The notes beneath the pieces were generated by a model. That model did not search any database. It was not told where the DNA came from and saw only the letters and a list, made by a program, of their open reading frames with translations. This document shows, one piece after another, positions 1 to 60,705 of a DNA stretch of 60,705 nucleotides. The first letter of the stretch is position 1, and each line of letters opens with the position of its first letter. Source of the stretch: Acidimicrobiia bacterium (GTDB lineage: Bacteria; Actinomycetota; Acidimicrobiia; Acidimicrobiales; Bin134); the NCBI GenBank assembly GCA_022819825.1, contig JAJEGM010000041.1, forward strand, positions 1 to 60,705, in the 5' to 3' direction. The position numbers and the translations under genes are program-made.

Positions 1-3000
1 GGTCCCGAATGCGGGCCGCGCGTAGTAGTGCACCCACGCGTAGCGGTTGCTGGAGGGGCTGAGCGTCACGGTGAACGTCAGGGTTCCGCCCTCGGCGCCC
101 GTTGCGTCGCTGATCGACAAAGACGGGGTCGCGTTCACCGAAGGCGGCGGGGGCGGGTCGTCGTCGTCTGAGACCGCGACAGACGCCGATCCCGCGGTCG
201 CGGACACCGTGTAGCCCTGGCCGGCGCCGACCGTCGCGGTGACGGACCCGTCGGCCTCGTCTGTGGTGTCGCCGGTGGTGGCCACGGTGAGGGTGGCGCT
301 GCCCGAGGTCGGGATCGTGACCGTTTGCGAACCGGTGGCGGCGCCGTAGTCGCCGGTCTGGGAGACCGACACGGTGACCGCCAGCGCAGCCGACGGCGCC
401 GGCGAGGCGGTGACGGTGAACACAGCGTCGCCGCCCTCTGTGATATTCGCGCCCGCGGTGATGCTGACCTCGGGATCGGGCGGCGGCGGCGCCGGGTCGT
501 CGTCGTCTGAGACCGCGACAGAGGCTGTGCCGGCGGTCGCGGAGACGGTGTAGCCGGTGCCGGCGCCGAGCGTGGCGGTGACGGACCCGTCGGCCTCGTC
601 TGTGCTGTCGTTCGTTGTGGCCACCGTCAGCGTGACGCTGCCCGACGTCGGGACCGTGACCGACTGCGGACCGGCCGCGACGCCGAAATCGCCCGACTGC
701 GAAACAGTCACCTCCACAGTCAACGGCGCCGACGGCGCGGGGTCGGCGGTGACGGTGAAGGTCGCGTCGCCGCCCTCTGTGACGTCTCCGCCGGCTGTGA
801 TGCTCACCTCGGGATCGACAGAAGGCGCGGGCGGCGGGTCGTCGCACTGTTCGAGGGCTTCGAGGGTGCGGGTGACGCGGTCCCAGCGGCTGAACATGAA
901 CAGGCCCTCGTTGGCGCGGGACTGCTCCACGGTCATCTCCGCCTCGCCGGTGTCCACCCCCAAAGCAGCCAGCACCCGGTTCCACCGCAAAACGTGCGCC
1001 GCCCCCGAATGGCCGTCGCGCCAGCCGGTCACCTCCGACACCGTCACCGCATCCGACGGCAAACTCGGCACACAAACCGGCACCGGGTCGTCATCGTCTG
1101 AGACCGCGACCGCAGCCGAACCCGCCGCAGCGGAGACGGTGTAGCCGGAACCGGCACCGACCGTCGCGGTGACCGACCCGTCCGCCTCGTCGGCAGAGTC
1201 GTTGGTTGTAGCGACGGTGAGCGTCACGGTGCCAGACACAGGGATCGTGACGGTCCGCGAGCCCGGCGACACACCGAAATCGCCGGTCTGGGTGACCGAC
1301 ACGGTAACGTCCAGAGCCGCCGACGGCGCCGGAACAGCAGTCACCGTGAACACCGCAACACCGCCCTCGCCGATATCGGCGCCCGAGGCGATGCTGACCT
1401 CGGGTGCCGTGGGCGGTGTCGTCGGGGTGTGGCATGCCATAGCGGCGTTGATGGGCACCCAGCCGGGCCATGTCCTGCCGCCGCTGAACGTCGCCACCGC
1501 TTCGGGGGTGATCGAGGCCGGGATGACGCCACCAGGAGGTGCAGGCATCGAGTCGGCACCGAGGTAGGCGAGGATCTGCCAGAACAGAGTCTCGCTGCCG
1601 CCGTTGTTGTCGGTGTGCCACGCAAACCCAGCGCGCGCCCGCACAATGGCATCCGCAGTCTCACACGCTGGGTCGTCGTCATCGGCCACCGCAACCGCAG
1701 CCGATGACGCAGTGGAGGAGACCGTGTAACCGGCACCGGCGTCGACCGTCGCAGTGACCGACCCGTCCGCCTCGTCAACCGAATCGCCTACCGTCGACAC
1801 CGTCAGCGTGCCCGTCCCCGACGTGCCTATGGTGACGGTGCGCGCTCCGGTGGTGACGCTCCAGTCGCCTGTTTGGGTGACTGTCACGGTCACATACAGC
1901 GGCACTGCTGGTGCGGGATCTGCAGTGACCGTGAACGAGGCGTCGCCGCCTTCGTCGATGTCGGCGCCGGCGGTTATTGATATCTGGGGCCACGGCTCGA
2001 ACGTGGGCGACGGGGCGAGGGTCGGACTCGGGTCGGAGGACTTGTGGCCGAAGAACCGCAGCGACCACGACTCGAGCGTGTTGGTGTTGGCGTTGGGCCG
2101 CCGGTCGGCCATCCGCAGCGTCCACGTGCCGGCTGGGTCCTCGCCGAGATGAACCGCAGTGCCGAAACGGAAGCTGCCCGAGATGGCGCACTCTGATGCC
2201 TGCTTGCAGTCGTATGAGGCATAGGCCGGGTCGGTGACGTCGCCGATCGGCACCGACAGCGTCGACACCGTGCCCGACGGGGACACCAGCTCCACCTCGA
2301 GATCGCGGAACCACGGCGCGTCCAAAACCAGATGGGCTTCTACGTACTCCACGAAATCGATCTCAGGATCCGCAGCGAGCCCAACAGTGACCGTGCTGCC
2401 ATCATCAGGAACAGTCACCGCTGGCGACAGCGCCGCTGATACCTGCTCGTCGCGGTACTCGGGCAGGTACCGCCAGCTCTGCGCCAGCTCCACAGCAGCG
2501 CCCGCGTCCACCACACCGAACCCGTAGCTGTGGTGATACCGGTAGCGCTGCTGAGGCGCCCCGTACACCGCGGCGCCCTGCTGCCAGCCCGCGTCGCCGG
2601 GATCGTTGTGCTGTGCGGAGGCGGCCAGGATCAGCTTCACGTCACGCCACGACAGATTGCTGTCGATGCTGCGCACCAGCGCAGCCACACCCGACACCAA
2701 AGCAGTCGCCGGACTCGACGAGGTGCCTTTGGAGACATAGTAGCGGTCGCCCGAGGTGGCCCCGACGACGGAGCCGACCGGCGCGCACACCCACAGACTC
2801 GGCCCCTCAATGCTCGTGTTAAAACGGGCCTCCCGCCGGCCCTCACGATCGACGGCGCACACCGCCACCACCGCCGGATGGCTGCGCTGCTCGCTCAGCG
2901 TCGACCACTGCACCAGCCCGGGCACAGGAAACGTCTTGCCGCCCGACACCACATTCAGCGTGCCCGCCCCCCCGAAACCGGACTCGGCCATCACGTCATA

Positions 3001-4113
3001 GACCTCATAGGCAGAAAGAGGCTTCCGAACGCTGCTCGCATCCTTGTACGGCCGGGTGCGGTTGGTGGTGCTGTAGCTGCGGTTCACCACAGCAGCCTCC
3101 AACAGCGAGTCCCGGACCGGCGCCCACCTGTGCTCCGGCTCAGCGGATTCGGGCGCCGAAACGCCGTCCAGGCCGGCGATCTGTAGCGTGAACGAGCCCG
3201 GCCTGCGCTCGCGCTGGTACGTAGTCGCCTCGATGGTGTACACCCCCGCAGGGAACGTGCGGCTGACCCGCGCGTTGAATCCGGTACCGCTGTCGTCGTC
3301 CCTGATCATCCACTCGCCCGACAGCGCGTAGCCCTTGCGCACATACAGCATCGAGTCCACGCTCGACCGCAGGTCAATAGTCACCCTCGATCTGGTGCTC
3401 AACGAGAACGTGTAGAACCTCGCAGGCCCCGGCGTTTGCTGCCACGAATCGCAATTCGGCACCCACGTACCAGCCACCGAGCCGTCCGCACCGAGCACCT
3501 CGGCACACGCGCTCCAGGAGTTCCCGTCGCCAAGAGCTAAATCGCCGTGGACGTAGGTCGATTCGGCCGAGTCGATGCCCCTCCAAGTCAGCGCAGCGCG
3601 CGGCGCGACGCCCCGAAAGCCGACCGCGTTGTCGCGCGCCGCGATGATGCTCGCCATGCTGGTGCCGTGATTCGTAAAGGAGCCCACCACAGCCGCCTCG
3701 GACAGCGCCGGCGAGTCGGCCGGGTCCATGTTGTCGCGCAGATCCTCATGCCGATAGTCCACCGGATGGTCGACGACCAGCACCGTGACGCCCTCGCCCA
3801 GCGTGGCCTCCCATGCCGTCTCGACGTTGATGTCGAACACCCCAGTCCTGCTGTCGCTCAGATACCACTGACAGCCCGACAAACGGTCCCGCCACTTGGC
3901 GGGCACGCTCGTGCACGACGACACCGCATTGGCATGATGGTTGTCGAGAAGCTCCTCGTCCTGCTGGGTCAGCTCGAACCGCACCTCACCCGGCCCAACA
4001 CCGGGGGGGGAGAGGGGGTGCTGCGGCGAGCCGCCTAAAAGCACAGCCGCAGCCCCACAGCACACCGAAAACACAACCCCGACGACCCACCTCGCGCCAT
4101 TCACCACCGCCAT
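1..4113 (-). CDS. Secreted S8 (subtilisin/kexin-like) serine protease with Calx-beta repeats, 3' end outside window
   Basis: A continuous frame of 1371 codons runs from ATG at 4113 off the left edge, so the C-terminus is missing. Residues about 8-27 are hydrophobic and look like a signal peptide. The S8 catalytic residues appear to be Asp115 (VVDHPVDY), His149 (NHGTSMAS) and a Ser at about 467 (SSPATALVSG). Between His and Ser, residues about 190-311 form a pre-peptidase C-terminal (PPC)-like beta domain. After the catalytic domain (YGFGVVDAG, about 530) comes a P/proprotein-convertase-type domain at about 555-690. Four complete Calx-beta repeats follow (near 1669-1995, 1085-1405, 494-815 and 154-475), each ending in an acidic DDDDP linker, and a fifth begins near position 100. 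Two linkers carry a Trp/His-rich segment of about 85 residues. Probable role: exported, possibly cell-surface or Ca-binding protease. No clear ribosome site precedes the ATG. Confidence 0.85.
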   Translation of the reverse strand, partial: MAVVNGARWVVGVVFSVCCGAAAVLLGGSPQHPLSPPGVGPGEVRFELTQQDEELLDNHHANAVSSCTSVPAKWRDRLSGCQWYLSDSRTGVFDINVETAWEATLGEGVTVLVVDHPVDYRHEDLRDNMDPADSPALSEAAVVGSFTNHGTSMASIIAARDNAVGFRGVAPRAALTWRGIDSAESTYVHGDLALGDGNSWSACAEVLGADGSVAGTWVPNCDSWQQTPGPARFYTFSLSTRSRVTIDLRSSVDSMLYVRKGYALSGEWMIRDDDSGTGFNARVSRTFPAGVYTIEATTYQRERRPGSFTLQIAGLDGVSAPESAEPEHRWAPVRDSLLEAAVVNRSYSTTNRTRPYKDASSVRKPLSAYEVYDVMAESGFGGAGTLNVVSGGKTFPVPGLVQWSTLSEQRSHPAVVAVCAVDREGRREARFNTSIEGPSLWVCAPVGSVVGATSGDRYYVSKGTSSSPATALVSGVAALVRSIDSNLSWRDVKLILAASAQHNDPGDAGWQQGAAVYGAPQQRYRYHHSYGFGVVDAGAAVELAQSWRYLPEYRDEQVSAALSPAVTVPDDGSTVTVGLAADPEIDFVEYVEAHLVLDAPWFRDLEVELVSPSGTVSTLSVPIGDVTDPAYASYDCKQASECAISGSFRFGTAVHLGEDPAGTWTLRMADRRPNANTNTLESWSLRFFGHKSSDPSPTLAPSPTFEPWPQISITAGADIDEGGDASFTVTADPAPAVPLYVTVTVTQTGDWSVTTGARTVTIGTSGTGTLTVSTVGDSVDEADGSVTATVDAGAGYTVSSTASSAAVAVADDDDPACETADAIVRARAGFAWHTDNNGGSETLFWQILAYLGADSMPAPPGGVIPASITPEAVATFSGGRTWPGWVPINAAMACHTPTTPPTAPEVSIASGADIGEGGVAVFTVTAVPAPSAALDVTVSVTQTGDFGVSPGSRTVTIPVSGTVTLTVATTNDSADEADGSVTATVGAGSGYTVSAAAGSAAVAVSDDDDPVPVCVPSLPSDAVTVSEVTGWRDGHSGAAHVLRWNRVLAALGVDTGEAEMTVEQSRANEGLFMFSRWDRVTRTLEALEQCDDPPPAPSVDPEVSITAGGDVTEGGDATFTVTADPAPSAPLTVEVTVSQSGDFGVAAGPQSVTVPTSGSVTLTVATTNDSTDEADGSVTATLGAGTGYTVSATAGTASVAVSDDDDPAPPPPDPEVSITAGANITEGGDAVFTVTASPAPSAALAVTVSVSQTGDYGAATGSQTVTIPTSGSATLTVATTGDTTDEADGSVTATVGAGQGYTVSATAGSASVAVSDDDDPPPPPSVNATPSLSISDATGAEGGTLTFTVTLSPSSNRYAWVHYYARPAFGT

Positions 4114-4270
4114 TTAAGCACACTGAGTGAGGTTCCCCTGAGGTTCCCCCGATCCCGGCGGTGCCCCTGCTTCTCATACTTGAGGTCGTCGTGGTCGGCT
4201 CGCTGGGTGATCCAGCTCTTGAGGGTCTGGCGGGCGTCCAGGCTGCAGACCAACCGGACCCTTGAATGAA
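4114..4270 (-). other. Short intergenic segment with a possible decayed coding remnant
   Basis: The 157 bases between the epoxide hydrolase stop and the protease start hold no complete gene. On the minus strand one frame reads about 36 residues without a stop (LVCSLDARQTLKSW, then ADHDDLKYEKQG). It has a protein-like composition but no start codon, and I do not recognise it. It could be the tail of a lost gene or transposase, or chance. No hairpin followed by a T-run was seen. Confidence 0.25.
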
Positions 4271-5398
4271 TCAGGTCAGAGAGTTGAAGTAATCGGCAAC
4301 ATCGTCGATGTACAGGTCGGGGGCTTCGAGAGAAGCGAAATGGCCGCCGCGGGGCATCTCAGTCCAGTGGACGATGTTGTACCAATACTCCACCCATGGT
4401 CGGGCCGGCCGGATGCCGTCGCCGGGGAATCGGGCGTAGGCGGTAGGCACCTCCACCTGGCGGTCGGGGGCCGACGAGCCCCGTCCGCCGACGCGGGTCT
4501 CGTAGTACAGCCGGTTGGCCGAGGCGATGGTGCCAGTCACCCAATAAACCATCACGTTGGTAAGCAGCTCGTCTTTGCTGAAGCTGGCTTCGATGTCGTT
4601 GTCGGGGCCGATGTCGCTCCACACCAGGAACTTCTCGACGATCCAGGCAGCCAGTCCGGCCGGGGAGTCGTTCAAACCAACCGACAAGGTCTGTGGGCGG
4701 GTGGCCTGCTGCACCCGGTAGCCCCGCTCCACCAGGTTGCGAGTCCGGCCCTCCGAAAGGGCTGCCTTCTCCTCATCAGTCAGGTCGCGCACTGCTCCGG
4801 GCGGAGGCTCAGAGGCGATTATCAGGTTCAGATGGATGCCTGTGAGTCGTTCCGGGGCCTGGAGTGCCATCTGAGTGGTTACCATCGCCCCCCAGTCCCC
4901 GCCTTGGGCGCCGAACCGCTCGTAGCCCAGGCGGCTCATCAGCTCAAGGGAGGCCGCGGCCATGCGCCGGGGCGTCCAGCCCGGCTCAGAAGTAGGCCCC
5001 GAGAAGCCGTATCCGGGCAGCGACGGGCACACCACGTGGAAGTGCTCCCGGAGCGGCTCGATCACCTTGGCGAACTCGGTGATGGAGCCAGGCCAGCCGT
5101 GGTGGATGACCAGGGCCATGGCATCAGGATTGCGGCTGCGGGCGTGGATGAAGTGCAAGTTCTGGTTGTCAATGACCGTGGTGTACTGGGGAAACTGGTT
5201 TAGCTGGGCTTCGATGGCCCGCCAGTCGTAGTTGTGGCGCCAGTAGCGGCACAGCTCTTTGAGGTAGTCCAGGTCGGTGCCCTCATTCCATCCGGCCCCG
5301 GGCAGCGGGTCGAACCACCGGGTGGCGTCCAAGCGGCGGTGCAGGTCGTCGAGCACCTCATCGGGCACCTCGATGGTGAACGGCTCCACGGCGGTCAT
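4271..5398 (-). CDS. Epoxide hydrolase-type alpha/beta hydrolase
   Basis: The 375-residue product is an alpha/beta hydrolase of the microsomal epoxide hydrolase type, with the N-terminal EHN-like lid segment (residues 5-115) that marks this family. Visible motifs are the HGWPGS oxyanion-hole motif (100-105), the nucleophile Asp168 in GGDWGA, and the catalytic His353 in GGHFAS near the C-terminus. The family opens epoxides to diols; the substrate here is unknown. The ATG at 5398 is chosen because GAGGAG lies just upstream and because it avoids overlap with the SDR gene; an ATG 28 codons upstream would overlap it. It is the last gene of the long minus-strand run, beside an SDR, a cyclase and a TauD oxygenase, which suggests catabolism of an organic or xenobiotic compound. 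Confidence 0.88.
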   Translation of the reverse strand: MTAVEPFTIEVPDEVLDDLHRRLDATRWFDPLPGAGWNEGTDLDYLKELCRYWRHNYDWRAIEAQLNQFPQYTTVIDNQNLHFIHARSRNPDAMALVIHHGWPGSITEFAKVIEPLREHFHVVCPSLPGYGFSGPTSEPGWTPRRMAAASLELMSRLGYERFGAQGGDWGAMVTTQMALQAPERLTGIHLNLIIASEPPPGAVRDLTDEEKAALSEGRTRNLVERGYRVQQATRPQTLSVGLNDSPAGLAAWIVEKFLVWSDIGPDNDIEASFSKDELLTNVMVYWVTGTIASANRLYYETRVGGRGSSAPDRQVEVPTAYARFPGDGIRPARPWVEYWYNIVHWTEMPRGGHFASLEAPDLYIDDVADYFNSLT

Positions 5399-5417
5399 CG
5401 CTTGCTCCTCAGGACTA

Positions 5418-6269
5418 TCAGGTTCGGTCGTGGAGAGGGCCGGCGGGGAGGCGGCCATCGATGTCGGTGAACCCATAGGCATCGGCCATGTCTCGGGCTG
5501 CCACGGCTTGGCCGGTGTAGCGGGACCTCTCGGCGTCGACGGCTAGGGCGGTCACCGCCCGGCCGGTGAACCGGGGCGATTCGGCCGCCGACAGGTCCAA
5601 GCTCGGCGGCAGTTCAACCCCAGAGTCGACGGCCATGTCGATGCGCTCGGTACGCACGAACCCGGGCCACACCGACACCATCGACACACCGGTGTCCCCG
5701 AGCTCGCGGGCGCAGTCGGCGGTCATACGGTCGAGGGCGCACTTGCCCACCCCGTAGGCCACATGCCAGGCGTACTCTGTGGCCCCCGACGAGCTGATGT
5801 TGGCGATCAGGCCATCGCCTTGGTCGATCATCACCGGGGCGGCCTGCACCGAGGCCACGTAGGCCGATCGGGTGCCCACGTCCATCATGTCGTCCCAGTT
5901 GGAGATGGGCACCTCCCAGAAGGGCAGCATGGCGGTCAGCTCGTCGGGAATGGCAAAGGCATTGTTCACCAGCACGTCCAAGCGGCCCTGTTCTTCGGCA
6001 ATCCGGTCGAACACCGCCCGCACCGCATCGTCGTCGCGGTGGTCGCAGGCCACCGCGGTAGCGGTACCCCCCGCGGCGGTGATCTCCTCCGCGGTGCCTC
6101 CCACTGTGCCAGGCAGGGGATGCTGGCCAGCACCTGTTGTACGTCCGGTGATGTACACCGAAGCCCCGGCGGCAGCCAGCTCCAAGGCACAGCCCTTGCC
6201 GATGCCCCGGCTGGCCCCGGTGACTAAAGCCACCTTCCCGGCCAGGGGTGATCCTTCCAAGATGCTCAT
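5418..6269 (-). CDS. Short-chain dehydrogenase/reductase, DHRS1-like
   Basis: This 283-residue NAD(P)-dependent oxidoreductase has the Rossmann motif TGASRGIG near residue 20, NNAFA in the middle, and the catalytic Ser...YGVGK set (SSSGATEYAWHVAYGVGK). The sequence around the active site, with FWEVPISNWDDM before it and VSVWPGFVRTE after it, closely recalls the DHRS1 group of SDRs. The ATG at 6269 overlaps the upstream cyclase stop in an ATGA, and GGAGGAATC lies upstream, so translation is probably coupled. An open frame continues upstream of this ATG but is antisense-like and overlaps the cyclase. Substrate unknown; probably a carbonyl or alcohol intermediate of the same pathway as the neighbouring epoxide hydrolase. 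Confidence 0.9.
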   Translation of the reverse strand: MSILEGSPLAGKVALVTGASRGIGKGCALELAAAGASVYITGRTTGAGQHPLPGTVGGTAEEITAAGGTATAVACDHRDDDAVRAVFDRIAEEQGRLDVLVNNAFAIPDELTAMLPFWEVPISNWDDMMDVGTRSAYVASVQAAPVMIDQGDGLIANISSSGATEYAWHVAYGVGKCALDRMTADCARELGDTGVSMVSVWPGFVRTERIDMAVDSGVELPPSLDLSAAESPRFTGRAVTALAVDAERSRYTGQAVAARDMADAYGFTDIDGRLPAGPLHDRT

Positions 6270-7336
6270 GATGATTCCTCCGGTGGGTTGGCACTGGGTG
6301 GATTGGCAATGGGTGGGTTGGCAATAGCCATGGGGGGCGACGAGCACGAGGTGGACCCCTTGGCCCGGAACGGGGAGTGGCAGAACACGAACCGGTCCAC
6401 CCCGGCGGCGGCGACCTCCTCGCAGCTCAGCGACTCCCCCAGGCGGATGCCCTCTTTCACCAGCATGAGCTGGTGGCCCACCGACATCCACCCCTCGGTG
6501 GCCTCGAAGTCGTAGAAGCCCCACATCCAGCTGTCGGTGGACACCAACGCCGGACGATGAGAGGCCAGCCACTTGTTCTCGGCGATCCACGGCCCCGGCG
6601 ACCCGGCCAGGAACCGCTCAGGATCCTCCCGAGAAAGGCTGATCCACCCGGTGCGCAAACACAGGGCGTCGCCCGGCTCGGGATCGGGCAGGCCTTGGCG
6701 CTCCCAAGCCCCCTCAATCTGCTCCACGGTGATGCGGTGGCGGTCGGTGAGCCGAGGCAGCCCGGCCTGGTTCGTCTCCACATCACCGGTGGTGGCCGCC
6801 ACCTGGGCGGCCACGTCGATCATCAGTCCCCGCGTGAGCAGCGGCGCTCCCCATGAGGGAACGTCCATGGCGGTCACCCCGTCGGTGCGGGCCAGATCTG
6901 TGCCCTGGTGGCCGTTGTAGAAGGTGCCGTCCACCGCGGCGTGGGTGAAGCCGTTGATCTTGGTGCTCATGTTGAAGGTGTACGACACCCGCTCCTCGGA
7001 ATACCCCAACTTCGAAGGTCCCAGCCCTTGAGTGCCGCTGATGATCTCCCCCTCGAAGCCCTCGCCGGGGTCGTACCCGGCAATAACCAGCTTCTGAGCG
7101 AACTCCCGGGTGCTGTAGGCGGGATAGCCGGGCCAAATGCCGTCTCCCATCGAATAGGTGCAAATCGGCTTGGTCAGATCCAGCATCCCCAAGGCGTCGG
7201 CCCGCTTCTGCTCGGTGACCTCGTTGTAGGTGCCCAGCATGTCGTCGGACCCATACCGGCTGGGCGCCCACGCACCGGCCGCCGCTGCCTCTACATCGAA
7301 CTTCTCGTCGTCGAATGTCACGTCGTCGAATGTCAC
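6266..7336 (-). CDS. Cyclase-family (kynurenine formamidase-like) metal-dependent hydrolase
   Basis: The 356-residue protein resembles the putative cyclase family (PF04199), which includes kynurenine formamidase and isatin hydrolase. The metal-binding motif usually written HxGTHxDxPxH appears here in variant form around residues 129-147 (GFTHAAVDGTFYNGH). The start is a GTG at 7336; an exact 15-bp direct repeat provides a second in-frame GTG at 7321 and duplicates the N-terminal residues VTFDD. The C-terminal tail is made of three IANPP-like pentapeptides encoded by a 15-bp tandem repeat. The stop overlaps the SDR start (ATGA). No strong ribosome site is visible. It probably opens a cyclic amide or lactone in the pathway, but the substrate cannot be read from the sequence. 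Confidence 0.75.
   Translation of the reverse strand: MTFDDVTFDDEKFDVEAAAAGAWAPSRYGSDDMLGTYNEVTEQKRADALGMLDLTKPICTYSMGDGIWPGYPAYSTREFAQKLVIAGYDPGEGFEGEIISGTQGLGPSKLGYSEERVSYTFNMSTKINGFTHAAVDGTFYNGHQGTDLARTDGVTAMDVPSWGAPLLTRGLMIDVAAQVAATTGDVETNQAGLPRLTDRHRITVEQIEGAWERQGLPDPEPGDALCLRTGWISLSREDPERFLAGSPGPWIAENKWLASHRPALVSTDSWMWGFYDFEATEGWMSVGHQLMLVKEGIRLGESLSCEEVAAAGVDRFVFCHSPFRAKGSTSCSSPPMAIANPPIANPPSANPPEESS
6281..6325. repeat. Three 15-bp tandem repeats in the cyclase C-terminus
   Basis: Three near-identical 15-base units lie at 6281-6295, 6296-6310 and 6311-6325 (last unit GGGTGGGTTGGCAAT). On the minus strand they encode IANPP, IANPP and SANPP just before the stop of the cyclase. The repeats lengthen the C-terminal tail in frame and look like recent slippage. 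Confidence 0.85.
7307..7336. repeat. Exact 15-bp direct duplication at the cyclase start
   Basis: GTCGTCGAATGTCAC occurs at 7307-7321 and again at 7322-7336. Each copy carries, on the minus strand, a GTG followed by codons for TFDD, so the gene has two equivalent potential start codons. Confidence 0.85.
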
Positions 7337-7389
7337 TGGCGCAGCCTAGCCACCATCTTCAAGTTCGCTCAGAGGCGACGAAGTGGCAA

Positions 7390-8211
7390 TTAGTCAAAGG
7401 CCGAGACGGTGAGGCGGGCCATCTCTCGGCGCTGGGGATAGTGGTCGGCCACCGCGAAATGCTGGGTGCAGCGCTCGTCCCACAAGATGACGTCGCCCTC
7501 GGTCCACTCGTAGCGGATGGTATAGTTGGGCTGAGTGGCGTGCTCATAGAGGCAGTCGAGCACCGCTTCGCTTTCGGCCCGGTCGAAGCCCACCAGATGG
7601 CTGGTGAAATTCTTGTTCACGTTGAGATAGCGGCGACCGGTATCGGGGTGGACGGCAATCACCGGACGCTCGGTGCCCGGGAACTGCTCCTTCGTGCGGT
7701 CATACAGCTCCACCCCGGCCTTGGACTTGAACGACTGGCCCGGCCCCATGTGATGCCAGGCGCTGATTCCCTCCAGCCGATCCCGCAATGTCTCCGACAG
7801 GCCGTCGTAGGCCGCGTACATGCTGGCAAAAATGGTGTCGCCGCCCCGGGCCGGCATCTCGATGGCCCGCAGCGTGCCCAGGATGGGCGGGTCGGGATCC
7901 CAAGTCACATCGGTGTGCCACTTGTCCTGGTAGGGCGGACGCTCCTCGTCGTCCACGATGCGCTCCACCTTGGCCTCCACCGCCCCTGCCACCCGGCCGA
8001 TGGGATGGATGTAGGGCCGGCCCCACGGGGCCAGCAACTCCATCTGGTGGGAGTCGTCAATGGATTGACAGGGGAACACCAGCACCAGATGGTCCAGCAG
8101 GTGCTTGTAGATCTCGTCCCGCTCACCGTTGGCCAGCGGTTCCCGCAGGTCGATGCCGGTCACCCGGGCCCCGAGCACTCCCCCGAACGGTTCTACGGTC
8201 CAATCGGCCAT
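7390..8211 (-). CDS. TauD/TfdA-family Fe(II)/2-oxoglutarate dioxygenase
   Basis: The 273-residue product is full length for the TauD/TfdA family. The iron-binding facial triad is visible: His99 and Asp101 in KWHTDVTW, and His251 in TQHFA. The 2-oxoglutarate-binding Arg lies in the C-terminal REMARLTV segment. The family hydroxylates a carbon next to a heteroatom (taurine, 2,4-D, alkyl sulfates and others) while decarboxylating 2-oxoglutarate. The substrate here is not predictable. It lies between the GPP34 gene and the cyclase in the same orientation, with gaps of 10 and 53 bases, so it is likely cotranscribed. Only a weak ribosome site precedes the ATG. Confidence 0.9.
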   Translation of the reverse strand: MADWTVEPFGGVLGARVTGIDLREPLANGERDEIYKHLLDHLVLVFPCQSIDDSHQMELLAPWGRPYIHPIGRVAGAVEAKVERIVDDEERPPYQDKWHTDVTWDPDPPILGTLRAIEMPARGGDTIFASMYAAYDGLSETLRDRLEGISAWHHMGPGQSFKSKAGVELYDRTKEQFPGTERPVIAVHPDTGRRYLNVNKNFTSHLVGFDRAESEAVLDCLYEHATQPNYTIRYEWTEGDVILWDERCTQHFAVADHYPQRREMARLTVSAFD

Positions 8212-8221
8212 GCTCGGCGCC

Positions 8222-8893
8222 TTAGAAGAAGCCGCGTCCTTGGACGGCGGCGTTGGCCAGCCATATCTCGAAGTCTTGGATCGACTGGGACATGGCCTGG
8301 CCGATGAGGTCGAGCTTGCGCACCTGCTCGATGCGGGCGCTGGCCTGCTCCAGCTCCCGCTTGGAGAGCAGCTCGCTGAAGATCCCGCAGGCGTGGGCCA
8401 GACAGATGATCACCACGTCGCGAGGGCTGGGGATCTCATCGCTGAACAGCACCCCCATGATCCGCAGCTTGACCTCCCGCTCGGCCTCACCGTCGACCAT
8501 CGGGTAGCGGCGCGACCGGAACACCCACAGGAAGCGGTCGTCCTCACGCTCCAGGATGCCACGCTCCACCAACCGGTCCAGCGTCGCCTCCCGGATCTCC
8601 GGCGCCTTCTGGGAGGTCTGCTCCACCCAGTGCCGGGCGTCCTTCTCCTGGCCTTCGACCCCCTGGCCTTCGGCAATCATGGCCAGCGTCGGATCCAACA
8701 AGTCGTCGCCCAACGGGGTGTCATCTACCAAGATCAGGTGTTCCAAGTCGGTGTCTATCCGGTTCTCCATGGCCAGCTCCATCAGCACCGCCCCAGCGAC
8801 AGCCCGGTCCATGGACGACTGGGGCACGTTGATGAACTTCCCGTCGTCGTCTCGCAACAACAGGAGAAGGATCTCTTCGACAAATCTCAACAT
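8222..8893 (-). CDS. GPP34/GOLPH3-family phosphoinositide-binding-like protein
   Basis: The protein (223 residues from the ATG at 8893) matches the GPP34 family, known in eukaryotes as GOLPH3/Vps74 and widespread in actinobacteria. It is mostly helical, starting with EEILLLLLRDDDGKF, followed by the family-like block SMDRAVAGAVLMELAMENRI and the acidic LVDDTPLGDDLLD segment. The eukaryotic proteins bind PI4P; the bacterial role is unknown. An in-frame ATG 18 codons upstream would overlap the preceding LLM gene, so 8893 is preferred, leaving a 4-base gap. Its presence in a catabolic gene run is odd; it may simply be carried along, or it may serve membrane localisation. Confidence 0.8.
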   Translation of the reverse strand: MLRFVEEILLLLLRDDDGKFINVPQSSMDRAVAGAVLMELAMENRIDTDLEHLILVDDTPLGDDLLDPTLAMIAEGQGVEGQEKDARHWVEQTSQKAPEIREATLDRLVERGILEREDDRFLWVFRSRRYPMVDGEAEREVKLRIMGVLFSDEIPSPRDVVIICLAHACGIFSELLSKRELEQASARIEQVRKLDLIGQAMSQSIQDFEIWLANAAVQGRGFF

Positions 8894-8897
8894 GGGC

Positions 8898-9812
8898 CTA
8901 ACGATAGGCGATGATTTCCTCGCCGTATTGATGCAGGGCCTCAACAATTTGTGAGCGCGTATCGCCGGCGATGAGGGCGGCCATCGCGGTCACCCCTATG
9001 GCAGCTTGGGCGGCGATGTTCTCCAAGTGCTGGTCGGCGTTCCAGCCCGGCGTCCCCACTGCCCCGACTTCGAGGTCCATGTACTTGATGTCAATGGGCT
9101 CGGTGCGGCCCACCGACGCGGCGTGGTCGTGGAGATAGGCGATCATCTCGGCCAACTCATCCAGGGTCTCCAAGTGGGCCGAGCGGCGGCGGGAGGCCAG
9201 TGCCGCCGGATTGGGCATGGGCATCCACCCTTGGGCCCTCTCGGCCACCCGGCGGCGGGAGAGCTTGGAGTTGCCCCCGATCCACACCGGCACCGGCGAC
9301 TGCACCGGGGTGGGCAGACCGGTGCTGTCGGTGATGGTGAAGTTCAGGCCCTGGTAGCTCACCGTCTCGCCCGACCAGATCAGCCGCATCACCTCCAAGC
9401 TCTCGTCGAAGAGGGCATTGCGCTGGTCGAAGTCCACTCCCACCGCTTCAAACTCGGAGAGCAGATAGCCCACCCCCGCGCCAAGAATGACCCGACCTCC
9501 GCTGAGCCGGTCGAGGGTGGCCACCGTCTTGGCCAAGATGGCCGGATTTCGATAGGGCACCGGGGTCAGGTTGGTGAGAAGCCGCAGCCGGGTAGTAGCC
9601 CCGGCCACCACCCCTAGCGCCACAAATGGGTCGAGGGCGTCGTGGCCCCCGCTGGCCAGCCACCGGTCGTTGGGCAGGGGGTGCTCAGTGAGCGAGCAGG
9701 AGTCGAACCCCGCCGCCTCGGCCGCCCGAGCGAACTCGGAAACGGCCTCGGCGGTCAGGAATTCGGGGTTCTGCGGATGGGCCATCAGCGGGAGGCCGAA
9801 GCTGAACTTCAT
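8898..9812 (-). CDS. LLM-class (F420-type) oxidoreductase
   Basis: A 304-residue luciferase-like monooxygenase-fold protein. It shows the family N-terminus (FGLPL, then EFARAAEAAGFDSCSLTEHPLP), the motif RLRLLTNLTPVPYRNPAILAK split by a short loop, LDRLSGGRVILGAGVGY, and a PVWIGGNS strand that normally contacts the cofactor. It is most like the F420-dependent branch rather than FMN monooxygenases, but cofactor choice is inferred. GGGGGA lies just before the ATG. It heads the downstream half of the long minus-strand run, 33 bases after the ABC receptor gene. Its partner reaction is unknown. Confidence 0.85.
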   Translation of the reverse strand: MKFSFGLPLMAHPQNPEFLTAEAVSEFARAAEAAGFDSCSLTEHPLPNDRWLASGGHDALDPFVALGVVAGATTRLRLLTNLTPVPYRNPAILAKTVATLDRLSGGRVILGAGVGYLLSEFEAVGVDFDQRNALFDESLEVMRLIWSGETVSYQGLNFTITDSTGLPTPVQSPVPVWIGGNSKLSRRRVAERAQGWMPMPNPAALASRRRSAHLETLDELAEMIAYLHDHAASVGRTEPIDIKYMDLEVGAVGTPGWNADQHLENIAAQAAIGVTAMAALIAGDTRSQIVEALHQYGEEIIAYR

Positions 9813-9845
9813 TCCCCCAGTTTTCTCGATGGCCCTGTCTGCGGG

Positions 9846-11042
9846 TTAATTGCCGCCCTCTTTGACCTCGACGTTCCGTCGCTGGAAGTTGTTGCCGTAC
9901 ACGTCGAGTCCGGCGTCCTGGAGGTTGGCAACCGCTTCCTCGGCGATGTCGGTGCGGAACGCACCGGCATCGGGCGCTGCCTGAAGGATGCCCTGAGACG
10001 TGGCCACCTCGATGGTCTGGTCGTACAGGGCTTGGTCCATGATCCCGACCCCACCCGGTGATGGCCAGATAAGGGCGTTGATCTCGTTCATCATCCAAGC
10101 CTGGTGCGCTGGCCCGCCGAAGGGCGGAGAGGCAGCTACCACGATGTCGACGCACTGCTGGAAGTTGTCGCGGCAGTGGATCCACCCTCGCAGCGATGCC
10201 TCCACGAAGCGCACCGCGATGTCGCGGTACGCAGCATCGGTCTCCAGCTTGTCGGCATCGGCCCAGATGGCGTCTTGCAGCATGGCCGTGCCCACGTCGT
10301 TCCAGTCGATGACCGAGAAGTCCTCGGGTTGGAAGAGCTCGCCAGTGTCGGGATTGATGGTCTCGAGCACCTGGGCGTACTCGTTGTAGATCATCGCCTG
10401 GGCGGCGTCGATGTCGCCGTTGATGAGCGCGGTCATGTTGAAGTCCTGCTGAACCAGGGTGACATCGCTCTGCGGGTCGAGGCCCACGCTGACGAGGCCG
10501 GCCAAGAGCTCGAACTCGTTGCCGAAGCCCCAGTTGCCCACCAGCTTGCCCTCCAGGTCGGACGGGCCGGTTATGCCGGCGTCAACGAACGACACCTGCA
10601 AGGTGCCGCTGCGTTGGAACACCTGGGCAATGTTGGTGATGTTCAGGCCCTCCTCACGGGGCACCAGCCCCCGCGGCACCCAGGAGATGGCGAAGTCGGC
10701 GCCCCCGGAGTCCAGAACCGTGGCCGGCACGATGTCGAGGCCACCGTCGATGATGGTCACATCCAGGCCGACGTCCTCGTAGAACCCGAGATCGCGAGCG
10801 GCGAAGAACCCGGCGAACTGCGACTGCGGTACCCACTGGAGCTGAAGCGATACTTCCTGGAGCTCTGCGGGTTCCGGCGCAGGCGCCTCGGTTGGCTCGG
10901 GCTCGGGTGCCGCTGTGGGCGCCTCCGTCGCCGGCGCGGGTGCCGGCTCGCTCACATCATCGTCGTCGTTGCCGCAGCTCGCGGCCACTAGGACGAAGGC
11001 GAGAAGCAGGGCAAGCAGCCGCCAGGGCTTTTGTTTATTCAT
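9846..11042 (-). CDS. NMT1/THI5-type ABC transporter substrate-binding lipoprotein
   Basis: From the ATG at 11042 (AAAGGA upstream) the product has 398 residues. It has a lipoprotein signal ending in VAASC (Cys23) and an Ala/Pro/Glu-rich stalk at 30-58. The binding domain is of the SsuA/THI5/NMT1 type (LQLQWVPQSQFAGFFAARD, then GFYEDVGLDVTI). The family binds pyrimidine precursors, riboflavin, taurine or nitrate. An alternative ATG eight codons upstream overlaps the permease stop as ATGA. It is the last gene of a complete importer (two permeases, one ATPase) embedded in a pyrimidine catabolism cluster, so uracil/thymine or a related pyrimidine is the reasonable guess. Confidence 0.88.
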   Translation of the reverse strand: MNKQKPWRLLALLLAFVLVAASCGNDDDDVSEPAPAPATEAPTAAPEPEPTEAPAPEPAELQEVSLQLQWVPQSQFAGFFAARDLGFYEDVGLDVTIIDGGLDIVPATVLDSGGADFAISWVPRGLVPREEGLNITNIAQVFQRSGTLQVSFVDAGITGPSDLEGKLVGNWGFGNEFELLAGLVSVGLDPQSDVTLVQQDFNMTALINGDIDAAQAMIYNEYAQVLETINPDTGELFQPEDFSVIDWNDVGTAMLQDAIWADADKLETDAAYRDIAVRFVEASLRGWIHCRDNFQQCVDIVVAASPPFGGPAHQAWMMNEINALIWPSPGGVGIMDQALYDQTIEVATSQGILQAAPDAGAFRTDIAEEAVANLQDAGLDVYGNNFQRRNVEVKEGGN

Positions 11043-11062
11043 GATTGTCCTTTCATGTTTCT

Positions 11063-11833
11063 TCATTTTGGGTTTCGAATCAGAGAGTGCCAGGGCATGG
11101 CCACTCGCTCAAGCACAAGTACGGCGAAATGCAAAACGGCACCGATGGCTGTGCTGGCCAGCACCGCAGCCCACGCCTCGTCGTAGCGGGTAAGGCCCGC
11201 CGACTGCGTGATCATCGGACCCAGGGCGTCTTGTCGGCCACCGAAGTACTCGGCGACGATCGCGGCGATAACCGCGAGCGACGTAGCGAGCTTCAATGCC
11301 GTGAAGAAGAACGGCATGGCGTTGGGAATCCGCACCTCGCGGGTGATGCGCGACCGGCTGGCTGCGTACGACTCCATGAGCTCGACCTGGCTTCGGTCCA
11401 CCTGGGTGAGGCCCCTAGTGGTATTGATGAAAATGGGGAAGAACACCAGCGCCACCACAATGGCCTGGTTCGACCGGGGGGAGGTGAGTCCGAACCAGTT
11501 GTTGAAGATCGGCGCCAGAGCAATGATCGGAATGGCGTTGACGGCCACAGCCAGCGGCGTGATGGTCTCGTTTGCCGTCCGGAACCGCGTGACCAATAGA
11601 GCGGCGAGGATCCCGAGGATGATGCCCGCGATCAAGCCTGACACCACCACGAAGCCGGTGATGCGGACCCCCTGATACACCTCATCCCAGTTGTCGATCA
11701 GCGCGCCGACGATCTCAGAGGGGGCGGGCAGCACGAATCCGTCGGGGTTGAACAAAGAGAGCACGCCCTGCCACAACCCGAACAACACCACACCGGCCAC
11801 GATGGGGGCAGAAAACCCCTTCAGCGCGTTCAC
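11063..11833 (-). CDS. ABC transporter permease (SsuC/ThiX-type), second copy
   Basis: A 256-residue integral membrane permease with about six hydrophobic segments and the cytoplasmic EAA-like loop (ELMESYAASRSRITREVRIPNAMP in two parts) that contacts the ATPase. GTG start at 11833; GTGA overlap with the stop of the ATPase gene indicates coupled translation. It belongs to the family that imports nitrate, taurine or pyrimidine-type solutes. With the 12648-13625 permease it probably forms a heterodimeric channel. Confidence 0.9.
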   Translation of the reverse strand: MNALKGFSAPIVAGVVLFGLWQGVLSLFNPDGFVLPAPSEIVGALIDNWDEVYQGVRITGFVVVSGLIAGIILGILAALLVTRFRTANETITPLAVAVNAIPIIALAPIFNNWFGLTSPRSNQAIVVALVFFPIFINTTRGLTQVDRSQVELMESYAASRSRITREVRIPNAMPFFFTALKLATSLAVIAAIVAEYFGGRQDALGPMITQSAGLTRYDEAWAAVLASTAIGAVLHFAVLVLERVAMPWHSLIRNPK

Positions 11834-12651
11834 CCTTCCACCTCCCTCAAGGCAATGCGCACCTCGGTGACCTTCTTGAAGAAAGCGGGATCGTCTCGGG
11901 TGGCGGCGCTGCGGTCTCCGAGGTCCACGTCGATGGTCGATGCGATCGTCCCGGGACGGGGCGACATCACCACAACTCGGGTGGAGAGATACACCGCTTC
12001 GGGAATCGAGTGGGTGACAAAGACCACTGTGGTCTCAGTCTCCTCCCAGATCCGCAGCAGCTCGTCCTGCATGTGCTCGCGGGTCATCTCATCGAGCGCT
12101 CCGAACGGTTCATCCATCAGCAGCAGCGACGGGCTGAAGGCCAACGCCCGGGCGATGGCCACCCGCTGCTGCATCCCGCCCGACAGCTCATTGGGGTGGT
12201 GCTTGGCGAACTCGCTGAGCTTGACCAGCTCCAACATCTCTGAGGCCCGGCGACGCCGATCGCCCTTCGACCATCCCATCAGCTCCAGCGGCAGCTCGAT
12301 GTTTTTGGTCACGGTGCGCCAGTCGAACAGGCCGGCCGTTTGGAAGGCCATGCCGTAGTCCCGGTCGAGGCGGGCCTGCTCCGCCGGCTTGGCGTTGACC
12401 TGCACTGACCCGGACGACGGGGAGATGAGCGAGGCAACCAGCCGTAATAGGGTGCTCTTGCCGCATCCGGATGGGCCGATGAGCGTGACGAACTCCCCGG
12501 GCTCAACGGCCATATCGATCTCGGCCAGCGCCTCTACCCGGTTACTCCTGCCGGGGTTGAACACCTTGGTCGCCCCGCGGATGTCGATCACGAGCTGGGA
12601 TTCAGCCTCGCCGGTGGACATGGCCTCGCTCATTGCCGGTTCCTCGCTCAT
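11830..12651 (-). CDS. ABC transporter ATP-binding protein (SsuB/ThiZ-type)
   Basis: The 273-residue ATPase has Walker A GPSGCGKST (59-67), the signature LSGGMQQR (156-163), Walker B LLLMDEP (176-182) and the switch His in VTHS. The ATG at 12651 overlaps the upstream permease stop (ATGA), and its own stop overlaps the next permease start (GTGA), so the three genes are tightly coupled. An open frame extends some 250 codons upstream of this ATG, but it is an out-of-frame reading of the permease gene and was not used. Confidence 0.93.
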   Translation of the reverse strand: MSEEPAMSEAMSTGEAESQLVIDIRGATKVFNPGRSNRVEALAEIDMAVEPGEFVTLIGPSGCGKSTLLRLVASLISPSSGSVQVNAKPAEQARLDRDYGMAFQTAGLFDWRTVTKNIELPLELMGWSKGDRRRRASEMLELVKLSEFAKHHPNELSGGMQQRVAIARALAFSPSLLLMDEPFGALDEMTREHMQDELLRIWEETETTVVFVTHSIPEAVYLSTRVVVMSPRPGTIASTIDVDLGDRSAATRDDPAFFKKVTEVRIALREVEG

Positions 12652-13625
12652 GTCGTCGATTCCCGATTCTGATTGCCGACGACAACTCTCTCGACACCAG
12701 TCACCACAAGGAAAACGAAGATCCCCAAAACAGCGGCGCCCAGCACGCTGGCAAACAAACGATCGGGACCAGTCGTGTAGTTGAAGGCCTCGCGCAAGAT
12801 GCGCCGACCGAGCCCGCCCTCGACTCCCGCGGAGATCTCGCCCACGATGGCGCCCACGATGCTGGCCGTTGCCGCGATCTTGAGCGCGGCGAACAAGTAC
12901 GGCAGTGATGCGGGAAGGCGCAGACGCCACAGTGTCTGCGCCCAGTTTGCAGCATACGACTCCATGAGCTCTTGGTTCTCCGGTCGGGGCGATTGCAGCC
13001 CTCGCAATCCGTTGACCGCCACGGGGAAGAACGTGAGGTAGGTGGCGATGATGGACACCGACATCCAGTCCTGCCACTCCCACGGGAACACGTCGAAGTT
13101 CTTGCGCCCCCAGATCACGATGATGGGCGCGATGGCGATGAGCGGAATGGTCTGGCTGGCGATCACGTAGGGGAGCAGGCCCTGTTCGAGCCTGCGCCAC
13201 TGCGCTAGGGCCAAGGCGATGGCCATACCGATAACCAGGCCCACCATGAAGCCGGCAAAGGCCTCCCGCAGAGTGAAGAGCGCCTCGTCGAACAGGATCT
13301 TCACGTAGATCTGGTCTCGGCCCCCGGGCGTCTCGCCGAATTGGCCGAAGATCTCGCTCACCGGAGGCATGTTCAGATCGTCGGTGCGGGGCAGAACCGA
13401 TCCCACCACGGCCCATTCGTGTTGGCGGTCGTCGATGGCCTGGCCGAACGCCTTGTACCCGGTGTACAACCCGGCGAGCAACGCCATGAACAACACGAAG
13501 GTCACTGTTTGGCGAACGATGCGCACCACGGCGTCGCGGCGTTCCTCGTGGGCCGCCTGCTGCTTGAGCCGGTGTTCGCGAAGGAGAGGATCGTCCGTCT
13601 CAGCCATGGTGTCGATCTTCGGCAT
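12648..13625 (-). CDS. ABC transporter permease (SsuC/ThiX-type), first copy
   Basis: A 325-residue permease with a charged cytoplasmic N-terminus of about 35 residues, a first membrane span (VTFVLFMALLAGLYTGY), a periplasmic loop of about 50 residues, then five more hydrophobic segments. The EAA-type motif ELMESYAANWAQTLWRLRLP is present. GAAAGAGC precedes the ATG at 13625. It pairs with the 11063-11833 permease, from which it differs by a longer N-terminus. The gap to the upstream LLM gene is 12 bases. Confidence 0.9.
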   Translation of the reverse strand: MPKIDTMAETDDPLLREHRLKQQAAHEERRDAVVRIVRQTVTFVLFMALLAGLYTGYKAFGQAIDDRQHEWAVVGSVLPRTDDLNMPPVSEIFGQFGETPGGRDQIYVKILFDEALFTLREAFAGFMVGLVIGMAIALALAQWRRLEQGLLPYVIASQTIPLIAIAPIIVIWGRKNFDVFPWEWQDWMSVSIIATYLTFFPVAVNGLRGLQSPRPENQELMESYAANWAQTLWRLRLPASLPYLFAALKIAATASIVGAIVGEISAGVEGGLGRRILREAFNYTTGPDRLFASVLGAAVLGIFVFLVVTGVERVVVGNQNRESTT

Positions 13626-13637
13626 GCTCTTTCGCCC

Positions 13638-14639
13638 TTAGCCGCCCATCGCCGGAATGATCCGCTGGCCGTATGCGTTGAGGGTCTCGTCTTTCTGGTC
13701 GTGCATGAGGTAGATGGCGAACTGATCCACGCCCAGCGCCTCCAACTCGCGCAGCCGGGCGAGGTGGGCATCCTCATCGCCGAGAATGCAAAAGCGGTCG
13801 ATGATCTCGTCGGGAACGAAGTCGGTGTGGTCGTGGCCCGCTTTGCCGTGACCGCTGTAGTCGTAGCCCTCTCGGCCGGCGATGTAGTCGGTGAGTGCTT
13901 GGGGCACGCCCGCCCCCTGGTCGCCGTAGCGGGACACAAGGTCGGCCACGTGGTTGCCCACCATGCCGCCGAACCATCGGCATTGCTCTCGCTGGTGCTC
14001 GATGTTGTCGCCCACATAGGCGGGCGCGGCCACACAGATGTACAGGCTGTGTGGATCGCGTCCTGCCTCTTCGGCGGCCTGGCGGACGGCGGCGATGGTC
14101 CATTCGGCGATCGCCGGATCGGCCAACTGGAGGATGAACCCATCAGACTCGCTGCCGCACAGGTGCAGCGCCTTGGGACCATAAGCCGCCATCAGCACTT
14201 TGAGCTCCGATTCCCCGGCCCACGGGAAGTGCTGCTGGGTGTCGTTGTACTCGGTCTTGCGGCCTTCAGCCAGGTCTTTGATCACCCGCATGGACTCGCC
14301 CAAAGTGGCCAGGCTGCGGGGTTTGTGGCCGATAACCCGCATGGCGGAGTCGCCCCGGCCGATGCCGCACACGGTGCGGTTGCCGAACATGTCGTTCAGC
14401 GTGGCGAAGAGCGACGCGGTGACCGTCCAGTCCCTGGTGCCCGGGTTGGTGACCATGGGCCCGACGATCATGCGGTTGGTGGCCGAGAGCATCTGGCTGT
14501 AGATCACGTAGGGCTCTTGCCACAGCACATGGCTGTCGAAGGTCCAGCCGTAGTTGAAGCCGAGCGTCTCGGCCCGCTTGGCCAGCTCCACCACCCTCCA
14601 TGCCGGAGGATCGGTCTGAAGAACAACTCCGAAATCCAT
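13638..14639 (-). CDS. F420-type LLM oxidoreductase within the pyrimidine catabolism cluster
   Basis: The 333-residue protein starts at ATG 14639, preceded by a strong GAGGAGG; an ATG six codons upstream lacks that spacing. It is a luciferase-like-fold enzyme of the F420-dependent type (MDFGVVLQTDPP, FNYGWTFDSHVLWQEPYV, TVCGIGRGDSAMR, KVLMAAYGPKALHLCG). It is clearly distinct from the other LLM gene at 8898. It lies between methylmalonate-semialdehyde dehydrogenase and the transporter, in a cluster with dihydropyrimidinase and beta-ureidopropionase but without the usual PydA/PreTA dihydropyrimidine dehydrogenase. I infer that it may perform the pyrimidine ring reduction or another ring step; this is unproven. 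Confidence 0.85.
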   Translation of the reverse strand: MDFGVVLQTDPPAWRVVELAKRAETLGFNYGWTFDSHVLWQEPYVIYSQMLSATNRMIVGPMVTNPGTRDWTVTASLFATLNDMFGNRTVCGIGRGDSAMRVIGHKPRSLATLGESMRVIKDLAEGRKTEYNDTQQHFPWAGESELKVLMAAYGPKALHLCGSESDGFILQLADPAIAEWTIAAVRQAAEEAGRDPHSLYICVAAPAYVGDNIEHQREQCRWFGGMVGNHVADLVSRYGDQGAGVPQALTDYIAGREGYDYSGHGKAGHDHTDFVPDEIIDRFCILGDEDAHLARLRELEALGVDQFAIYLMHDQKDETLNAYGQRIIPAMGG

Positions 14640-14666
14640 CGCTACCTCCTCATCCAATCGGACCTA

Positions 14667-16154
14667 TCACTCATTGGTCGGAAAGCCCAGGTCAACTGTG
14701 CTGGTGGCGGGATCGGGCCATCGGGCCGTCATGACCTTGGGCCTGGTGTAGAAGCGGATTCCCTCGGGGCCGTACATCGTGGTGTCGCCGAAGAGCGAGT
14801 CCTTCCAGCCGCCGAAGGAGTGGTAGCCCACCGGCACGGGAATGGGGACGTTGATGCCCACCATGCCCGCATCGGCATCCTCTTGGAACTGGCGGGCCGC
14901 CCCGCCGTCCCGGGTGAATATGGCCGCCCCGTTGCCCCACGGGTTGTCGGCGATGAGCTGAACCGCCTCGGCATAGGTCTCGCACCGCACGACGCTGAGC
15001 ACCGGGCCGAAGATCTCGTCGCGGTAGGCGTCCATCTCAGCGGTGACGTTGTCCAGCAGCGACACCCCGAGAAAGAAGCCGTCGTTGTCGAACCGGGTGT
15101 TGCGGCCGTCCACCACCACAGTTGCCCCCTGCTCGGCGGCGGAGCCGATGTAGCCGGCAACCCGGTCGCGGTGCTCACGGGTGATCAGCGGCCCCATGTC
15201 GGAGGCCGAATCGGTGCCGTCGCCAATCACCAGCTTCTCCATGCGGAGTTTGATGGCCTCCACCAGAGGATCGGCCACCTCGCCCACCGCGGCCACCACC
15301 GAGATGGCCATGCAGCGCTCCCCGGCCGAGCCGTAGGCCGCCGATACCGCCGAGTCGGCGGCCAGTTCGATGTCGGCATCGGGCAGAACCACCATGTGGT
15401 TCTTGGCCCCGCCCAGAGCCTGTACCCGCTTGCCGTGCGAAGTGCCGGTGGCGTACACGTAGCGGGCAATGGGCGTGGAACCCACGAAGCTGGCCGCCTT
15501 CACATCGGGGTGCTCCAGCAGCCGGTCCACCGCCACCTTGTCGCCGTGTACCAGGTTGAGCACACCGGGCGGGAAACCGGCCTCCTGGAACAGCTCGGCG
15601 ATGAACATGGGGGCCGATGGGTCGCGCTCCGAGGGCTTGAGCACGAATGTGTTTCCACAGGCAATGGCGTTGGGCGCCATCCACATGGGAACCATGGCGG
15701 GGAAGTTGAACGGCGTGATGCCGGCTACCACCCCGAGCGGGCGGCGCACGGTGTAGACGTCAATGCCGGTGGACGCCGCCTCGTTGTGGCTTCCCTTGAG
15801 GTGTTCGGCAAGGCCACAGGCGAACTCGATGTTGTCGATGGCCCGAGCCACCTCGCCCATGGCATCGCTGTGGACCTTGCCGTGCTCAGCGGTGAGACGC
15901 CTGGCGATCTCTTCGGCGTTGTCCACCACCAGATTCCGGAAGGCGAACATGAGGGTGGTGCGCCGGGCCACCGAGACCTGGCACCACTCCTCGAACGCGG
16001 CCTGTGACGAAGCCACCGCGGCGTCAACCTCAGTGGCCGATGCCAGCGATAGGAGTCCCGTCTGCTCACCGGTGGCTGGGTTGAAGACTGGGGAGGTCCG
16101 ACCCGATGTGCCGGTCACCTGCTGGCCGTCGATTAAATGATGGATTTGACGCAT
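14667..16154 (-). CDS. mmsA: CoA-acylating methylmalonate-semialdehyde dehydrogenase
   Basis: The 495-residue aldehyde dehydrogenase has the catalytic Cys281 in GSAGERCMAIS. It also carries the MMSDH-specific block ALGGAKNH (247-253), where ordinary ALDHs have a general-base Glu, as expected for a CoA-acylating enzyme. TPFNFPAMVPMWM is another family signature. It converts malonate or methylmalonate semialdehyde to acetyl-CoA or propionyl-CoA with NAD+ and CoA. In this cluster that is the last step of uracil/thymine breakdown (or of valine and inositol breakdown). GGAGGGGGA precedes the ATG. Confidence 0.93.
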   Translation of the reverse strand: MRQIHHLIDGQQVTGTSGRTSPVFNPATGEQTGLLSLASATEVDAAVASSQAAFEEWCQVSVARRTTLMFAFRNLVVDNAEEIARRLTAEHGKVHSDAMGEVARAIDNIEFACGLAEHLKGSHNEAASTGIDVYTVRRPLGVVAGITPFNFPAMVPMWMAPNAIACGNTFVLKPSERDPSAPMFIAELFQEAGFPPGVLNLVHGDKVAVDRLLEHPDVKAASFVGSTPIARYVYATGTSHGKRVQALGGAKNHMVVLPDADIELAADSAVSAAYGSAGERCMAISVVAAVGEVADPLVEAIKLRMEKLVIGDGTDSASDMGPLITREHRDRVAGYIGSAAEQGATVVVDGRNTRFDNDGFFLGVSLLDNVTAEMDAYRDEIFGPVLSVVRCETYAEAVQLIADNPWGNGAAIFTRDGGAARQFQEDADAGMVGINVPIPVPVGYHSFGGWKDSLFGDTTMYGPEGIRFYTRPKVMTARWPDPATSTVDLGFPTNE

Positions 16155-16176
16155 TCCCCCTCCGGTTATCCAGGTT

Positions 16177-17586
16177 CTAAATCAGGTAGGAGCTGAGACC
16201 GCGGCGCAGGTATTGCCCGTCGCCCATGGAGCCCAGGTACTGGTTGTTGTCGACGATGACCCGGCCCCTCGACAACACGGTGTCGACGTGGCCGCTGACC
16301 TCGATCCCCTCGTAGGCCGAGTGGTCGATGTTCATGTGGTGGTTCTCCACGCTGATGGTCCAGGTTGCCTGGGGGTCGTACATCACCACATCGGCATCGG
16401 AACCGGGCTGGATGATGCCCTTGCGGGGGTAGAGGCCCATCATGCGGGCCGGGGTGGTAGAACACAGCTCCACCCAACGGGGCAGGGTGATCTCCCCGGA
16501 GGCCACCCCCTGGAAGATCAGGTCCATCCGGTGCTCGACGCCCCCGATGCCGTTGGGTATGGCCCGGAAGTCGCCGACGCCCAGCTCCTTCTGCTCCTTC
16601 ATGCAGAACGGGCAGTGGTCGGTGGCCACCACGGCGAGGTCATTGGTACGCAGCCCCTTCCACAGCTCGTCCTGGTGGTGGTCGTGGTGGGAGCGGATCG
16701 GCGTGGAGCACACGTAGGCCGCTCCGTCCCAGCCCTGGTCGAGGTGCTCTTCGAGGCTGAAGTACAGGTATTGCGGACAGGTCTCGGCGAACACGTTGCC
16801 GCCGTTGTTGCGGGCGATGGCCACCTGCTCCAGCGCCTGCTTCGCCGACAGATGCACGATGTAGAGGGGGGCGGCCCCCACCTTGGCCAGTTGGATGGCC
16901 CGGTGGGTGGCCTCCGACTCGAACTCGGCCCGCCGCACGTACCCGTGGTTCACCGGGTCGGTCTCGCCCCGCTCGAAAGCCTGCTCGGCCAGGACGTCGA
17001 TGGCGATCCCGTTTTCGGCGTGCATCATCATTAGCCCGCCGTTGCCGGCGCACTGCTGCATGGCCCGCAGGATCTGGCCGTCGTCGCTGTAGAAGACGCC
17101 GGGGTAGGCCATGAACAGCTTGAAGCTGGTGACCCCCTCGTTCACCAGCAGGTCCATCTCTTTGAGGGCGGCGTCGGTGACGTCGCCGATGATCATGTGG
17201 AAGCCGTAGTCGATGGCGCACCGGCCCTCGGCCTGCTCCATGCGAGCGTCGAAGCACTCGCGCACGTCCAGCCCGTAGCTCTGGGTGGCGAAGTCCACGA
17301 TGGTGGTGGTGCCGCCCCAGGCGGCGGCCCGGGTGCCGGTCTCGAAATCGTCGGACGCGATGGTGCCGCCGAAGGGCAGCTCCATGTGGGTGTGTACGTC
17401 TACCCCGCCGGGAACGACCAGCTTGCCGGTGGCGTCGATCACCCGATCGGCCCCGTTCTCGGCTGACAGGGCCAGCTCGGATCCCGGTTGCAGCACGGCG
17501 ACGATCACCTCGCCATCGATCAGGACTTCGGCCGGATCAGCCCCAGTCGAGCTCACCACTGTGCCGTTCTTGATCAAAATGGTCAT
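16177..17586 (-). CDS. hydA: Dihydropyrimidinase/D-hydantoinase
   Basis: A 469-residue binuclear metal amidohydrolase. The metal ligands are all visible: His65 and His67 (DVHTHME), the carboxylated Lys156 (SFKLFMAYPG), His189 (MHAENG), His245 (VHLSAK) and Asp323 (ATDHCPF). It opens dihydrouracil or dihydrothymine to N-carbamoyl-beta-alanine or N-carbamoyl-beta-aminoisobutyrate. Its neighbours supply the following steps (ureidopropionase, aminotransferase, MMSDH), which favours dihydropyrimidinase over an allantoinase or a hydantoinase of other specificity. Confidence 0.93.
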   Translation of the reverse strand: MTILIKNGTVVSSTGADPAEVLIDGEVIVAVLQPGSELALSAENGADRVIDATGKLVVPGGVDVHTHMELPFGGTIASDDFETGTRAAAWGGTTTIVDFATQSYGLDVRECFDARMEQAEGRCAIDYGFHMIIGDVTDAALKEMDLLVNEGVTSFKLFMAYPGVFYSDDGQILRAMQQCAGNGGLMMMHAENGIAIDVLAEQAFERGETDPVNHGYVRRAEFESEATHRAIQLAKVGAAPLYIVHLSAKQALEQVAIARNNGGNVFAETCPQYLYFSLEEHLDQGWDGAAYVCSTPIRSHHDHHQDELWKGLRTNDLAVVATDHCPFCMKEQKELGVGDFRAIPNGIGGVEHRMDLIFQGVASGEITLPRWVELCSTTPARMMGLYPRKGIIQPGSDADVVMYDPQATWTISVENHHMNIDHSAYEGIEVSGHVDTVLSRGRVIVDNNQYLGSMGDGQYLRRGLSSYLI

Positions 17587-17628
17587 GTTTTCTGCCCCCT
17601 ATTCGTCCTCGATGAGAGTGGTCATGCC

Positions 17629-18927
17629 TTAAACCTGCCTATCGATTTCCTCAATGGTCTCGAGAATGGCGGTCACGCCCTCGTCGATCTCCTCCTCGGC
17701 CACATCCAGCATCGGGGTGATACGCAGGGCGTTTCCGTATAGCCCCCCCTTGCCCACCAGAAGCCCCCGCCGCTTGCACCCTTCGAGCAGTTCGCCGGCC
17801 CGGCTGGCGTCGGGCTGAATCGAGCCCGGCTCCACTATCTCTATGGCCTGCATAAGCCCCTTGCCCCGCAGCTCGACGATCCACGGCGTCTGCTCGGCCA
17901 CTGGCCGAAGCGCATCGGCCAGCCGCTTGCCCATGCGCAGGGCGTTGCCCTGGAGGTCGTTTTCCCGCACGTAGTTCAAGGTGGCCAGCCCCGCCGCCGT
18001 CGACAGCGGGTTCCCGCCGAACGTGGAGAAGCTCAGGGCCTTGATCGTGTCCATGATCTCGGCTCGGGCCACGATGCCCGCCAGCGTGATTCCGTTGCCC
18101 ACGCCCTTGGCGAAGGTGAGCATGTCGGGCACGATGTCGTGGGCCTGGTAGCCCCAGAAGTGCTCGCCGGTGCGCCCCCAGCCGGTCTGCACCTCGTCGG
18201 TCACGAACAGGATCCCCCGGTTGGCCAGCACCTTGTGCATCGACCCGAAGAACCCGTCGGGCGGGGTGGCGAACCCGCCGACGCCCTGGATGGGCTCGGC
18301 GATGAGGCAGGCCACCGACCCGGTGGTCATCATGTCGAGAACCTGGGTGAGATCGTCGGTGCAGACCTCGGTGAACTCGTCGTCGTCCAGGTGCCGGAAT
18401 GGGCTGCGCAGCTGATAAGCCCCGTGTACGAAGTGTACCGAGAGGCCCGAGAGCGCGGTCGACGACCAGGAGGAGTGCGAGGTTATGGCCTGCGCGGTGA
18501 ACGAACGCCCGTGGTAGCTGTTGCGCATGGCCAGCACTTCGTTGGACTTTCGGTAGCTGGTGGCCAGCAAGATGGCGGTGTCGTTGGCCTCGCTGCCGGA
18601 GGTGGTGAAGAACACCCGGGCGTCGGGGATGCCGCTGATGGCCGCGATCTCCTCGGCCAGCTCGATCATCGGCTCGCACAGGTACAGCGTGGAGGTGTGC
18701 AGCACCTTGGACGCCTGCTCCTGGATGGCCGCGGTGACCGCGGGGTTGTTGTGCCCCACCATGGTGGTGAGCACGCCGCCGAAGAAGTCGAGGTACCGGT
18801 TCCCCTCCACGTCCCACACATAGCTCCCCTGGCCGCGCTCGATGCTGATGGGATCGGCGTAGAGCGGCTTGACGTATGAGGGAAGAATCGCCTGGTAGCG
18901 CTGGTGCAGATCGGCGTTGGTGGTCAC
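17629..18927 (-). CDS. Class III PLP aminotransferase, probable beta-alanine/beta-aminoisobutyrate transaminase
   Basis: The 432-residue protein resembles AGXT2-type omega-transaminases. The PLP site is seen as TSGSEAND (109-116), Asp244 in FVTDEVQTGWGRTG, and the Schiff-base Lys274 in TFAKGVGNG. The start is GTG at 18927. In context it should transaminate beta-alanine or beta-aminoisobutyrate to the semialdehyde consumed by MMSDH. Glyoxylate or pyruvate would be the usual acceptors of this group, but acceptor choice is not readable. It lies 47 bases downstream of the ureidopropionase gene. Confidence 0.9.
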   Translation of the reverse strand: MTTNADLHQRYQAILPSYVKPLYADPISIERGQGSYVWDVEGNRYLDFFGGVLTTMVGHNNPAVTAAIQEQASKVLHTSTLYLCEPMIELAEEIAAISGIPDARVFFTTSGSEANDTAILLATSYRKSNEVLAMRNSYHGRSFTAQAITSHSSWSSTALSGLSVHFVHGAYQLRSPFRHLDDDEFTEVCTDDLTQVLDMMTTGSVACLIAEPIQGVGGFATPPDGFFGSMHKVLANRGILFVTDEVQTGWGRTGEHFWGYQAHDIVPDMLTFAKGVGNGITLAGIVARAEIMDTIKALSFSTFGGNPLSTAAGLATLNYVRENDLQGNALRMGKRLADALRPVAEQTPWIVELRGKGLMQAIEIVEPGSIQPDASRAGELLEGCKRRGLLVGKGGLYGNALRITPMLDVAEEEIDEGVTAILETIEEIDRQV

Positions 18928-18975
18928 GGCTATCAGCCCACGAGATACTCGGCGACGGTGGTCACGGGATTCGGC

Positions 18976-19818
18976 TCACGCCTCGGTGAGGGGCCCGTAC
19001 ATGTCGGGGCGGCGATCTCGGTAGAAGGCCCACTGCGCTCGGGTCTCGTCGATCATGGCGAAGTCGAGGTCGCGGATCACCAGCTCCTCCTCCTGGTCAG
19101 ATGCAGGATCCTCCACGAACTGGCCGCGCGGGTTGGCGAAATACGACGTGCCGTAGAAGTCGTTGTCGCCCAGCGGCTCGATGCCCACCCGATTGATGGC
19201 CCCCACGAAGTACATGTTGGCCGCGGCCGACGCCGTCTGCTCCAGCTTCCACAGGTACGCCGACAGGCCCCGGCTGGTGGCCGAAGGGTTGAACACCACC
19301 TGGGCGCCGTTGAGGCCGAGGGCGCGCCAACCCTCAGGGAAGTGGCGGTCGTAGCAGATGTACACCCCGACCCTTCCCACTGCGGTTTCGAACACCGGAT
19401 AGCCGAGGTTGCCGGGACGGAAGTAGAACTTCTCCCAGAAGCCCTTCACCTGGGGGATATGGGTTTTGCGGTATTTGCCCAGGTAGGTGCCATCGGCGTC
19501 GATGACCGCGGCGGTGTTGTAGAGGATTCCCGGCTGCTCTTCCTCATACATCGGCAGCACCAGCACCATGTCGTGCTTGGCGGCGATCTCCTGGAACCGC
19601 TTGGTGGTGGGTCCGTCGGGGATGGCTTCGGCGTAGCTGTAGTAGTCGGCCTCCTGCACCTGGCAGAAGTAGGGCCCGTTGAAGAGCTCTTGGAAGCACA
19701 TCACCCGGGCTCCCGCCGCCGCGGCCTCAGTCACATACTTCTCGTGCAACTCGACCATGGACTCCTGATCACCAGCCCACGCGGCCTGCACGATTGCGGC
19801 CCTAACGACATCGGACAT
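18976..19818 (-). CDS. Nitrilase-superfamily beta-ureidopropionase
   Basis: A 280-residue carbon-nitrogen hydrolase with the Glu-Lys-Cys triad: Glu44 (CFQELFNGPY), Lys118 (GKYRKTHIP) and Cys155 (VYICYDRHFPE). The FNGPYF and KGFWEKFYFRPGN segments are typical of N-carbamoyl-beta-alanine or N-carbamoyl-putrescine amidases. Together with dihydropyrimidinase the likely role is release of CO2 and NH3 from N-carbamoyl-beta-amino acids. GGGAGG lies six bases before the ATG. It is the promoter-proximal gene of the pyrimidine cluster. Confidence 0.9.
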   Translation of the reverse strand: MSDVVRAAIVQAAWAGDQESMVELHEKYVTEAAAAGARVMCFQELFNGPYFCQVQEADYYSYAEAIPDGPTTKRFQEIAAKHDMVLVLPMYEEEQPGILYNTAAVIDADGTYLGKYRKTHIPQVKGFWEKFYFRPGNLGYPVFETAVGRVGVYICYDRHFPEGWRALGLNGAQVVFNPSATSRGLSAYLWKLEQTASAAANMYFVGAINRVGIEPLGDNDFYGTSYFANPRGQFVEDPASDQEEELVIRDLDFAMIDETRAQWAFYRDRRPDMYGPLTEA

Positions 19819-19852
19819 GGGGCGCCTCCCAAGCTCTCTTTGCGGCCCTTTC

Positions 19853-19896
19853 GGGGGTTAAATGCCCGACAGCGCTGACTTAAGGAATAAACCCCC
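19853..19896. promoter_or_regulatory. Inverted repeat upstream of the pyrimidine operon (possible operator)
   Basis: GGGGGTT at 19853-19859 and AACCCCC at 19890-19896 form a perfect 7-bp inverted repeat 30 bases apart, lying between the candidate promoter and the ureidopropionase start. The spacer contains a second small palindrome (AGCGCT). It could bind a repressor or form a leader stem; its function is not known. Confidence 0.35.
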
Positions 19897-19898
19897 GA

Positions 19899-19927
19899 TT
19901 ATTATCGAACTCAGCACTCCACCGCAA
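19899..19927 (-). promoter_or_regulatory. Candidate sigma70-type promoter for the pyrimidine operon
   Basis: On the minus strand TTGCGG (19922-19927) is followed after 15-17 bases by GATAAT/TAATAA (19899-19906). It is the only AT-rich hexamer in the 165-base gap between the AT-rich gene and beta-ureidopropionase. Spacing and consensus are imperfect, so this is tentative. Confidence 0.3.
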
Positions 19928-19983
19928 GAGCCTCTTCAGCCCAATGATAACCCGTATCGACGACACACCCTCACCCTCTCCAC

Positions 19984-22599
19984 TCACGCACCCCCTATCC
20001 ACACCTGAAAGGAATAGCCCTCTTCAAGCCACGAGTCCTCATAATGTGGACGAGTGAACAGCAACCGCACACCTCCAGGCTGCAAGAGATTGGGGACAGG
20101 AATCCTGTCCACAGCAACATACTCTTGTACTCTGGTGGCGCTGGAGTAACCAGTTGTGAAAAGAACAGCCCTTTTTACATCACTTACAACGCCATTTCTG
20201 TCAACAATAGCAACGTAGGCTCGAAGATCATCAATGGCCTGGTAGCCAATGGGAGCACTCAAGGTTGGGTGCGAATCAGGAGTGTCAATGTAAGCGTAGA
20301 GATCTACAAAGCCAGCGGGTGTTTCAAAATCATAACAATATTCTTCAGTTCTCAGTCGCAAATGGACATCGTCCGCCTGGATATCTTCCAGGCGTAGCCC
20401 ACAAGGTAAGTCACCATAGGTAGCCACAAAGGTATCGATACTGACATGCTGATAGATTTTGAAATACCTATCAGTAATATATCCTTCATAGTCCCCCCAC
20501 CAATACGAACTCTCCTCTAAGCGAGCGTCTGCTTCCTTTTCGTACACTGAGCCTACTGCAAAATGAGCAATGCGGAACGATCGACTGATATCAACCTTCT
20601 CCGACAAGGTCGCTGAAACGTTGAATTCAAATTCTGAGTTAGAAGCACTCCCTTCCCAACCACCAATATAGATTTCAAATGGAGCACGTTCTCCTGGTTG
20701 GATGGTCAATGGCCACGCCCAAAAGTTTTCAGTATCTACGTTGTTCGCTCTCACTATCCTTACTACCACATCGCGGGCGAACAGCCGATCTGACACATTG
20801 TGAATCAATCCCCGCACAAATCCATCATCTGCTGAAACTGTGAAGGGATCAATAAGAATTGACTCTGTAAGCATTGGATATGACTGGAAATCATTGAACA
20901 AGCCATAATATCCCAATGGGACATCAAATGTGTGAGCTCGGGCACTCCCAATAATTTTATAGTCTTCTTTCGTCAAACCACCAGACCGGTCGCAGGACCC
21001 CGATGACCAACCCCTGTGTTCTTCTAAATTTATATCATTCTGGCTAACTGCCCGTAATCGGTTCGATAAGGGCTCCATCGAATCTGCTTTACCAACCCAC
21101 GTTTGGACGCCAGTGCGGCGAGAAAAAGCAGATGTCTCAGTCATACCTGTTATTTCCGCATAGATCTCCGGCGTTGTCCTTATCGCAAATGTTGGGTCGA
21201 TTCCACCTGAGTCGAAATTGATAAACGAGGTTTGTGGTGCAACGATCCGCCTTCGCGTTCCGTCACTATCCTCATCAAATTCCACTTTAAATGGAATCGA
21301 TTCTATCACATCCAATACGCGATTTGATTCAGTTATAGCCCGAAAAACTCGAATATTATTTACTTCAACGTGGAGTTTCTCATCGTAGTGCTGCGGGAAT
21401 ACACGTTCAGGTATATAGTACAAATCGGAATGTTGGAGCATGGAGAATTCAGATACAATGGCATCTAAGTCCACGCTGTCCACCAACACACTTGGATACG
21501 CCTGTTCAAATGACTCTCTACTTATAAGATGATGTTCAGGGCCTCGAGACCAATTCTCCCACTCCTCAAACTCGTATAGACGTTCATCAAATGTCATCAA
21601 GTACAAGGGGCGGTTTCCCGTTAAAGTCCCCGACCTATTGAAGTCATTACCAAAGGCTCGACTAACATCTACATCGGTTGAAAAATTGTAAGTGACATTG
21701 GCCAGAACATTGCCTGCAGGCTCACGCCTAAGAGTCCGAACTTCTTGATATCCCCATGGAGATATACGTTCGTTCTTAGTCCTAAAGTGAGGCGAGTCTA
21801 TCGGAAGTCGACTAGGCACCCAATCAATAGCTATCTCAAAAGGAGCACGTTCGCCGGGCATGACTGTTAGTGGCCACTGCCAAGTAGCGCCGTCAGCACC
21901 ATCCAAGGATTCAAGAGTGACAACAACATCTCTTGCAAACATTTTGTCAGAAAGATTGCGTACGAACCCTCGCGCCACACATTCCCTTATGTCAAATGAC
22001 TCAACAATCAATTCATCTCGAGGTTCAGCCGGAACCTCAATGTCAAATGCATAAAAGTAGGAGTCAGGAATGTTGTTATAATCTTCAATCAATGGTCTTT
22101 CGACACGAATTGTCCCATCCTCTGTAAGAATACCGACATGAAAATGCTCTTCATCCTCCCATGGCTCCACCACTTGTATCTCTTCTTCTAGCTCACTTTC
22201 TGGATCTAAGGCAAAAAATTCAGCTTCAGGAGCATACGGTTCTCTATTTTTTTCAGATGTGGAACTTTTGCTGATTGCTTCTTCAGATTCAACATCTTGC
22301 GCACTTACCAGATAACCGTTAGAGAACTCTGATGTTGCGTTTGGTGGCAACGGAGTCGGGATTGAAACAGGTGTCTCTTCCACTGGTTGCAAACTAGGCG
22401 AGCCTGTAGGTGCGACCACTTCGGCAGCAGACTCTTCAATCGTATTTTGTGGAATCCCATCACTCTGCGATTCAGGCAGTTTAGAACCGCAGTAGGTCAT
22501 CATAACAACCATGAAAACTACGGCTGCAAGCGCAGTCCTCCAATTTGAGATCCAGTTTCCTCCGTTCTGTGCCAGATTGGCTCTAGGTCTGGTATTCAC
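19984..22599 (-). CDS. AT-rich secreted/membrane-anchored protein with duplicated FxLYD-like domain
   Basis: I do not recognise this 871-residue protein as a named family. The N-terminus has one hydrophobic stretch (about 20-36) ending at Cys37, possibly a membrane anchor or an imperfect lipobox. A Ser/Glu/Pro-rich, very acidic region follows to about residue 160. Two internal repeats at about 205-340 and 590-720 share the pattern GFVRxxSDxxFARDVVV, then PLTxxPGERAPFEI, then DVSR/DISR; this recalls FxLYD-type extracellular domains. The start is a GTG at 22599, seven bases after the upstream gene's stop, with AGGAG upstream. GC is roughly 40-48%, far below its surroundings, and codons are unlike its neighbours, which suggests acquisition by transfer. 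It probably acts outside the membrane together with the Fn3 protein encoded next to it. Confidence 0.8.
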   Translation of the reverse strand: MNTRPRANLAQNGGNWISNWRTALAAVVFMVVMMTYCGSKLPESQSDGIPQNTIEESAAEVVAPTGSPSLQPVEETPVSIPTPLPPNATSEFSNGYLVSAQDVESEEAISKSSTSEKNREPYAPEAEFFALDPESELEEEIQVVEPWEDEEHFHVGILTEDGTIRVERPLIEDYNNIPDSYFYAFDIEVPAEPRDELIVESFDIRECVARGFVRNLSDKMFARDVVVTLESLDGADGATWQWPLTVMPGERAPFEIAIDWVPSRLPIDSPHFRTKNERISPWGYQEVRTLRREPAGNVLANVTYNFSTDVDVSRAFGNDFNRSGTLTGNRPLYLMTFDERLYEFEEWENWSRGPEHHLISRESFEQAYPSVLVDSVDLDAIVSEFSMLQHSDLYYIPERVFPQHYDEKLHVEVNNIRVFRAITESNRVLDVIESIPFKVEFDEDSDGTRRRIVAPQTSFINFDSGGIDPTFAIRTTPEIYAEITGMTETSAFSRRTGVQTWVGKADSMEPLSNRLRAVSQNDINLEEHRGWSSGSCDRSGGLTKEDYKIIGSARAHTFDVPLGYYGLFNDFQSYPMLTESILIDPFTVSADDGFVRGLIHNVSDRLFARDVVVRIVRANNVDTENFWAWPLTIQPGERAPFEIYIGGWEGSASNSEFEFNVSATLSEKVDISRSFRIAHFAVGSVYEKEADARLEESSYWWGDYEGYITDRYFKIYQHVSIDTFVATYGDLPCGLRLEDIQADDVHLRLRTEEYCYDFETPAGFVDLYAYIDTPDSHPTLSAPIGYQAIDDLRAYVAIVDRNGVVSDVKRAVLFTTGYSSATRVQEYVAVDRIPVPNLLQPGGVRLLFTRPHYEDSWLEEGYSFQVWIGGA

Positions 22600-23935
22600 A
22601 ACACCTTCATACTCCTACCCAATCGCAAAAGACGACAGATTGTCCAAAGAATCGAAACGTATCGCAATGCTCAACTTGCAATTTGTGTCTATCTTCCGCG
22701 GTCCCACCATCTCGGAAGGGAACTGAGTCATCGTACCAACCTTCAACGATTGTGTTCCCATTCATGAAACTGTGATTTTCAATCTTTTCTCCAAATGGCT
22801 TGTATAATTCTTCTGCACAATCCATAGCTGCTATTCTCGGGTCTTTAGACTCAGGCGACACATCTCGGCCGGGACTGCATCGGACTACATCATTTTGGAT
22901 TACGGATCGGTATATGGTCTTGTCGCTTGAAACAGTGTCAGAAGGCCAATATTGATAGCTGTTGGAACGAGGCCATTCGCGAGGCCAGACTGCAAACCTT
23001 GTATTCGTTAGAGTATCGGTAAAAGACAGGAAGGCCATAGGTACAGGTGTAGCACTTGCTGTCCAGTCAATCTCATCTTCTTTCACTTGTTGACTGTCTG
23101 AAGAGTCGGCAGATTTAGAGATTATATATTCGTAATCTGAAGGGTAGCCTTCGGCAGCTTCTAAGTCGTAGAGAAAGCATGGCATCGTCAGTTGGCTTGA
23201 TTTCCATCGACATGTCCGCTGTTGAATACCGCCCTCTACTTGAGATGCTGTATCTACACTTCGAATGTTCAAATTTACTGACTGATAAATGCTGTCTGGG
23301 TCGCCTATATATGTCTTGTAACATTTTTCATTCTCGCTTGGAGTATCGCACGCAGACCACATTTTGATGGCCTTTTTGATTCCCGCGTCATCTGCTGACA
23401 ACTTGCAATGCTCACCCAATAAGTAGGATGCCACACGGAGACCGCCTTCCCTAATATCTGCTCTTTGAGCATGATTTAACTGTTTGGTAATGTCCCAAGG
23501 ATCCAGCTGCCAAAGCCCAACCCCGGGACTCCAATGTGCTCGGAGATATCCTGCCGTATCCATGTGGGAAAACAATCTCTCATTCAAACTCCTAGTCTTT
23601 TTCTTCACTTCTCCATTTTCCATATAAGTATGAGTCTGCATTTGCCAATTCAAATTATCCCATCGCGAAAGGGTCATTGGTGATGGGGCCCTGCTTCGGT
23701 GTTGTCCATCATTCAATTCATGGGAAGGCAGCATGAGCATAATTGCTGCAAGTTTTTTCTCGTCTATAGTTGTTTGGCAGCTATTCCACATGTTGGTGGG
23801 TGTTTTTATATATTGGTCTATCGCCGTCTTAGCGGCGTAGGCCACCCCTTTTATTGTTCCCTCCGTGAAATAGTATATTCCGTCATTTGAAATAAACCCG
23901 TCGGGTATCTTTGGGAGTGTTTTGATGTCGCAAGT
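19984..23935. other. Low-GC compositional island
   Basis: Hand counts of sampled lines give 35-50% GC across this stretch, against about 60-68% on both sides. The right boundary falls inside the Fn3-protein gene, at the end of its last Fn3 repeat near 23900-23950. The left boundary is the gene end at 19984. No flanking repeats, integrase or tRNA were seen at the edges. Confidence 0.75.
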
Positions 23936-26746
23936 GGCACTTGTAGTCCACCCCATGGGGGTCCAGGCCTGGACTGCTACTTCGTAGGTGGTCTCCTCAG
24001 CGAGCCCGGTGAAGGTGTGGGAGGTAGCGTTGGTGGCGATCCATTCGGGGTCCGTGTGTTTCCGGTCGCGGGCTATGCGGTAGTAGGCGGCTCCGTTGTC
24101 GGTCCAGCGTACGGTGCCGTCGGTGTCAGCGGTTTGTGGGCATTGGTGGACTTCCAGGTCGGCAGGCGCGGTTTGGCAGTGGGGGACGTGCCCGAGGACT
24201 TGCCAGCTCTGCCCGCTGTCGGCGCTCTTCCATACCGTGATCCAGTGGATGGTGTTCGGCTGGAGGCCCGTGAGGGTCGCTCCTGTGGTGCCTTTGGCAA
24301 AGGTCTTTGTGCCCAGGTATTGGAAGTTGCCGTTCTGGTCGATGAGCGTTCTGGCTATCCGCCATTGGTAGTCCCCGTTGGGGTCGTCCCATTCGATGTC
24401 GATGGTGCTGGTGGTATTGGCCTTGCATTCGACCGTGGAGGTGGTGTGATCGTCGGTTGCGCCGCCGCTCTCAGGCTTGTATTCCACCCCGTTGTCAGAT
24501 GCCTCTTTGGCCTTTGCGATAGTGCCCGCCCTGAGCTGCACGGTGTATTGCATGCCGGGTTTGAGATCGGTGAAGGTGTGGGAATTGCCAGTGGACACCA
24601 CGATCTCCCACTCGCCGCCCCCCGAGGCCCCAGACGCGCCCGATGAGCCCGCGGGGCTGACTCTCGCCAGGTAGATCTCTGCACCGTCGACGGGTTGCCA
24701 TTGGATGGTGAGGGTGTTACCCCCGGTGGTGTGCCCGGTCAGCACTGGGGTGTCGAGGTGTTTGGTGTAGCAACGGGACGCTGGGTTCACTTTGTGCCAT
24801 TTCTCGTCTTTTCCGTACCACCACAGGTGGATCTCATAGGCTGTGCCTTTGGCCAGACCGGTGAACTCGGTGCTGTTCCCCTCGTACACTGTCCTGTAGT
24901 TGGCCCAGGAGCTGCCGGTCCAGATGGCCGCGTACCAGTATTGGGCCTCGTCTATGGGCGCCCATTGGAGCACGACGCTGTCAGACGTGGTCTGGTCGCA
25001 GTCCACCCCCGCCGCCGAGGTCACGCACCGGACCGTCGCAGCCTGCCCCCAGCCCTTCTCGCCGCCCGACTGCACGGTGACCGTGTGCATCGTGCCCGCC
25101 GCCAGCCCGGCGAACACACGGACCACACTCGCCGCATCGGGGGCGGGCTCGATGTCGTCGGTCCAGGCCCCGCCGCCGATCCTCGCCCGATACTTTGTCG
25201 CCCCCGTCACCTTCGGCCACGACGCCGACACGCTGTTGGAGGTCGCCGTACACGACAGAGCCGGCGCCGCGATGTCGGCCAGGGTGGTGCAGTACACGCC
25301 TGCGAAGTGCTGGGCCTTGCCGCCCTTGACCGCCAGCACGCTCACCCAGTACCTCGTGGACGCAGCCAGACCGCCGAACACCACTGTGGTGGATGTAGTG
25401 CGCATCTGGGTCTGCGCGCTGTTCGGCACGGCCAGCTGGACCTTCGCCGAATAGCTGTCCGCGCCCTCCACCTCATCCCAGGAGAACCTGATCTGGGTGG
25501 GGGAAGCCTCGCACTCCAAGCCCGTGGGCGCCGGCAGGACCGACGCCGGAGTCGTGCAGCTAGCCGTGCCGGTCTGGCCCCAGCCCGCGGTGTTCCACCC
25601 CTGCACCCGCACCGTATAGGCCGTGGAGTCCGCCAGATTCGAGAACACGTGCGACAGCCCCGAAGCCGACGCCCACCCGCTGCCCCTCGACACCCGGTAC
25701 CGGGTCGCGCCCCTGACCGATTCCCAGCTCGCCGTGATCGTGCTCGCCGTCGCAGTACACAACACAACAGGCGCCGCAGGCGGCGCCGTCGTCGTACACA
25801 CCGCGCTGGGATGCACCTGATTCCACACACCTGTGGGCGACGCCCGCCACCAGAAAAAGAACGTATAGTCCACGTTCGCCGCCAACCCGGTGAAAACCGT
25901 CGACAGCGTCGACCCCGCCAACGCCCTGCCGTCCACATACTGATTCCCGACCGTCGCCCGGCCCACATACCACTGATGCACCCTCGAATCGGCCTTCCAA
26001 TACAACTGCACCCCGCTCGCCGACACCGCCCCGCAAACCGGCGGGCCCACCGCGGTGGTGCAGTACACCCCCGAGTAATACTGGGCCACACCCCCCACAT
26101 TCGAGTGCACCCCGATGTAATACGTCGTAGAAGACGACAAACCCGAAAACACCGCCGACGTCCCCGAAGTCTTCCTCACCGTCTGGCCGCCCCGCCCCGA
26201 CCCCAACTGCAACTTCGCCGTATACCCATCAGCCCCCGACACCGCGTTCCACGAGAACACGATCACCGAAGCCGTCACCGAACACGACAACCCCGTCGGC
26301 CCCGGAAGAATCTGGGCGCTCCCGCACACAGATCTGCCCGCGCACATCGCCAAACCCCCGAACCCCTCAGGCGCAGGACCCTCCACCGCCTCCACCTCAA
26401 CCGGCGCCTCCAAAAAACCGCCCCCGAACACCTCAGCAACCGGGCCCGGCTCCCCGTCCTGGCCTGAAACCGGACCGGGCACACCCGACTCGTCCAAACG
26501 GCCCAAACCCTCATCCAACGGGCCATCCAAAGGAGGCGAACCCGGCTCCGCCTCAATCTCTGTGAACCCGTCTTCCCCGCCCCCCAGAGCGCCGTCGACC
26601 TGCCCCGCCACCAACCCGCCACCAACACCCGAAGGCGGCTCGACCCCAACCGGCAAACCCACCCCAGACTGCGCCCCAACAGGCACCCCCACCCCAACCG
26701 ACACCAACAACCACACCAACACCACAGCCAGCAAACGCCTGCCCAT
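22607..26746 (-). CDS. Secreted multi-Fn3 protein with AT-rich C-terminal lysozyme-like domain
   Basis: The 1379-residue protein begins with a signal peptide (MGRRLLAVVLVWLLVSVG, cleavage near VGAQS) and a Gly/Pro/acidic segment to about 145. Around eight or nine fibronectin type III-like repeats follow to about 935, each with a W/Y core, a GL...T.Y motif and a closing Cys-Thr-Thr. From about 938 on, both composition and sequence style change: codons become AT-rich and the domain is predominantly helical. It contains LPSHEL (Glu1010) and, 70 residues later, SPGVGLWQLDPW (Gln1080), which recalls the catalytic Glu and GLxQ motif of lytic transglycosylases. The assignment of the end domain is inference. 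Likely a surface or envelope-remodelling protein. Its stop lies seven bases before the next gene. Confidence 0.82.
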   Translation of the reverse strand: MGRRLLAVVLVWLLVSVGVGVPVGAQSGVGLPVGVEPPSGVGGGLVAGQVDGALGGGEDGFTEIEAEPGSPPLDGPLDEGLGRLDESGVPGPVSGQDGEPGPVAEVFGGGFLEAPVEVEAVEGPAPEGFGGLAMCAGRSVCGSAQILPGPTGLSCSVTASVIVFSWNAVSGADGYTAKLQLGSGRGGQTVRKTSGTSAVFSGLSSSTTYYIGVHSNVGGVAQYYSGVYCTTAVGPPVCGAVSASGVQLYWKADSRVHQWYVGRATVGNQYVDGRALAGSTLSTVFTGLAANVDYTFFFWWRASPTGVWNQVHPSAVCTTTAPPAAPVVLCTATASTITASWESVRGATRYRVSRGSGWASASGLSHVFSNLADSTAYTVRVQGWNTAGWGQTGTASCTTPASVLPAPTGLECEASPTQIRFSWDEVEGADSYSAKVQLAVPNSAQTQMRTTSTTVVFGGLAASTRYWVSVLAVKGGKAQHFAGVYCTTLADIAAPALSCTATSNSVSASWPKVTGATKYRARIGGGAWTDDIEPAPDAASVVRVFAGLAAGTMHTVTVQSGGEKGWGQAATVRCVTSAAGVDCDQTTSDSVVLQWAPIDEAQYWYAAIWTGSSWANYRTVYEGNSTEFTGLAKGTAYEIHLWWYGKDEKWHKVNPASRCYTKHLDTPVLTGHTTGGNTLTIQWQPVDGAEIYLARVSPAGSSGASGASGGGEWEIVVSTGNSHTFTDLKPGMQYTVQLRAGTIAKAKEASDNGVEYKPESGGATDDHTTSTVECKANTTSTIDIEWDDPNGDYQWRIARTLIDQNGNFQYLGTKTFAKGTTGATLTGLQPNTIHWITVWKSADSGQSWQVLGHVPHCQTAPADLEVHQCPQTADTDGTVRWTDNGAAYYRIARDRKHTDPEWIATNATSHTFTGLAEETTYEVAVQAWTPMGWTTSATCDIKTLPKIPDGFISNDGIYYFTEGTIKGVAYAAKTAIDQYIKTPTNMWNSCQTTIDEKKLAAIMLMLPSHELNDGQHRSRAPSPMTLSRWDNLNWQMQTHTYMENGEVKKKTRSLNERLFSHMDTAGYLRAHWSPGVGLWQLDPWDITKQLNHAQRADIREGGLRVASYLLGEHCKLSADDAGIKKAIKMWSACDTPSENEKCYKTYIGDPDSIYQSVNLNIRSVDTASQVEGGIQQRTCRWKSSQLTMPCFLYDLEAAEGYPSDYEYIISKSADSSDSQQVKEDEIDWTASATPVPMAFLSFTDTLTNTRFAVWPREWPRSNSYQYWPSDTVSSDKTIYRSVIQNDVVRCSPGRDVSPESKDPRIAAMDCAEELYKPFGEKIENHSFMNGNTIVEGWYDDSVPFRDGGTAEDRHKLQVEHCDTFRFFGQSVVFCDWVGV

Positions 26747-26872
26747 ACGCCCAAATGGTATCTACAGCCGACCCAACCCCAGCGTCACCCCCAGCAGACC
26801 CGGCGCGACGACACGGTTACCCACCCCACTAGGGCCGCCGCTAGTTCCACCCTCTAACTGGGAGCGAAATCT
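26747..26872. other. Intergenic gap without recognised features
   Basis: These 126 bases separate the Rieske oxygenase stop from the Fn3-protein start. I see no gene, no convincing promoter hexamers and no hairpin with a T-run. The Fn3 gene must start its own transcript here or be read through from another promoter. Confidence 0.5.
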
Positions 26873-28156
26873 CTACTTGATGGAACCCTTGCCAGCCAGA
26901 ACCCGGTCGAGCTCCGAGTGCATGTTCACGAGGCGGCAGTCGAAATCGCCCAGAACCAGCTCGTCGATGCCGTTCGAGGCCATCCCGGCCTGCACCCGGC
27001 CGATGCCGTCGAGGTCTTGGTTGACCACTTCGGCGATGACCGTCCCCTCGGGGAAGTGGATCATCTCGGGGGGTGAGCCGGAATTTGCTCGGTCTCCCAG
27101 CCGGTGGAACAGCCAGAAGTCGAAGTGGGAATGTCCGGTGTGATCGCCAGGGCGAGCCCGGAAGATGGTGTACATGTCGCTGTGTACGTTCAGCACCACG
27201 TTGGGAAACACCAGATAGTGGTAGTCGTCGAGGATCTGCTCGTCGGTGTAGTGGCTGAAGTCCACATCCTCGGCCGTCGCTCGGTCCCGCACCAAACCCA
27301 CCGCCCAGTCCCGAGCGCTTTGGCCGGCCAGGTCCACCTCGTCGTCGGGCTGGAGCCCCAGCATGGTGCTGTAGTTGTCCACGAAGGCTCGGGCCACCTC
27401 TTCTTGGTCGGCATCGGGGAATCGGGGCGAGCCGATCCCCAGGGGGATCTTCATCATGGAGTGGCCCCGGTCCCACAGCTCGTAGGTGGTGTTGAGCGCA
27501 TCCATGAACCCCCGCAGGCCGGGGTGCAGCCCCTCCAAGTGGTAGGCCTCGTTGAAGGCGTCCACCGTGGTCTTCCAGTTGCCCCCTAGCGGAATGGTCC
27601 AGCAGGCCGTCAAGCTCCGCTCCCCCAAGTTGAACGGGGACAGGGTGTCGGGTACCGGGTCGAGGAACTCGTCGAGGTCGGGGCCGTCAGGAGATGGGTT
27701 GATGAACACCATCTGATGCCAAGTGCCCAGCCGAACCGGGGCCAGAGACAGGTTCTCGTTGGCCACCACGCCGAAGTGCTTGCGGTACACGATCTCCTTC
27801 AGCGACCCGTCCAAGCCGTAGCACCAGTCGTGGAACCCGCAGCGCAGCTCGTCGGCGTTGCCCTTGCCCTCGCACAGCTGGAATCCCCGGTGGCGGCAGG
27901 CGTTGTGAAATGCCCGCAGCTCGCCGTCGTGGCCCCGCACCACCAGATAGCTCTGGTTTCCGATGCGGTACTCGAACCAGTCGCCGGGCTCGGCCACATC
28001 GCTGGTCAAGCAGGCAAGCTGCCAGGTGGACGGCCACAGCCGCTGCCGTTCCAGCTCGGCGTAATCCTCGTCGAGGTAGCGGGCCTTGGGCAACCGGGCC
28101 GGGGTGCCATCCCCGTTGCCAGATCGGAGCCGATAGCGGTCCAGGTCGATGCCCAT
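26873..28156 (-). CDS. Rieske non-heme iron oxygenase, alpha subunit
   Basis: The 427-residue protein has the Rieske [2Fe-2S] ligands Cys87-x-His89 (NACRHRG) and Cys106-x2-His109 (RCGFHDWCYG). The C-terminal catalytic domain has the mononuclear iron ligands His206 and His211 in EAYHLEGLHP. It is of the ring-hydroxylating oxygenase alpha type, which hydroxylates or demethylates aromatic and aliphatic substrates. No beta subunit, ferredoxin or reductase gene is adjacent, so electron partners must be elsewhere. It sits 13 bases downstream of an amidohydrolase gene, suggesting that the three genes 26873-31698 act on a common N-acylated or N-substituted compound. Confidence 0.9.
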   Translation of the reverse strand: MGIDLDRYRLRSGNGDGTPARLPKARYLDEDYAELERQRLWPSTWQLACLTSDVAEPGDWFEYRIGNQSYLVVRGHDGELRAFHNACRHRGFQLCEGKGNADELRCGFHDWCYGLDGSLKEIVYRKHFGVVANENLSLAPVRLGTWHQMVFINPSPDGPDLDEFLDPVPDTLSPFNLGERSLTACWTIPLGGNWKTTVDAFNEAYHLEGLHPGLRGFMDALNTTYELWDRGHSMMKIPLGIGSPRFPDADQEEVARAFVDNYSTMLGLQPDDEVDLAGQSARDWAVGLVRDRATAEDVDFSHYTDEQILDDYHYLVFPNVVLNVHSDMYTIFRARPGDHTGHSHFDFWLFHRLGDRANSGSPPEMIHFPEGTVIAEVVNQDLDGIGRVQAGMASNGIDELVLGDFDCRLVNMHSELDRVLAGKGSIK

Positions 28157-28169
28157 GGCAGGTTGGGCG

Positions 28170-29915
28170 CTACTGGGTGCCGCGCACCAGCCGGCCGGGC
28201 CGGGCCCCGGTGTCCTTGCCTTGGCTGCGGGTCACCTCGCCCGCCACAACGGTGGCCACATAGCCATCCGCCTGCTGGTCGAGCCGGCGTCCCCCGGCGG
28301 GCAAGTCGTACACCACCCGAGGAGAGCGCAAGGTCAGCGCCTGGTGGTCGATCACATTGGCGTCGGCCCGCTTGCCCACTTCAAGCGTTCCCCGATCGCC
28401 CAGCCCGTACAGGGAGGCGGTGTCGTGGGTCTGCTTCTTCACCACCCACTCCAGAGGGAGCTGCTCGCCCCGGGTACGGTCCCTGGTCCAGTGGGTGAGC
28501 ATGAAGGTGGGGATAGAGGCATCGCAGATCATGCCGCAGTGGGCCCCGCCGTCGGACAGCCCCGACACCCCGGCGGGGTGCAGCAGCTGCTCCCGGATGA
28601 CGTCGTGGTTCTCCTCGACGTAGTTGAACATGGGCAGCATCATCAGGGCACGGCCGTCGTCCTCCAGGGAGAGGTCGTACAGCATCTCCAGCGGATCCAC
28701 CCCGCGGGCTTCGGCCATGGCGGTCACGGTGCGGTCGTGGGTGGGCTCGTAGTCGGGCGGGTCGCCGATCACATACAGCTTGTGGATCATCGAAGCCACC
28801 ATGCTGGGCATCTGGTCGAACAGCACGCTGGGGTCGGGGGGCAGGTCGTCCTCGCCCAAGATGGCCGAACGGATCGCCGGCTTCTTGAGCTCAGCTACGA
28901 GCTGATCGAAGGGCAGATGGGCCAGCGACGCAAACGTGGGCCGCTTGGCGAATGCGTGGTTCGTTTGAAAGCCGATGAGCATCCCGAAGGGACGACCAGC
29001 AATTTGGGGATACACCCGGGCACCCTCGTCAACCGCCCGAAGCGACTCGTCCATCATCTCTCGCCACAAATCGGGAGCGGCCTCCAGTTGCAGCAGGGCG
29101 AACGACACTGGCACGTCGAAGTGGGCCGACAGTCGACGCATCCAGTCCATCTCCTTGGGCGGGGCCACTAGATCCAGCCCCGCCGCACCCGCCGGGGCCA
29201 GCTCGAACACCCCGGAAGCGGCATCGGCCAGCGCCTGGCCCAAACCGAACAGCTCGTCCTCAGCAGCAAAGGTGCCCGGCACCGGCTCGCCGTCGATGGC
29301 CCGGTGGCCCAGCGTGCGAGATGTGGACACGCCTAGCGCGCCAGCCTCTATGGCCTCGCGCACGATGGCGTACATGGCTTCGATGTCGTCGGGGGTGGCC
29401 GGCTCGTTCTTGGCCCCTCGATCCCCCATCACATAGCCCCGCACCGCGCCGTGGGCCACCTGAGCGGCCACGTCGATGGCCAGCTCGCGCTGTTCGACAA
29501 CATCGAGATACTCCGGGAAGCTCTCCCACCCCCAAGAGATGCCCTCAGATAGGGCCGCTCCGGGAATGTCCTCCACACCTTCCATCAGTTGGATGAGCCA
29601 GTCCTCTTTGCCGGGCTGTACCGGGGCGAACCCCACACCGCAGTTGCCCATCACCACGGTGGTCACGCCGTGGTTGGACGACGGCTGGAGCATGTCGTCC
29701 CAGGTGACCTGACCGTCGTAGTGGGTGTGGCAGTCCACAAAGCCGGGGGTCACCAGCAGCCCGGTGGCGTCGATGGTCTCGGCGGCCTCGGGAGCGGGAC
29801 CGCCGCTGCGGTCCACCACGGCCACTTTGCCGTCCTTGACCCCGATGTGGCCGACGAACCGGTCGGCGCCGGTCCCGTCCACCACGGTGCCGTTGGCAAT
29901 CACCAGATCCAGCAC
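28170..29915 (-). CDS. D-aminoacylase-type amidohydrolase, paralogue 1
   Basis: From the GTG at 29915 (GGGGAGGA seven bases upstream) the product has 581 residues. It belongs to the N-acyl-D-amino-acid deacylase group of amidohydrolases. His63 and His65 in DCHTHYDGQ and Cys92 in GNCGVG correspond to the known metal ligands of D-aminoacylase; SDGGAHCG lies near the C-terminus. An open frame reaches 36 codons further upstream but without a ribosome site. It is closely similar along its length to the next gene, evidence for a tandem duplication. The substrate is unknown; many members of this family are mis-named deacylases. Confidence 0.88.
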
Positions 29916-29964
29916 TGCTCTTCCTCCCCAGTTTGCTACTTGGCGTTGTTTCTTGTGTCTGCCG

Positions 29965-31698
29965 CTAGTTGGCGGCTCCGGCTCGGAGCAGCTTGCCGGG
30001 ACGGGCCCCGGTGTCTTCACCATTGCGACGGGTCACTACCCCGCTGACCAGCGTAGCGACATATCCGGTGGCCCTCTGATCGAACCGGCGGCCCCCTGCG
30101 GGCAGGTCGGCCACCAGCTTGGGCGGGTGCAGTGTCAGGTGCTCGTGGTCGATCACATTGATGTCGGCTTTCATGCCCGACTCCAGCGTGCCCCGGTCGG
30201 TGAGGCCGAAGAGGCGGGCGGTGTCATGCGACTGCTTGCGCACCACATACTCCAAGGGGAGCTTCTCGCCCCGTTGGCGGTCGCGAGCCCAGAAGGTGAG
30301 CAGCCAGGTGGGCATGGAGGCGTCGCAGATCGCCCCGCAGTGGGCCCCGCCGTCGGACAGCCCCGATACTCCCGACGGGTGCAGGAACATCTCCCGCACC
30401 GCGTCGGCGTTGCCGTGGCTGTAGTTGAGGAACGGGAACAGCAGGAGCGCCCGACCGTCATCCTCCAACAGCAAGTAATAGAGCAGATCCTCAGTCTCCC
30501 GCCCCTGGGCCTCGGCGATGGCGGCCACCGACCGCTCGGGACCGGGCTCGTAATCGGGGGGATCGCCCAACACATAGATCCGGTGGAGTTGGGTGCCCAT
30601 GTACTCGGCGAACTGATTGGTGAAGGAGCTTTCCTCCGACAGGATGGCGGCCTTGCGCTCAGGCCGGCGCAGCTCGGCTACCAGCTCTTCAAGAGGCAGC
30701 TCGGCAATCTCGGCGAAGCTGGGTCGGCTGCTGAAGGCGTGGTTGGTCTGAAGCCCGATCAGGATGCCGTTGCACCGAGGCGCAATTTGGGGGTGGAGCT
30801 GGGCGCCCTCGGCCACCGCATCGGCCGACAGGTCCATGATCTCCCGCCACAGCTCGGGGGCGGCGTCCACCTGCACCAGAGCGAAGGTCACCGGGCGTCC
30901 GGTGGCAGCCGACAGGCGGCGCATCCAGTCGACTTCTTTGTGGGGAGCGGCCAAGTCCTCGCCAATCACTCCGGCGGGGGCCAGCTCGTACAGGCCGTGC
31001 CCCACCTCGGTGAGCGCCTCGCCAATGCCGAACAGCTCGTCTTCGGCGGCATAAGTGCCAGGAACCGGCTCGCCGTCGATGGCCATGTGGGCGATGGTGC
31101 GCGACGTGGAGAACCCGAAAGCCCCCGCTCGCAACGCCTCGGCCACGATCTCGCGCATCTGATCGATGTCTTCCGGGGTGGCCGGTTCGTTCTTGGCCCC
31201 CCGCTCCCCCATCACGTAGGCCCGCACCGCGCCATGCGGTACCTGACAGCCGATATCAAGGGACAGGGGCTTGCGCTCCAGGGCATCGAGGTACTCGGGG
31301 AAGGTCTCCCATTCCCAGGTGATGCCCTCTGACAGCGCGGCGCCGGGGATGTCTTCCACCCCCTCCATGAGTTGGATGAGCCATTCCTCGGTGCCGGGAC
31401 GCACCGGGGCGAATCCCACCCCGCAGTTGCCCATCATCACGGTGGTCACCCCGTGGTGGGCCGACGGCTCCAGGATCGGATCCCAGGTCACCTGGCCGTC
31501 GTAGTGGGTGTGGCAGTCCACGAATCCGGGAGTCACTACCAACCCGAAGGCGTCGATGACCTCTTCGCCCTCCAGATCAGGATTGCCGCCCGGGTACACC
31601 CCAACGATCCGATCCCCGTCAACGACCACATCCCCCGTGAACGGCTCACCACCGGTGCCGTCCACAATCAAACCGCCCTTGATAACCAGGTCGTGCAT
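29965..31698 (-). CDS. D-aminoacylase-type amidohydrolase, paralogue 2
   Basis: A 577-residue paralogue of the preceding gene with the same landmarks at the same positions: His63 and His65 in DCHTHYDGQ, Cys92 in [26 protein letters not shown], and [14 protein letters not shown] near the end. Differences cluster in the central region (residues about 255-400), which may change substrate preference. It is the first gene of the minus-strand run 26873-31698 and is divergent from the arsC-like gene; the 88-base gap should carry both promoters. No strong ribosome site is visible before its ATG. Confidence 0.88.
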
Positions 31699-31786
31699 GA
31701 CGCCATGCTAGAGGGTGGCGTCTTCCACCGCCGATCTGCAGTAGCTCAGAACGGAACAATTTGCAGCACTGGAGTAACGTCGGGGG

Positions 31787-32137
31787 ATGGCTGAGATCAT
31801 CGTGTACCACAACCCCGGTTGAGGCAGTTCCCGGGGCGCGCTTGAGATCCTCGAGTCGCGGGGCGTCGAGTTCGACGTCGTCCAATACCTCCAGAACCCG
31901 CTGGGGCGGGACGACTTGGAGCGGTTCTTGGAGCTGCTGCCCAACGAGCCCACTGATCTGGTGCGGGAGGACAACAACTTCAAGGAACTCGGGCTGAACA
32001 TCGGCGACTACCAGAGTGCCGGTGCGGTGGTCGATCTGCTGCTGGAGCACCCCAAGCTGATGCAGCGCCCGGTGGTGGTCCGCGGCGACAAGGCCGTGAT
32101 TGCCCGCCCCTCCGAGCTCGTAGAGGAACTTCTGTGA
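31787..32137 (+). CDS. arsC: ArsC-family arsenate reductase with in-frame TGA at catalytic residue 12 (candidate selenoprotein)
   Basis: Starting at ATG 31787, codon 12 is TGA (31820-31822), and the frame then stays open to TGA at 32135-32137, giving 116 residues if read through. The sequence before and after the TGA is textbook ArsC: YHNPG-[TGA]-GSSRGALEIL. The TGA falls exactly where E. coli ArsC has catalytic Cys12. The three arsenate-binding arginines are conserved at identical numbers: Arg60 (DLVRED), Arg94 (MQRPVVV) and Arg107 (ARPSEL). The simplest reading is selenocysteine insertion. Sec at a thiol-redox site is chemically sensible. ArsC reduces arsenate to arsenite using glutaredoxin or a similar donor; some relatives act on other oxyanions or as Spx-like regulators. 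The RDD gene follows 10 bases downstream. Alternatives are a nonsense mutation, or a sequencing error in a TGC/TGT codon. Standard callers would report only 73 residues from 31916. Confidence 0.8.
31837..31860 (+). promoter_or_regulatory. Hairpin downstream of the arsC TGA (candidate bacterial SECIS)
   Basis: Fifteen bases after the TGA the RNA can form CGCG-CUUGAG-AUC-CUCGAG-U-CGCG: a 10-bp stem with a single bulged U on the 3' side and a 3-base loop. Bacterial SECIS elements occupy this position relative to UGA. However, the loop lacks the GGU typical of E. coli and the bulged U is on the opposite arm, so this is only a candidate. In a GC-rich genome such hairpins are also common by chance. 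Confidence 0.4.
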
Positions 32138-32147
32138 GGCCACTTCC

Positions 32148-32978
32148 ATGATGGGCAGGGGAGGTTCATTCGAACACGCTGCTGTGGCCCGTGCTGAAAC
32201 CAAAGCACGGCGACAGCACGCTTCCGGCTCATCTAGGCGCTCGAAGCCGCGGAAGACCCCGCTGGGCGAAGACGAATTCCCCGAGGATGCGACCATCGTG
32301 GCCGGGCCCGACGGCAAGCCGTATCCGGTGGCCGCGGTCTGGAGGCGGGCGCTGGCCCGGCTGATCGACGCCATCACCGTGTTCTTCATCCAGTGGATGT
32401 TCACCGTGATCCAAATCCTGTGGTTCATGGACGACGTGTCCAACCGGTGGCAGCCCGAGCCCTGGGGCCGGGCCACCGCAGCCATATTGGGCTACATCTT
32501 CTTCCACTTTGTGTACACGATGGTGTTCCTGCGCTGGAACGAGGGCCAGACCCCGGCCATGGACTTGATGAAGCTGCGGGCCGTGCGCACCAAAGACGGC
32601 AGCCACCTTGGTTTGGGCCGGTGCGGCGCCCGATGGCTGGTGGGCGGGGTGTCGTGGATTGCGCCCCCCGTGGTGCTCGGCGGAATCATCGTGAACGCGG
32701 CCACCTACCTGACGGTCCCCTTCGACCGGCGGCGGCGCACAGTGTCGGACTGGGCGGCAGGAACCACAGTCATCGCCTACAACCGCGACAAGGAAGATCC
32801 CGACGGGGTGGCCGAGGAAGTGCTCGACGAGTTCGGCCGGCCGATGTCGGTGCGGGCCCAGATTCGGCGCAAGTACGGGATAACCGGCCTCTTCGGCGGC
32901 ATGGGGGAATTAGGCGGCCGAAGGGGCAATCGACCTCCGCCGAGCCGGGAGCGGTCCCAGGCTTCCCAGACGGATTGA
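32148..32978 (+). CDS. RDD-family membrane protein
   Basis: A 276-residue protein with an N-terminal basic cytoplasmic segment. An RDD-type domain follows: AVWRRALARLIDAITVF, then three hydrophobic spans at about 65-90, 108-130 and 170-195, and TPAMDLMKLRAVRTKDG between spans two and three. The C-terminal tail is charged and disordered. The function of RDD proteins is largely unknown; some act in ion transport or membrane stress. It starts 10 bases after the arsC-like stop and is probably cotranscribed with it. The exact start is uncertain because two ATGs are adjacent. Confidence 0.82.
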   Translation: MMGRGGSFEHAAVARAETKARRQHASGSSRRSKPRKTPLGEDEFPEDATIVAGPDGKPYPVAAVWRRALARLIDAITVFFIQWMFTVIQILWFMDDVSNRWQPEPWGRATAAILGYIFFHFVYTMVFLRWNEGQTPAMDLMKLRAVRTKDGSHLGLGRCGARWLVGGVSWIAPPVVLGGIIVNAATYLTVPFDRRRRTVSDWAAGTTVIAYNRDKEDPDGVAEEVLDEFGRPMSVRAQIRRKYGITGLFGGMGELGGRRGNRPPPSRERSQASQTD

Positions 32979-33036
32979 GATTCGCCTACCATGTCAGCCA
33001 GTTTGAGGGCAGTCCGTAAACGACGGGGGGAAAGCC

Positions 33037-34107
33037 GTGGCAGCTGAGCGTCCGCTCTTGGAGGTAGAGAACCTCCGCACCTATTTCGATACGCCGAGAG
33101 GGATCTTGAAGGCGGTCGACGGGGTGAGCTTCACGTTGGACAAGGGCGAGACCATCGGCATTGTGGGTGAGTCGGGTTCGGGCAAGTCGGTGCTGGTGCG
33201 CTCGATCATGAACATCTTGACCAGCAACGCCATCATCCCCGATGGCTCCGAGGTGTTCTTCGACGGCAAGGACACCCGCAACCTGAGTCGGAGCGAGGCC
33301 AAGCACTTCTGGGGCACCCAGATGGCAATGATCTTCCAAGATCCGATGACCTCATTGAACCCGGTCAAGAAGGTGGGCATCCAGATCACCGAGTCCATCC
33401 GCTACCACCTTGGTGCGTCCAAGCAGGAGGCCATGGAGAGGGCTCTGGAGCTCATGGTGCAGGTGGGCATCCCCGAGCCCCGCAAGCGGCTCAAGGAGTA
33501 TCCCCATCAGCTATCGGGCGGGATGCGGCAGCGGGTGACCATCGCCATCGCCTTGGCCTGCAACCCCAAGCTGCTGATCGCCGATGAGCCCACCACCGCA
33601 CTGGACGTGACCGTGCAGAAGCAGATCCTCGATCTGCTGGCATCGCTCCAAGAGGAGTTGGGCATGGCCATGATCCTCATCACCCACGATTTGGGCGTGG
33701 TGGCCGGCCGAGCCCGTCGCATCGGGGTGATGTACGCCGGAAAGATGGTAGAGACCGCCGACACCACCACGCTGTTCCACCACATGAACCACCCCTACAC
33801 CGAGGCGCTGTTCAAGTCGATCCCCCGAGTGGAGCACCAGAGCCACACCCGGCTCGACGCCATCAGCGGCCGGCCGCCCGACATGGTTCTCGATCTGGTG
33901 GGATGCCGGTTCGCCCCTCGGTGCCGCTACGCCCAGGAGCAGTGCATCACCGACGAGCCGGACCTGTTCGACACCGGCCAGACCGGACACCGCCAAGCCT
34001 GCTTCTACCCGGTGGGATCACCAGAAAACGCCGAAGCGCTGGCCGCCAACCAGGCAACGGGAATCACCGCCGCCGGCCTCGACCTGACCGCCGCCGCGGT
34101 CTCCTAG
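33037..34107 (+). CDS. Oligopeptide/dipeptide ABC transporter ATP-binding protein (OppD/DppD-type)
   Basis: The 356-residue ATPase has Walker A GESGSGKS (44-51), the signature LSGGMRQR, Walker B LLIADEP and the family-specific C-terminal Cys cluster ([15 protein letters not shown]) that binds an Fe-S cluster in Opp/Dpp ATPases. The start is GTG at 33037, preceded by GGGGGGAAA. It forms a pair with the next gene. No permease or receptor gene is near, so the membrane part must be encoded elsewhere. Substrate could be peptides, nickel or other small molecules. Confidence 0.92.
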
Positions 34108-34140
34108 CCCGGCGATCGCACTCTCGAGGAGGACTCACTA

Positions 34141-35163
34141 ATGGCTGGAACTGGCAAAGTCCATATGAGGGGCACCGAAGCCCTGGTTTCCGTCGAAGAC
34201 CTGGTGATGGAGTTTCCCGCCGGGCGCCGGGCCGTGGTCCACGCCGTGTCGGGCATCAGCTTCGACATCCTCGAAGGGGAGACTCTGGGCTTGGTGGGCG
34301 AGTCGGGCTGCGGCAAGTCCACCACTGGACGGGCGATGATGCAGTTGCCCTCGCCCACGGCGGGATCGGTGCGATTCGACGGCGTGGAGATGACGGAACT
34401 GTCCAAGGAGGATCTGCGCCGCACCCGCACCCGGATGCAGATGATCTTCCAAGACCCGATTTCGTCGCTGAACCCCCGGCGCAAGGTGAAGGACATCGTG
34501 GCCGAGGGCCTATCCATCTGGCACAACGATGCCGGAGACACGGCCGTCCAGAAAGTGAACGAGGTGCTCGACGCCGTAGGGCTAGACCCCGAGGTGGTGT
34601 CCGACCGCCGCCCCCATCAGTTCTCCGGGGGTCAGTGCCAGCGCATCTGCATCGCCCGGGCCCTGGTGCTCGATCCCAAGGTGATCATCTGCGACGAGCC
34701 GGTGTCGGCGCTGGACGTGTCGGTGCAGGCCCAAATCCTGAATCTCCTGGAGGAGATGAAGGAGCGCTACGGGCTGACCCTGGTGTTCATCGCCCACGAT
34801 CTGGCCGTGGTCAAGAACGTGTCCGACCGGGTAGTGGTGATGTATCTGGGCAAGGTGTGCGAGGTGGCTGGACCCGACACCCTCTACGCCCACCCCGCCC
34901 ACCCCTACACCGACGTGCTGCTGGCCTCCATCCCGGAACCCGACCCTGATCACCCGGTATCCGACCGGCAGATCACCGGGGAGCTGCCTTCCCCCATAAA
35001 TCCCCCCTCAGGCTGCCGGTTCCGCACCCGGTGCGAGAAGGTGCAGGACCTGTGCTCAGAGGAGGAGCCTGAGCTCCGGGAGATCGCCCCCGACCACTAC
35101 GTGGCCTGCCACTTCCCCAACGAAGTCCCGGTCAGCGTCAACGGCGACGGCGATAGCAGCTAG
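34141..35163 (+). CDS. Oligopeptide/dipeptide ABC transporter ATP-binding protein (OppF/DppF-type)
   Basis: The 340-residue ATPase has Walker A GESGCGKST (53-61), the signature FSGGQCQR, Walker B VIICDEP, and a C-terminal oligopeptide/dipeptide transporter extension (GCRFRTRCEKVQDLC). GAGGAGGA lies 7-8 bases before the ATG. It follows the OppD-type gene by 33 bases and should form the second half of the ATPase heterodimer. The signature has Phe in place of the usual Leu, which is common in this subfamily. Confidence 0.92.
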   Translation: MAGTGKVHMRGTEALVSVEDLVMEFPAGRRAVVHAVSGISFDILEGETLGLVGESGCGKSTTGRAMMQLPSPTAGSVRFDGVEMTELSKEDLRRTRTRMQMIFQDPISSLNPRRKVKDIVAEGLSIWHNDAGDTAVQKVNEVLDAVGLDPEVVSDRRPHQFSGGQCQRICIARALVLDPKVIICDEPVSALDVSVQAQILNLLEEMKERYGLTLVFIAHDLAVVKNVSDRVVVMYLGKVCEVAGPDTLYAHPAHPYTDVLLASIPEPDPDHPVSDRQITGELPSPINPPSGCRFRTRCEKVQDLCSEEEPELREIAPDHYVACHFPNEVPVSVNGDGDSS

Positions 35164-35175
35164 CCCCGCGCAGCA

Positions 35176-35234
35176 AACTCAGAGTCTGTAGCGGCTCAAC
35201 TCTCACGGTCGCCTGAACTCAGAGTCTGTAGCGG
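35176..35234. repeat. 19-bp direct repeat echoing the 3' end of the GNAT gene
   Basis: AACTCAGAGTCTGTAGCGG occurs at 35176-35194 and again at 35216-35234, a 40-base period. The second copy spans the stop codon and last codons of the GNAT gene (35219-35650, minus strand); the first is an intergenic echo. Confidence 0.85.
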
Positions 35235-35650
35235 TAAACGTTGGTGTCTCGGATCTCGAAGCCGAGACGAAGGTAGAGACGGTTGGCCGCCTCTCTCGAC
35301 GGGCGGGAGGTCAGATCCACGGTCACCGCCCCGGCATCGCGGGCCAGCTCCAGCGCCGCCTCGTTGAGCGCCCGACCCACGCCCTGTCCCCGAATCTGCT
35401 CGTCCACCACCACGTCTTCGATGATGGCCCGCAGCCCGGTGGGGATGCGCACCAGCACCAGAGTGAGGCTGCCCACGATGACGCGGTCAGACCGGGCCAC
35501 CAACAGCCGGGTGGCCTCCGAGGCGGCGATGGTCTCAAGGGCCTCAGCCGATGGCGGCGGATTGGACGACGAGAGCTGCGGGGTCAGCCGCTCGAACGCC
35601 TCCACCAGCTCTGCGGTGGCATTGGTGGCCTCGGTGATCTCAACCGCCAT
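35219..35650 (-). CDS. GNAT-family N-acetyltransferase
   Basis: A 143-residue single-domain GNAT protein. The acetyl-CoA-binding loop is visible as QIRGQGVGRALNEAAL (motif A, about 84-100), preceded by the beta strand RAIIEDVVVD and followed by TVDLTSRPSREAANRLYLRLGFE, typical of small GNATs. It transfers an acetyl group to an amine of an unknown acceptor (amino acid, ribosomal protein, antibiotic or polyamine). It is a single gene on the minus strand, divergent from the PAC2 gene and convergent with the Opp ATPases. Its 3' end is duplicated in the intergenic region. Confidence 0.88.
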   Translation of the reverse strand: MAVEITEATNATAELVEAFERLTPQLSSSNPPPSAEALETIAASEATRLLVARSDRVIVGSLTLVLVRIPTGLRAIIEDVVVDEQIRGQGVGRALNEAALELARDAGAVTVDLTSRPSREAANRLYLRLGFEIRDTNVYRYRL

Positions 35651-35708
35651 GGAGCGAGACTACCGGCGCGAGATGGGGTTCCTCCGAGCGGGGCGATAGG
35701 TTGGGCGG

Positions 35709-36599
35709 GTGACGATGATCACCTGGGTGGATGAGTCCCCCCGCAAGCGGCCGGCGTTCGTTGCTGCCTTCACCGGTTGGAACGACGCCGGCGATGCCGC
35801 CTCTGGAGCGCTGGCCTGGCTGGCCAGCCGCTGGGAGACCACCGAGGTGGCCACGCTGGACCCCGAGCCGTTTTACGACTTCGCTGACACCCGACCCCGG
35901 CTTCACTTGGAGGACGACGGCTCCCGGTCGCTGATCTGGCCCAGCAACGACCTGATGGCGGCCACCGTGACCGGCGCAGAGACGCCCGACGGCGCCGACA
36001 CCGAGTTGGCCCTGCTGGTGGGCACCGAGCCTCAGCTCAAGTGGCGGACCTTCGCCCAGCAGATCGTGGACATGGCCCAGCGGCTCGACAGCCCGCTGGT
36101 GGTCACCCTGGGGGCGCTGTTGACCGACGTCCCCCACACCCGGCCCACCCCCATTTACGGCAGCAGCGACGATCCCGAGATGGCCGCCCAGCTCGGCCTC
36201 ACCCCCTCCAGCTACGAAGGCCCCACCGGCATCGTTGGGGTGCTCCACAACGCCTGCGCCACCGCCGGGCTGCAAACCGCCTCACTGTGGGCCGCGGTGC
36301 CGGGCTATGCCTCCGAGATTCCCTCCCCCAAGGCCTCCCTCGCCCTGGTGCGGAGGCTGGGAACCCTGTTGGACCTCTCCCCCGACACCTCGGAGCTCGA
36401 GGAGATGGCCGAAAGCTACGAGCGGCACGTGTCCGAGCTGGCCGACCAAGCCGACGAGACCTCCGACTACATCGCCGAACTGGAGAGCGCCTACGACCGG
36501 GAAGCCGAAGAGAACGGCGAGATAGAGGAGATGCGCTCCACCGACCCCGGCGAATTCGTCGACCAAATAGAGCAGTTCCTCCGCGACCAGCCCAGCTGA
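35709..36599 (+). CDS. PAC2-family protein (proteasome-assembly-chaperone-like)
   Basis: The 296-residue protein matches the actinobacterial PAC2 family: FVAAFTGWNDAGDAASGAL near the N-terminus, TVTGAETPDGADTELALLVGTEPQLKW in the centre (split by a turn), and GVLHNACATAGL. A charged helical C-terminus (about 215-296) may form a coiled coil. In eukaryotes and archaea PAC2 proteins help assemble the proteasome; the bacterial role is not established. The start is GTG at 35709 with GGTTGGGCGG upstream; an ATG two codons later is possible. No proteasome genes are in the window. Confidence 0.85.
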   Translation: MTMITWVDESPRKRPAFVAAFTGWNDAGDAASGALAWLASRWETTEVATLDPEPFYDFADTRPRLHLEDDGSRSLIWPSNDLMAATVTGAETPDGADTELALLVGTEPQLKWRTFAQQIVDMAQRLDSPLVVTLGALLTDVPHTRPTPIYGSSDDPEMAAQLGLTPSSYEGPTGIVGVLHNACATAGLQTASLWAAVPGYASEIPSPKASLALVRRLGTLLDLSPDTSELEEMAESYERHVSELADQADETSDYIAELESAYDREAEENGEIEEMRSTDPGEFVDQIEQFLRDQPS

Positions 36600-36638
36600 T
36601 CCAAATTCGGTCCTGACCCTGGCGACCAGCCCAGCTGA
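36583..36638. repeat. 17-bp direct repeat echoing the 3' end of the PAC2 gene
   Basis: GCGACCAGCCCAGCTGA occurs at 36583-36599, where it is the last codons and stop of the PAC2 gene, and again at 36622-36638 in the intergenic region, a 39-base period. The arrangement closely parallels the repeat at the GNAT gene end. Confidence 0.85.
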
Positions 36639-36673
36639 CGGTACCGATCGGCGCTAGGCGGCGGCCGGGGAGC

Positions 36674-37369
36674 TCAGCCTTCGTGGTTGCCGCGCCAGGG
36701 TGGGGTGCGGGGGTGGTCGAAGAGGAACTCGATGGGTTCGCCGCGGATGGCGGCGAAGGAGTGGGACAGCCACCAATCGCTGCCGTGGACGCCGTCGGGG
36801 AGGTTGTCGGGGCCGAAGAATCCAACGTCGCTGCACTCCAGGGGGTGGGGATCGAGTTGACCGCCCACCGCCCGGCACAGGAACACCATTGAGTACATCG
36901 GCACGGTGGTGAATCCTCGGCGCAGGCCGTCGTGGATGGCGATGGGCCGCTCCACCTCGCAGACAATGCCGGTCTCCTCCAGCACCTCCTTCACCACCAC
37001 CTCTGAGGGGGAGTAGCCCACGTCGGCCCAGCCGGTGGGGTACAGCCACACCCCGGAGTCGGCCCGCTGCACCAACAGGATCTCGCCGCAGTCGTTGCCC
37101 ACCACCGCGCCCACCGCCACCTTGGGGGTGACGTAGCCGGGCACCCCGTCGCCCACCGACTTCATCCACTCGGCCACGAAGTTGTCGGGTGTCCAGCCCG
37201 TGCTCAGCGCGGCGGCCATGTCGGCGGCCACGTGCAGCACCTCCTCGAACCGCTCCTGCTCGTACTTGTTGTCGGTGAAGGCCAAGCCGGTGCGGGCGAT
37301 CCCGGCCAGAGCCTCCGACCACCGCCTCAGGTCGCCTTCCCCTACAACGGCCCGGCCTTCGTCAGTCAT
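36674..37369 (-). CDS. Nudix hydrolase with Nudix_N-type N-terminal domain
   Basis: From the ATG at 37369 the product has 231 residues. The N-terminal helical domain (RRWSEALAGIARTGLAF, FEEVLHVAADMAA) resembles that of Nudix_N proteins such as CDP-choline pyrophosphatases. The Nudix box is GWADVGYSPSEVVVKEVLEE followed by TGI. It is slightly degenerate: the first conserved Glu is Tyr and the RE pair is KE, but the EE pair is intact, so activity is likely but the metal site may differ. It probably hydrolyses a nucleoside diphosphate derivative. A TTG start 17 codons upstream would overlap glnD and is not used. It lies 25 bases downstream of glnD. Confidence 0.8.
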   Translation of the reverse strand: MTDEGRAVVGEGDLRRWSEALAGIARTGLAFTDNKYEQERFEEVLHVAADMAAALSTGWTPDNFVAEWMKSVGDGVPGYVTPKVAVGAVVGNDCGEILLVQRADSGVWLYPTGWADVGYSPSEVVVKEVLEETGIVCEVERPIAIHDGLRRGFTTVPMYSMVFLCRAVGGQLDPHPLECSDVGFFGPDNLPDGVHGSDWWLSHSFAAIRGEPIEFLFDHPRTPPWRGNHEG

Positions 37370-37394
37370 AGCCGCTAGGTGGTCCCAACCGCCC

Positions 37395-39737
37395 TCATAC
37401 CCGAGTAGAGCAGGTATCAATGGCGTGCTGAAGGGCCAGATTGATCTCGTCGATGTGGTCTGGATCGGTCACCTTGCTGCCCTCGCCGTCGCGCACGTAA
37501 TAGGCGTGGACCACATCCCCACCGAGGTCTTGCACCTTGGCGCTGAGGATGTCCAGCCCGAGCTGCGACAGGGCGCTGGTAACCCGGCTCAGCAGGCCGA
37601 TGCGGGCCTGGGCGGCCAACTCGATGATGGTGGCGGTGGAGGAGGATTCGTTGTCCACGCTCACTTTGGGGGCGATAACCGGCCGGGGGCTGAAGTCGGG
37701 CTCAACCTCGTAGGTGCTGATCCGCTCGGCCAATCGGGCCTCGATCGCCAATCGGCCGGCCAGGGCCTGCTCCACATAGGCGGTGACCTGAGGCCAGTCG
37801 ATCTCCAGGCCCAAAGTGCTCTCCACCTGGAACCGCTCCAACGCCATCCCATACTCAGAGTGTGCCGCGGCCAGAAGCACCCGCAGACCGCTCAGCGCCA
37901 GCGCCCCCGCCACGCGGGAGAACATGCCGTGCTGGTCAGGGGCGATCACCAGCAGGGTGTCGCCCTCGCCCAGCACCAATCGCTCGCCGGCCTCCATCAT
38001 CCCCCGCTGCTCGGGGGTGGGGAACCTCGACGTGATCTCGTCGATGTCGCCGCCCTCCATCACGTGAGCGCAGCGGGCCACCAGCTCGCGCACCAGGCTG
38101 GCCTTCCACGCACTCCACGCCGAAGGGCCGGTGGCCACCGAATCGGCCTCGGTGAGTGCTCCCAGCAGACGCAGGGTCTCCACCGAGCGGGCCTGGCGGG
38201 CCACGTCGGCAATGGTGTCGGGGTCTTCCAGGTCGCGCCGGGTGGCCACGTCGGGCAACAGCAGATGGTGCTCCACCATGGCCACCAGCACGTCCACGTC
38301 GGTGGGCGGATACCCCATCCGGTGGGCGATGTCGGCCACCAACTCCATACCCACCTCGGTGTGGTCGCCGGGGTAGCCCTTGCCAATGTCGTGGAGCAGG
38401 GCTCCCACCACCAACAAGTCGGGGCGGTCCACCCGGTCGACCAGATCGGCGGCCAAAGCGGCGGCCTCGCACAAGTGCCGATCCACGGTGAACTGGTGGT
38501 AGGCGTTGCGCTGGGGACGGCTGCGATTGGGCGCCCATTCGGGCAGGATGCGCACGAAAAGGTCCATCTGGTCCAACGCTTCGATCACCGGTGGGGCGGC
38601 GGCACCGGTCAACAATGTGTCCACGAACGCCTTGCGGGCTTCGTCGGGCCACCGATCCGGCATGGGAGCCATTTGCTCCTGAAGGCGCTCCAGGCTGTCG
38701 CGGTCCATACGCAGCCCATGGGCGGCAGCCGCCCGGGCCAAGCGCAGAGCAGTGCAGGGATCGGCGGCATCAGCGTCGGCGGCCAGCACCGCCCGGCCCT
38801 CATGCACCACCACGCCGGCATCCAGCTCCGTGTTGTTTCGGCTGGTACGGCGACGCAGCCGGCGACGCCACTCGGGGGGGAGCTCGGAATCCCGCAGCCA
38901 GGCCCATATCTCGTCGCTGCGCCAGGCAATCGACCGGGCCGAGCTGGCGATGGCGCCCATCAGCTCATCGGCATCGGCATAGTCCAGCGCGGCGGCCACC
39001 CCATCCTGCTCTTGGAGCAGAAGCTGGTCGCCGGGACGATCGGTGGTGCGGTGCAGCTCCACCCGAGCAGCCAGGATCACCTCGTAGTCGGCCCGCAACT
39101 CGCGGCTGTCGGCTTCGTCCATCTCGAACACGCCCTCTTCGGCCCACCGAAGCGCATGCACGTCTCGCAGCCCTCCCCGCCCCTGCTTGAGGTCGGGCTC
39201 CAGCTTGAACGCCACCTCACCGCTGCGCCGATGGCGCTCGGCCACTCTCTGGGCCAGCAGGGGAAGCCACCGCCGGGCGCTGCGCCGCCACTGGTTGGCG
39301 TTGTCGGCGGCAATGTCACCCGACAGCTCGGCATCCCCGGCAATATGACGGGCATCCAGTAGCGATGTGGCGGTGTCCAGGTCGGATTTGGCCAAATCCC
39401 GAGTCTCCCGAGGCGTCCGCACCGAATGGCCCAGCTTCAGCCCTTCATCCCAGATCGGATACCACAGCCGGGTGGCGATGTCGCCGATGTCGGGGCGGTC
39501 GCGGTGCAACAGCAGCAGGTCGATATCGCTGTAGGGACACAGCTCGGCCCGCCCGTACCCGCCCGCCGCCACCAGCGCAATGCCCTCGGGGTCGGCCACC
39601 TCGGCGGCGAAGATGCTTTGGAGCCACTCGTCGGTCCGACGGGCCAGGGCGCGGCACAACACCGTCCCCACCATGGCGCGATCGGCCAGCAGCTCGTCGC
39701 GGCGCAGTGCGCTCGTTCTCGCCTCGCCAATTGCCAC
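37395..39737 (-). CDS. glnD: PII uridylyltransferase/uridylyl-removing enzyme
   Basis: The 780-residue protein has the complete GlnD architecture. There is an N-terminal nucleotidyltransferase with GGYGRAELCPYSDIDLLLLH (59-78), the central KQGRGGLRDVHALRW block, an HD domain with LLHDIGKGYPGDH, and two C-terminal ACT domains (DQHGMFSRVAGALALSG and ARIGLLSRVTSALSQLG). It senses glutamine and modifies the PII protein; actinobacterial GlnD enzymes are adenylyltransferases in the cases studied, so the nucleotide could be AMP. The start is GTG at 39737. It lies downstream of the ammonium transporter, but the PII gene glnK usually found between them is absent. Confidence 0.93.
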   Translation of the reverse strand: MAIGEARTSALRRDELLADRAMVGTVLCRALARRTDEWLQSIFAAEVADPEGIALVAAGGYGRAELCPYSDIDLLLLHRDRPDIGDIATRLWYPIWDEGLKLGHSVRTPRETRDLAKSDLDTATSLLDARHIAGDAELSGDIAADNANQWRRSARRWLPLLAQRVAERHRRSGEVAFKLEPDLKQGRGGLRDVHALRWAEEGVFEMDEADSRELRADYEVILAARVELHRTTDRPGDQLLLQEQDGVAAALDYADADELMGAIASSARSIAWRSDEIWAWLRDSELPPEWRRRLRRRTSRNNTELDAGVVVHEGRAVLAADADAADPCTALRLARAAAAHGLRMDRDSLERLQEQMAPMPDRWPDEARKAFVDTLLTGAAAPPVIEALDQMDLFVRILPEWAPNRSRPQRNAYHQFTVDRHLCEAAALAADLVDRVDRPDLLVVGALLHDIGKGYPGDHTEVGMELVADIAHRMGYPPTDVDVLVAMVEHHLLLPDVATRRDLEDPDTIADVARQARSVETLRLLGALTEADSVATGPSAWSAWKASLVRELVARCAHVMEGGDIDEITSRFPTPEQRGMMEAGERLVLGEGDTLLVIAPDQHGMFSRVAGALALSGLRVLLAAAHSEYGMALERFQVESTLGLEIDWPQVTAYVEQALAGRLAIEARLAERISTYEVEPDFSPRPVIAPKVSVDNESSSTATIIELAAQARIGLLSRVTSALSQLGLDILSAKVQDLGGDVVHAYYVRDGEGSKVTDPDHIDEINLALQHAIDTCSTRV

Positions 39738-39783
39738 TATCCGTCGAGGCTAGCGGCCTGACCCCACTTCGGTGAGGCCGGGA

Positions 39784-40998
39784 CTAGTTGTTGTAGGCCG
39801 TTTCGGCGTGGTGCGACTGGTCGAGGCCGACGCTTTCATCCTCAGACGAGGCCCGGATTCCCATGGTGCGGTGGAGCACCAAGGCGATGATGTAGGTGGC
39901 CACGAAGCTGTAGGCCATGACTGCCACGATGGACAATATCTGGTTGCCCAGCAGCTCCCCGCCGCCGAAGAACACCCCGTCGATGAAGTCGGCGCCTTCG
40001 TAGACACCGGAGTCGGCAAAGAACCCGATCAGCACCCCGCCGATGATCCCGCCGAACATGTGGATGCCCACCACGTCGAGGCTGTCGTCGTACTTGTAGC
40101 GCAGCTTGAGCCCGATGGCGAGGAAGCACAGCACCCCGGCCGCGGCCCCGATCACGATCGATGCGAGCGCCCCCACAAAACCGGCCGCCGGGGTGATGGC
40201 CACCAGCGCGGCCACGATGCCCGAGGCCATGCCCAGCGCGGTGGGCTTGCCGTCCTTGAGGGTCTCGGCCAGCATCCACGAGCACAGCCCCGCCGCTGCC
40301 GCCAGGAAGGTGGTCAAAAAAGCATGGGAAGCACCGGCATCGGCAGCCAGAGCCGATCCGGCGTTGAAGCCGAACCAGCCGAACCACAGGATGCCGGCGC
40401 CCAGCAGCACCAGCGGCAGGCTGTGGGGGAAGTCCACATCACGAGGCCAGCCCTTGCGGGGGCCGAGCACCATGACCAGGGCCAAAGCGGCGGCCCCGGC
40501 GTTGATGTGGATGGCGGTTCCGCCGGCAAAGTCGTGGGCCGGCAGCTTGGCGATCCAGCCTTCGCCGCCGTAGATCCAGTAGACCACCGGCGAGTACACA
40601 ATGAACGACCACACAGGCACGAAGATGGCCCAAGCGGAGAACTTCATGCGCCCGGCCACTGCACCGGAGATGAGCGCGGGGGTGATAACCGCGAAGGTCA
40701 TGCCGAACACGAATTCCCGCTTGCTCTCGAAATCGTCGATGCCGTTCAAGAAGGCGGCGTCAAAGTCTCCGAAGAGCGGAAGGCTCCAATCCCCGGAGGC
40801 GAATCCGAAGCCGAACACTGCCCACAACAGGGGGACGATGCCCAAGCAGTACAAGTTCATGTTCATCATGTTGAGCACGTTCTTGGTGCCGACCATGCCC
40901 CCGTAGAACAGAGCCAGGCCCGGCACCATGAACATCACCAGAGCTGCGGATACAAGTACCCACGCAGTACTGCCCGCGTCACCGATAGCGAGGTCCAT
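39784..40998 (-). CDS. amt: Ammonium transporter (Amt/MEP/Rh family)
   Basis: The 404-residue membrane protein has eleven or so hydrophobic segments and the Amt signatures: ALFYGGMVGTKNVLNMM, GGTAIHINAGAAAL, the pore His pair (AIHINAG and VVGIHMFGG), and ILWFGWFGFNAGSAL. The acidic C-terminal tail is the usual PII contact. ATG at 40998 has GGAGG five bases upstream; a GTG one codon before is a poorer choice. It conducts ammonium or ammonia into the cell. It lies 46 bases upstream of glnD on the same strand, so the two are probably cotranscribed under nitrogen control. Confidence 0.94.
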   Translation of the reverse strand: MDLAIGDAGSTAWVLVSAALVMFMVPGLALFYGGMVGTKNVLNMMNMNLYCLGIVPLLWAVFGFGFASGDWSLPLFGDFDAAFLNGIDDFESKREFVFGMTFAVITPALISGAVAGRMKFSAWAIFVPVWSFIVYSPVVYWIYGGEGWIAKLPAHDFAGGTAIHINAGAAALALVMVLGPRKGWPRDVDFPHSLPLVLLGAGILWFGWFGFNAGSALAADAGASHAFLTTFLAAAAGLCSWMLAETLKDGKPTALGMASGIVAALVAITPAAGFVGALASIVIGAAAGVLCFLAIGLKLRYKYDDSLDVVGIHMFGGIIGGVLIGFFADSGVYEGADFIDGVFFGGGELLGNQILSIVAVMAYSFVATYIIALVLHRTMGIRASSEDESVGLDQSHHAETAYNN

Positions 40999-41092
40999 CA
41001 CACCCTCCGAAAGTTGTCGACATCTTCACGTTCGCACTGCGGCACCGCCAGTATGCCAGGTTGAGCCGCTCCGGCTCCGAACCGTCTTCATC

Positions 41093-41108
41093 CCGTCATA
41101 TATGACGG
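41093..41108. promoter_or_regulatory. Perfect 16-bp palindrome upstream of amt
   Basis: CCGTCATATATGACGG at 41093-41108 is a perfect palindrome, 95 bases upstream of the amt ATG and overlapping the stop codon of the minus-strand gene 41096-41557. It has the size and symmetry of a dimeric regulator site. It could also act as a short hairpin ending that upstream transcript, but no T-run follows. Confidence 0.4.
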
Positions 41109-41557
41109 CGGCGGTGTACGAATGCCTTGGCTGCTCCCCAGTTCAGACCGAGTTCTCGCAGATCGGGATGGATGTCGCCGAATGATGCCGGAGTCAGGTC
41201 ATAGGCGTCGTCGGGGAAGCGGTCGATGGCGAAGTCGTCCCGCTCCACCGGGATTGCGCCGGCGGCGCTCAGCACCTCGGTGGGGTAGCGAACTGCCCGG
41301 CGCAGGACGGAGAGGGGATTCTCCCGCTGGTGGTCGATGTCGGCGGCCAGCAACCGGGCCACCTCGCCTCCGATCTCAGCCGCCGCGGCCGATCCGGCCG
41401 CCTCGGCCGCTTTGCGGGTTTCAGGGTCGACCTCCGGCAGACGGGCTTCCACCGCCGACACCACCCATTGGGGCAGAGCTTGCCTGATTCCCTCTGCCAA
41501 CTCCTGAGCGCACTCGCCAAGCTGCTGTTCGGCGGCCCGCAGCTCGGCGTCGGTCAA
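41096..41557 (-). CDS. Conserved-looking hypothetical protein downstream of larE
   Basis: I do not recognise this 153-residue protein. It is helical and charged at the N-terminus (about 1-85, Ala/Glu-rich, LGECAQELAEGIRQALPQWV), with a C-terminal part containing DDFAIDRFPDDAYDLTPASFGDIHPDLRELGL. No signal peptide or membrane segment is seen. Its start is a TTG at 41557 that overlaps the larE stop (TTGA), so it is probably translated together with LarE. Codon usage matches the genome, which supports a real gene. A role linked to LarE is only suggested by position. Confidence 0.7.
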   Translation of the reverse strand: MTDAELRAAEQQLGECAQELAEGIRQALPQWVVSAVEARLPEVDPETRKAAEAAGSAAAAEIGGEVARLLAADIDHQRENPLSVLRRAVRYPTEVLSAAGAIPVERDDFAIDRFPDDAYDLTPASFGDIHPDLRELGLNWGAAKAFVHRRRHI

Positions 41558-42372
41558 GGGCGCGGGGCCGATGGGCCCGATACCGACCGGTCGAGGCCCA
41601 GGACGGCGTTCAGATTGCCGGAGCGGAGGCCCTCCAAATCCAGCGTGGCGTACCGGTAGCCGGCTTGGCGCACCGCCTCGACGACCGCGACCCGCTGGGC
41701 CACCACATCGGCCAAGCGCTCATCGGGCACCTCGATGCGGGCCACATCCCCGTAGTGGCGCACCCGCAGCTCGGCGAAACCCAAGAGGCGCAGGGCGGCC
41801 TCAGCGTCGCCCACAGAAGCCAGCGCACCCAGCGTCACCGGTGTGCCGTAGGGGATCCGAGAGGCCAGGCAGGGGGCGGCCGGCTTGTCCCAAGTCCGCA
41901 GCCCCAGCCGCTTCGACCACTCCCGCACATCGGCCTTCGAGAAATCGGCATCCACGAAGGGGAACACTGCGCCCCGCTCTTCGGCGGCCTGCTGGCCGGG
42001 GCGGTGGTCGCTCAGGTCATCGGTATTCACCCCGAGAGCCACCGTTGCTGAAGTGATTTCGGCCAACGGCGCCACCGCCTCCATCAGCGCGTCCTTGCAC
42101 CAATAGCAGCGGTCGCCGGCGTTGGCCACATAGGCAGCCTGCTCCATCTCGGTGGTTCGCACCTCGCTCCACCGCAGCCCCCACTCGGCGGCCAGTGCCG
42201 CGCAATCATCCCGTTCGGCGTTGGCCAGCGACGGTGACACGGCGGTCACAGCGTGGGCCTGGTCGCCCAGCACATCGTGGGCCACCCAGGCGAGGAGCGA
42301 TGAATCGGCGCCACCGCTGAAGGCCACCACCACCCTGCCCAACTCGGCCAGGTCGTACCTCAGCCGCTCCAT
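41554..42372 (-). CDS. larE: LarE-type ATP-dependent sacrificial sulfur transferase
   Basis: The 272-residue PP-loop ATPase has SGGADSS (19-25), the conserved DRCYWCKD segment and KPAAPCLASRIPYG with the Cys that donates sulfur in LarE. LarE builds the nickel-pincer cofactor of lactate racemase and related enzymes by sulfurating a nicotinate derivative. LarB, LarC and LarA are not in the window, so either they are elsewhere or this member acts in another tRNA- or cofactor-thiolation step. The ATG at 42372 is favoured by GGGAGG upstream; a GTG three codons earlier is possible. Confidence 0.87.
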   Translation of the reverse strand: MERLRYDLAELGRVVVAFSGGADSSLLAWVAHDVLGDQAHAVTAVSPSLANAERDDCAALAAEWGLRWSEVRTTEMEQAAYVANAGDRCYWCKDALMEAVAPLAEITSATVALGVNTDDLSDHRPGQQAAEERGAVFPFVDADFSKADVREWSKRLGLRTWDKPAAPCLASRIPYGTPVTLGALASVGDAEAALRLLGFAELRVRHYGDVARIEVPDERLADVVAQRVAVVEAVRQAGYRYATLDLEGLRSGNLNAVLGLDRSVSGPSAPRP

Positions 42373-42449
42373 ATCACCCACCTCCCTATTGTGGCCCTTG
42401 CACCGCTACATCCCCAACGCCGACAAATGGAGCGCTACGCTCAACAGGA

Positions 42450-43724
42450 GTGCGGCGGGGGAAGATTCTCCTGGGCCTGGCGTTGGGCCTGTTGATGGCG
42501 CTGGCGGTGCCCGCGCTGGCCCAAGACGGCGCCGACCACGGCCAGACCCAGCTGAACGGAACCATCCGGTTCGGCTTCGACCAGTTCTTCGAGGGCGTGA
42601 CAATCACGGTGGCCGACTCGTCGGGCGCAGAGGTCGGACAGGCGGCCACTGATGCGGATGGCCGGTGGAGCGTGCCGGTGCCAGGCCCCGGCGCCTACCG
42701 GGTGAGCATCGACACCGGAACCCTTCCCGAAGGCATCGGGCTGAGGGAGGGCCAAGAATCCGTCGTTGATGCCGTGGTGGACGCGGGCCAATCCCGGGCG
42801 GTGGTGTTCGCCGTGGGAGAAGCGCCCAAGGGGACTCCGTTCGGCGAGCGGGCCGCCCAGACGGTGTTCAACGGCTTCAAGTTCGGGCTCATCATCGCCA
42901 TGAGCGCCATTGGGCTGTCGCTCATCTACGGAACCACGGGTCTGGTCAACTTCGCCCACGGCGAACTGGTCACGTTCGGCGCGGTGATCGCCTGGTACTT
43001 CAACAGCTCTTGGGGTGAGCTGAATCTGATAGTGGCCGCCGTGCTCACCGTGATCGTGTGCGGAATGCTGGGCGCCGGTTTGGAATCGGGCTTGTTCCGC
43101 CCGCTACGGGCCCGACGGCTGGGCATCTTCCAACTCGTGGTGATCACCATCGGGCTGTCACTGCTGGGAAGACAGCTGGTCCAGCTCTTCTTCGGGGCCG
43201 AGCCCCTCCCTTACCGCGACTTCCAAGTACAGGAGCGCTGGGAATTCGGACCGTGGGCGGTCACTCCTCGGGAGGTGGCCACCATCGCAGTCATCATTGC
43301 CGCGCTGGTGGCAGTGGGGCTGATGCTTCAGAAGACCCGGTTCGGCAAGGCCACTCGGGCGGTGGCCGACAACGCCGATCTGGCCGCGGTGTCGGGCATC
43401 AACGTGAACCGGGTGGTGCTCATCGTGTGGGTGATGGGGGCGGCGCTAGCCGGCCTCGGAGGCGTGTTCCAGGGTCTCGACGCCGACATCGACCCGTTTC
43501 TGGGCTTCCAGCTTCTGCTGCTGATTTTCGCCGGGGTGGAACTGGGCGGTTTGGGCACGGCCTACGGCGCTCTGGCCGGATCGCTCATCATCGGCATGTC
43601 CACCGAGGTGAGCACTCTATGGATCTCCCCGGAGCTGAAGTTCGTGGTGCCGCTGGCCGCCCTCATCCTGGTGCTGCTGCTCCGTCCTCAAGGCCTCTTC
43701 GGGGTCAAAGCGCGGGTGGGATAG
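42450..43724 (+). CDS. livH: Branched-chain amino acid-type ABC permease LivH with secreted N-terminal domain
   Basis: The 424-residue protein is about 130 residues longer than normal LivH. Residues 1-25 are a signal peptide (ILLGLALGLLMALAVPALAQ), and residues about 30-115 form an extracytoplasmic beta domain of carboxypeptidase-regulatory type (GTIRFGFDQFFEGVTITVAD, then TDADGRWSVPVPGPGAYRVSI). LivH proper begins near residue 130 (VFNGFKFGLIIAMSAIGLSL) with GLVNFAHGELVTFGA, GINVNRVVLIVWVMGAALAG and about eight spans. The fused domain could contact the receptor or the envelope. The start is GTG at 42450 with AGGA directly before it, unusually close, so the exact start is uncertain. First gene of livHMGF. 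Confidence 0.88.
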   Translation: MRRGKILLGLALGLLMALAVPALAQDGADHGQTQLNGTIRFGFDQFFEGVTITVADSSGAEVGQAATDADGRWSVPVPGPGAYRVSIDTGTLPEGIGLREGQESVVDAVVDAGQSRAVVFAVGEAPKGTPFGERAAQTVFNGFKFGLIIAMSAIGLSLIYGTTGLVNFAHGELVTFGAVIAWYFNSSWGELNLIVAAVLTVIVCGMLGAGLESGLFRPLRARRLGIFQLVVITIGLSLLGRQLVQLFFGAEPLPYRDFQVQERWEFGPWAVTPREVATIAVIIAALVAVGLMLQKTRFGKATRAVADNADLAAVSGINVNRVVLIVWVMGAALAGLGGVFQGLDADIDPFLGFQLLLLIFAGVELGGLGTAYGALAGSLIIGMSTEVSTLWISPELKFVVPLAALILVLLLRPQGLFGVKARVG

Positions 43725-44732
43725 GTGGATTTCGACATCATCTTCGGCAACGCGGCCCGTGCGGCCTTCGGCCCCGAGGCCATCATCTTGGCCTTGGCCG
43801 CCATCGGGCTGAACATCCACTTCGGCTTCACCGGGCTGCTGAACTTCGGCCAAGTGGGGTTCATCATGCTGGGGGCCTACGGCACCAGCGTAGCGGTGGC
43901 CACTTTCGGTTGGTCGCTGTGGGTCGGCATCCCTATCGGCCTATTCCTCGCCCTGGCGCTGGCGGTGGCGCTGGGCATCCCCACTCTGCGGCTCCACGCG
44001 GTGATGTTCGCCATCGTCACCATTGCCGCCGCCGAGATCATCCGCATCCTCATCGGATCCACCGACGCCATCGGACTCACCGGCGGGCCGCTGAGCGTGA
44101 GCTTCGACGCCGGGGCGTTCTTCGACCTGAACCCGTATGCCGATGGGCCGCAAGACCGCTACGGCGTAGGCACGTTCGCGTTCACCGGCCAGCAGATGTG
44201 GGTCATCACCGTGGGCTGGTTGCTGGTGGCTCTGGTCAGCTTCGGCGTATTCCTCATCATCCGCAGCCCGTGGGGCCGGGTGCTGAAGTCCATCCGGGAG
44301 GACCAGGACGCCGCTCGCAGCCTGGGTAAGAACGTGTTCTCGTACAAGATGCAGGCGCTCATGATCGGCGGGGTTATCGGCGGGATGGCCGGGGTGATCG
44401 ACGCCATCAAGACCTCGGGGGCCGACCCCAACGGCTTTCGCCCCCAAGTGACCTTCTACACCTACACCGCGCTGCTGCTGGGAGGAACAGCCACCTATCT
44501 GGGGCCGGTGCTGGGGGCAATACTGTTCTGGTTCCTGCGAGAGTGGATTGAGTCATTCCTGCGGCAGTTGGCCGCCGAAGCCTGGCTGCCCGGTGCCATT
44601 GCCGACTTCCTCGAGGGTTCCGAGGGCATCATCAGTGTGGGAATGGTAGGTCTGGCCTTGGTGCTGCTCATGTTGTTCCGCCCCCAGGGGATCACCGGCA
44701 ACCGAATAGAAATGCAACTCGATGCCCGCTGA
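43725..44732 (+). CDS. livM: Branched-chain amino acid-type ABC permease LivM
   Basis: A 335-residue permease with about nine hydrophobic segments and LivM hallmarks: NIHFGFTGLLNFGQVGFIMLGAYG split across the first spans, a GRVLKSIREDQDAARSLGKN cytoplasmic loop that docks on the ATPases, and the pattern FRPQG near the end. The GTG start at 43725 follows the livH stop directly, so translation is coupled. With LivH it forms the channel of a hydrophobic amino acid (HAAT) type importer. Confidence 0.92.
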   Translation: MDFDIIFGNAARAAFGPEAIILALAAIGLNIHFGFTGLLNFGQVGFIMLGAYGTSVAVATFGWSLWVGIPIGLFLALALAVALGIPTLRLHAVMFAIVTIAAAEIIRILIGSTDAIGLTGGPLSVSFDAGAFFDLNPYADGPQDRYGVGTFAFTGQQMWVITVGWLLVALVSFGVFLIIRSPWGRVLKSIREDQDAARSLGKNVFSYKMQALMIGGVIGGMAGVIDAIKTSGADPNGFRPQVTFYTYTALLLGGTATYLGPVLGAILFWFLREWIESFLRQLAAEAWLPGAIADFLEGSEGIISVGMVGLALVLLMLFRPQGITGNRIEMQLDAR

Positions 44733-45627
44733 CCGCATCCCGTCCAAGGAGTCGGCACCCGACGACCGGTCTTCATTCATGGATTCGGCTCGCCGCACAA
44801 CCGAGGTCGAGCCCATCCTCACCGTCCATCCCAAGCCCGGCGTGGCCAAACCCAACCCCATCTTGACAATGGACGGACTCCGGCGGAGCTTCGGCGGGCT
44901 CACCGCAGTGGACATCGACCACCTGGAGATCGAGCGGGGGATCGTCACTGCTTTGATCGGCCCCAACGGAGCGGGCAAGACCACGCTGTTCAACCTGATC
45001 ACCGGCTTCGACCGGGCCGACCGCGGTCGCTGGGAGTTCAACGGTCAAATGGTGACTTCGCCCTCACCCGACCGTCTGGCCCGACGGGGCATGGTCCGCA
45101 CTTTCCAGCTCACCAAATCGCTGGCCAAGCTCTCGGTGCTCCAGAACATGCTGCTGGGCGCTCCCCACCAAATAGGCGAGCAACTGTGGGCCGCCCCCTT
45201 CCGGCCCTTGTGGCGCAACCAGGAGCAGGCCAACACCGAGCGGGCCGACGAACTGTTGGAGCAGTTCAATCTGGCCCACATGCGCGACGAGCTGGCCGGC
45301 ACCCTGTCGGGAGGCCAGCGCAAGCTGCTGGAGATGGCCCGGGCGCTGATGTCCGACCCGGCGCTGGTGATGCTGGACGAGCCCATGGCCGGGGTGAACC
45401 CCGCGTTGGCCCAGTCTCTGCTGGGCCACATCACCGAGCTGGCTCTCAGCGGAGTGACCGTTGTGTACATCGAGCACGACATGGACGTGGTATCGGGGAT
45501 CAGCGACTGGGTGGTGGTTCTGGCCCAGGGTCAGGTCATTGCTGAGGGAGGCCCCTGGAAGGTAATTCACGACGAGGTGGTTATCGACGCGTATCTGGGC
45601 CGTCGACGGGCAGGAACCTCATCATGA
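44722..45627 (+). CDS. livG: Branched-chain amino acid-type ABC ATPase LivG
   Basis: The 301-residue ATPase has Walker A GPNGAGKTT (80-88), the signature LSGGQ (195-199), Walker B VMLDEP (216-221) and a switch His in IEHDMD. It carries a 45-residue N-terminal extension absent in typical LivG; an internal ATG at 44779 would shorten it by 19 residues. The chosen ATG overlaps livM by 11 bases. It energises the LivHM channel together with LivF. Confidence 0.9.
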   Translation: MPADRIPSKESAPDDRSSFMDSARRTTEVEPILTVHPKPGVAKPNPILTMDGLRRSFGGLTAVDIDHLEIERGIVTALIGPNGAGKTTLFNLITGFDRADRGRWEFNGQMVTSPSPDRLARRGMVRTFQLTKSLAKLSVLQNMLLGAPHQIGEQLWAAPFRPLWRNQEQANTERADELLEQFNLAHMRDELAGTLSGGQRKLLEMARALMSDPALVMLDEPMAGVNPALAQSLLGHITELALSGVTVVYIEHDMDVVSGISDWVVVLAQGQVIAEGGPWKVIHDEVVIDAYLGRRRAGTSS

Positions 45628-46355
45628 CTGCGCCTGAGCCGCTATTGACCGCTGATGCTGTGGTGGCCGGCTACTTGCCGGGCATCGACATTCTTACCGG
45701 GTGCTCGCTGGATCTGCACCCGGGCGAGATCGTCGGGGTCATCGGTCCCAACGGCGCCGGCAAGTCCACCTTGTTGAAGGCCATCTTCGGCATCGTGGAC
45801 GTGCGAGGCGGGGCCATCCGCCTGGGCACCGAGGAAGTCACCGGGCTGAGTCCCCACGAGCTGGTGGCTCGAGGCATCGGCTTCGTCCCCCAGACCGACA
45901 ATGTGTTCCCCCGGCTGTCGATCCGCGAGAACCTGGAGATGGGGGTGTTCCAAGACCCCAAGCAGTTCGCCGCCCGCTTTGAGGTGGTAGCCGAGCTGTT
46001 CCCGCTGTTGGCCGAGCGCAGCGGCCAGAGGGCCGACGGCTTGTCGGGCGGAGAGCGCCAGATGGTGGCCATCGGCCGGGCTCTGATGATGGATCCCAAA
46101 GTGGTGCTCTTGGACGAGCCCTCAGCCGGCCTCTCCCCCGGCTACCAAGACGAGGTGTTCGAGCGGATCACCTCCATCACCGACCACGGAGTGTCGATCA
46201 TCATGGTGGAGCAGAACGCCCGCCGCTGCCTCCAGATAAGCGACCGGGGCTACGTGCTCGACCAGGGCACCAACGCCTACACCGGCACCGGCCAGCAACT
46301 CCTGGAAGACCCCAAAGTGGTCAGCCTCTACCTGGGCACATTGGCCCGGGCGTGA
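45624..46355 (+). CDS. livF: Branched-chain amino acid-type ABC ATPase LivF
   Basis: A 243-residue ATPase with Walker A GPNGAGKST (41-49), signature LSGGERQMVAIGRAL and Walker B VVLLDEP, of normal length for LivF. Its ATG overlaps the livG stop in ATGA. It is the last gene of the livHMGF operon and converges on the tandem receptor gene, separated by 34 bases in which no clear terminator hairpin with a T-run was found. Confidence 0.93.
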   Translation: MTAPEPLLTADAVVAGYLPGIDILTGCSLDLHPGEIVGVIGPNGAGKSTLLKAIFGIVDVRGGAIRLGTEEVTGLSPHELVARGIGFVPQTDNVFPRLSIRENLEMGVFQDPKQFAARFEVVAELFPLLAERSGQRADGLSGGERQMVAIGRALMMDPKVVLLDEPSAGLSPGYQDEVFERITSITDHGVSIIMVEQNARRCLQISDRGYVLDQGTNAYTGTGQQLLEDPKVVSLYLGTLARA

Positions 46356-46389
46356 GGCCGGTCCACCCGACTTCCGGTCTGATGCTCCG

Positions 46390-48831
46390 TCAGCCCAGGG
46401 TGGTTACGTCCACATCTTGGCTGTCGATGGGGACGAGTTCGCCGCCCTGGTACTGGGCGATGATGTAGCGGCCCCAGGTGGGGTCGCCCACATCGTCGAG
46501 ATCAAGCGGGCCGGACACGCCCTCGTAGTCGATGTCGGCACCCTCGGCCAGCAGGCCAGCGCACTCGCCGTAGTCGTAGCACTTGGTCCCTCCGCCGGTG
46601 ACGTTCTGCACCTGGGCGATAATGTCCGGGCCGGTGGTGGAGCCGGCGGCCAGCGCAGCCAGCGCCATCACAATCACGCAGTCGTAAGACTGGCCGCCAT
46701 AGCTCAGGTTGGCCCCGGTGTACTCGCTGAGCCGGGCGCTGAAGTCGGTCCCGCCCGCGGCGGCGATCACCTGCATGCCGTTGATGACCCCGGCATCCGA
46801 CGGGTCGACCTGGCCGGGCAGGCCCGGGTCGAACAGCCCGTCGGATCCATACATGGCCCGAGCCGGCACCCCGGCCTCCAGCAAGCCACGGATGATCCCC
46901 GCACCCTCGCCGAAGGCAATCAGCACCACCGCGTCGGCCCCGATGCTCTGCACCTCGGTCACCGTGTCGTCGAAGCTGGGCGCGTCCGGGGAGTAGGAGA
47001 CCACCTCGGAGGACACCCCCAGGTCTTCCAAACCGGCTTTGACCAGGTCAGCCAGCGCGTTGCCGTAGTCGTCGGCCCGAGCCACGATGGCCACGTTGGT
47101 GGCCCCATCGGCGGCCACCACGTTGGCGATGATCGGCGACACCGCCTGATCGGGCGGCACGGTTCGGAAGTAGAAGGCGGCGTTGTCCTGGGTGGAGAAC
47201 GACGGAGACGTGTTCGAAGGCGAGCACTGAGGGATCTGGGCGTCGTAAAGCGTCTGGATGAACGACTGGGAGATGCCCGACGCGGCCGCTCCCACGATCA
47301 CATCGGCACCCTCGCCCAACAGCCGGTTCACCGCCTCGGAGGCCACATCGGGATCGGTGCCGGTATCACCGGTCAGCATCCGGACGTTGCCCCCCGCGGC
47401 CTGGACATCCTCGACGGCTAGCCGGGCCGCCTCCACCATCGGCGGGGACAAAAAGGCCAGCGCGCCGGTTTCTGGCATAACCCGCCCAATCACCAACTCA
47501 GGATGGCCCGCCGCGCTCGAGGCGTCCGGCGCGGCGCCGGAGGGATCATCCAGATTCACGTCCTGGGTGCCGATCTCGGCCAGCTCGCCGTCTTGGAACT
47601 GGCCGATTTGGTAGCGGGCAAAGCTCGGATCGCCCACCTCGTCGAGCTCCAGCGGCCCGGACACACCGTCGTAGTCGATGTCGGCGCCATCGGACAAAAG
47701 ACCAGCGCACTCGCGGTAGGAGAAGCACTTTTCGCCACCGGAGGTGACCGCGGAAACCTGGGCGATGATGTCGGGGCCCCGGGTGGAGCCGGCCGCCAGC
47801 GATGCGAGGGCCATCACGATCACACAGTCGTAGGAGTTGCCGGCAAAGGCCACACCCTCCTCATCCCCGATCAACGCCACCAAACGGGCCTCGAAGTCAT
47901 CGCCGGCCTGGCCCGCAGTGTTGCCCACAGTGATGGCGGTGAATCCGTCGACCACATTCGGATTGGACGGATCAACCAGATCGGGCAACCCCGGGTCGTA
48001 CATGCCGTCGGGTCCGTACATGGCGCTGGGCGGCACACCGGCCTCCAAGAGGTCCCGCATTATCTGTGCGCCCTCGGCGAAGGAGACCAGCGCCACCGCG
48101 TCGGCCCCCATGCCAGTGGCCTGGTCGACGGTGGCATCGAAGGCCGAAGCCTCCTCGTCATAGGAGATGATCTCGGAAGCCACTCCCAGTTCGGCCAGGC
48201 TGTTCGCCAGCAGGGCAGACAGGGCAATGCCCCAGTCGTCGGCGCGGGCCACGATAGCCACGTTGGTGGCCCCATCGGCCGCAATCAGATTGGCCAGCAC
48301 CGGCGCGGCGGCCTGATCGGGCGGCGCGGTACGGAAGTAGAACGCCGCGTTGGCCTGAGTGCTGAACGACGGCGATGTGTTCGACGGCGAGCACTGGGGA
48401 ATCTGGGCGTCGTACAGCGTCTGGATGAACGACTGCGAGATGCCCGAGGAGGCCGCCCCCACAATCACGTGGGCACCCTCGCCCAGCAGCCGGTTCACCG
48501 CCTCAGGGGCCACATCGGGATCGGTGCCGGTGTCGCCGGTTAGCAGCCGGACGTTGCCGCCGGCCGCCTGGATGTCCTCCACCGCCAGGGCGATGCTGCG
48601 GATCATCGGCGGTGACAAGAAGGCCAGCGCGCCGGTTTCGGGCATCATCGAACCGATGACAAGCTCCTCATCGCCGCCTTCACCTGGGTCAGGGGCGGGG
48701 GTGGCTTCGGAAGTCTCGGCGGGCTCGGCCCCTGGCACCTCATCGTCACTGTCATCGTTGCCACAGGCAGTTGCCACCAGCGCAACTATCGCCAGAAAAG
48801 CAATCAACCGAGTCCAGAACTTCTCCGCCAT
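46390..48831 (-). CDS. Tandem-fused substrate-binding lipoprotein (two Peripla_BP_6-type domains)
   Basis: From the ATG at 48831 (GGAGGGGAAA upstream) the product has 813 residues. A lipoprotein signal ends in VATAC and an acidic linker follows. Two complete Leu/Ile/Val-type binding domains then follow in tandem, each about 365 residues. Both begin ELVIG-MPETGALAFLSPPM and share GNVRxLTGDTGTDPDVA, AVNRLLGEGA and SFIQTLYDAQIPQCSPSNTS, then YDCVIVMALA and a C-terminal Cys pair. The halves are very similar, so the duplication is fairly recent. The protein probably delivers solute to LivHMGF, encoded convergently beside it. One molecule could bind two ligands; which solute is unknown. Confidence 0.92.
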   Translation of the reverse strand: MAEKFWTRLIAFLAIVALVATACGNDDSDDEVPGAEPAETSEATPAPDPGEGGDEELVIGSMMPETGALAFLSPPMIRSIALAVEDIQAAGGNVRLLTGDTGTDPDVAPEAVNRLLGEGAHVIVGAASSGISQSFIQTLYDAQIPQCSPSNTSPSFSTQANAAFYFRTAPPDQAAAPVLANLIAADGATNVAIVARADDWGIALSALLANSLAELGVASEIISYDEEASAFDATVDQATGMGADAVALVSFAEGAQIMRDLLEAGVPPSAMYGPDGMYDPGLPDLVDPSNPNVVDGFTAITVGNTAGQAGDDFEARLVALIGDEEGVAFAGNSYDCVIVMALASLAAGSTRGPDIIAQVSAVTSGGEKCFSYRECAGLLSDGADIDYDGVSGPLELDEVGDPSFARYQIGQFQDGELAEIGTQDVNLDDPSGAAPDASSAAGHPELVIGRVMPETGALAFLSPPMVEAARLAVEDVQAAGGNVRMLTGDTGTDPDVASEAVNRLLGEGADVIVGAAASGISQSFIQTLYDAQIPQCSPSNTSPSFSTQDNAAFYFRTVPPDQAVSPIIANVVAADGATNVAIVARADDYGNALADLVKAGLEDLGVSSEVVSYSPDAPSFDDTVTEVQSIGADAVVLIAFGEGAGIIRGLLEAGVPARAMYGSDGLFDPGLPGQVDPSDAGVINGMQVIAAAGGTDFSARLSEYTGANLSYGGQSYDCVIVMALAALAAGSTTGPDIIAQVQNVTGGGTKCYDYGECAGLLAEGADIDYEGVSGPLDLDDVGDPTWGRYIIAQYQGGELVPIDSQDVDVTTLG

Positions 48832-48939
48832 TTTCCCCTCCTGCAATCAGATGAGTACCAGTTTCGACCTTCCAGGCTACAGCAGCCGGTAAAGAACCGT
48901 CTCAATCGGCGCCACCATTCCGTGCGGAGGGGGCTGGGC

Positions 48940-50166
48940 TCAGCCCACCGCCGCGAGGTCGGCGTCTCGGGTGCCTATCACGATGAACCCTCCGTCGATG
49001 AACTCGGCAACGAGATACTGCCCGTAGCGGGGATCGCCCACATCGTCGAGTTCCAGCGGACCGGAGACTCCGTCGTAGTCAACATCGACCCCGTCGGCGA
49101 TAAGGTCGGCGCATTCGCCGTAGTCGAAGCACTTCTGTCCGCCGGTTGTCACCGCCTGCACCTGCTCGATGATGTCGGTACCGTTTGTGGAGCCGGCGGC
49201 CAGCGACGCGAGAGCCAGCACCACCACGCAGTCGTAGGCTTGGGCGCCGTAGAGCACATTGCCGCCGGTCATGGGCGCGAGGCGCAGATTGAACTCTTCT
49301 CCGCCTCCCACGGTGATCGCTTTGAACCCGTCTATAACGTTGGGGTTGGTTGGGTCCACCAAATCGTTCAGATTCGGGGCGTAGATTCCGTCGCTGCCGT
49401 AAATGGCGGTTGGGGGCACTCCCGCCTCCAGCAGACCCCTGATGATCTGCGCCCCCTCGGCAAAGGAGATGAGCACCACCGCATCCGCTCTCATATCCTC
49501 AATGGCCGAGACGGTGGCATCGAAGCTGGCGGCGTCCTCGTCATAGGCGATGATCCGACTCTCCACTCCCAACGCATCGAAGTTCTGCACCAGCAGGGCG
49601 GCCAGGGAATTGCCCCAGTCGTCAGCTCGGGTAGGCAACGCAACGTTGGTGGCGCCCTCTCCCGCCACCAGGTCGGCCAGGATCAACGCGACCGCTTGGG
49701 TGGGCGGCACCGTTCGGAAGTAATAGGCGGCATTTTCCTGCGTTGAGAACGAAGTCGAGGTGTTCGAGGGTGAGCATTGGGGAATCTGAGCGTTGTAAAG
49801 GGTCTGGATGAACGACTGCGACACCCCCGATGCCGATGCTCCCACGATTGCCAAGGCCCCTTCTCCCAGCAGCCGGTTGACAGTCTCGGGCGCCACGTCT
49901 GGGTCAGTGGCTGAATCACCGGTCAGAAGCCGCACGTTCCCGCCCGCAGCTTGGATGTCTTCGACCGCCAGGTTGATGCTCACGATCATCGCCGGGCCGA
50001 AGAGTGCCAGCGACCCGGTCTCGGGCATCACCGAGCCGATGACCAGCTCGAAATCACCCCCGGCAGGAGGAGATGTCTGGCTGTCATCGCCACTGCCACC
50101 ACAGGCTGCCACGGCCAGGACCAGAACAGTGCCCGCCACCATAATCCTGTGCAGCCGCTCTCTCAT
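48940..50166 (-). CDS. Substrate-binding lipoprotein (Peripla_BP_6-type), paralogue of the tandem receptor
   Basis: The 408-residue lipoprotein (AVAAC, Cys22) has a single binding domain that shares long blocks with each half of the 46390-48831 protein, including VMPETGSLALFGPAM, GNVRLLTGDSATDPDVAPET and SQSFIQTLYNAQIPQCSPSN. The conserved Cys positions (IPQC, YDC, KC..YGEC) suggest disulfides common to this receptor group. No ribosome site is evident; a run of seven T precedes the ATG closely. A TGGGCT-C-AGCCCA hairpin spans its stop codon. Confidence 0.92.
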   Translation of the reverse strand: MRERLHRIMVAGTVLVLAVAACGGSGDDSQTSPPAGGDFELVIGSVMPETGSLALFGPAMIVSINLAVEDIQAAGGNVRLLTGDSATDPDVAPETVNRLLGEGALAIVGASASGVSQSFIQTLYNAQIPQCSPSNTSTSFSTQENAAYYFRTVPPTQAVALILADLVAGEGATNVALPTRADDWGNSLAALLVQNFDALGVESRIIAYDEDAASFDATVSAIEDMRADAVVLISFAEGAQIIRGLLEAGVPPTAIYGSDGIYAPNLNDLVDPTNPNVIDGFKAITVGGGEEFNLRLAPMTGGNVLYGAQAYDCVVVLALASLAAGSTNGTDIIEQVQAVTTGGQKCFDYGECADLIADGVDVDYDGVSGPLELDDVGDPRYGQYLVAEFIDGGFIVIGTRDADLAAVG

Positions 50167-50190
50167 GACAAAAAAACTAGCCGCCGATGA

Positions 50191-50889
50191 CTACAGGAGT
50201 TGGTTGAGCACCTCGTCGATGGGGGCCACCATGCCGGTGTAGAAGGAGCCGAACTCGGCGTAGCGGGCCGACGCCTCGTCGTAGCGCATGGTGTACACCA
50301 CCTCTTTGAGGTCGTCGGGATGCTCGCAGAACAGGGTCACCCCCCACTCATAGTCGTCGATGCCGGTGGAGCCGGTGATGAGCTGCAACACCCGCCCGGC
50401 GAACGTGCGGCCGGTGGCCCCGTGCTCGTACATGAGCTCCCGGCGGCGTTCGAACGGCAGTTCGTACCAGTTCTGCTCAGGGTTGCGCCGCTTCGACATG
50501 GGGTAGAAGCACCACGCCGGCTTCCCCTCGGGGGGGAGCTGGGGATACAGCCGAGCCTGCTTGGTCTCCTCCGGCAGTCCGGCGGCGTACTCCGACAGCT
50601 CGGTGAGCGACACGTAGGAGTCCACGATTTCGAGGCCGGCCTTGCTTAGAGCTGTCTGGAAGTCCCGCAATTCCCAGAGATCAGCGTGCAAGGCCATGAA
50701 CGCGATATCGGCCTTGTGGCCGAGCACGGCCGCCGTCACCACTTGGACGCCCGACGCCTCTGCCGCCTTGACTGCTCGTTTGACGTCACGTTTGAAGTCG
50801 AGGATGTCGTCCACTGGGCTGAGCTTGCCAAACAGGTGGACGACGCCGACCCCCATCGAGGGCTCAACCGGGGTCGGGTACTCGCTCAT
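50191..50889 (-). CDS. hemQ: Coproheme decarboxylase HemQ (ChdC)
   Basis: The 232-residue protein belongs to the chlorite dismutase-like family in its actinobacterial HemQ form. Recognisable blocks are CFYPMSKRR (Tyr129 probably the radical-forming Tyr), NWYELPFERRRELMYEHGATGR with the likely proximal heme ligand His156, and GSTGIDDYEWGVTLF. It converts coproheme III to heme b with hydrogen peroxide, the last step of the coproporphyrin-dependent pathway of Gram-positive bacteria. It is placed between two receptor lipoprotein genes, with gaps of 24 and 15 bases. No other heme genes are in the window. Confidence 0.92.
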   Translation of the reverse strand: MSEYPTPVEPSMGVGVVHLFGKLSPVDDILDFKRDVKRAVKAAEASGVQVVTAAVLGHKADIAFMALHADLWELRDFQTALSKAGLEIVDSYVSLTELSEYAAGLPEETKQARLYPQLPPEGKPAWCFYPMSKRRNPEQNWYELPFERRRELMYEHGATGRTFAGRVLQLITGSTGIDDYEWGVTLFCEHPDDLKEVVYTMRYDEASARYAEFGSFYTGMVAPIDEVLNQLL

Positions 50890-50904
50890 GAGCCGAGCGC
50901 TCGC

Positions 50905-52185
50905 TCACGGATCGAGGGTGACATCCACCGTCTCGATTACTTCCAAGACGCCGCTGCGGACCTCGCCGAGCACATAGCGGCCCACTGTGGTGTCGCCGAC
51001 ATCATCCAATTCCAGGGGGCCAGACACGCCGTCGTAGTCTATGTCGACTCCTTGGACCACTAGCTCGGCGCACTCTCCATATGAGCGGCACTTCTGGCCA
51101 CTGCGGGTGATCTCGGGCACCGCGGCAATGATCCTTGGGCCGTCTACTCCGCCAGCAGTGAGCGCGGCCAGCGCCAGGATCACCGCGCAGTCGTAGGCCT
51201 GCGCTCCGAAGTTGACGTTGCCTCCCGTTCTCTCGAATATCCGCTGGTTGAAGTCCCCGCCACCAGACGGGCTCTGCACTCGCACCCCGTCGACCACCGA
51301 CGGGTCGGCAGGATTCACCCGCCCGGGCATGCCGAAGTCGAACTGCCCGGCTGAAAGGTGGATGGCCCAGCCGGGCACGCCCACCTCGATGAGGCGACGG
51401 GTGATGGCGATGCCCTCCTCGAATGCAATCAAGGCCACAGCGTCTACCCCCATGTCCACGATCTGGACCACGGTGGCGTCGAAGCTGGGAGCATTGGGGT
51501 CGAAGGTCACGGTCTGCGAGACCACTCCCAATTCAGCGAGGTCGTCGGCCAGCAGCCGGGCCAGCGAGGAGCCGTAGTCGTCGGCCCGGTTGGCGATAGC
51601 CACGTTGGTAGCGCCGCGGGAGGCCATGCTGTTGGCCATCACCTGGGACTCACCCACCGCGACAGTGACCGTGCGGAAGTAGTACTCGGCATTGGCCTGG
51701 GTGCTGAACGACGGCGACGTGTTCGACGCGCCGCACTGGGGAATCTGCGTGTCGTACAGCGTTTGGATGATCGACTGCGACACGCCCGAGGCAGCAGCCC
51801 CGATTATCGCATTGGCCCCCTCCCCCAGCAGCCGGTTCACCGTTTCGGGGGCCACGTCCGGATCGGTGGCCGAGTCGCCGGCAATCAGCTTGACATTGCC
51901 CCCCTGGGCATTGATGTCGTCCACCGCCAACTCCACGCCGGCAATCAGCGCGCCGCCGATCGAAGCAGACAGCGGACCGGTCTCGGGCAACACTCGCCCG
52001 ATCACCAGCTCTGGGGCAACGTCCGATGGCGGAGCCACCGGCGCAGCGGTCGGCTCGGTAGCCGAAGTCGGGGCAGAAGGGGTTGCCGCGGCCCCGTCCT
52101 GGCTGTCGTCACCGCCTCCGCAGGCGGCGGCAATCAAGGCGACGGCTGCGAACGAGGCCGCAATCCCCCGCCGAATCCCGACCAT
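50905..52185 (-). CDS. Substrate-binding lipoprotein (Peripla_BP_6-type), divergent paralogue
   Basis: A 426-residue lipoprotein (IAAAC, Cys22) with an Ala/Pro/Thr-rich stalk and one binding domain of the same group as the two receptors downstream (LVIGRVLPETGPL, GDSATDPDVAPETVNRLLGEGA, QTLYDTQIPQCGASNTSPSFS). It diverges in the hinge and ligand region (SPSFSTQANAEYYFRTVTVAVGESQ), so it may bind a different ligand. It precedes hemQ by 15 bases and follows a DUF1330 gene by four bases. Confidence 0.91.
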   Translation of the reverse strand: MVGIRRGIAASFAAVALIAAACGGGDDSQDGAAATPSAPTSATEPTAAPVAPPSDVAPELVIGRVLPETGPLSASIGGALIAGVELAVDDINAQGGNVKLIAGDSATDPDVAPETVNRLLGEGANAIIGAAASGVSQSIIQTLYDTQIPQCGASNTSPSFSTQANAEYYFRTVTVAVGESQVMANSMASRGATNVAIANRADDYGSSLARLLADDLAELGVVSQTVTFDPNAPSFDATVVQIVDMGVDAVALIAFEEGIAITRRLIEVGVPGWAIHLSAGQFDFGMPGRVNPADPSVVDGVRVQSPSGGGDFNQRIFERTGGNVNFGAQAYDCAVILALAALTAGGVDGPRIIAAVPEITRSGQKCRSYGECAELVVQGVDIDYDGVSGPLELDDVGDTTVGRYVLGEVRSGVLEVIETVDVTLDP

Positions 52186-52189
52186 CCGT

Positions 52190-52489
52190 TCAGTCGCCGA
52201 AGCCGTTCACCAGTACAGCGAAGTGACGGCTGGTGGCGTCGTGGCGCTTGCCTACCACCGCGGTGTAGGCGTCCGACTCCCACACCTCGCGGGCCTTCTC
52301 CTTGGACTCGAACTTGATCACTACCGTCTGGTGTCCGGCGGTGTCGCCCTCAACCACTTCCGACTCGGTGTCGAACGCCACCAGCTCGGCGCCGTCGCCG
52401 ATACCCAGAGCGCCCGCGGCGCCCTGCATGTACTCCCCGTAGAGCTCGGGGTTGTCCACCTGATAGTTCACGATGATGTAAGCAGCCAT
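52190..52489 (-). CDS. DUF1330-family protein
   Basis: The 99-residue protein is a small ferredoxin-like alpha/beta-barrel protein of the DUF1330 type (AAYIIVNYQVDNPELYGEYMQ, VIKFESKEKAREVWESDAY in two strands, ending HFAVLVNGF). The family has no firm biochemical role; dimeric members resemble monooxygenases and EthD proteins. It lies four bases upstream of a receptor lipoprotein gene and 46 bases downstream of the DUF35-thiolase gene. Confidence 0.85.
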   Translation of the reverse strand: MAAYIIVNYQVDNPELYGEYMQGAAGALGIGDGAELVAFDTESEVVEGDTAGHQTVVIKFESKEKAREVWESDAYTAVVGKRHDATSRHFAVLVNGFGD

Positions 52490-52535
52490 GGCCCACTTCT
52501 AGCAGACCGGATCAGCCCCGGACGAAGAGGCCAGT

Positions 52536-54173
52536 TCATCCCCTCACAAAAATGAACGCCCCGCCGGGATGGCCGCCGCCGGTGCTGACCACCGCCACCT
52601 CGGCGTCGTCCACCTGTCGGCCCCCGCCGTGACCCCGGAGCTGGGTCACCGCCTCGTGAAGGAACCCGTAGCCGTGGAGCCGGCCAGCCGAGAGCTGGCC
52701 CCCGTGGGGGTTGAGCGGGATCTCCCCGTCGCGGGCAATGCGGGTTCCACCCTCCACGAATGCCGCCCCTTCGCCCTTGCCGCAAAAACCCAGACCCTCC
52801 AGCCACGACAGGGCATTGAAGCTGAATCCGTCGTAGAGCAGGGCCACGTCCACGTCGGCCGGCTTCAAGTCGGTGCGGCTCCACAGATGGGCCGAGGGGC
52901 CGTCCACCATGGGCTCGTGCAGCAGCGTCCCCTGGTCCCACGACATCCGCTCGCGCATCTGGGTGCCCACCGCCTCCACCAGCACCGGGCGGTGGGGGCC
53001 GTCGGACGCGGCATCCACCGCCGACACCACCAGGGCCGTGGAACCGTCGCAGGGCACATCGCAGTCGAACAAGCCGAACGGGGTGGTGATCATCCGGGCA
53101 TCCAAGTAGTCGTCGATGGTCATCGGCTCCTGGTAGATGGCCACCGGGTTGTGGGCCGCGCCGGCCCGCTCGGTCACCGGAATCCACCCCAGCTGCTCCC
53201 GGGTGGCGCCGTAGCGGTGGAAGTAGTGGCTGGCCATAAGCGCGATCCAGTTGCCCGCCGACATGGCCCCGTAGGGCAGCCGCCATTCCATCTCCCCGGA
53301 AATCCGAGACCCGCCGCCCACACCGGTGTTCTGGCGATTGCCCCAGGCAATCGACGTGGTCTCCCACACGGTGCGGTAGCACAGCACGTGGCGGCACAGA
53401 CCCGCCGCCACCGCCAGCATGGCGTTGACCACCGCGCCGCTCTGGCCGGGGGTTTCCATGGTGCCGCAGAACCAGGTAGGGGCGATGCCCAGGGCGTCGG
53501 CCACCGGGTAGATGCCCCCTTCGGAGTGGCCGCCGTCTTTGGCGCTGCCGCCGGGATAGGTGGACAGCCCGTCGATGTCGCCCATTGTGAGCCCGGCGTC
53601 GGCCACCGCCGCTTGGCAGGCCTCTACTGCTAGGCCCATGGGATCGCGCCCCAGCCGCCGACCCACCTCTGAGAGCCCGATACCGGAGATGGCCACCTTC
53701 GACTCGAACTTGTCGGAAACAGGCATGGCCCGCACCGGGGCCGGTGCGGGCTCGGCGTACTCGTCCGCCTCAACCGCCGGCTCGCCCGTGGGGGCGAATA
53801 CCGGCAGCCACACGTCCTTGTGCTGCTCGAATCGCACCGACACCGGCAGGCCGATCACCACGTCTTCGGGCTCGACGTCCACGATGAGGGTGGTGAGTCG
53901 CACCAAGGGGTCCTCCTCGATGGCCACCAACCCGATCACATAGGGAACCTCCATGTCGGGCAGCCACGGCTGGTAGTTCACGGTGACCCCCACCACTGTG
54001 GCCCGCCCCGACACCTCCCTGATCTCGGGCGCCTCCCCGCTTTCCAAGCAAACCACCCCGGGGGGATGGAGGTAGCGGTCGCAGTCCCTGCAGTACTGGA
54101 AGCGCAGCACGCCGTCGGCCCCTGCGGTCCAGAAGAACTCGTTCTCTGGCGTGAGCTTGGGCAGAGGGCGCAT
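52536..54173 (-). CDS. Fused DUF35 (OB-fold/zinc ribbon) - lipid-transfer-type thiolase
   Basis: From the ATG at 54173 the product has 545 residues. Residues 1-130 are a DUF35/ChsH2-type domain: a zinc-ribbon-like segment with Cys28, Cys31 and Cys42 (the fourth position, 45, is Ser), then an OB fold (VSGRATVVGVTVNYQPWLP, VPYVIGLVAIEE). Residues about 158-545 form an SCP2/Ltp2-type thiolase (SKVAISGIGLSEVGRR, DIDGLSTYPGG, NPHGGQLSAGRLHG). The usual nucleophilic Cys is replaced (METPGQSGAVVNAM), as in retro-aldolase members. In steroid side-chain degradation Ltp2 and a DUF35 protein form an aldolase complex; here both are in one chain. The substrate is unknown. Confidence 0.88.
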   Translation of the reverse strand: MRPLPKLTPENEFFWTAGADGVLRFQYCRDCDRYLHPPGVVCLESGEAPEIREVSGRATVVGVTVNYQPWLPDMEVPYVIGLVAIEEDPLVRLTTLIVDVEPEDVVIGLPVSVRFEQHKDVWLPVFAPTGEPAVEADEYAEPAPAPVRAMPVSDKFESKVAISGIGLSEVGRRLGRDPMGLAVEACQAAVADAGLTMGDIDGLSTYPGGSAKDGGHSEGGIYPVADALGIAPTWFCGTMETPGQSGAVVNAMLAVAAGLCRHVLCYRTVWETTSIAWGNRQNTGVGGGSRISGEMEWRLPYGAMSAGNWIALMASHYFHRYGATREQLGWIPVTERAGAAHNPVAIYQEPMTIDDYLDARMITTPFGLFDCDVPCDGSTALVVSAVDAASDGPHRPVLVEAVGTQMRERMSWDQGTLLHEPMVDGPSAHLWSRTDLKPADVDVALLYDGFSFNALSWLEGLGFCGKGEGAAFVEGGTRIARDGEIPLNPHGGQLSAGRLHGYGFLHEAVTQLRGHGGGRQVDDAEVAVVSTGGGHPGGAFIFVRG

Positions 54174-54184
54174 GCCCAGGATTC

Positions 54185-54979
54185 TTACCCAGACGGGAAG
54201 TAGAAGTTGAGTTGACCGTCGCGGACGAAGCCGGCCAGGCCCAAACCGGCCGCCGCCGCTGTTTCCACCGCCAGCGCAGAGGGAGCGCTCACCGCCACCA
54301 ACACGGCGAATCCCGCGGCCCACGCCTTCTGCACCATTTCGAACGACGCCCGGCCGCTCACGAATAGGCCTTGACCGGAGGCGGGCAGGTCGTCGTCCAA
54401 CAGCAGCCGGCCCACCACCTTGTCCACCGCGTTGTGGCGGCCGATGTCCTCCCGCACCAGGGTGGGCTGGCCATCCACCGTGAAAGCGGCCGCGGCGTGG
54501 ACCCCCCCGGTGGTGCCGAACAGGTCTTGAAAGGCCCGCACCCGTTCGGGGACTTCAGCCAAGACATCGGTGGATATGGGCGTTTCGCAGGGCGGCAGCG
54601 GGCTCAGCCGTTCCCGCAGCAACTCAATGCTCTCCGCCCCGCACAGCCCGCAAGACGAGGTGGTGAGCCCCAGACGAGGGGTGGCCGGGGGGGCGCCGTC
54701 GGTCTCCACCGTTACCAGGTTGAACTCGGTGTCGGCGGCCGGCTCGGTGGCGCAGTAGCGGATGGAGGTCACCGAGGCGCCGCCCAGGAGCCCCTCGGTG
54801 AAGCAGAACCCGGCGGCCAGCTCGAAGTCGTGCCCTGGGGTACGCATGGTGGTGGTGACGGTCACGCTGTCGAGCTGGACAGTGAGCGGCTCCTCCACCA
54901 CCAGGTCGTCGGGGCGGCGGTGCTCTTCGCTCCCGTCCCAGTGGCGCACCAGTACCCGCTGGGACCGCCCCCGGGTCAT
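54185..54979 (-). CDS. fdhD: Formate dehydrogenase accessory sulfurtransferase FdhD
   Basis: The 264-residue protein has the FdhD landmarks: EEPLTVQLDSVTVTTTMRTPGHDFELAAGF (in part, 29-58), the active-site Cys110-x2-Cys113 in SSCGLCGAESIEL, HAAAAF, VREDIGRHNAVDKVVG and GRASFEMVQKA. FdhD passes sulfur from IscS to the molybdenum cofactor of formate dehydrogenase. No formate dehydrogenase gene is in the window. ATGA overlap with the upstream nitrobindin gene implies coupled translation. The presence of fdhD implies a Mo/W formate dehydrogenase, often a Sec enzyme, elsewhere in the genome. Confidence 0.93.
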   Translation of the reverse strand: MTRGRSQRVLVRHWDGSEEHRRPDDLVVEEPLTVQLDSVTVTTTMRTPGHDFELAAGFCFTEGLLGGASVTSIRYCATEPAADTEFNLVTVETDGAPPATPRLGLTTSSCGLCGAESIELLRERLSPLPPCETPISTDVLAEVPERVRAFQDLFGTTGGVHAAAAFTVDGQPTLVREDIGRHNAVDKVVGRLLLDDDLPASGQGLFVSGRASFEMVQKAWAAGFAVLVAVSAPSALAVETAAAAGLGLAGFVRDGQLNFYFPSG

Positions 54980-55446
54980 GACAGCCGATACATCTCAGAA
55001 ACTACGTGGGGCTGGAGCTCCAGTCCCACGGCTGCCATGGCCACCGAGGAGTACAACACCTCGCCTTCCACCCAGAAGCGTCGCTCGGTGGCAGTCACCG
55101 GCTTGGCGGAGCCGGTGCCCAGCACCGCATTGGACGCCAGCTGGATGTTCTGATCCTCGACTGTTCCTTCCAGCAGCTCGGCGATGCCCGACGGCTGCAC
55201 CAGAACCAACTCCACTCGTCCGCCTTCTTGGGGACGCAGATACCCGGCCTCAGCGTGCAGGGGAAGCCCGGAGCCAGCGTCTTTGGTCCTCTGCGTATAG
55301 GCCACAAACGGCTTGCCCGCATGGGTGAAGGAAACCTCCTCGGCATAGGAGAAATCCTCGATGGTGGGATACACCCCCGTGCCGGTGCCCTGCCACGTTC
55401 CCAACAGGAACGCCAGCGGCGCGCACACCGGATGAAGCTCGGCCAT
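54976..55446 (-). CDS. Nitrobindin / THAP4-like heme-binding peroxynitrite isomerase
   Basis: A 156-residue ten-stranded beta-barrel protein of the nitrobindin (DUF1794) family. It shows FLLGTWQGTGTGVYPTI near the N-terminus (GxWxGxG motif), FSYAEEVSFTHAGKPFVAYTQRT, HAEAGYLRPQ, and His147 near the C-terminus (LQPHVVSEMYRL), the position of the heme-ligating His. Characterised relatives bind ferric heme and isomerise peroxynitrite to nitrate. Its stop overlaps fdhD, an unusual partnership, possibly coordinate protection of redox enzymes. Confidence 0.87.
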   Translation of the reverse strand: MAELHPVCAPLAFLLGTWQGTGTGVYPTIEDFSYAEEVSFTHAGKPFVAYTQRTKDAGSGLPLHAEAGYLRPQEGGRVELVLVQPSGIAELLEGTVEDQNIQLASNAVLGTGSAKPVTATERRFWVEGEVLYSSVAMAAVGLELQPHVVSEMYRLS

Positions 55447-55482
55447 ACAACGACGTTACCGCCGTTGCCTGTGTTCCTGGGC

Positions 55483-57150
<1,668 letters not shown>

Positions 57151-57177
57151 TTAGCACTCTCGGTATGAGACTGCTAA
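57151..57177 (-). promoter_or_regulatory. CIRCE operator (HrcA-binding site) of groEL
   Basis: TTAGCACTC (57151-57159), nine bases, then GACTGCTAA (57169-57177) matches the CIRCE consensus TTAGCACTC-N9-GAGTGCTAA with one mismatch. It lies 43 bases upstream of the groEL ATG and directly after the -10 hexamer, so HrcA bound here would block transcription start. Confidence 0.92.
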
Positions 57178-57206
57178 AGGTTACCGAGGGGGGCGCGAAA
57201 CGCCAA
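57178..57206 (-). promoter_or_regulatory. Probable vegetative promoter of groEL
   Basis: On the minus strand TTGGCG (57201-57206) and TAACCT (57178-57183) are separated by 17 bases, an acceptable sigmaA-type promoter. The -10 abuts the CIRCE element, the arrangement expected for HrcA repression. Confidence 0.6.
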
Positions 57207-57224
57207 ACTCTGAGTAGTGAGAAA

Positions 57225-57500
57225 TCAGCCGCCAGCCACCGCGGGCACGATGGCCACCGTCTGGCCGTCCGGCACGGAGGTGGCCAGACCATCGGCGAAA
57301 CGCACGTCGTCATCGTCCACGAACACGTTGACGTATCGGTGCAAGCCACCCCCCTCGTCAATGAGGCGGTCCATGAAACCGGGGTGGGTGGCGTCCAGCG
57401 ATGCGATCACGTCGCGGACGGTCCCGCCCTCTACGGTGACCTCGCTGGCCCCTCCGGCCAGGGGACGAAGGGTGGTCGGTATCCGGACGGTCACGCTCAT
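57225..57500 (-). CDS. MoaD/ThiS-family sulfur-carrier protein
   Basis: The 91-residue protein has the ubiquitin-like beta-grasp pattern (MSVTVRIPTTLRPLAGG, a central RDVIASLDATHPGF helix, YVNVFVDDDDVRF) and ends with Gly-Gly, the residues that become a thiocarboxylate. It carries sulfur for molybdopterin, thiamin or another cofactor. The central GG-TVRDVIASL spacing is closer to MoaD-type carriers. No activating enzyme (MoeB/ThiF) is adjacent. It could serve Mo-cofactor synthesis, consistent with fdhD in the window. Confidence 0.85.
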   Translation of the reverse strand: MSVTVRIPTTLRPLAGGASEVTVEGGTVRDVIASLDATHPGFMDRLIDEGGGLHRYVNVFVDDDDVRFADGLATSVPDGQTVAIVPAVAGG

Positions 57501-57557
57501 GGGCCATGATGCTATTCGGATGCAGCCCAGGAAACGACTCGTGAATCCGGAGTCAGT

Positions 57558-58454
57558 GTGACCGGGCGACGGAGATTCGCTGCCGGGGAGTTCACGGCTG
57601 CCGACCTCGTCGAACAGAAAGGGGCGACGACAGTGTCGGTCTGTCTGCCCGCCCGCAACGAGGAGGCCACGGTGGGAGCCATCGTGGAAGTGGTCCGCAA
57701 CGAGCTCATGGACAAGCTGGGCTTGGTGGACGAGGTGATCGTGATGGACGACCACTCCACCGACCGCACCGCCGCGGTGGCAAAGGACGCGGGAGCCACG
57801 GTGGTGGCTTGCTCTGACGTGCTCGACCACTTGGGCAACCAGCCCGGCAAGGGCGAGACGCTGTGGAAGTCCCTCTACATGTCCACTGGCGACATCGTGG
57901 TGTGGTGCGACAGCGACGTGGCCAACTTCGGCTCCCATTTCATTACTGGCCTGCTGGGGCCATTGCTCATCGACAACACCATCGGATACTGCAAGGGCTT
58001 CTACCACCGCCCGGTGGGGGCCGACCAGCGGGGTGGGGGCCGCACCACCGAGCTGGTGGCCCGGCCGCTTATCGCACTGCTGTTCCCGGAACTCGTCGAC
58101 ATCATCCAGCCTCTGGCCGGGGAGTACGCCGGGAGGCGGGAGATTCTGGAGCGGGTGCCGTTCGTCCAGGGGTATGGGGTGGAGATGGGGCTGCTCATCG
58201 ACGTTTGCCGGTTGGCGGGCTACGACGCCATCGCCCAGGTTGATCTGGGCACCCGCGTCCACCGCAATCGGCCCCTGCACGAGCTGTCGTCCCAAGCCAC
58301 CGAAGTCATGCAGGTGGCCCTGCACCGGGCTGACCGCACTTTGGTGAATACTGCAATCACGCTGCGTCGCCCTGGATTTGGCGACACTGAGATCACCATG
58401 CAGGAGCGCCCTCCCCTCGTGGAGGTCACCGGCTACTTCCGCCAGGCGCACTGA
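57558..58454 (+). CDS. gpgS: Glucosyl-3-phosphoglycerate synthase
   Basis: The 298-residue GT-A glycosyltransferase (GT81 type) has VSVCLPARNEEATVG, VIVMDDHSTDRTA, the DSD metal motif (118-120, VVWCDSDVANF), and LGTRVHRNRPLHELS with the conserved His. It transfers glucose from UDP-glucose (or other NDP-glucose) to 3-phosphoglycerate, the first step of glucosylglycerate and methylglucose lipopolysaccharide synthesis in actinobacteria. The GTG at 57558 has GGAG six bases upstream. It converges on the glycerate kinase gene, which supplies or recycles phosphoglycerate. Confidence 0.92.
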   Translation: MTGRRRFAAGEFTAADLVEQKGATTVSVCLPARNEEATVGAIVEVVRNELMDKLGLVDEVIVMDDHSTDRTAAVAKDAGATVVACSDVLDHLGNQPGKGETLWKSLYMSTGDIVVWCDSDVANFGSHFITGLLGPLLIDNTIGYCKGFYHRPVGADQRGGGRTTELVARPLIALLFPELVDIIQPLAGEYAGRREILERVPFVQGYGVEMGLLIDVCRLAGYDAIAQVDLGTRVHRNRPLHELSSQATEVMQVALHRADRTLVNTAITLRRPGFGDTEITMQERPPLVEVTGYFRQAH

Positions 58455-58467
58455 CCGCCCGGCTCGG

Positions 58468-59454
58468 CTACGGGCTCAAGTGCTCCAGAACCACCTTGCG
58501 CACCAACTCGACCGTGTCGGCCATGGCCTCCTCGACCCCGAACCGCTCGCTGAGGCTGACGAGCTCTCCACAGGCCGGGGCGGCTTCCCCGTCTACCCGT
58601 CCGACGATGGTCAGCACCGGCACGCCCGCCGCCGCCGCCATCTCGCCCACCCCGCCCACCACTTTCCCCTGAAGCGATGTGGCGTCCAGGGCACCCTCAC
58701 CGGTGACCACCAGGTCGGCCTGTTCGATGCGGTCGTAGAGGTCCACCTCTTCGGCCAACAGCTCAAAGCCGTTGCACAGCTCGGCTCCCACACACGCCAA
58801 GCCTCCGGCCAAACCGCCCGCCGCCCCCGAGCCTTCCAAACCGCCCACTTCGACGCCGTAAGTCTCCGCGTATACCTGGCTGAGCCGCTCTAGGCGTCGG
58901 CGCAGCAGCTCCACCTGAGATGCACTGGCCCCCTTCTGGGGCCCGAACAGCTCCGCGGCATCGGTGAAGCGGGTTCTCACGTCACATGCCACGGCCAGGT
59001 CCACTCCCTTCAGCCGTTGCGTCGGGTATAGCGCTCGCAGCGCGCCCAAGCCTCCATCTGTGGTGGCCGAGCCCCCCACGCCCACCAACACCCGCCGGGC
59101 GCCGCGCTCCAACGCAGCCTCTATGAGCTCCCCGGTTCCATAGGTGGTGGCCCCCAAGGGATCGTTCCCCTCGGCCCCGCCCACCAAGGCCAGCCCAGAC
59201 GCCTGGGCCATCTCGATCACCGCGGTATGGCGATGGAGGCGCCATGAGGCCTCCACCGAATCGCCCAAGGGGCCCGTCACGGTGGTGGTCCGGTTGGCCC
59301 CGCCCACAACCTCCAGCGTGCCTTCGCCTCCGTCGGCCATTGGAGCGGCATCGGCAGTGGCCCCCGACTGCTCGGCAGCCAGGACAACTGCCCGGGCAAC
59401 TTGGGCGGCAGTGGCCGTCCCCCGGAATTTGTCGGGGGCGGCAACGATGTGCAT
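58468..59454 (-). CDS. Glycerate kinase (GarK/GlxK-type)
   Basis: From the ATG at 59454 the product has 328 residues. It is a glycerate kinase type-1 protein: MHIVAAPDKFRGTATAAQVA at the start, PMADGGEGTLEV, VGVGGSATTDGGLGAL, and LVVTGEGALDATSLQGK near the C-terminus. It phosphorylates D-glycerate to 2-phosphoglycerate in most members. An open frame continues 52 codons upstream but is not conserved-looking. The start lies eight bases downstream of the LytR_C gene stop. Facing gpgS, it may channel glycerate from glucosylglycerate turnover. Confidence 0.9.
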   Translation of the reverse strand: MHIVAAPDKFRGTATAAQVARAVVLAAEQSGATADAAPMADGGEGTLEVVGGANRTTTVTGPLGDSVEASWRLHRHTAVIEMAQASGLALVGGAEGNDPLGATTYGTGELIEAALERGARRVLVGVGGSATTDGGLGALRALYPTQRLKGVDLAVACDVRTRFTDAAELFGPQKGASASQVELLRRRLERLSQVYAETYGVEVGGLEGSGAAGGLAGGLACVGAELCNGFELLAEEVDLYDRIEQADLVVTGEGALDATSLQGKVVGGVGEMAAAAGVPVLTIVGRVDGEAAPACGELVSLSERFGVEEAMADTVELVRKVVLEHLSP

Positions 59455-59462
59455 TCGGCCCG

Positions 59463-60107
59463 CTAGCCGGGGCGCTGGGCGAGGCTGTCGGGTCCGATCA
59501 GAATCAGGACGTAGGCGTTGCCCAAAGAATCGATGGTGATGCCCCCTGGAGGAGGATCGGGCATCGGGAAGAGCGGCTTCTCGCTTTCGCCCAGCAGCCT
59601 GGCGATGCACTGGGCGTCTACCTCATAGCCAGCTCGATAGTAGAAGGCCGAGTTCACCTGGGGAGTGGCGTTCACGGGGCGCAGCGTTACGTAGTTGGCG
59701 GTGTTCAACTCACCCGAGAGCCGACCGGCTGCCCCTCCGACGTCGGTGCCGTTGGCCACCAGAACGCCGATGGTGGACGGATCGCGGCACTCCAGTTCTT
59801 CCTCCTCCTGTGCGGGTGCAGTCTCCTGGGGCTCGTCAGCGGGCGCGGCGGCCGCCTCCTCGGTCTCCTCGGGGACGGGAGCCGGGGTGGGGGCCGCTTC
59901 GCCATCCTCCGACGGGGTCTCCACCGGTTCTGGAATCTCCTCTGCCTCCATCGTCGCTGTAGCCGTCGGCTGAGCCGCTGCCGGCTCGGAGTCGTCATCG
60001 TCATCGAGGCCGCGGGCCAGTACGAAGGCGCCTGCGGCAATCAGGGCAAGAACCAGCACAACCCCCTTGAGGGCCATCTGATTGTTGGGGGCTCGGTTCG
60101 ACTCCAT
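59463..60107 (-). CDS. LytR C-terminal-domain membrane protein
   Basis: A 214-residue protein with one membrane span near the N-terminus (about 12-31, MALKGVVLVLALIAAGAFVL), then a long acidic, Pro/Ala/Glu-rich extracytoplasmic linker (about 34-105), and a LytR_C-type domain (GVLVANGTDVGGAAGRLSGEL). The domain occurs in LCP cell-wall ligases and in stand-alone anchored proteins of actinobacteria; it is thought to act at the envelope. The upstream gene is DUF3263, a common neighbour in this phylum. Confidence 0.85.
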   Translation of the reverse strand: MESNRAPNNQMALKGVVLVLALIAAGAFVLARGLDDDDDSEPAAAQPTATATMEAEEIPEPVETPSEDGEAAPTPAPVPEETEEAAAAPADEPQETAPAQEEEELECRDPSTIGVLVANGTDVGGAAGRLSGELNTANYVTLRPVNATPQVNSAFYYRAGYEVDAQCIARLLGESEKPLFPMPDPPPGGITIDSLGNAYVLILIGPDSLAQRPG

Positions 60108-60128
60108 AGTGCCTCTGGCTCCGGACTG

Positions 60129-60389
60129 TTACGGCGACGGTTGGCGGCCAACCGAGGGCTGGCCGAACTTCGACCGTCTGCGGCGATCGCGCAATCGCCG
60201 CAGACGCCGTACGACCATGGGGTCGTACGCCATTGCATCTGCCTCTTCCAATAGTTCGTTCAGCAGCTGGTAGTACCGGGTTGTGGAAAGCTCGAAGCGC
60301 TCGCGAATCGCAGCCTCCTTCGACCCGGTCTCCTGCCACCAGGTGCGCTCAAAATCCAAGATCGCCCGATCTCTTCTCGTGAGAGCCAT
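60129..60389 (-). CDS. DUF3263-family protein
   Basis: From the ATG at 60389 the product has 86 residues. It has the actinobacterial DUF3263 pattern: ALTRRDRAILDFERTWWQ, then GSKEAAIRERFELSTTRYYQLLNELL, then YDPMVVRRLRRLRDRRRR. The helix-turn-helix-like middle part and the basic tail suggest DNA binding, but the function is unknown. It is probably expressed with the LytR_C gene 21 bases downstream. Confidence 0.87.
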   Translation of the reverse strand: MALTRRDRAILDFERTWWQETGSKEAAIRERFELSTTRYYQLLNELLEEADAMAYDPMVVRRLRRLRDRRRRSKFGQPSVGRQPSP

Positions 60390-60489
60390 TCCACAAGCGT
60401 TACCCACCACTAGGCGCTATTCAAGCACCCTCCCCAAACCGCACCCCTTATGCTCTTGAATGGAGGTCCGAGGAGCCTCCCAATTCAAC

Positions 60490-60562
<73 letters not shown>

Positions 60563-60705
60563 CTGTGTGATGTGTCAAGACATCGGAAAGGCGTGAACCT
60601 GCGCGGGCGGGTGTTTTTCATGGTTTGGGTTGGGGTTGGTAGTCGCGTTGGGGGTTGAGGACGAGGGTGCGGAGGAGTTCGCCGGTGGTGTGGTCGATGA
60701 CGCGG
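60563..60705 (-). mobile_element. Right end of an IS481-like insertion sequence, truncated by the window
   Basis: A transposase 3' end (60618 to the edge) is followed outward by about 45 non-coding bases including TGTGTCAAGACATCGG near 60572-60587, which resembles the TGTC-type terminal repeats of IS481 elements. The element stops just after the tRNA-Thr gene. The other end and the repeat partner are outside the window, so the boundary is approximate. Confidence 0.55.
60618..60705 (-). CDS. IS481-family transposase, C-terminal fragment
   Basis: The minus-strand frame from the right edge reads VIDHTTGELLRTL, then VLNPQRDYQP, then a stop at 60618-60620. This is the typical C-terminus of IS481-type DDE transposases (a TGE..R.L.L.P..DYQP pattern). 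Only the last 28 residues are in the window; the catalytic residues lie outside. Confidence 0.75.
   Translation of the reverse strand, partial: RVIDHTTGELLRTLVLNPQRDYQPQPKP

Follow-up and report, generated by a model that had tools for sequence, protein, structure and literature searches.

The stretch of DNA analysed here, referred to as the window, is 60,705 nucleotides long and carries a gene with an in-frame TGA that is very probably a genuine selenoprotein gene of the glutaredoxin-linked ArsC family, working by the mechanism set out below. In the predicted product, selenocysteine (Sec) stands at the position of the catalytic cysteine. The substitution itself is of less interest than the mosaic of Sec and Cys forms found among related genes and the missing link to arsenic. 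What is new here is the fixation of Sec in the genus of the window, the Sec/Cys mosaic over the class Acidimicrobiia, and the doubt about arsenic. The features of the gene are as follows.

31787..32137, plus strand: ArsC-family gene with Sec, encoding 116 residues (ATG start at 31787, TGA stop at 32135-32137)
31820..31822, plus strand: TGA within the frame at codon 12, where selenocysteine is predicted in place of the catalytic Cys (from the alignment and homologues)
31837..31860, plus strand: predicted SECIS hairpin, 24 nt with a one-base bulge (from the fold and the pairing in the genus)
31964..31966, plus strand: Arg60 codon (Arg in 143/143 class genes)
32066..32068, plus strand: Arg94 codon (Arg in 143/143 class genes)
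32105..32107, plus strand: Arg107 codon (Arg in 143/143 class genes)

Translation of 31787-32137 gives MAEIIVYHNPG-U-GSSRGALEIL..., and the frame is open except at codon 12, as the original prediction had described. Residues U12, G13, S14 and S15 form a UxxS motif, with a Ser three residues past the Sec. For the Pfam ArsC family (PF03960), whose cut-off is 24, the protein scores 47.6 bits. With C written for Sec, the top NCBIfam model is TIGR00014 (arsC), at 99.3 bits and below the curated 106.05, while the Spx model TIGR01617 gives 48.4 bits, under its cut-off of 75.05. In a phmmer search, residues 1-116 align to E. coli ArsC (1jzw, E 1.2e-18) and residue 12 falls on Cys12, which agrees with the earlier claim that the TGA lies exactly at the catalytic Cys. 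Arg60, Arg94 and Arg107 were likewise found at the E. coli ArsC numbers. The description of these landmarks as perfect is right for the Arg triad but goes too far for the match to TIGR00014, whose curated score is not reached. The predicted structure of the protein has a pLDDT of 94.0, and ArsC chains rank first among its matches in the PDB (Vibrio ArsC 3f0i_B, E 9.0e-11; E. coli 1i9d, TM 0.86), with Spx after these. Directly 5′ of the ATG, at 31775-31787, lies a TAACGT-CGGGGG stretch, which is kept in most of the plus-strand genus loci shown and could be the -10 element of a leaderless mRNA.

The genus set consists of 22 genomes, all of the window's genus. The gene is present in 19 of them, and all 19 copies carry the in-frame TGA at identities from 97 down to 63%. 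It is found in every one of the 16 genomes with at least 90% completeness and no more than 5% contamination; the three genomes with no ArsC match are represented by assemblies that are 84, 68 and 68% complete. The predicted Sec is fixed in this genus. Translated with the standard table 11, the frame would stop at codon 12, and the TGA could on that basis be taken for a true stop that arose by nonsense mutation or marks a pseudogene. This reading is rejected as extremely improbable, since the TGA is kept in 19/19 genus genes, the Arg triad is kept, and the codons downstream of it (27-116) have a median dS of 0.529 against a dN of 0.093 in the genus. Codons 27-116 are, by this measure, under purifying selection, and the decay of the downstream part that the original prediction proposed to look for in relatives is not seen in them. 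An error of sequencing or assembly at 31820-31822 has a probability close to nil, as the same TGA occurs in 18 other genus genomes. It also occurs in 55 of the 80 named loci retained from 186 relatives in a wider genome-contig scan, which partly covers the same genomes as the class set; the remaining loci have TGC (24) or TGT (1). Reading of the TGA as some other amino acid, such as tryptophan, is almost certainly wrong as well. The gene's own terminal stop is TGA, the position is TGA or a Cys codon in 143 homologues and never Trp, and the genome of the window has complete Sec machinery.

This machinery comprises all of the parts whose presence in the same genome had been proposed as a check. 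A tRNA-Sec was detected with Rfam at 67.5 bits (gathering cut-off 47), and ARAGORN agrees, giving the anticodon tca. SelA (400.4 bits), SelB (276.8 bits) and SelD (354.9 bits) each score above their cut-offs, and the SelA and SelB genes are adjacent on a single contig. The SelD gene has an in-frame TGA of its own (...HGAGUAGKL...) and is thus itself predicted to encode a Sec protein. In the window, a weak tRNA-Sec-like match at 60490-60563 comes from an ordinary tRNA-Thr.

Across the class, Sec-ArsC is tied to the Sec machinery. A tRNA-Sec was found in 60 of 66 genomes with Sec-ArsC and in 32 of 74 with only the stop-free form; the sequences are related, which makes p-values too small for this association, as for the codon-shuffle and strict SECIS-scan comparisons below. 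Here a tRNA-Sec was scored as present when its best E was under 1e-10, a threshold set by the analyst since the Rfam cut-off admits weaker hits. The tables for tRNA-Sec and for the arsenite exporter ACR3 cover 140 of the 142 matched genomes, G159 and G346 being without a listed row. Rows with no in-frame stop were counted as Cys, including G338, G199 and G229, in which the codon is unseen or unaligned, and G048, which has both forms, was counted as Sec. The six Sec-ArsC genomes in which tRNA-Sec was not found (G014, G367, G375, G283, G260 and G340) come from assemblies made up of 40 to 570 contigs, and the tRNA may have been missed for this reason.

Immediately 3′ of the TGA, Sec genes of several clades have a recurring, conserved hairpin. 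The hairpin downstream of the TGA in the window has a minimum free energy of -11.7 kcal/mol, and 1 of 200 shuffles was as good. Its lowest-energy loop is AUC, which has no G; an alternative fold at -9.8 kcal/mol has a 5-nt loop, GAUCC, with a spacing of 23. Over all 19 genus rows, 93.8% of the cells are paired. Covariation in the genus is weak, with 65 of 500 shuffles reaching as high a value, and the rows offer few differences by which to judge it. When the 60 nt from the window TGA are folded together, their stability does not exceed that of shuffles (z 0.04). The dS of codons 13-26 is 0.186; this low value is not specific to the hairpin, because codons 1-11 are equally low at 0.163.

In the class as a whole, when codons 13-26 were shuffled with the protein preserved, the mean z was -1.14 in Sec genes (n=79) and -0.16 in Cys genes (n=64), compared with 0.04 and -0.13, respectively, in a control stretch, values from related sequences whose p-values are too small. 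By this comparison Sec genes fold 3′ of the TGA beyond what the protein demands, whereas Cys genes do not. A strict scan for perfect-stem bSECIS elements, following the model in PMC13188914 and counting hairpins of -7.5 or lower, was passed by 40/79 Sec and 7/64 Cys genes, and by 0/79 and 6/64 in the control stretch, again among related sequences. Within the genus 1 of 19 genes passes; the window hairpin does not, because of its one-base bulge. Covariation was evaluated for 27 of the 29 genes of one clade (two near-identical ones were left out), for 19/19 of the genus, and for 18 of the 31 remaining Sec genes. In the 27-gene clade, a 7-pair stem with the loop GGUC lies 23 nt from the TGA, and 100% of the cells are paired. 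Two of its pairs show double changes in 10 cells (U-A to G-C in 8 and G-C to A-U in 2), a number that 0 of 500 shuffles equalled. In a third clade the hairpin is almost invariant, with the loop CGUG(C/A), and gives nothing by covariation because it does not vary.

In the class, a match was found in 142 of 395 genomes; the class fetch left out 17 of 150 listed match rows. The 145 hits read yielded 143 genes after one with a missing N-terminus (L068) and one misaligned (L104) were dropped. Codon 12 is TGA in 79 of these, TGC in 57 and TGT in 7, and no further codon occurs at this position. The check proposed earlier, whether relatives carry TGA or Cys codons here, thus found both and nothing else (79 and 64 of 143). 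Arg60, Arg94 and Arg107 are invariant in all 143. On a quick tree of 117 columns and 143 rows, the Sec/Cys state needs at least seven changes as the fewest; well-supported branches by themselves require only 2. Close relatives can differ in state. In the genus g5, genomes G072 (L133) and G401 (L123) have the TGA and a tRNA-Sec (E 2.0e-13 and 2.6e-13), while in G040 (L141) the codon is one for Cys and a tRNA-Sec was not detected (best E 1.5e-5). Such sister genomes make the Sec/Cys question testable with close enzymes.

Some genomes hold more than one copy. In five class genomes (those with loci L071, L078 and L081; G352, with L064 and L065; and G265, with L056 and L152) there are two Sec-ArsC paralogues, of the UGKS and UHAS types, and in four of the five the two genes share a contig, where they have opposite orientations and are separated by about 2-17 kb. 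In the wider scan, the record titles of the TGA forms name Actinomycetota, Binatota, Myxococcota, Pseudomonadota and Latescibacterota, and one more form, labelled Desulfurellaceae, is identical in sequence to that of Binatia. The Binatia chromosome OX638322.1 has two TGA ArsC loci (L184 and L187) near opposite ends of the record, and their displayed starts are identical.

Taken together, the Sec machinery, the TGA or Cys codons of the relatives and the absence of downstream decay argue for the original prediction of a true selenoprotein. In E. coli ArsC, the nucleophile at position 12 attacks arsenate held by three Arg residues, and a low-molecular-weight (LMW) thiol and a redoxin release arsenite. 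By analogy, the following mechanism is proposed for the window protein. SelB and tRNA-Sec would insert Sec at the UGA, directed by the hairpin about 14-38 nt downstream. Sec12 would occupy the place of the nucleophilic Cys of E. coli ArsC, beside the oxyanion-binding Arg60, Arg94 and Arg107. Its selenolate would attack an oxidised substrate, which may be arsenate, another oxyanion or an oxidised thiol; the earlier reading of the chemistry, that Sec would raise nucleophilicity at this site, appears right on this analogy. An outside thiol would then release the product, because the chain has no other Cys, as is also true of 67/79 class Sec proteins. This thiol is probably mycothiol acting with a redoxin, because an MshC-like gene (best E < 1e-120, with hits under the curated cut-off) is present in 21 of 22 genus genomes. 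A mycoredoxin-type protein was matched in 8 of the 22, all under the cut-off, and no such match was found in the genome of the window.

The natural substrate is a separate question. The original prediction named the protein an arsenate reductase, which is well founded as to the ArsC family and the Arg triad but does not extend to a physiological role in arsenic metabolism. Neither ACR3 (0/22) nor ArsB (0/22) was found in the genus genomes, and over the 395 class genomes ACR3 scores above its cut-off in 16/66 with Sec-ArsC, 18/74 with Cys-ArsC and 59/255 with neither, so that there is no association with this exporter (p 0.81). The controls for ACR3 and ArsB were positive in 7 and 6 of 14 genomes, and the sensitivity of the ArsB search is not fully certain because its control was silent in the E. 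coli genome.

The genes around ArsC do not name a function either. In the window, they comprise two Amidohydro_3 genes together with genes for an RDD protein, for two oligopeptide-type ABC ATPases and for a GNAT protein. The Amidohydro_3 genes are tandem paralogues, D-aminoacylase-like by eye, at 28170-30023 and 29965-31698 on the minus strand; their frames overlap by 59 bases and they are divergent from the ArsC gene. Across loci, a simple gene picker gave 677 neighbouring genes in 332 clusters, 90 of them common to at least two loci. The 30 most recurrent of these 90 were searched in Pfam, each through a single representative; no ArsB, ACR3/SBF or ArsR was found, and 5 of the 30 representatives had no Pfam match. 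No conserved neighbourhood that would name a function was found among these 30 clusters, and PADLOC gave no hit.

It is about an even call whether the protein is an ArsC-fold selenoprotein whose natural job is something other than arsenate reduction, namely that of a general selenol reductase of oxidised LMW thiols, other oxyanions or proteins. The absence of ACR3 and ArsB from the 22 genomes, the equal frequency of ACR3 with Sec-ArsC, Cys-ArsC or neither, and the lack of an arsenic gene among the 30 neighbour clusters searched all speak for such a role. Weighing on the other side, the Arg triad, which binds arsenate in E. coli ArsC, is invariant in 143/143 genes, arsenite may exit by other means (aquaglyceroporins, ArsP or methylation), and ArsB could have been overlooked given its silent control. 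Arsenate as the natural substrate is plausible but somewhat doubtful. It is tentatively suggested, with a little less than even confidence, that stand-alone ArsC proteins of Acidimicrobiia, whether Sec or Cys, are housekeeping selenol/thiol reductases not involved in arsenic resistance, in which Sec and Cys have been swapped several times. If this is true, the class offers a natural experiment for asking under what conditions, and for what reason, Sec is retained.

Whatever its substrate, the window gene belongs, judged by motif and family, to the Sec-ArsC family already predicted as ArsC 1 (UxxS). It had been treated as new in the original prediction, but Sec-ArsC proteins with this UxxS motif were already published in 2005. 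A Sargasso Sea study of that year presented a new family of 14 Sec arsenate reductases (COG1393, UxxS) and implicated selenium in arsenate reduction (PMC1088965). A Global Ocean Sampling (GOS) study of 2008 distinguished ArsC 1 (pfam03960, UxxS, 77 sequences) from ArsC 2 (UxxC, 42 sequences) (PMC2398784). The Sec-ArsC family is listed in two reviews (PMC9312934, PMC13188914), the latter of which, from 2026, describes the functions of nearly all such families as largely uncharacterised. Among the listings of open papers searched, none on Sec-ArsC in the present group was found.

The window protein resembles ArsC of the E. coli plasmid R773 type (1i9d, 1jzw) in fold (TM 0.86 to 1i9d), in the nucleophile at position 12 and in Arg60, Arg94 and Arg107. 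It differs in having Sec for Cys, in its 36% identity, and in the lack of an ars operon, with neither ACR3 nor ArsB found in the genus. Spx regulators share the ArsC fold (7f75_G, E 8.5e-7), but the window protein scores below the TIGR01617 cut-off. The arsenate reductase-like selenoproteins of ArsC 2 (cd03032, NF041106) are also ArsC-related and contain Sec; they have UxxC, with two redox residues, whereas the window protein has UxxS and no other Cys. With the predicted ArsC 1 proteins (COG1393, pfam03960), to which it is likened by motif and family, it shares Sec at the catalytic Cys, the UxxS motif, the Pfam family and a predicted hairpin 3′ of the UGA. The ArsC 1 proteins of those marine studies come from metagenome fragments, in contrast to the whole genomes considered here, which give a host genus, Sec machinery, gene neighbours and a class-wide Sec/Cys pattern. 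The family can thus be viewed in the whole-genome context of one clade, in which the predicted Sec is fixed and tied to the Sec machinery and the link to arsenic export is missing.
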